Shown here: positions 1-20,262 of the stretch, one piece after another
How the letters are laid out: each line of letters opens with the position of its first letter
How positions within the stretch are numbered: position 1 is the first letter of the stretch
Source: an uncultured Oscillospiraceae bacterium
Lineage (GTDB): Bacteria > Bacillota > Clostridia > Oscillospirales > Oscillospiraceae
Length of the DNA: 20,262 nt
Assembly (NCBI GenBank): GCA_934569425.1
Contig: CAKTKM010000013.1
Location: 1 to 20,262, forward strand
Direction: 5' to 3'
Made by a program: the position numbers and the translations under genes
Notes under the pieces: model-generated
The model's input: only the letters and a program-made list of their open reading frames with translations
What the model was told of the DNA's origin: nothing
The model's database searches: none

Positions 1-1
1 C

Positions 2-529
2 TTCGACATCGTGCTGGCTGCCATGGAGGCCACTCCCGACCGTCTGGAGAACGCCGACTTCTCCGATCCCTACTACACCGACGTGCCTCCCGCTATTCTG
101 GTGAAGGCCGACAAGGCCGACCAGTACAAGACGCTGGCTGACTTCAACGGCAAATCCATCGGTGCGCAGACCGCTACCACCAAGCTGGACATGGTCAACG
201 AGATGGAGGGTGTCAACCCTGTGGCGCTGCAGTCCGTGCTGGATCTGGTGAACGAGCTGGTGTATGACAAGGTGGACGCCATTCTGGTGGACGGCGGCGT
301 GGCGGAAGAGTATGCCGCTTCCAACCCCGATCTGGTGGTTGCCGAGGCTTCCTCTGAGCTGGGTCAGGCCGCTCCCTACTGCGTCGCCGTGCAGAAGGGC
401 GACCCCAAGGGTCTGCTGGATGGCATCAATGCCGCCATTGCCAAGATGAACGCTGAGAACAAGCTGGAGTCCTTTATTGCCGATGCCGACAGCCTGTCCA
501 ACGTGGCTGTGAACGTCACTGCCGAATAA
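2..529 (+). CDS. Polar amino acid ABC transporter substrate-binding protein (3' part, 5' end outside window)
   Basis: This is the C-terminal 175 residues of a family 3 extracellular solute-binding protein; the signal peptide and N-terminal lobe lie before the window. The frame is open from base 2. The first residues, FDIVLAAMEATPDR, followed by a DFSDPYY motif, are the hinge and ligand-pocket region typical of bacterial amino acid binding proteins (family knowledge). A second-lobe stretch around VDAILVDGGVAEEY and the final lobe-1 helices close the fold, so the C-terminus looks complete. The protein would sit on the outer face of the membrane and deliver an amino acid to the permease and ATPase encoded just downstream in the same direction. 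The substrate cannot be read from the sequence. A methionine codon inside the frame (base 23) is not the true start, because the family needs about 90 more residues upstream. Confidence 0.93.
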   Translation, partial: FDIVLAAMEATPDRLENADFSDPYYTDVPPAILVKADKADQYKTLADFNGKSIGAQTATTKLDMVNEMEGVNPVALQSVLDLVNELVYDKVDAILVDGGVAEEYAASNPDLVVAEASSELGQAAPYCVAVQKGDPKGLLDGINAAIAKMNAENKLESFIADADSLSNVAVNVTAE

Positions 530-558
530 CCAACCGCCCTCTACTTACCCTACCTGCT

Positions 559-597
559 GCGAGGTGCAAAGCCGTGAAAACGGCTTTGCACTTTCGC
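559..597 (+). terminator. Intergenic hairpin between binding protein and permease (attenuator or processing stem)
   Basis: A perfect 12-bp stem (564-575 with 580-591) closes on a GAAA tetraloop, and a further GCGA/TCGC pairing at 559-562/594-597 extends it across a small internal loop. Only three T residues follow, so it is a weak intrinsic terminator at best. Such stems between the binding protein and permease genes of ABC operons commonly raise binding-protein mRNA over the downstream genes by partial termination or 3' end protection; that role is inferred here. Confidence 0.7.
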
Positions 598-621
598 ACG
601 CTATGAAAGGAGCCAACGCCT

Positions 622-1353
622 ATGTGGTGGAGCAGCCTGTTCGAGGATATGCGTCCGTCTGATTTCTTCAATTTTTCCTTCTTCCCCAAATACGGCACCG
701 CCTTTGTCCGCGGCATCGAGTATACGCTGCTGCTGGCGATCGTGTCGGTGCTGCTGGCCGTGATCCCCGCCCTGCTGCTGGCTCTGGCGCGCCTAAGCAG
801 GAATAAGCCGGTGAAGTGGCTGGCGGGGGCGTATATCGCCGTGTTCCGCTCCACCCCCATGCTGGTGCAGCTGTCCATCATTTACTACGGTCTGTTTTAC
901 GCCATCTCCCTGCCCCGCATTACCCTGTTCGGTTTCGTGGACATCAGCCGCTTCATTCCCGGCGTGGTGGCGCTGGCGCTGAACAGCTCCGCCTATGTGG
1001 CTGAGATCTTCCGCGCCGGTATTCTGGCGGTGGATAAGGGGCAGACCGAGGCCGCCCGCTCGCTGGGACTGTCCGCGTGGCAGTCCATGCGTCTGGTGGT
1101 GCTGCCGCAGGCCATCAAAAACGTCCTGCCTGCCCTTGCCAACGAGATCGTCACCATGGTGAAGGAATCCTCCATCTGCTCCGTGCTGGGCATGGCGGAG
1201 ATGATGTTCGCCGCCAAGACCATCGCCGGCTCCACCGGTATCTCGCTGGCGCCCTATACCATGGCGGCGCTGGTGTACTTCTGCATCAACTATCCCGCCT
1301 CCAAGGGCATCGAGGCCATCGAAAGGAGAATGCGTCGTGGCGACAAGCAATAA
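622..1353 (+). CDS. Polar amino acid ABC transporter permease
   Basis: A 243-residue inner-membrane permease of the HisM/GlnP class. The N-terminus has a short soluble segment ([10 protein letters not shown]) and then about five hydrophobic segments starting near residue 30. The EAA loop that docks on the ATPase is clear: [20 protein letters not shown] near residues 140-160. It is slightly longer than the usual 215-230 residues because of the N-terminal extension. The start follows an AAAGGAG ribosome site at a normal distance. The 3' end overlaps the ATPase gene by 17 bases, which supports translational coupling. The gene lies between a family 3 binding protein and an ATPase, so it would be the membrane subunit, probably a homodimer since only one permease gene is present. 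Substrate unknown. Confidence 0.95.
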
Positions 1354-2086
1354 TGTTCTCATCTCCGTCCGCCATCTGGTGAAGGAGTACAATCACGGCG
1401 CCGTCCACGCCCTGAACGACTGTGATCTGGACATCAAGCGGGGCGAGGTGGTGGCCATCATCGGTCCCTCCGGCAGCGGCAAGTCCACGCTGCTGCGAAG
1501 CCTGAACCTGCTGGAGCAGCCTACCTCCGGCGCCATCTATTTTGACGGCGTGGATCTGGCGGACAAGTCCGTGGATATTGACCGGCACCGGCAGAAGATG
1601 GGCATGGTCTTCCAGCATTTCAACCTTTTCCCTCACAAAACGGTGCTGCAAAACATCACCATGGCGCCGGTGACGCTGAAAAAAAAGACCCCCGCCGAGG
1701 CGGAGACGCAGGCTCGCGCCCTGCTGGAGCGTATCGGCCTTGCCGATAAGGCGGACGAGTATCCCAATATGCTCTCCGGCGGCCAGAAGCAGCGTATCGC
1801 CATCGTCCGCGCCCTCGCCATGGATCCGGAGGTCATGCTGTTTGACGAGCCTACCTCCGCTCTTGACCCCGAAATGGTGGGCGAGGTGCTGGATCTCATG
1901 CGCGACCTTGCCAGAGACGGCATGACCATGGCTGTTGTGACGCATGAGATGGGCTTTGCCCGTGAGGTGGCCGACCGTGTGGTATTCATGGCGGACGGCA
2001 GGATCCTGGAGGAGGGAACCCCCTCGGAGCTGTTTGACCACCCGAAGGATCCCCGCCTGCAGGACTTCCTCGGCAAGGTATTATAA
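1337..2086 (+). CDS. Polar amino acid ABC transporter ATP-binding protein
   Basis: A 249-residue ATPase of the GlnQ/HisP class, complete in length. Walker A is GPSGSGKST (residues 43-51), the Q-loop glutamine follows in [11 protein letters not shown] (about residue 93), the signature is LSGGQKQR (146-153), Walker B ends in MLFDEP (D170, E171), the D-loop SALDP follows, and the switch histidine is in VVTHEMGFA (about residue 202). The start is a GTG at 1337, chosen because AAAGGAG lies 8 bases upstream and the protein then begins at the usual family position; the ATG at 1353 is in another frame. The gene overlaps the permease gene by 17 bases. It energises import of the amino acid captured by the upstream binding protein. 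Confidence 0.96.
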
Positions 2087-2092
2087 TGCCGC

Positions 2093-2138
2093 CAAGAGGC
2101 TCCCCCCCCGGGGAGCCTCTTGCTTTTCTCTTTATTTT
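2093..2138 (+). terminator. Intrinsic terminator of the ABC transporter operon
   Basis: A 13-bp perfect stem (2093-2105 with 2110-2122) closes on a CCCC loop and is followed by a T-rich tract (CTTTTCTCTTTATTTT). It lies 6 bases after the ATPase stop codon. Confidence 0.92.
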
Positions 2139-2148
2139 GTGCTATCGT
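2120..2148 (+). promoter_or_regulatory. Possible promoter for the anion permease gene
   Basis: TTGCTT (2120-2125), a 17-base spacer and TATCGT (2143-2148), the latter preceded by TGC as an extended -10. The -35 overlaps the end of the preceding terminator stem. The match is moderate and the call rests on spacing and the need for a start site after the terminator. Confidence 0.35.
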
Positions 2149-2185
2149 GACATCCGCTGACTTTTTTCAACAAAGGGGTGCCATC

Positions 2186-3289
2186 ATGAAATTCCTCTCG
2201 TGGTGCAGGCGCAATGCCATGCCGGTCATCGCGGTACTGGCTGCGGCGGTGACCGCCTGCTTCGTGCCGCCGGACAGGACGTATCTCGGCTATTACGACG
2301 TCAGGACACTGTCCTGCCTGCTGTGCGTGCTGGCGGTGGTCTGCGCCCTGCGGAGCGTGGGGCTGTTTCCTGTTCTGGCGCAGCGCTTGGTGCATACCTT
2401 TCATACCACCCGGGGCGTTGCCATCTCGCTGGTGCTGATCACCCTTTTTGGTTCCATGCTGCTGACCAACGATACGGCGCTTCTGATCTTTCTGCCGCTC
2501 AGCTGGTTCGTGCTGCATGCCGCCCATCAGGAGCAGCTGGCGGCGCCGGTGTTTATCCTGCAAAACTGCGCCGCCAATTTGGGCGGTATGCTGACGCCCT
2601 TCGGCAATCCCCAGAATCTCTACCTCTTCAATCACTACGGTATCCCCAACGGGGAATTCGTGTCCATTATGCTGCCGCCCTTCCTGCTGTCCACGGCGCT
2701 GATCCTGCTGGGCTGTTTTCTGCTGATCCGGCAGCAGCCCCTGACTGTGCCGGAGCAGACTGCCGCGCTGGATAAGAAGCGCACGGCGGTATATCTGGCG
2801 CTGTTTGCGCTGGCGGTGGCCATGGTGCTGCGGGTCGTGCCGTACCTGATAGGATCGGCGGTCATCCTGCTGGCGCTTCTGGTGCTGGACCGGAAAGCCC
2901 TGCTGGGTGTGGACTGGGGACTTCTGGTGACCTTTGCCGCCTTTTTTACCTTCTCCGGCAATATGGCGCGGATAGAACCGGTGCAGACCCTGTTTGCGCG
3001 GCTGCTGACCCACGGTGCCATGCTGGTGTCGGCGCTGACCAGCCAGATCATCAGCAATGTCCCGGCTGCCATTCTGCTGAGCCGGTTTACCGATGATTAC
3101 CGCGGCCTGCTGGTGGGCGTCAACATTGGCGGCGCAGGTACGCTGGTGGCTTCGCTGGCCAGCCTGATCACCTTCCGCGAGTACACCAAGCACGCCTCCG
3201 GCCGGACAGGCAGCTTTCTGGCGCTGTTCACCGCTGTCAGCTTCGCGCTGCTCGCTATTCTTCTGGCAGCCATGAGCCTTATCGGGTAA
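2186..3289 (+). CDS. YbiR/ArsB-like anion permease (ion transporter superfamily)
   Basis: A 367-residue polytopic membrane protein with about ten hydrophobic segments. Two half-repeats carry the signature motifs of the ArsB/NhaD/citrate transporter superfamily. Repeat one has LLTNDTALLIFLPLSW (about 92-107) followed by NCAANLGGMLTPFGNPQN (127-144); repeat two has SQIISNVPAAILLS followed by GVNIGGAGTLVASLASLI. These resemble E. coli YbiR, which is of similar length and lacks a firmly known substrate. The ATG at 2186 is chosen because AAAGGGG lies 8 bases upstream; the open frame reaches 2120 but that part overlaps the previous terminator. The gene appears monocistronic, between two terminators. 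Arsenite transport is possible but there is no arsR or arsA beside it, so I do not assign it. Confidence 0.88.
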   Translation: MKFLSWCRRNAMPVIAVLAAAVTACFVPPDRTYLGYYDVRTLSCLLCVLAVVCALRSVGLFPVLAQRLVHTFHTTRGVAISLVLITLFGSMLLTNDTALLIFLPLSWFVLHAAHQEQLAAPVFILQNCAANLGGMLTPFGNPQNLYLFNHYGIPNGEFVSIMLPPFLLSTALILLGCFLLIRQQPLTVPEQTAALDKKRTAVYLALFALAVAMVLRVVPYLIGSAVILLALLVLDRKALLGVDWGLLVTFAAFFTFSGNMARIEPVQTLFARLLTHGAMLVSALTSQIISNVPAAILLSRFTDDYRGLLVGVNIGGAGTLVASLASLITFREYTKHASGRTGSFLALFTAVSFALLAILLAAMSLIG

Positions 3290-3327
3290 ATAAGAGAAGC
3301 CCTCCGATTGGAGGGCTTCTCTTATTT
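3288..3327. terminator. Bidirectional terminator between convergent genes
   Basis: An 18-bp perfect stem (3288-3305 with 3310-3327) closes on a GATT loop. The A-rich left arm and T-rich right arm give a U-tract on either strand. The last two bases of the permease stop codon and the whole stop codon of the convergent carbonic anhydrase gene (3322-3324) lie inside the stem. Confidence 0.93.
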
Positions 3328-3822
3328 CGTTTTGTAGAATTCCCGGTATTCCTGCGCTTCCTCCTCGTACATCCGCGCACTGGCGCGGTTGGCGGCGATC
3401 TCTGCTTCCGTGACGCGCCGCCGAACCTTGGCGGGCATCCCCACCACCAGCGACCCGTCCGGGATCACGGCATTCTGCGGCACCAGCGCACCTGCGCCGA
3501 TGATGCAGTCCCTGCCGATGACGGCGCCGTTCAGCACGATGGCGCCCATGCCCACCAGCGTGTTGTCCCCCACGGTGCAGCTGTGGAGAATGGCGCAGTG
3601 TCCCACGGTGCAGCCGCTGCCCACATACACCGGCATGCCCCGTTCGATATGCACCACGCAGTTGTCCTGAATGTTGGTTCTCTCGCCGATCACGATCTCG
3701 TCCAGCTCTGAGCGCAGCACCGCGCCGAAGAACACGCTGCTGCCCGCGCCGATGCGGACGTTGCCCACCACTGTGGCGGTGGGGGCGACAAAAACGGATT
3801 CATGGATCTCAGGTCGTTTCAT
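3322..3822 (-). CDS. Gamma carbonic anhydrase family protein (left-handed beta helix)
   Basis: A 166-residue protein made of hexapeptide repeats (for example VIGERTNIQDN, VGSGCTVGH, VGDNTLVGMGAIV) that fold as a left-handed beta helix, with a C-terminal alpha helix. Three histidines fit the zinc or iron ligands of gamma carbonic anhydrases: H58 in CVVH, H75 in VGH and H80 in ILH. The usual trimer places the metal between subunits (family knowledge). Related proteins include YrdA, PaaY and CaiE, and not all have proven anhydrase activity, so the reaction is likely but not certain. The start follows GGGAGGTG. It lies 69 bases after thrB in the same direction but has its own promoter candidate at 3855-3883, so co-transcription with thrCB would be partial. 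Confidence 0.93.
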   Translation of the reverse strand: MKRPEIHESVFVAPTATVVGNVRIGAGSSVFFGAVLRSELDEIVIGERTNIQDNCVVHIERGMPVYVGSGCTVGHCAILHSCTVGDNTLVGMGAIVLNGAVIGRDCIIGAGALVPQNAVIPDGSLVVGMPAKVRRRVTEAEIAANRASARMYEEEAQEYREFYKTK

Positions 3823-3854
3823 GGAAGCACCTCCCTGCGGCTGTGATTTCCGCC

Positions 3855-3883
3855 ATCATACCACGTCTTTGCCGAAAGTGCAA
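3855..3883 (-). promoter_or_regulatory. Promoter for the gamma carbonic anhydrase gene
   Basis: Read on the minus strand: TTGCAC (3883-3878), a 17-base spacer and TATGAT (3860-3855) with an extended -10 TGG. The predicted start near 3848 leaves a leader of about 26 bases carrying the ribosome site. Confidence 0.65.
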
Positions 3884-3891
3884 CCGCCGCT

Positions 3892-4776
3892 TCACGAAAG
3901 CTTTACCGCCCCGTGATAGTCCACCGGCAGATCCCGCACCTGCCAGTGATGCTCCAGCTGCGGCACCGCCCGCTCCATCCGGCCCGCAAAGGACGGATCC
4001 CGGGTGATACACAGTATCGTCGGTCCCGCGCCGCTGATACACACCGCGCAGCATCCGTTCTGATGCGCCAGCGCCTCCACCTGCTCATACTCCGGAATGA
4101 GCCGCTTCCGGTAGGGCTGGTGCAGCCGATCCTGCAGCGACGCGGCGATCAGCGCCTCATCTCCCTGCTCGATAGCCCGCAGCAGCACCGCCAGAAATCC
4201 GGCGTTGCGCACCGCATCGGTGTGGGACACCATGGAGGGCAGCACCCGCCGCGCCTCGTGGGTGCTCAGGGGGAAGTCCGGTGACAGCGCCACCAGCCGC
4301 AGCTCCGGATGGGGCAGATACTCCACCGTATATACCTGCCCGCCCAGCAGCATGGAGGCTGTCAATCCGCCCAGCAGCGCCGGTGCCAGATTGTCGGGAT
4401 GCCCCTCGATCTCCGTGGTCAGCGACAGCAGCTGCCGCTTGTCGAAGGGCTTGCCCGCCATGATGTTGGCGGCCATGGCGCCCGCAGCGATCAGCGCCGC
4501 CGAGGAGCCCAGTCCCCGGCATACGGGGATCTCCGCCTGAATGTGGATGTGGACCGGCGGCACCTCTGCCCGCCGCAGCTCCCGCCACACCCGCTCATAG
4601 GCCACATAGGCCAGATTTTCTCTTGTCTGGTACTGCTCGTCGCAGCCGGAAAAGCTGAGCTTCTCCGCCGGGGTAAAGGACAGCGTGTTATAAAGTCCCA
4701 GCGCACAGCCCAAGACGTCGAACCCCGCCGCCAGATTGGCGGTGGTGGCCGGTACGCGGATCGTCACCTGTTCCAT
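3892..4776 (-). CDS. thrB: Homoserine kinase
   Basis: A 294-residue GHMP kinase that phosphorylates homoserine to O-phosphohomoserine, the substrate of the threonine synthase encoded just upstream. Motif 1 is VRVPATTANLAAGFDVLG-like (residues 6-23), the ATP-binding motif 2 is PVCRGLGSSAALIAAG (84-99), and motif 3 is CISGAGPTILC near residues 249-259. EGHPDNLAPALLGG (124-137) is the conserved substrate-binding stretch. Length is normal for the family (about 290-310). The start codon lies 13 bases inside thrC, with an AGGGG site within the thrC coding sequence, which indicates translational coupling. The order thrC-thrB on one transcript is consistent with a threonine operon lacking hom. Confidence 0.97.
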   Translation of the reverse strand: MEQVTIRVPATTANLAAGFDVLGCALGLYNTLSFTPAEKLSFSGCDEQYQTRENLAYVAYERVWRELRRAEVPPVHIHIQAEIPVCRGLGSSAALIAAGAMAANIMAGKPFDKRQLLSLTTEIEGHPDNLAPALLGGLTASMLLGGQVYTVEYLPHPELRLVALSPDFPLSTHEARRVLPSMVSHTDAVRNAGFLAVLLRAIEQGDEALIAASLQDRLHQPYRKRLIPEYEQVEALAHQNGCCAVCISGAGPTILCITRDPSFAGRMERAVPQLEHHWQVRDLPVDYHGAVKLS

Positions 4777-6260
4777 ACCGCTTCCCCTGCCTTTCTCAGC
4801 ACATACTCCTGCATCTCCTGCCGGTCGATCACATCTCTGTGCCGCACCGCTGCCTGCCGCAGCGATGCCAGATTCTCCGGCACGTTGATGCCTGTCACCT
4901 GATGCAGCCGCTCCATCACGGCGAATTCATCTTCCTCCGGTACCTCGCCAAGCCCCTCCAGCACCGCGGCGGGGAACTTGTAGGGCGACGCGGTGGACAG
5001 CACCACCACCGGCCCGTGTCCGGGATAAGCAGCCTTGTAGTCCTGCGCCGCCTGCCACGCCACCGCCGTGTGGGTGTCCGCCAGATAGTGATGCTCCCGC
5101 CACAGCTGCCCGATGGCCGCCTTGGTGGCACCGTCATCGCAGCAGCTGCTCCAGAACACACGCTGAATCTGTTCCAGCAGCGCCTGCGGTACCTGATATA
5201 CACCGGTTTTCTTCAGCTGCCGCATCAGCGCCGCCACCAGCTCCGTGTCGCCGCTCATCAGATACAAAAGCCGCTCCAGATTGCTGGAGACCAGAATGTC
5301 CATAGAGGGCGACACCGTCCGGTAGAAGGGGCGGTTCCGGTCATACCGTCCCGTCCGCAAGAACTCCGTCAGCACGTTGTTGGCGTTGCTGGCGCAGATC
5401 AGCCGCCCTACAGGCAGTCCCAGCTCCCGGGCAAAGTACCCCGCCAGAATGTCGCCGAAATTGCCGGTGGGTACGGCGAAATCCACCCGGTCGCCCTCCC
5501 GGATGCGCCCCGTGCGGCACAGGTCGGCATAGGCGCGGAAGTAATACACCACCTGCGGCGCCAGCCGCCCGATGTTGATGGAGTTGGCGGAGGACAGCCT
5601 GACGCCCTTGCCTGCCAGCAGGTGATCCCGCTCCACGGCGGCGAAAATATCCTTTACGCCGCTCTGAGCATCGTCAAAATTGCCCCGCACGGCGCATACG
5701 CACACGTTGTGTCCCGCCTGACTCTCCATCTGCCGCTGCTGCACGGCGCTGACGCCGCCGTAGGGATAGAACACCATGATCCGCGTCCCCGGTACGTCCT
5801 GAAAGCCCGTCATGGCGGCCTTTCCCGTGTCGCCGCTGGTGGCGGTCAGGATCAGGATCTCGTCAGCCACGCCGCACTTCTCCCGGGCGGCGGTCATCAG
5901 ATGGGGCAGCATACTCAACGCCACGTCCTTGAAAGCACTGGTGGGACCCCGAAACAGCTCCAGCACCGTGTCGTCCCCGATGGAAACGGAGGGTGTCAGG
6001 TCGGGTGTCTCAAATTTCCCCGCGTAGGCGGCATGAACGAGAGCGTCCATCTCCTCTCTGGAGAAGGAGGGCAGCAGCGCCGTCAAAATTTCTCCCGCCA
6101 TGCCCGGCGTATCCTGCTTCAGCACCGCCCGCCAGTCCAGCGGGATGTCCTGCAGCGACGGCATGGTATACAGTCCCCCGTCGGGAGCCAGTCCCTGCAG
6201 GATGGCCTGTGCCGCCGTGGCACGCAGCGCGTCGTTTCTTGTGCTTTGATATTCCATCAT
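4764..6260 (-). CDS. thrC: Threonine synthase
   Basis: A 498-residue PLP enzyme converting O-phosphohomoserine to threonine and phosphate in the cytoplasm. The N-terminal YQSTRND motif, the PLP lysine K111 in PTSAFKDVALSMLPHLM, the phosphate-binding TATSGDTGKAAMTGF (about 139-153), the SANSINIGRLAPQ segment and VPTGNFGDILAGYFA are all diagnostic of the long (fungal/E. coli-like) class of threonine synthase. Two adjacent ATG codons at 6260 and 6257 are possible starts; GGAGGT lies 7 bases before the first, so I use 6260. It is the first gene of a thrC-thrB operon read away from lysC-asd, from a shared intergenic region. Confidence 0.97.
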   Translation of the reverse strand: MMEYQSTRNDALRATAAQAILQGLAPDGGLYTMPSLQDIPLDWRAVLKQDTPGMAGEILTALLPSFSREEMDALVHAAYAGKFETPDLTPSVSIGDDTVLELFRGPTSAFKDVALSMLPHLMTAAREKCGVADEILILTATSGDTGKAAMTGFQDVPGTRIMVFYPYGGVSAVQQRQMESQAGHNVCVCAVRGNFDDAQSGVKDIFAAVERDHLLAGKGVRLSSANSINIGRLAPQVVYYFRAYADLCRTGRIREGDRVDFAVPTGNFGDILAGYFARELGLPVGRLICASNANNVLTEFLRTGRYDRNRPFYRTVSPSMDILVSSNLERLLYLMSGDTELVAALMRQLKKTGVYQVPQALLEQIQRVFWSSCCDDGATKAAIGQLWREHHYLADTHTAVAWQAAQDYKAAYPGHGPVVVLSTASPYKFPAAVLEGLGEVPEEDEFAVMERLHQVTGINVPENLASLRQAAVRHRDVIDRQEMQEYVLRKAGEAVWNR

Positions 6261-6320
6261 GGAAATGACCTCCGTATATCTTTGCCAAAAACCGGCTTGA
6301 AAAAAATCTCAAATTTGGCC

Positions 6321-6349
6321 TTGCAATTTCATGATGGCTATGATATATT
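6321..6349 (+). promoter_or_regulatory. Promoter for lysC-asd
   Basis: TTGCAA (6321-6326), a 17-base spacer and TATATT (6344-6349). The predicted start near 6356 gives a leader of about 100 bases. The -10 shares bases 6344-6345 with the thrC -10 on the other strand, so polymerases at the two promoters should exclude one another. An alternative pairing is TTGGCC (6315) with TATGAT (6339) at 18 bases. Confidence 0.6.
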
Positions 6350-6368
6350 GTTTCCCATAAAAAGTCAA
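6340..6368 (-). promoter_or_regulatory. Promoter for thrC-thrB
   Basis: Read on the minus strand: TTGACT (6368-6363), a 17-base spacer and TATCAT (6345-6340). The predicted start near 6333 gives a leader of about 70 bases. I see no run of threonine codons and no T-box-like structure in this leader. The -10 overlaps that of the divergent lysC promoter. Confidence 0.65.
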
Positions 6369-6430
6369 GTGTTTTTTATTGAAAGACAAAACGAGAAAAA
6401 ATGTCCATTTGTCCACGGTTGAAAACACTT
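6367..6430 (+). promoter_or_regulatory. Inverted repeat in the lysC leader
   Basis: AAGTGTTTT (6367-6375) and AAAACACTT (6422-6430) form a perfect 9-bp inverted repeat spanning most of the predicted lysC 5' leader, just before the AAAGGA ribosome site. A direct repeat TGTCCATTTGTCCA lies in the loop (about 6402-6415). It could fold in RNA or bind protein; the role is unknown. Confidence 0.35.
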
Positions 6431-6455
6431 TGCATTTGACGAAAGGACTGTTCCT

Positions 6456-7787
6456 ATGTTGAAAGTAGCAAAATTCGGCGGCTCCTCCATGGCGGATGCC
6501 GTGCAATTTGCCAAAGTAAAGGCCATTGTGGAGAGCGATCCCGCCCGCCGCTGTATCGTGGTGTCCGCCCCGGGAAAACGGAACAAGGAGGATCATAAGA
6601 TCACGGATCTTCTCTACCTGTGCGCCGCTCATCTGAAATACGGTGTCTCCTGCGAGAAGATCTTTGCCCTGATCCGCCGGCGGTACCAGCAGATCGCCGA
6701 TGACTGCGGCCTGTCCCTTGACCTTGCGCCGGAGTTTGACGCCCTGTGGCAGCGGATGTGCGCCGGCGAGGCGGATCAGGAGTATCTGGCCTCCCGGGGC
6801 GAGTATTTTGCCGCCCGCCTCATGGCGGCGTATCTGGACTACACCTTCTTGGACGCGGCGCTGTGGCTGCGGTTCAAATTTGACGGCACGGTGGATCAGG
6901 AAGCCAGCTATGATGCGCTCCGCCGCGCGGCGGAGGGGCAGCGGGTGGTGATCCCCGGCTTCTACGGCGCCATGCCCGACGGCCGCGTCGTGACCCTGAC
7001 CCGCGGCGGCAGCGACATCACCGGCGCGCTGGCGGCGGCGGCGCTGGACGCGGACGTGTACGAGAACTGGACGGACGTCTCCGGTATTCTGATGGCGGAT
7101 CCCCGCATCGTGGAAAACCCCGAGCCCATCCGCAGGGTCACCTACAGCGAGCTGCGGGAGCTGAGCTATCTGGGTGCGCAGGTGCTGCATGAGGGAACCG
7201 TTTTCCCCGTGCGGGAGAAGAATATTCCCCTCAACATCCGCAACACCAACGATCCGGCGCATGACGGTACCATGATCCTCAATGCCATCGACGATGAGGA
7301 GCAGGATGGCAGCTTCATCACCGGTATCGCCGGCAAGAAGGGCTTCTCCATCATCACCATCGCCAAAAGCGGCATGTCCTCGGAGCCGGGCTCCCTGCTG
7401 AAGCTGCTGTCCATTCTGGCCAAGCACCAGATCAATGTGGAATACGCCCCCTCCGGCATCGACACCGTGTCCCTGGTGGTGGAGGCCGCCAAGGCGGCCC
7501 CGTGCCTGTATAGTATATTGGGCGAGATCCAGCAGGAGGTGCAGCCGGACGCCATCAAGGTGACGGAGCATATCGCCGTGGTGGCGGCGGTAGGCCGGAA
7601 AATGGCTTACCGGCTGGGTGTATCCGGCAAGATCTTCAGCAAGCTGGGTCAGCACGGCGTGAACATCCGCATGATCACGCAGGGACCCGAGGAGCTGAAC
7701 ATCATCGTCGGCGTAGAGGAAAAAGATTTTGAACAGGCCGTTCGCGTCCTGTATGACAGCTTTGTAAAGGAGGATGTGGCAAAATGA
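6456..7787 (+). CDS. lysC: Aspartate kinase
   Basis: A 443-residue monofunctional aspartokinase catalysing the first step of the lysine/threonine/methionine pathway. The kinase domain begins with KFGGSSMADA (residues 6-15), has VVSAPGK near residue 35-40 and the substrate-binding LTRGGSDITGAL near 180-192. The C-terminal part from about residue 290 contains two ACT domains (FSIITIAKSGMSSEPGSLL and the GVSGKIFSKLGQHGVNIRMI region), the usual sites of feedback inhibition by lysine or threonine; which effector acts cannot be told. Length fits the E. coli LysC-like class (about 450). The start follows AAAGGA. The 3' end overlaps asd by four bases (ATGA). The leader is too short for a lysine riboswitch. 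Confidence 0.96.
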   Translation: MLKVAKFGGSSMADAVQFAKVKAIVESDPARRCIVVSAPGKRNKEDHKITDLLYLCAAHLKYGVSCEKIFALIRRRYQQIADDCGLSLDLAPEFDALWQRMCAGEADQEYLASRGEYFAARLMAAYLDYTFLDAALWLRFKFDGTVDQEASYDALRRAAEGQRVVIPGFYGAMPDGRVVTLTRGGSDITGALAAAALDADVYENWTDVSGILMADPRIVENPEPIRRVTYSELRELSYLGAQVLHEGTVFPVREKNIPLNIRNTNDPAHDGTMILNAIDDEEQDGSFITGIAGKKGFSIITIAKSGMSSEPGSLLKLLSILAKHQINVEYAPSGIDTVSLVVEAAKAAPCLYSILGEIQQEVQPDAIKVTEHIAVVAAVGRKMAYRLGVSGKIFSKLGQHGVNIRMITQGPEELNIIVGVEEKDFEQAVRVLYDSFVKEDVAK

Positions 7788-8791
7788 AACAGTTTCAGGT
7801 AGGTATTCTGGGCGCCACCGGCGCGGTGGGTCGTGAAATGATGAAAATTCTGGAGGAGCGGAACTTCCCCGTGGCGGCGCTTCGCCCCATCGCCAGTGAG
7901 CGCAGCGCCGGCACGAAGCTGCCCTTCCATGGCGGCGAGGTAGAGGTGGTGGCCGCTTCCGACGCTGCCTTCGCGGGTCTGGATCTGGTGCTGGGCGCGG
8001 CGGAGAACGACATCGCCAAACGGTACGCTCCCGCCATCGTCAAGTCCGGCGCCGTCTTTGTGGACAACTCCAGCGCCTTCCGTCTGGACAAGGACGTTCC
8101 GCTGGTGATCCCCGAGATCAATCCCGAGGATGTGAAGCAGCATAAGGGTATCATCTCCAACCCCAACTGCACCACCATCGTCTCGCTGGTGGCCATCAAC
8201 GCCCTGAACCGGCTCAGCCCCATTGAGAGCATCGTGGCCTCCAGCTATCAGGCGGTCAGCGGCGCCGGTGCCGGCGGCCCCATCGAGCTGATGGCCGAGG
8301 TGGACGCTCTCGGCAGGGGAGAGTCCTATGATCCCAAGGTCTTCCAGTATCAGATCGCCTATAACGTCATTCCGCAGATCGGCGGCGAGGCCTTCGAGGG
8401 CTATACCTCCGAGGAGATGAAAATGCAGAACGAGGGTCGCAAGATCCTCCATCTGCCGGAGCTGAAGGTCAGCTGTACCTGTGTCCGCGTCCCTGTGGTG
8501 CGCAGCCACAGCGTCTCTCTTGTGGTGCGCACCAGGGAGAAGATCTCCGTGGCCGACGCCCGCGCCGCCATCGCCAAGGCGGCGGGCTGCCGTCTGGTGG
8601 ACGACTTGGCCAATAAGCGCTACCCCATGCCGTTGGATACCTCCGATCAGGATCTGGTGTTCGTGGGTCGTATTCGGGACGATCTTACCGCGGATAACGG
8701 TCTGAACCTCTGGTGCTGCGGCGACCAGGTGCGCAAGGGCGCCGCCACCAACGCCGTCCAGATCGCCGAGCTGGCCATGGGCGTCCGCTGA
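7784..8791 (+). CDS. asd: Aspartate-semialdehyde dehydrogenase
   Basis: A 335-residue NADPH-dependent enzyme reducing aspartyl phosphate, the product of the upstream kinase, to aspartate semialdehyde. The nucleotide-binding GILGATGAVGREMM opens the protein (residues 8-21). The catalytic cysteine is C129 in SNPNCTTI and the general-base histidine is H242 in VVRSHSVSLVV. Length is normal for the Gram-positive type of ASADH (about 330-350). The ATG overlaps the lysC stop in an ATGA and has an AAAGGAGG ribosome site inside lysC, so the two proteins should be made in step. The product feeds both homoserine/threonine synthesis and the diaminopimelate/lysine branch. Confidence 0.97.
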   Translation: MKQFQVGILGATGAVGREMMKILEERNFPVAALRPIASERSAGTKLPFHGGEVEVVAASDAAFAGLDLVLGAAENDIAKRYAPAIVKSGAVFVDNSSAFRLDKDVPLVIPEINPEDVKQHKGIISNPNCTTIVSLVAINALNRLSPIESIVASSYQAVSGAGAGGPIELMAEVDALGRGESYDPKVFQYQIAYNVIPQIGGEAFEGYTSEEMKMQNEGRKILHLPELKVSCTCVRVPVVRSHSVSLVVRTREKISVADARAAIAKAAGCRLVDDLANKRYPMPLDTSDQDLVFVGRIRDDLTADNGLNLWCCGDQVRKGAATNAVQIAELAMGVR

Positions 8792-8800
8792 ACAGAAAAA

Positions 8801-8891
8801 CCGCACCCTTTATGTGAAGAGATAAAATCATGGCAGGCACGAAAGTGCCTGCCATGATTTTATCTCTTCACTACTTTGCATTTGGGTGCGG
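8801..8891. terminator. Nested palindrome after asd, probable bidirectional terminator
   Basis: A perfect 27-bp stem (8814-8840 with 8845-8871) closes on a GAAA tetraloop. It is enclosed by a second inverted pair CCGCACCC (8801-8808) and GGGTGCGG (8884-8891), across an asymmetric internal loop of 5 and 12 bases. On the minus strand the outer stem is followed by TTTTT, fitting a terminator for truA; on the plus strand only CTTTAT follows. It lies between the convergent asd and truA genes. The length and perfection exceed an ordinary terminator. Confidence 0.75.
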
Positions 8892-8892
8892 C

Positions 8893-8945
8893 TTTATGTA
8901 CCAATAACGGGGTTTTATGTACCGATAACCGGGGTTTATGTACCG
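8893..8945. repeat. Three iteron-like direct repeats (about 21-bp period)
   Basis: The unit TTTATGTACCGATAACCGGG occurs at 8893-8912 (with A for G and one base fewer), at 8914-8934, and as a partial copy TTTATGTACCG at 8935-8945. The spacing of about 21 bases places the copies on the same helix face, as in iterons bound by plasmid Rep proteins. No rep gene is nearby. A related TTTATGT also precedes the palindrome at 8809. Confidence 0.8.
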
Positions 8946-8953
8946 TTTTGCAG

Positions 8954-8983
8954 ACAACAAAAGGCAACGAAGGACAACGAAAG
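8954..8983. repeat. 10-bp tandem repeat, three copies
   Basis: ACAACAAAAG (8954-8963), GCAACGAAGG (8964-8973) and ACAACGAAAG (8974-8983) are three imperfect 10-bp copies, an A-rich strand in an otherwise GC-rich window. They directly follow the 21-bp repeats and end 12 bases before the truA stop codon. Confidence 0.65.
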
Positions 8984-8995
8984 CACTGCCCGGAC

Positions 8996-9730
8996 TCAGT
9001 AATCCACCTTCATCAGGCAGAGTCCCTCCGGCGGTGCGGTGGGGCCTGCCTGCTTGCGGTCACGGCTTTCCAGAATGGTCAGAACCTGTTCCGGCTCCCA
9101 GAAGCCGCGCCCTACCTCCAGCAGGGTACCCACTAAAATTCTTACCATATTCTGTAAAAAACCGTTGCCGTGAAACGTGAAGAGAATGCGGTCCTTCCGC
9201 TGCTGAATGTCGATGGTATCCACCGTGCGGACGGTGGATTTTTTCATGCGGGGATTGCCGCAAAAGGCGGCGAAATCGTGCTCTCCCGTTACATAGGCGG
9301 CAGCGCGGCGCATCCGCTCCACATCGGGGACATAGGGCAGGATGGTGACGTATTTCCGGTCAAAAACAGGTTTGACCTCTCCGACAAATACAGTGTAGCG
9401 GTAGGTTTTGCCCAGGGCGTTGTAGCGGGCGTGGAACCGGGGAGCGCAGGGCTTCACCTCCCGCACGGCGATGGCGTCGGGCAGGTAGCGGTTGCAGTAA
9501 TCCCGGATCTCCTCCGGCGACTCGCTGACCTCCAGCGCGGCATTGGCCACCATGGCGCGGGCGTGGACGCCGGCGTCGGTGCGTCCCGCACCGATGATCT
9601 CCACCGGCCGGCCTGCCAGCCGGGTCAAAACGGCCTCGATCTTGCCCTGCACGGTGTCTCTGTCCGGCTGGCGCTCCCAGCCGAAAAAGCGGCTGCCGTC
9701 ATAGGCAATGGTAAATTTATAGTTCTGCAT
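8996..9730 (-). CDS. truA: tRNA pseudouridine synthase A
   Basis: A 244-residue enzyme that isomerises uridines 38-40 in the tRNA anticodon stem. The N-terminal IAYDGSRFFGWERQP and the catalytic aspartate D52 in GAGRTDAGVHA are diagnostic; the later FCGNPRMKKSTVRTV segment and the GNGFLQNMVRILVGTL motif complete the family pattern. Length is standard (about 245-270). The start lies one base after the stop codon of the upstream GNAT-like gene and has no clear ribosome site, so translation is probably coupled to it. The 3' end faces asd across the repeat island. Confidence 0.97.
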   Translation of the reverse strand: MQNYKFTIAYDGSRFFGWERQPDRDTVQGKIEAVLTRLAGRPVEIIGAGRTDAGVHARAMVANAALEVSESPEEIRDYCNRYLPDAIAVREVKPCAPRFHARYNALGKTYRYTVFVGEVKPVFDRKYVTILPYVPDVERMRRAAAYVTGEHDFAAFCGNPRMKKSTVRTVDTIDIQQRKDRILFTFHGNGFLQNMVRILVGTLLEVGRGFWEPEQVLTILESRDRKQAGPTAPPEGLCLMKVDY

Positions 9731-9731
9731 A

Positions 9732-10859
9732 TCACTTCAGCTTTTTGACAAAGCAGCGGCGGCGCTTGTGCTGCTGGATGTCGAAATCCTTCCACTGTGC
9801 CTGTACCTTCTGGTTGGTCTCCAGCATGGGGCCGGTTTCGGCCTCTTTGATGCCCATTTTGAAGCAGCCCAGCATGGCGTGGTACAGGATCATGGCGTTG
9901 ACGCCCTTTTGCTGGTAATCCGGCCGCACGGCGATCAGCAAAAGGTCGATGGTGTCGTTTTTCCGGAAGGCCTTCAGCAGGTCGATCCAGCCGGTCGGCA
10001 GATATTTGCCCCGGCTCTTCTGCAGGGCGGCGGCAATGGAGGGGGCGGCCACGCCCATGGCCACCATATCCTCGTGCTCATCCATAATGAAAAAGGCCAG
10101 ATTGGGGTTCACCAGTGGGGCAAATTTGGCGCTGTAGCGCTTGATCTGCTTGTCGGAGAGCTCCACGGTGCCGTACAGGGGGGCGTAGCAGGTGTTCACC
10201 AGCTGGAAAAAGCGGGGGATCAGGCTGAAATAGTCCAGCCGCGTTTTCGGACGGAACACATGGAGATTGCACCGCTTTTCCACGAATTCCGACAGCTTGC
10301 GCCACCGCTGGATGACCTTTTCATCGGTGGGTACCTGAATGAGGTTTTCGATCCAGTCCACGTCCTTGACATAGCCCAGACGGGTCAGATGGTCGATATA
10401 GTAGGGGTGGTTGTAATAGGTGAAGAAGCAGCTGCGGCGGTCAAAGCCCTCCACCAGCATGCCCTCGCGATCCAGATCGGTAAAGCCCAGAGGGCCGTGC
10501 ACCTCGTCACAGCCCTTGGCCTTGGCCCAGCGCTCCACGGTGGCGAACAGGGCGTTGGACACCTGCTCGTCGTCAATAAAATCCACCTGCGTGAAGCGCA
10601 TCCGCCTGGTGTTCCACTTTTCGTTGGCGCGGTGGCTGAGAATGGCGCCGATGCGCCCCACGATCTCACCATTGCGCATGGCCAGCCAGCAGCGTGCCTC
10701 GCAGTACTCAAAGGCGGGGTTTTTCTTTCTGTCCCAGTCACTCATGTCGTCGTCAAAGGTGGCGGGGACAAACTGGGGTACGTCCCGGTAGAGAATATTG
10801 GGATAATTCACGAACTGGCGCAGCTGCCGTTTCGTGGTCACTTCGATAATTGAAACCAT
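9732..10859 (-). CDS. GNAT-type acyltransferase-like protein (YghO-like)
   Basis: A 375-residue soluble protein resembling the YghO group of conserved proteins with a GNAT-related fold. An N-terminal half runs from MVSIIEVTTKRQLRQFVNYP through the WLAMRNGEIVGRIGAILSH strand pair; a C-terminal half has LLIAVRPDYQQKGVNAMIL, which looks like the acetyl-CoA-binding V-x-P-x-x-[QR]-x-x-G loop, and ends with FVKKL, as many GNAT proteins do. Substrate and biological role are not known. The frame is open to 10919, but AGGAGG lies 7 bases before the ATG at 10859, and the promoter candidate at 10886-10914 falls inside the longer version, so the shorter form is used. It is followed by truA after one base. 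Confidence 0.8.
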   Translation of the reverse strand: MVSIIEVTTKRQLRQFVNYPNILYRDVPQFVPATFDDDMSDWDRKKNPAFEYCEARCWLAMRNGEIVGRIGAILSHRANEKWNTRRMRFTQVDFIDDEQVSNALFATVERWAKAKGCDEVHGPLGFTDLDREGMLVEGFDRRSCFFTYYNHPYYIDHLTRLGYVKDVDWIENLIQVPTDEKVIQRWRKLSEFVEKRCNLHVFRPKTRLDYFSLIPRFFQLVNTCYAPLYGTVELSDKQIKRYSAKFAPLVNPNLAFFIMDEHEDMVAMGVAAPSIAAALQKSRGKYLPTGWIDLLKAFRKNDTIDLLLIAVRPDYQQKGVNAMILYHAMLGCFKMGIKEAETGPMLETNQKVQAQWKDFDIQQHKRRRCFVKKLK

Positions 10860-10885
10860 AAATGGTCCTCCTTGCATACAGCTCC

Positions 10886-10914
10886 AGTTTAGCGCAAAAT
10901 CCGGCAAAAAGCAA
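10886..10914 (-). promoter_or_regulatory. Promoter for the GNAT-like gene and truA
   Basis: Read on the minus strand: TTGCTT (10914-10909), a 17-base spacer and TAAACT (10891-10886). The start near 10879 leaves about 20 bases with the AGGAGG site at 10872-10867. Confidence 0.5.
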
Positions 10915-10925
10915 CACAAAAAGAG

Positions 10926-10954
10926 TGGAAAAGCCGAAGGGGATATGCTATACT
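10926..10954 (+). promoter_or_regulatory. Promoter for the phosphopantetheinyl transferase-glucokinase pair
   Basis: TGGAAA (10926-10931), a 17-base spacer and TATACT (10949-10954) with TGC just before it as an extended -10. The predicted start near 10961 gives a leader of about 30 bases ending in GGAGG. Confidence 0.6.
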
Positions 10955-10992
10955 TATGCGTTGAAAGACCATAATACCATGGAGGTAGTCAA

Positions 10993-11562
10993 ATGGAGCT
11001 GTTCTGGTACAATATCAGGGAGATGGACGCGGCGGCCTATGAGGCGGCCATGGCCATGATGTCCGCGGAGCGCCGCGGACGTGTGAAGGAGTTTCCCAAC
11101 GAGGACGACCGCAAGCGCAGCGCCGCGGGAGAGCTGCTGCTGCGCCGCGCCGCCGCGCAGCGGCTGGGCGGTACGGCGGAGGACGCGCCCCTGTGCTGGG
11201 ATGAAAACGGCAAGCCCTTTGTGGAGGGGGATCCTTTCTATGTCAGCGTCAGCCACAGCGGCCCCTATGTGGTGTGCGCCGTGGGGGAGAAGGTGCTGGG
11301 GGTGGATGTGGAGGTGATCCGCGCCGCCGAGGAGAAGTTTATGCGCCGCGCCTGCTCCGAAGGGGAGATGGCCTACATCCGCTACGGCGACGCAGGCTGC
11401 TATCAGCGGTTCTGGGAGTGCTGGACCGCCAAGGAGGCGCTGTTCAAGCTGACGGGTAAGGGGCCGCTGCTGGCGCTGAGCCGTCTGGCGCTGCCGGAGG
11501 GCGTGACGCTGGATCACATGCTGCGCAGCGGCTGTGCCGTTACCGTGGCCACGATGCTGTAA
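10993..11562 (+). CDS. 4'-phosphopantetheinyl transferase, Sfp type
   Basis: A 189-residue enzyme that moves the phosphopantetheine arm of coenzyme A to a serine of acyl or peptidyl carrier proteins. The family motifs are in order: a KRSAAGELLLRR segment (41-52) like the conserved R-x-x-x-G-x-x-L-L, VSVSHSGPYVVCA (84-96), the magnesium motif GVDVE (103-107) and WTAKEALFKLTGKG (144-157). It is somewhat shorter than Sfp (about 224) through a short C-terminus. No polyketide or peptide synthetase genes are in the window, so its carrier protein is unknown; it may serve fatty acid ACP or a distant cluster. GGAGG precedes the start; glucokinase follows after 18 bases in the same direction. Confidence 0.92.
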   Translation: MELFWYNIREMDAAAYEAAMAMMSAERRGRVKEFPNEDDRKRSAAGELLLRRAAAQRLGGTAEDAPLCWDENGKPFVEGDPFYVSVSHSGPYVVCAVGEKVLGVDVEVIRAAEEKFMRRACSEGEMAYIRYGDAGCYQRFWECWTAKEALFKLTGKGPLLALSRLALPEGVTLDHMLRSGCAVTVATML

Positions 11563-11580
11563 GCAGGGGAGGAGAGAGCC

Positions 11581-12507
11581 ATGTATCGTATCGGAATTGA
11601 TCTGGGCGGCACCAACATCGCCGTGGGCGTGGTGGACGACCGGCAGGCCATCATCGCCGAGGCCAGCGTCCCCACCGGCGCGTTCCGCCCGGCGGAGGAG
11701 ATGGTGGCGGACATGTGCCGCGCCGTGGAGATGGCGCTGGACAAGGCGGGACTGAAGGCCGCCGACTGCGCCAGCATCGGCATCGGATCCCCCGGCACCT
11801 GCGACAGCGAGGCGGGGACCGTACTGCGGGCGTACAATCTGGGCTGGTTCAACGTGCCGGTGTGCCGGATGCTGCACCAGCGGTTCGGGATCCCCGTGCA
11901 TCTCAGCAATGACGCCAACTGCGCCGCGCTGGCGGAGACCGTGGCGGGCGCGGCGGCAGGCTGCCGGAACATGATCCTCATCACGCTGGGGACCGGCGTG
12001 GGAGGCGGCATTATCATTGACGGAAAGATCTACGCCGGGATGCGATCCATGGGCGCGGAGCTGGGACACACGCTGCTGGTGCTGGAGGGCGAACACTGTA
12101 CCTGCGGGCGGGACGGCTGCTGGGAGGCCTATGCCTCCGCCACGGCGCTGATCCGGCAGGCCAAGCGAGCGGGTGAACAGCACCCGGAGTCGGCGCTGCA
12201 CGGACGGGAGGCGCTGACGGCGCTGGACGTGTTTCAGGCGGCTGACAGCGGAGACGCCGCGGCGCAGGCGGTCATCGACCGGTGGTGCGTCTATGTGGCG
12301 GCGGGGCTGACGGATCTGGTCAACAGTCTTGCGCCGGAGATGATCCTGATCGGAGGCGGCATCAGCCGTCAGGGTGAGCGGATCCTTGCGCCCATTCGGG
12401 AATATGTGGCCGAGCACTGCTTCGGCCAGCGGCAGGGCGCCATCCCGGTGATCGCCGCCGCCCGTCTGGGCAATGAGGCAGGCATTATCGGCGCCGCCGC
12501 GCTGTAA
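11581..12507 (+). CDS. ROK family glucokinase
   Basis: A 308-residue cytoplasmic sugar kinase, probably phosphorylating glucose with ATP. The phosphate-1 motif is IDLGGTNIAVGVV (6-18). The catalytic base is D111 in LSNDANCAALAE; the adenosine/phosphate-2 loop is TLGTGVGGGIIIDG (135-148). The ROK zinc site is intact, with H163 in ELGH and C173, C175 and C180 in CTCGRDGCWEAYAS. IGGGISRQGE near the C-terminus is the second nucleotide loop. Absence of an N-terminal helix-turn-helix rules out a ROK repressor. Sugar specificity could differ (for example N-acetylmannosamine or fructose). It follows the phosphopantetheinyl transferase by 18 bases with a GGGGAGGAG site and is closed by a strong terminator. 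Confidence 0.93.
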   Translation: MYRIGIDLGGTNIAVGVVDDRQAIIAEASVPTGAFRPAEEMVADMCRAVEMALDKAGLKAADCASIGIGSPGTCDSEAGTVLRAYNLGWFNVPVCRMLHQRFGIPVHLSNDANCAALAETVAGAAAGCRNMILITLGTGVGGGIIIDGKIYAGMRSMGAELGHTLLVLEGEHCTCGRDGCWEAYASATALIRQAKRAGEQHPESALHGREALTALDVFQAADSGDAAAQAVIDRWCVYVAAGLTDLVNSLAPEMILIGGGISRQGERILAPIREYVAEHCFGQRQGAIPVIAAARLGNEAGIIGAAAL

Positions 12508-12530
12508 TCCGCAATATATGGCAGCAAAGG

Positions 12531-12571
12531 AAAAAATCAGGCCGGAACCAACGGTTCCGGCCTGATTTTTT
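12531..12571 (+). terminator. Intrinsic terminator after glucokinase
   Basis: A 19-bp perfect stem (12531-12549 with 12553-12571) closes on an AAC loop. Its A-rich left arm and T6 right end make it a classical terminator, 23 bases after the stop codon. Confidence 0.94.
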
Positions 12572-12583
12572 GTCAGGCTGCGC

Positions 12584-12631
12584 CAAAATTCATAATTTTG
12601 ACTTTCCTTTTCCTTGATTCTCTGGTATATT
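12584..12631 (+). promoter_or_regulatory. Promoter and possible operator before the lipoprotein operon
   Basis: An extended -10, TGGTATATT (12623-12631), is present, with no good -35 at 17 bases (TTTCCT at 12603); TTGACT at 12598 is 22 bases away. Directly upstream, CAAAATT-CAT-AATTTTG (12584-12600) is a perfect 7-bp-arm inverted repeat that could be a protein-binding site, for example for the response regulator of the same operon. Confidence 0.4.
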
Positions 12632-12670
12632 AAAACGTTGTAACACGATTTACCCCGAAGGAGGAGACAT

Positions 12671-13591
12671 ATGAAACGTATCGTTTTACTGCTGCTTTGC
12701 CTGCTGCTGGTGCTGGCGCTGGCCGCCTGCGGCAAGGCGAAGGAGGCGGACAATGGCGCGCAGATGGAGAACAACGCGCTGGTCAGCGGCGAGGAGATGC
12801 CCCTGACGCAGGCCGGTACGCTGGACTACAGCAACGGGCAGGTGACCTGCCGGTTCCGGAAGGATGAGGATGGCTGGAAGTGGGTGGACAACGAGAAATT
12901 CCCGCTGGACGCCGCCTATGTGGAGGAGATCCTGACGGCGCTGGAGGAGATGTCCGCCGCGCTGACGCCCGTTACGCCGGCGGTGGATCCGGCGGAGTGC
13001 GGTCTGGACGAGACCAGCCGCTACCTGACGGTAGTGGTGGGAGAGGAAGCCACCACGCTGCGCTTCGGCCAGCAGCGGGAGGATGGACAGTGGTATATGT
13101 CCGTGGACGGACGGGAGGATGTCTATCTGGTGGCGGATGAGTTCATGCAGAAGCTGGACCGCGGCATCTACGACATGGCGGTGCTGCCTGTGCTGCCGGA
13201 GCTGACGGACGAGAATCTGACGGCGATTGCCGTGCGGCGGGACAGCGAGAGCAAGGCGGTGCGCCTTGCCAAGAAGGAGAATGGCTGGGTGCTGGGCGGC
13301 GTAACACGGCCGGACGGCATTGCCGACATCGAGGCGGCGCTGGCGGAGTTTGCCTTTGACAGCTGCTTCAACTACGATCCCTCGCCGGACGCCGCGCCCC
13401 TGTGCGGGCTGGACACGCCGGATACGGTGATCGAGCTGTCCTATGTGAACACGGTGGGGACGGAGACCACCATTACTCTGACGCTGGGGACGCTGCGGGA
13501 GGACGGGTGCTATTACGCCACGCTGAACGACGATACCACAGTGTATTTGCTGAACAAGGACAAGGTGGCACCGCTGCTGGCGCTGCTGTGA
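12671..13591 (+). CDS. DUF4340-type lipoprotein
   Basis: A 306-residue predicted lipoprotein. A signal peptide with K2-R3 and a long leucine run ends in the lipobox LAAC, so C20 would be lipid-anchored on the outer face of the membrane. The mature part has repeated beta-rich blocks: CRFRKDEDGWKWVDNEKFPLD, LTVVVGEEATTLRFGQQREDGQWYMSVDG, and later a second set (LAKKENGWVLGG, ITLTLGTLREDGCYYATLND). This two-fold pattern of a W-containing strand and a tri-part LG/FG-x-x-x-x-D-G-x-Y-x strand matches DUF4340, whose function is not established. The start follows GAAGGAGGA. The response regulator gene begins 13 bases downstream, so the lipoprotein may sense or modulate envelope state for that two-component system (inference). 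Confidence 0.8.
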   Translation: MKRIVLLLLCLLLVLALAACGKAKEADNGAQMENNALVSGEEMPLTQAGTLDYSNGQVTCRFRKDEDGWKWVDNEKFPLDAAYVEEILTALEEMSAALTPVTPAVDPAECGLDETSRYLTVVVGEEATTLRFGQQREDGQWYMSVDGREDVYLVADEFMQKLDRGIYDMAVLPVLPELTDENLTAIAVRRDSESKAVRLAKKENGWVLGGVTRPDGIADIEAALAEFAFDSCFNYDPSPDAAPLCGLDTPDTVIELSYVNTVGTETTITLTLGTLREDGCYYATLNDDTTVYLLNKDKVAPLLALL

Positions 13592-13604
13592 CGGAGGATC
13601 GGAT

Positions 13605-14297
13605 ATGCGGCTGTTGATCGTGGAGGATGAGGTGCGGCTGGCGGAGACGCTGCGGCAGCTGCTGCGGCGGCAGGGCTATACCGCCGATGTGTGCCACGAC
13701 GGCGTCAGCGGACTGGACAACGCCATGAGCGGCATTTACGATCTGGTGATCCTGGATGTGATGCTGCCGGGGATGAACGGTTTTCAGGCGGCGCAGCGGC
13801 TGCGCACAGAGGGAGTGGAGACGCCTATCCTGATGCTGACGGCCAAGAGCGCGCTGGAGGACCGGGTCCACGGGCTGGACTGCGGAGCGGATTACTATCT
13901 CACCAAGCCCTTTGAGCCGGAGGAGCTGCTGGCCTGCGTGCGGACGCTGCTGCGCCGGGGCGGCGGGCAGCTGCGGGAGAGCGACCAGACCGGTTGGGGC
14001 GACCTGACGCTGGAGCGGGGGACGTTCGCGCTGCGGTGCGGCGACCGGGAGACGCGGCTGAGCCGGCGGGAGTACGACCTGATGGAGCTGCTGCTGGCCA
14101 ACGGGGCGCAGGTGGTCACAAAAGAGCAGATCCTGAACAAGGTGTGGGGGTATGACTCTCAGGCCGAGGACAACAATGTGGAGGTGTATATCTCCTTCTT
14201 GCGGCGGAAGCTGGCGCATCTGCGCTCGGATGTGAAGATCAAGACGCTGCGGATGCTGGGATATTGCCTGACGCAGGACGGGGAGGGATCGGTATGA
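13605..14297 (+). CDS. OmpR/PhoB-family response regulator
   Basis: A 230-residue DNA-binding response regulator. The receiver domain (1-115) has the acidic pair E7-D8, the phospho-acceptor D51 in VILDVMLPGMNGF, T79 in MLTAKS and K101 in LTKPFEPEEL. After a short linker, the C-terminal winged helix (about 128-228) has ETRLSRREYDLMELL, the VVTKEQILNKVWG helix and the VEVYISFLRRKLA recognition helix. All key residues are intact. GGAGG precedes the ATG. The gene overlaps the sensor kinase gene by four bases (ATGA), so they form a pair. The regulon is unknown; the inverted repeat before the lipoprotein gene is a candidate site. Confidence 0.96.
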   Translation: MRLLIVEDEVRLAETLRQLLRRQGYTADVCHDGVSGLDNAMSGIYDLVILDVMLPGMNGFQAAQRLRTEGVETPILMLTAKSALEDRVHGLDCGADYYLTKPFEPEELLACVRTLLRRGGGQLRESDQTGWGDLTLERGTFALRCGDRETRLSRREYDLMELLLANGAQVVTKEQILNKVWGYDSQAEDNNVEVYISFLRRKLAHLRSDVKIKTLRMLGYCLTQDGEGSV

Positions 14298-15472
14298 TCC
14301 GGAAGCTGCGGTGGAAGATCACCGGCGTGACCATGCTGGTGGCGCTGATGGTGCTGCTGGCGGTGTTTGCGGGGGTGTATCTGTTTTCCCGCGCCAACAT
14401 CGCCCGGAGCTATACCATGCAGCTGCGGCAGGTGGTGCAGGGCGGCGTGGGCGCCGCGCAGTTCCCCTGCTTCGTGGCGGAGGTGCTGCCCAGCGGGACC
14501 GTGCGGGTGTCCGGCAGCACCTATTACGACCTGTCGGATGAGGATACGCTGCTGTCGCTGGTGTCCCAGGCGCTTGCGGACGGCGGAGAGAGCGGCGTGC
14601 TGCGGGGAAAGCATATGCGCTTTTACCGGCAGGAGGGGATACTGAGTACGCGCATCGCCTTTATGGATTGCAGCTTTGAGCAGGCGACGCTGCGGTCGCT
14701 GGTGCGGACGTGCCTGCTGATCGGCAGCGGGGCGCTGGCGGTGCTGCTGGCTGTCAGCTGGCTGCTGAGCGGATTTGTGTCCCGGCCGGTGGCGCGGACG
14801 TGGCGGGAGCAGCAGCAGTTTATCTCCGACGCCAGCCACGAGCTGAAGACGCCGCTGACGGTGATACTGTCCTCGGCGGATCTGCTGGAGGAATCGGCGC
14901 AGCCGGAGCAGCGGCAATATGTGGATAACATTCTGGCGGAGTCACGGCGGATGAAGGAGCTGGTGGCGGACATGCTGACTCTGTCGCGGGCGGAGAGCGG
15001 AAGGGCTGCCGCGCCGATGGCACCGGTGGATCTGAGCGATCTGGTAACGGACGCGGCGCTGCGGTTCGAGCCGGTGGCCTTTGAGGCGGGGCATCCGCTG
15101 CAATACGACATACAGAACGGGCTGGCGCTGAACGGCGATTGCCAGCAGCTGGATCAGCTGCTGGACATTTTGCTGGACAACGCGGTGAAATACGCCGCAC
15201 CCGGCGGCGCCATCCGGCTGACGCTGGACGCTGCGGGACGAAACGCGGTGCTGGCGGTGGAGAATCCGGCGGAGCCGATCCCCGCGGAAAAGCTGCCGCA
15301 TCTGTTTGACCGGTTCTACCGGGTGGACGACGCCCGCACCGGCGCGGGCGGCTTCGGGCTGGGGCTGGCCATTGCCCGGCAGATCGTGCAGCGGCACAAG
15401 GGAACCATTGCCGTGCAAAGCGACGCGCAGGCCACGCGCTTTACGGTGACGCTGCCCATGCGGCACGGATAA
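14294..15472 (+). CDS. Two-component sensor histidine kinase
   Basis: A 392-residue membrane kinase. TM1 (about 12-32) and TM2 (about 138-160) flank an extracellular sensor of about 105 residues with no recognised domain. Only about 15 residues separate TM2 from the kinase core, so there is no HAMP domain. The H-box is FISDASHELKTPLTVI with H182; the N-box is LLDILLDNAVKYA with N296; G2 is GGFGLGLAIA (352-361). The G1 box, normally D-x-G-x-G, is AVENPAEPIP (321-330), an N/P-type variant, and is followed by the conserved LPHLFDRFYR. The ATG at 14294 is used (GGGAGG upstream, ATGA overlap with the regulator); the frame is open 30 bases further. It should phosphorylate the regulator encoded upstream. 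Confidence 0.94.
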   Translation: MIRKLRWKITGVTMLVALMVLLAVFAGVYLFSRANIARSYTMQLRQVVQGGVGAAQFPCFVAEVLPSGTVRVSGSTYYDLSDEDTLLSLVSQALADGGESGVLRGKHMRFYRQEGILSTRIAFMDCSFEQATLRSLVRTCLLIGSGALAVLLAVSWLLSGFVSRPVARTWREQQQFISDASHELKTPLTVILSSADLLEESAQPEQRQYVDNILAESRRMKELVADMLTLSRAESGRAAAPMAPVDLSDLVTDAALRFEPVAFEAGHPLQYDIQNGLALNGDCQQLDQLLDILLDNAVKYAAPGGAIRLTLDAAGRNAVLAVENPAEPIPAEKLPHLFDRFYRVDDARTGAGGFGLGLAIARQIVQRHKGTIAVQSDAQATRFTVTLPMRHG

Positions 15473-15493
15473 CAGGAAGGATCGGGAGACGTT

Positions 15494-17083
15494 ATGTTTG
15501 ATATTTTACTGCGGGGCGGCACGGTGATCGACGGCACCGGCCGCGCCGCTTTTGCGGCGGACGCCGCCATTGAAAACGGGAAGATCGCCGCGGTGGGACA
15601 GCTGTCCGGCGCGCAGGCGCGGCAGGTGGTGGACTGCACGGGGATGACCGTGACGCCGGGGTTTATCGACATTCACCGTCACGCCGACGGGGCGGCGTTT
15701 CGCCCGGATTTCGGCGTGTGGGAACTGCGGCAGGGGCTGACCACCATCGTCAACGGCAACTGCGGCTTATCCGCGGCGCCCTTCGGCGCGGCCAATGACG
15801 GCGCTATTCGGGCATATTTGCAGCCGATCACCGGCACGCTGCCGGAGGGACTGGACAGCCGCTCGATGGAGGGGTACTTCCGGTCGCTGCCGGAGCTGTC
15901 CCTCAACATGGGGATGCTGGTGGGCGGAGGTACCCTTCGCGCCGATGCGGCGGGCTATCGGCTGACAGAGTTGACGGAGGGACATTTTGACGCCATTCAC
16001 CGCGCCATGGAGCGGGCGCTGGCGGAGGGGGCGCTGGGCGTCAGTCTGGGACTGGGCTATGCGCCGGAGTGCTTTTATTCCACCGGCGAGCTGATCCGCG
16101 CTTTGCAGCCGCTGGCGGGGACGGACATCCCGGTGACGGTGCATATGCGGCAGGAGGGCGGCGGCGTGGCGGAGTCCGTGGAGGAGATGATCGCCGTAGC
16201 CCGGGCATTGGGCTGTCCGGTCCATATCAGCCATCTGAAGGCCATGGGACGGGACAACTGGGGGAAGAAGATCCCGCAGGTGCTGGCGCTGCTGGATCAG
16301 GCGCGGGCGGACGGACTGCGGGTGGACTGCGACGTGTATCCCTACACCGCAGGCTCCACCCAGCTGCTGCATATTCTGCCGCCGGATTACCTGACCGGCG
16401 GCATGGAGGCGGTAGTGGAGCGGCTGCGGGACAAAAACGTCCGGCGGGAGCTGGCGGCGCGGATCGAGAGCGGCGTGGGCTTTGACGACATTGCCAAGCT
16501 GGCGGGCTGGGACGGGATCTATCTGACCAGCCTGCACTGCCCGGAGGATCACCCCTATCAGGGACACAACCTGATGGAGATCGCGGCGTTGATGGGACAG
16601 GATCCCCTGTCCTCCTGCTGCGAGCTGCTGGCACGAGAGCATGGACAGATCACCATGATCGACTTCATGGCCTCGGAGGAGGATATTTGTGAGATCCTGC
16701 GCTGGCCGCAGTCCTGCGTGATCTCGGACGCCACCTACCCCACAGAGGGACAGCTCCATCCCCGCGTGTGCGGCAATGTGACGCACCTGCTGGAGCATTT
16801 TGTGGAGGAGAAAAAGGCACTGACGTGGGAACAGGCCGTCCATAAGCTGACGGAGCGTCCGGCGCAGGTGCTGCACCTGCGGGGAAAGGGACGCCTGGAG
16901 ACGGGGTATGACGCGGATGTGTGCGTGTTTGATCCCAAGGCGCTCCATGAGTGCGCCAGCTATACGGATCCCTGCGAGACCTCGCTGGGCATGCGGCATG
17001 TGCTGGTGAACGGCGGCTTTGCCATTCGCGACGGAGAGATGACAGGGGAGAAGAACGGGAAGATCATCAAGAGAGAAGCGTAA
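15494..17083 (+). CDS. D-aminoacylase / N-acyl-D-amino-acid deacylase-type amidohydrolase
   Basis: A 529-residue amidohydrolase-superfamily enzyme, predicted to remove the acyl group from N-acyl-D-amino acids. The start has the beta-sandwich motif ILLRGGTVIDGTGR, followed by VTPGFIDIHRHAD with metal ligands H61 and H63, and GNCGLSAAP with C90, the cysteine ligand that marks this family. VHMRQEG (H217), VHISHLKAMG (H247) and ISDATYP (D412) supply the remaining ligands. The C-terminal domain ends with the usual LETGYDADVCVFDP and VLVNGG. It has no signal peptide, so it is cytoplasmic. It is longer than the 480-490 residues of characterised forms. Dihydropyrimidinase-like or isoaspartyl peptidase activity is less likely because of C90. 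It lies 21 bases after the sensor kinase gene, hence probably co-transcribed. Confidence 0.9.
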   Translation: MFDILLRGGTVIDGTGRAAFAADAAIENGKIAAVGQLSGAQARQVVDCTGMTVTPGFIDIHRHADGAAFRPDFGVWELRQGLTTIVNGNCGLSAAPFGAANDGAIRAYLQPITGTLPEGLDSRSMEGYFRSLPELSLNMGMLVGGGTLRADAAGYRLTELTEGHFDAIHRAMERALAEGALGVSLGLGYAPECFYSTGELIRALQPLAGTDIPVTVHMRQEGGGVAESVEEMIAVARALGCPVHISHLKAMGRDNWGKKIPQVLALLDQARADGLRVDCDVYPYTAGSTQLLHILPPDYLTGGMEAVVERLRDKNVRRELAARIESGVGFDDIAKLAGWDGIYLTSLHCPEDHPYQGHNLMEIAALMGQDPLSSCCELLAREHGQITMIDFMASEEDICEILRWPQSCVISDATYPTEGQLHPRVCGNVTHLLEHFVEEKKALTWEQAVHKLTERPAQVLHLRGKGRLETGYDADVCVFDPKALHECASYTDPCETSLGMRHVLVNGGFAIRDGEMTGEKNGKIIKREA

Positions 17084-17123
17084 AAGTGGAGCTTTTCCAT
17101 GAAACGGTATTGCGAGGTGTGTT

Positions 17124-17294
17124 ATGGCAAAATTCAAGATCCCCAAGCCGCCGGCATCCACCAACAAGTCCATCCGCGTCCCCAATGAGGTGGTGCAGGC
17201 GGTGGAAGAGGCCATCCGGGGAACGGAGTGCTCTTTTTCTGCATTTGTGGTGGAGGCAGTGCGGGTAGCGCTGGAAAACCTGAAGGAAGAATAA
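17124..17294 (+). CDS. Small ribbon-helix-helix protein (56 residues)
   Basis: A short gene with a GAGGTG ribosome site 5 bases upstream. The 56-residue product begins MAKFKIPKPPASTNKSIRVP and fits an Arc/MetJ-type ribbon-helix-helix: a beta strand (KSIRVP, 15-20), helix A (NEVVQAVEEAIRG, 21-33) and helix B (SFSAFVVEAVRVALENLKEE, 37-56). The S-x-F/F-V-x-E-A-V pattern is that of the dimer core, and the basic and polar strand residues N14-K15 and R18 would contact the DNA groove. It resembles small conserved RHH proteins of clostridia (YlcI/YnfO-like annotations); no toxin gene is beside it, so an antitoxin role is not supported. It follows the D-aminoacylase gene by 40 bases and may regulate this operon or act as a global DNA-binding protein. 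Confidence 0.85.
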   Translation: MAKFKIPKPPASTNKSIRVPNEVVQAVEEAIRGTECSFSAFVVEAVRVALENLKEE

Positions 17295-17320
17295 GAAAAC
17301 CGACCTTATGGCCGGTTTTC
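17295..17320. terminator. Hairpin between convergent RHH and EamA genes
   Basis: An 11-bp stem with one A-C mismatch (17295-17305 with 17310-17320) closes on TTAT directly after the RHH stop codon. Neither strand has a strong U-tract: AGCTTGTAAAG follows on the plus strand and TTATTCTTCC on the minus strand. It is a weak bidirectional terminator. Confidence 0.6.
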
Positions 17321-17366
17321 AGCTTGTAAAGAAAAAAGATGGCTTTTAACGGAAGGATCAGGGGGG

Positions 17367-18293
17367 TCAGGAGGACTGCTTCGCGTTGGCGGCGTAGACG
17401 CAGACGCAGATGATGACCACGCCGAGGATCTGCCACAGGCCGAAGGGCTCCTTCAGCAGTACCACGCCGGCCAGCACGCTGACCACGGTAGTAACGTTGC
17501 TGAAAAGGGACGCCTCCGACACCGTCAGGTGGGCGTTGGCGAAGTTCAGCAGGAAGTAGGCCACCACGGAGGACACCAGCCCCAGATAGATCACCGCGCC
17601 CCAGAAGCCGGGGCTTTGCAGGGCGGGCAGGAAGGTTTCGGCCATGTGACCCGCCCCCTGGATCAGGGAGGCGGGGACGAAGAACAGCATTCCCACGGTG
17701 AACATGACGTAGGTGACCTCAAAGGCGGTGAATTTTTCAGAAGCCTTATGGCTGAGGGTATAATAGGCCGCGTCGCAGCCGACGGTCATCAGCAGCAGTA
17801 CCAGACCCAGCAGGGAGACGCGGGTCTCGCCGCCCATGTAGATCAGCGCCACGCCGCCGATGCACAGCAGCGCGCACAGCACCTGACGGCGGGTGACCTT
17901 CTCATGCAGCACCAGCACGTCCATAAGGATACAGGCGATGGGTACCACGGCGATGATGGTGCCGGCCACGGCGGAGGAGGTGTAGAGGATGCCGTAGTTT
18001 TCACAGAAAAAGTACAGCACCGGCTGGATCAGCCCCAGCAGCACCAGTGAGCCGAGGGGCTTGCCCTTCAGGGAGAAGGCAAACAGCGGCCTGCCCCGCA
18101 GCCGTCCGGTCAGGGCGTTCAGCGCAATGAGCAGCGACATGGCGGCAAAGGCAATGACAAAGCGGAAGGCCAGCAGCACGGTGGGCTTGGCCACCTCCAG
18201 CGCCAGCTTGGAGAACATGAAGCTCATGCCGAAGATGGCGCTGGCCAGCAGGGCGAATACCAGCGACAGGGAATGGGTCTTTTTGTTGTTCAT
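17367..18293 (-). CDS. EamA/DMT-family transporter
   Basis: A 308-residue membrane protein of the drug/metabolite transporter superfamily, with two EamA repeats and about ten transmembrane segments. Repeat one includes FALLASAIFGMSFMFSKLAL (about 9-30) and the SSAVAGTIIAVVPIACILMDVLVLHEKVTRRQ helix-loop with the conserved E-K-x-x-x-x-Q; repeat two ends with FSNVTTVVSVLAGVVLLKEPFGLWQILGVVII, the matching E-x-x-x-x-x-Q signature. Substrates of such proteins range from amino acids to drugs and cannot be told here; its orientation suggests an exporter. Three in-frame ATGs exist (18323, 18302, 18293); the last is used because an AGAGAG site is nine bases before it and the protein then starts in the usual family position, but 18302 remains possible. 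Confidence 0.9.
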   Translation of the reverse strand: MNNKKTHSLSLVFALLASAIFGMSFMFSKLALEVAKPTVLLAFRFVIAFAAMSLLIALNALTGRLRGRPLFAFSLKGKPLGSLVLLGLIQPVLYFFCENYGILYTSSAVAGTIIAVVPIACILMDVLVLHEKVTRRQVLCALLCIGGVALIYMGGETRVSLLGLVLLLMTVGCDAAYYTLSHKASEKFTAFEVTYVMFTVGMLFFVPASLIQGAGHMAETFLPALQSPGFWGAVIYLGLVSSVVAYFLLNFANAHLTVSEASLFSNVTTVVSVLAGVVLLKEPFGLWQILGVVIICVCVYAANAKQSS

Positions 18294-18323
18294 AGGTCTC
18301 ATCTCTCTTTCAGGGTACGACAC

Positions 18324-18352
18324 ATCTTATCATAAGGCGGGAAGTTTCGCAA
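18324..18352 (-). promoter_or_regulatory. Promoter for the EamA gene
   Basis: Read on the minus strand: TTGCGA (18352-18347), a 17-base spacer and TAAGAT (18329-18324). It lies after the terminator at 18363-18389, so the transporter has its own transcript. Confidence 0.5.
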
Positions 18353-18359
18353 GACGCAA

Positions 18360-18396
18360 AAGAGAAGCCGGACGGGCGGTCCGGCTTCTGCTTTTT
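18360..18396. terminator. Terminator after the 25-residue peptide gene
   Basis: A 10-bp stem (18363-18372 with 18380-18389) closes on a 7-base GC-rich loop. The minus strand continues CTCTTTTGCG and the plus strand GCTTTTTT. No plus-strand gene ends nearby, so its main service is to end the minus-strand transcript carrying the small peptide at 18456-18533. Confidence 0.8.
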
Positions 18397-18455
18397 TACC
18401 ATAAACCATAGGGGGAAAACAGAATACTGCGCAGGCGCGCTTTGCTGAAAACGCG

Positions 18456-18533
18456 TCACTTGGCCACACGACTGACAACGCCCACGACGACCAGCAGAGC
18501 TGCCAGACCAGCCAATAGGATGTTCAGACCCAT
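18456..18533 (-). CDS. 25-residue hydrophobic membrane peptide
   Basis: A very short reading frame with full gene signals: a promoter candidate (18568-18601), an AAAGGAG ribosome site 8 bases before the ATG, and a terminator about 70 bases after the stop. The product starts MGLNILLAGLAALLVV and ends VVSRVAK, giving one hydrophobic helix of about 17 residues (4-20) and a basic tail (R22, K25), which would orient it N-out/C-in. I do not recognise the family. It is not KdpF-like by sequence, and no transporter subunit genes adjoin it. Possible roles are a modulator of the EamA protein downstream, a type I toxin, or a stress-response microprotein; all are inference. It diverges from a LysR gene whose usual target would be this promoter. 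Confidence 0.65.
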   Translation of the reverse strand: MGLNILLAGLAALLVVVGVVSRVAK

Positions 18534-18567
18534 AACCACCGCTCCTTTCGTTTGTGTTCCCGGGTTG

Positions 18568-18601
18568 ATTATAGGATAGCACAGAGTTATCCATTTGTAA
18601 A
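18568..18601 (-). promoter_or_regulatory. Promoter for the 25-residue peptide gene
   Basis: Read on the minus strand: TTTACA (18601-18596), a 17-base spacer and TATCCT (18578-18573). A perfect TATAAT (18573-18568) follows immediately, but its -35 at 17 bases is poor, so the true -10 is uncertain. Confidence 0.6.
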
Positions 18602-18609
18602 ACGCACCA

Positions 18610-18630
18610 TTTTCATCATTCTCATGAAAA
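18610..18630. promoter_or_regulatory. Candidate LysR operator between divergent genes
   Basis: TTTTCAT-N7-ATGAAAA is a perfect 7-bp-arm inverted repeat with a T-N11-A spacing inside it, the layout of LysR-type binding sites. It lies about 10 bases upstream of the peptide gene's -35 and 6 bases upstream of the lysR -35, a position suited to activation of one and repression of the other. Confidence 0.6.
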
Positions 18631-18635
18631 AATAT

Positions 18636-18664
18636 TTGAACATGAGCGTGAGGTATGGTAGAAT
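18636..18664 (+). promoter_or_regulatory. Promoter for the LysR regulator gene
   Basis: TTGAAC (18636-18641), a 17-base spacer and TAGAAT (18659-18664). The predicted start near 18671 leaves about 19 bases with the AAAGGAGG site before the ATG at 18690. Confidence 0.7.
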
Positions 18665-18689
18665 AAGGGAGAGCAAAGGAGGGGCATAG

Positions 18690-19580
18690 ATGAGTCTGAC
18701 CAAGTACGAGATCCTGCTGAAGGCGGTGGAGTGCGGCAGCTTTACGCGGGCGGCGCAGGAGCTGAACTTTACCCAATCTGGCATCAGCCACGCCGTCAGC
18801 TCGCTGGAGGCGGAGCTGGGGACGACGCTGCTGGCCCGCAGCCATGGCGGCGTGTCGCTGACGGCGGACGGCAGGGCGCTGCTGCCGTATATTCAGCAGA
18901 TGTGCGCCCTGCAGCACCAGATGGAGCAGAAGGCCGCCGACCTGCGGGGGCTGGACACCGGCCTTGTACGGGTGGCCACGTTTACCAGCGTGTCGGAAAA
19001 GTGGATGCCCTATATCCTGAAGAGCTTTCAGGAGGTGTATCCCAAAATCGAGTTTGAGCTGCTGCCCTCCAATTTCAACAATGAGATCGAGGACTGGGTG
19101 GTACATGGGCAGGCGGACTGCGGCTTTATCAGCCTGCCTGCGGAGCAGCATCTGGACTGCTGGCTGCTGCAGCGGGATCAGTGGAAGGTGATCGTCCCCT
19201 GCGATCATCCGCTGGCGGGGCGGGAGCCGTTCCCGGCAAAGGCACTGGAGCAGTATCCGGTGATCCTGCTGGATGAAGGGGATGACTACGAGATACAGGA
19301 GATCTTCGACACGCTGGAGATCCAGCCCAATATCCAGTATACGGTGCAGCAGGATCAGACGATCCTTGCCATGGTGTCCAGCGGGCTTGGGATCAGCGTG
19401 ATGGAGGAGCTGATGCTGCAGCGGTGTGCCTATCCGCTGGTGGCCTGCCAGCTGTCGCGTCCTTTTTACCGGAATATCGGGATCTGCGTCAAGGATAAGG
19501 AGGTCATGTCACTGTCCACCCGGCGGTTCATCGAGCATGTGCGGCGGTGGGTGCTGGTGAACGGAGCGCTGGAGAACTGA
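18690..19580 (+). CDS. LysR-family transcriptional regulator
   Basis: A 296-residue LysR-type regulator. The N-terminal winged helix-turn-helix (1-60) has the typical FTRAAQELNFTQSGISHAVSSLEAELGTTLLAR, followed by a linker helix (MEQKAADLRGL). The C-terminal effector domain (about 90-290) resembles a periplasmic binding protein, with VRVATFTSVSEKWMPYILKSF as its opening strand-helix and VSSGLGISVMEEL before the final third. The effector is unknown. AAAGGAGG precedes the ATG. Its divergent neighbour is the 25-residue peptide gene, not the EamA gene directly; divergent neighbours are usual LysR targets (family knowledge), so the peptide gene is the first target to consider. Confidence 0.95.
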   Translation: MSLTKYEILLKAVECGSFTRAAQELNFTQSGISHAVSSLEAELGTTLLARSHGGVSLTADGRALLPYIQQMCALQHQMEQKAADLRGLDTGLVRVATFTSVSEKWMPYILKSFQEVYPKIEFELLPSNFNNEIEDWVVHGQADCGFISLPAEQHLDCWLLQRDQWKVIVPCDHPLAGREPFPAKALEQYPVILLDEGDDYEIQEIFDTLEIQPNIQYTVQQDQTILAMVSSGLGISVMEELMLQRCAYPLVACQLSRPFYRNIGICVKDKEVMSLSTRRFIEHVRRWVLVNGALEN

Positions 19581-19590
19581 AAAAGAAAAC

Positions 19591-19624
19591 ACGCCCCTCC
19601 GGCTTTGTTGAGCCGGAGGGGCGT
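19591..19624. terminator. Bidirectional terminator between lysR and the zinc-ribbon gene
   Basis: A 14-bp perfect stem (19591-19604 with 19611-19624) closes on TTGTTG. The minus strand continues with GTTTTCTTTTTC, a strong U-tract for the zinc-ribbon transcript; the plus strand lacks one directly after the stem. Confidence 0.88.
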
Positions 19625-19635
19625 ACTGCGGTATA

Positions 19636-20064
19636 TCAGCTTTTTCCGCGGATCTCGCGGCCGCATTTGGGGCAGGTGATGACGATTTTTCCCTTGCCCG
19701 ACGGCACGCGGCAGACGGTTTTGCAGTTGGGACAGGTGAAGTATTTATGCGCCTTGTCCATCCGCTGCCGGCGGCTGCTGTCGTACTTTTGCTTGAGCGG
19801 CCACCAGACCTTTTGCAGAAAGACGGCGTTTTCGGCGCGGCGCTTTTCCAGGTTGCGGGAGAAGACCCGGAACAGCGCCCACAGCACCAGCGCGGTGGAG
19901 AGGATGCCGAGAATGCCGGACAGGACACCGATCTTTTTCACCAGAAGGCTGATGATGTCCAGCACGATGGCGCCCCAGATGGCGCACATCCCCAATGGGT
20001 CGGCGCCGTTGCGGCCGTACATGAACCGGCTCAGCGCATTGCGCAGACGCTGAAAGAAACTCAT
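19636..20064 (-). CDS. Membrane protein with C-terminal zinc ribbon
   Basis: A 142-residue protein of unknown function. A basic N-terminus (MSFFQRLRNALSRFMYGRNG) leads into two hydrophobic segments (about 26-42 and 46-67), a charged linker (70-108, rich in R and K) and a zinc ribbon with C111-P-N-C114 and C131-P-K-C134. The paired CPxC knuckles separated by 16 residues would bind one zinc in the cytoplasm, possibly contacting RNA, DNA or a protein partner. Similar short membrane zinc-ribbon proteins occur in clostridia without an assigned role. The ribosome site is modest (GGCGGAG). It is transcribed alone from the promoter at 20107-20135 and ends at the shared terminator. Confidence 0.82.
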   Translation of the reverse strand: MSFFQRLRNALSRFMYGRNGADPLGMCAIWGAIVLDIISLLVKKIGVLSGILGILSTALVLWALFRVFSRNLEKRRAENAVFLQKVWWPLKQKYDSSRRQRMDKAHKYFTCPNCKTVCRVPSGKGKIVITCPKCGREIRGKS

Positions 20065-20106
20065 AGCTCCGCCTCGATTTCTGAAAGGATACGATCACGA
20101 AAGGTC

Positions 20107-20135
20107 ATTTTACAGGAAAAACGGTGAAAGGTAAA
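20107..20135 (-). promoter_or_regulatory. Promoter for the zinc-ribbon membrane protein gene
   Basis: Read on the minus strand: TTTACC (20135-20130), a 17-base spacer and TAAAAT (20112-20107). The predicted start near 20100 leaves a leader of about 36 bases. Confidence 0.55.
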
Positions 20136-20206
20136 GAGCGGAGCGGAAAAATTAACAAATTGGACAAAATTTTGCGGCGGCAAGCGGGCGTATGGGGAAG
20201 TCTTTC

Positions 20207-20235
20207 TTGCAATCCCGCAGGGGGATTGGTATAAT
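20207..20235 (+). promoter_or_regulatory. Strong promoter facing out of the right edge
   Basis: TTGCAA (20207-20212), a 17-base spacer and consensus TATAAT (20230-20235) with an extended -10 TGG. The transcript would start near 20242 and leave the window, so its gene or RNA is not visible. The ATG at 20251 is too close to the start to be the likely initiation codon. Confidence 0.75.
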
Positions 20236-20262
20236 GTACGGGCGAACACAATGGGGGTCGGC

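Follow-up and report, generated by a model that had tools for sequence, protein, structure and literature searches.

A conserved 25-residue single-helix membrane peptide, probably controlled by a divergent LysR regulator, in an Oscillospiraceae bacterium

The window analyzed here (the whole 20,262-base stretch of DNA) comes from a bacterium related to human gut species, and encodes a tiny one-helix membrane protein between ordinary genes. The gene for this protein (18456..18533, minus strand) is translated as MGLNILLAGLAALLVVVGVVSRVAK, a peptide of 25 residues that has no charged residue among its first 21 and ends in a basic C-terminus; its maximum 19-residue Kyte-Doolittle mean is 2.58, and a single transmembrane helix is predicted. 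The ribosome site, AAAGGAG (18542..18548, minus strand), lies 8 bases 5′ of the ATG. When the intergenic minus strand was shuffled 3000 times by dinucleotides, a comparable reading frame (ATG-initiated, 20–40 aa, preceded by a ribosome site and with a 19-residue Kyte-Doolittle mean of at least 1.6) occurred in one shuffle. Each of the elements listed in the sequence-only reading of this locus (the 25-aa frame, AAAGGAG, TTTACA-17-TATCCT, the hairpin, and the palindrome) was present when the sequence was checked again.

The promoter scan places the peptide promoter at 18573..18601 (minus strand; TTTACA-17-TATCCT, 18601-18573), where a TG before the second hexamer gives an extended −10 promoter of the form TTTACA-N14-TGnTAnnnT. 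The divergent promoter of lysR (TTGAAC-17-TAGAAT; 18636..18664, plus strand) was recovered by the same scan, and between the two promoters there is one operator-like site, the perfect inverted repeat TTTTCAT-N7-ATGAAAA (18610..18630), to which LysR is expected to bind; the pattern TTCAT-N7-ATGAA has a single occurrence in the 20,262-base window. The lysR gene (18690..19580, plus strand; 296 aa) has the ribosome site AAAGGAGG (18675..18682, plus strand), and its product matches the Pfam families HTH_1 (9.4e-20, 70.8 bits) and LysR_substrate (4.6e-37, 127.9 bits), both above the cut-off; it therefore has the N-terminal helix-turn-helix and C-terminal substrate-binding domain of LysR-type regulators. 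At the other end of the peptide gene, a bidirectional terminator-like hairpin (18363..18389, listed in both orientations) would end the peptide transcript on the minus strand, and the positions of promoter and hairpin suggest a transcript of about 205 bases. The hairpin had been read as the terminator of this transcript; it is there, but as a terminator it is only fair for the peptide, because the plus strand has the stronger T-run (GCTTTTTTAC; minus strand, CTTTTGCGTC).

A tblastn search with the LysR protein against plasmid and phage records recovered four loci with more than 54% identity. One lies on the Vescimonas fastidiosa record pMM35_01 (L003; LysR 64.6%) and has a homologous 26-aa peptide, and the other three are on human faecal scaffolds filed as phage: L004 (LysR 72.7%) has a 26-aa hydrophobic ORF in the equivalent position, its homology unproven, L005 (LysR 57.2%) has an 84-aa protein with sub-threshold zinc-ribbon matches, and L006 (LysR 54.6%) has nothing recognizable in the peptide's place. 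The homologous peptide is present in two of these five loci (the window and L003), and the DNA-level linkage to LysR rests on these two. The L004 ORF was rejected as a third homologue on its shuffle scores, as 4007 of 20,000 shuffles align with the window peptide as well as it does (159 of 20,000 when the alignment is anchored at the start). Among genome contigs, the LysR protein had no more than two matches, both of them Janthinobacterium genes with 30% identity over residues 9-124, and neither was used further. Scans of viral contigs with the LysR alignment, the peptide alignment, and the operator gave nothing useful, and a scan of the same contigs with the promoter pattern gave three loci, none with a LysR.

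The V. fastidiosa peptide, MILNVILAALAGILAVVGIVSAATKS, is identical to the window peptide at 14 of 25 residues without gaps, and occupies the same divergent place beside lysR. The BLOSUM62 score of the pair is 67, which was matched by none of 20,000 shuffles. The checks proposed in the sequence-only reading, of synteny and of the frame in relatives, bear it out: V. fastidiosa keeps the frame, the ATG, a ribosome site (AAAGGAGG), the promoter, and the operator spacing (the palindrome is 10 bases from the matching promoter in both genomes) beside a LysR of 65% identity, and there is an 18-pair hairpin downstream of the peptide gene. The expected bias toward synonymous substitution is also seen, with nine silent and 11 residue-changing codon differences (NG86: dN 0.37, dS 2.2), although dS is saturated and only 25 codons are compared. 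By comparison with these relatives, the peptide ORF is almost certainly a conserved gene. No listed gene covers the V. fastidiosa peptide in a gene table that is itself incomplete. One peptide match was found in the 860,917-base V. fastidiosa record, as was one match, with three or fewer mismatches allowed, to an operator pattern derived from this very site, beside lysR; a second target was therefore not found on that replicon. A tblastn search with the 25-aa peptide itself against phages and plasmids gave no match, even though the plasmid set contains the V. fastidiosa homologue, and such negatives mean little because this record was missed. On either side of the peptide region of L003, at about 4390-4470 and 4790-4980, are similar stretches (CTCGCAGAGTT... 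and ...TTCGACAG), which by eye look like an intergenic repeat.

The layout of the peptide promoter extends beyond the loci with a peptide. All five LysR loci, including the peptide-less ones, have a −35 box followed by 14 bases and TGnTAnnnT; the −35 box is TTTACA in three of them, TTTACT in L004, and TTCACA in L006. At a gap of exactly 10 bases from that box, three of the five (the window, L003, and L004) have TTCAT-N7-ATGAA, with no further copy in these three stretches, and each of the three has the T-N11-A palindrome conserved between regulator and divergent gene; the palindrome is absent from the promoters of L005 and L006. In a blastn search of window positions 18456-18720 against all plasmid records, the sole match was the V. 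fastidiosa locus (E 5e-3), and the control region had no match among phages. The sequence-only reading had named loss of the frame in close relatives that retain LysR as evidence against the gene; such a loss is found in the more distant loci L005 (57%) and L006 (55%) and not in V. fastidiosa (65%). The simplest reading offered before, a LysR-controlled microprotein, gains support from the V. fastidiosa pair, and from layout and pairing it is likely that LysR controls the peptide, presumably by binding at the palindrome.

Behind the hairpin, in the same direction as the peptide, the window encodes an EamA-family transporter (17367..18293, minus strand; Pfam 8.7e-39) with a promoter-like site of its own (TTGCGA-17-TAAGAT at about 18352-18324, from a loose pattern of our making). 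In V. fastidiosa, the EamA relative (61% identity) is at about 520 kb and lysR at about 310 kb. Given this distance of 210 kb, EamA was rejected as the partner of LysR, and the neighboring gene is probably not under its control; because the relative sits elsewhere, lysR and the peptide gene are the pair that stays together in both genomes. Each locus has a different kind of transporter at its flank: EamA in the window, a MATE protein in L003, and an ABC protein in L004. None of these can therefore be put forward as the partner of the peptide. Two further ORFs were observed in the window: a 56-aa ORF directly after an amidohydrolase gene (17124-17294, plus strand), which weakly resembles ribbon-helix-helix proteins (RHH_1 E 0.097, below the cut-off), and a 142-aa protein convergent with lysR (19636-20064, minus strand), which has hydrophobic stretches, a C-terminal zinc-ribbon-like part, and Pfam matches below the cut-off.

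Protein databases contain a larger family. A search with a 48-aa in-frame extension of the peptide returned five proteins, and a profile of eight sequences (the window, L003, and L004 peptides together with these five) returned 50 database proteins at E ≤ 10 (E ≤ 1e-3 for 45) from 7988 scored candidates sharing the most words; five of the 50 were already in the profile. The L004 peptide is also in the profile, yet by eye none of the 50 listed proteins resembles it. Members are carried by many contigs (112 for P0126, 82 for P0133, and 63 for P0124), and the longest contig has the same length, 91,935, for P0124 and for P0003, a LysR relative at 89% identity, which we read as the two lying on one contig. 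It had been expected that gene callers would usually miss a peptide of this length. This is only partly so, as 48 database proteins contain the core, but just 24 of these begin at the proposed methionine; the other 24 begin further upstream, and in them the ribosome site is often translated as KGA or KEA. We infer that these upstream starts are wrong. Nine of the 24 extended homologues were compared with the control region, and three fit the promoter at the observed spacing: P0144 and P0159 could encode the operator in full together with the promoter, and P0134 the promoter with one half site. The other six do not fit, and their 17–21-codon upstream parts would stop short of the −35 box. Shuffled upstream parts fit in 0 of 20,000 cases for P0144, 0 of 20,000 for P0159, and 56 of 20,000 for P0134, and no fit occurred in a control of 107,004 bases encoding 120 LysR-type proteins. 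Some entries are irregular. In P0135, the start of a LysR is joined to the peptide, by appearance an assembly chimera and a hint only; in P0151-P0154, the core is followed by a common tail ending in LAEAA, with four different residues at the stop position, and the read-through is perhaps due to stop loss or sequencing error.

The sequence-only reading knew of no named family for the peptide; the Pfam and NCBIfam matches are weak and scattered, and none is convincing. For 36 members at E ≤ 1, NCBIfam gave 11 families, the best being smalltalk (0.0018, one member) and the widest the SGM_5486 transporter-associated family (12 members, 0.0074), while Pfam gave nine families with a best E of 0.045; we take these to be chance matches among hydrophobic peptides. 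The literature searched contains no account of the family, and five core strings are absent from it, though supplements of microbiome small-protein catalogues may list it unnamed. The family is conserved and seemingly without a name.

Conservation within the core is mainly on one face of the helix. The entropy analysis used 51 proteins, including those of the window and L003 (P0172, whose sequence diverges after residue 20, was excluded), which reduce to 26 distinct 24-residue cores; L10, A11, L14, V17, G18, and V20 are invariant in all 26. Column variability is periodic, with a peak at 100 to 110 degrees per residue, and helical-moment shuffles gave p values of 0.0037 and 0.0053 for two ranges of the 26 cores and 0.0003 and 0.0011 for the 24 cores with LN, in each case ignoring sequence kinship. 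Positions 3, 4, 7, 8, 10, 11, 14, 17, 18, and 21 form a nearly fixed face, and positions 2, 5, 6, 9, 12, 16, and 19 form a variable face of hydrophobic or small residues, to which the conserved L13 and V20 are exceptions. In an AlphaFold2 model of P0133, the peptide part (residues 18-44) is a helix with block pLDDT of 83 to 95; the whole model has a value of 74.8 and a pTM of 0.37, and the upstream part has a short, uncertain helix at residues 4-8. Such mainly one-faced conservation is expected from a helix that packs on protein, and less from a toxin acting on lipid. The same face could serve for self-assembly.

The tool results support a conserved gene, a kept promoter and operator layout, a pairing with LysR in two lineages, and mainly one-faced conservation. 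The best explanation for these, to which we assign a probability of roughly 0.6, is a LysR-controlled single-span microprotein that modulates a membrane protein in the manner of WatR-WatS or AcrZ. LysR would bind the palindrome between both genes and, answering a small molecule, would switch the extended −10 promoter of the peptide; the direction of this regulation, like the topology and partner below, is something we infer. The sole product of the one-gene transcript of about 205 bases would be the 25-residue single-span membrane protein, which would insert as one helix with its basic C-terminus probably in the cytoplasm. The conserved face (L3, N4, L7, A8, L10, A11, L14, V17, G18, and S21) may then pack on an integral membrane protein, which is probably either a transporter or part of an energy-conserving complex, and docking would change the activity of this partner. 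Both the conserved face and precedent make it reasonably likely that the peptide docks on a transporter or complex. A bolder form, which we hold only tentatively, is that an Oscillospiraceae LysR (e.g., that of V. fastidiosa) is mainly devoted to one 25-residue helix and that this helix founds a conserved family of microproteins, which tune a membrane transporter or complex by docking through one face of the helix.

In Methylomonas sp. DH-1, the LysR-type regulator WatR is described as controlling unannotated genes for the WatS small polypeptides, four of which have one transmembrane segment; the WatS promoters are intergenic with inverted-repeat binding sites, and WatS1 appears to act via an efflux pump (PMC10355033). 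The combination of a LysR-type regulator with single-span small proteins is like that proposed here, where LysR control is probable. However, by that account the WatS polypeptides are about 50 aa and come from five genes, while the present peptide is 25-26 aa with one copy in the V. fastidiosa record, and thus lacks both the length and the several copies of WatS; WatR sites overlap the −35 box, whereas the palindrome here is 10 bases upstream of it; and WatS has a co-regulated RND pump in a Gram-negative methanotroph, whereas no pump is known for the Oscillospiraceae peptide. At half the length and with no known pump, the family may be likened to WatS by description, and membership is not claimed. 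AcrZ of Escherichia coli (49 aa) binds and modulates AcrB, and is a small single-span protein with its N-terminus outside and C-terminus inside, as proposed for the peptide along with docking; what matters for its recognition is reportedly the overall bent shape and not specific residues (PMC7267776), and because of this a conserved face is not required by precedent. No AcrZ model is among the 11 NCBIfam and nine Pfam families matched by the 36 members at E ≤ 1.

CydX, KdpF, and similar proteins are short subunits, each with a single helix, of large membrane complexes on which they dock, and the peptide could be a regulated accessory subunit of this kind, belonging to a respiratory or energy-conserving complex and not modulating a transporter. 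Its size is similar to that of known small subunits, and a docked subunit would account just as well for the one-sided conservation. Known examples, CydX and KdpF among them, are usually encoded in the operon of their complex, whereas the window peptide stands alone beside a regulator and no such complex adjoins it in the window or in L003, making this reading unlikely. We consider still less probable a small, membrane-active toxin or stress peptide under LysR control (like TisB, Fst, or a holin) that would depolarize the membrane. The size, hydrophobicity, and basic tail do resemble type I toxins in general terms, and the gene has its own promoter and hairpin. Fst (PMC10903887) and TisB are likewise short and hydrophobic, but the plus strand from 18250 to 18632 has no promoter-like site for an antisense RNA. 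The phage holin family TIGR01598 was weakly matched by two of 36 members (best E 0.025), and at E ≤ 1 neither Pfam nor NCBIfam gave a match to a type I toxin model. One-sided conservation also speaks against a toxin, as does the lack of charge in window residues 1-21.

Two further readings, in which the protein is not the point of the transcript, were rejected. The ORF might encode a leader peptide, with the hairpin serving as attenuator of the EamA gene, given that EamA follows the hairpin and is read in the same direction and that the peptide is rich in Leu and Val, as are the leaders of branched-chain amino acid operons. This is very improbable: the co-directional gene is found behind the hairpin in the window but not in V. 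fastidiosa, where the gene after the peptide and its hairpin is a convergent MATE gene and the EamA relative is found at a distance of 210 kb; there is a separate promoter-like site for EamA; and conserved Ala, Gly, Asn, and Ser positions run along the whole core, beyond what a codon run would explain. Nor is the transcript at all likely to be chiefly a regulatory RNA with an incidental ORF, for which it could be cited that it is short, stands on its own, and has a terminal hairpin. Its fold energy is ordinary (z −0.95), no Rfam family reached the gathering score (four sub-threshold matches, E 0.05 to 0.29), dN is below dS, and homologues whose encoded upstream parts differ keep the same protein core. 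The rejection was made on the Rfam result and the fold energy.

If the peptide is a LysR-controlled docking microprotein, then a membrane protein of 25 residues with a dedicated regulator at its side is a rare handle, in that the function of the microprotein may follow once the signal of LysR is found. Because conservation is mainly on one side, a docking face can be predicted and put to the test in this conserved family, which is recorded with two different starts and has no convincing Pfam or NCBIfam match. The L005 LysR, with a zinc-ribbon-like gene under the same promoter layout, would in that case be a regulator that has swapped its small effector. In the pMM35_01 record, the best match of the L005 LysR is the same V. 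fastidiosa LysR (58%), and the next is 30%; the 84-aa CxxC protein with sub-threshold zinc-ribbon matches (L005 4256-4512, minus strand) replaces the peptide under a matching promoter layout, and a change of target under one kind of regulator is possible. The records of L004, L005, and L006, which come from human faeces, bear the name 'Bacteriophage sp.' Genes of an ordinary chromosome (for aspartokinase, threonine synthase, a tRNA ligase, and EF-G) can be made out by eye in L004 and L005, and integrase-like genes in L006.
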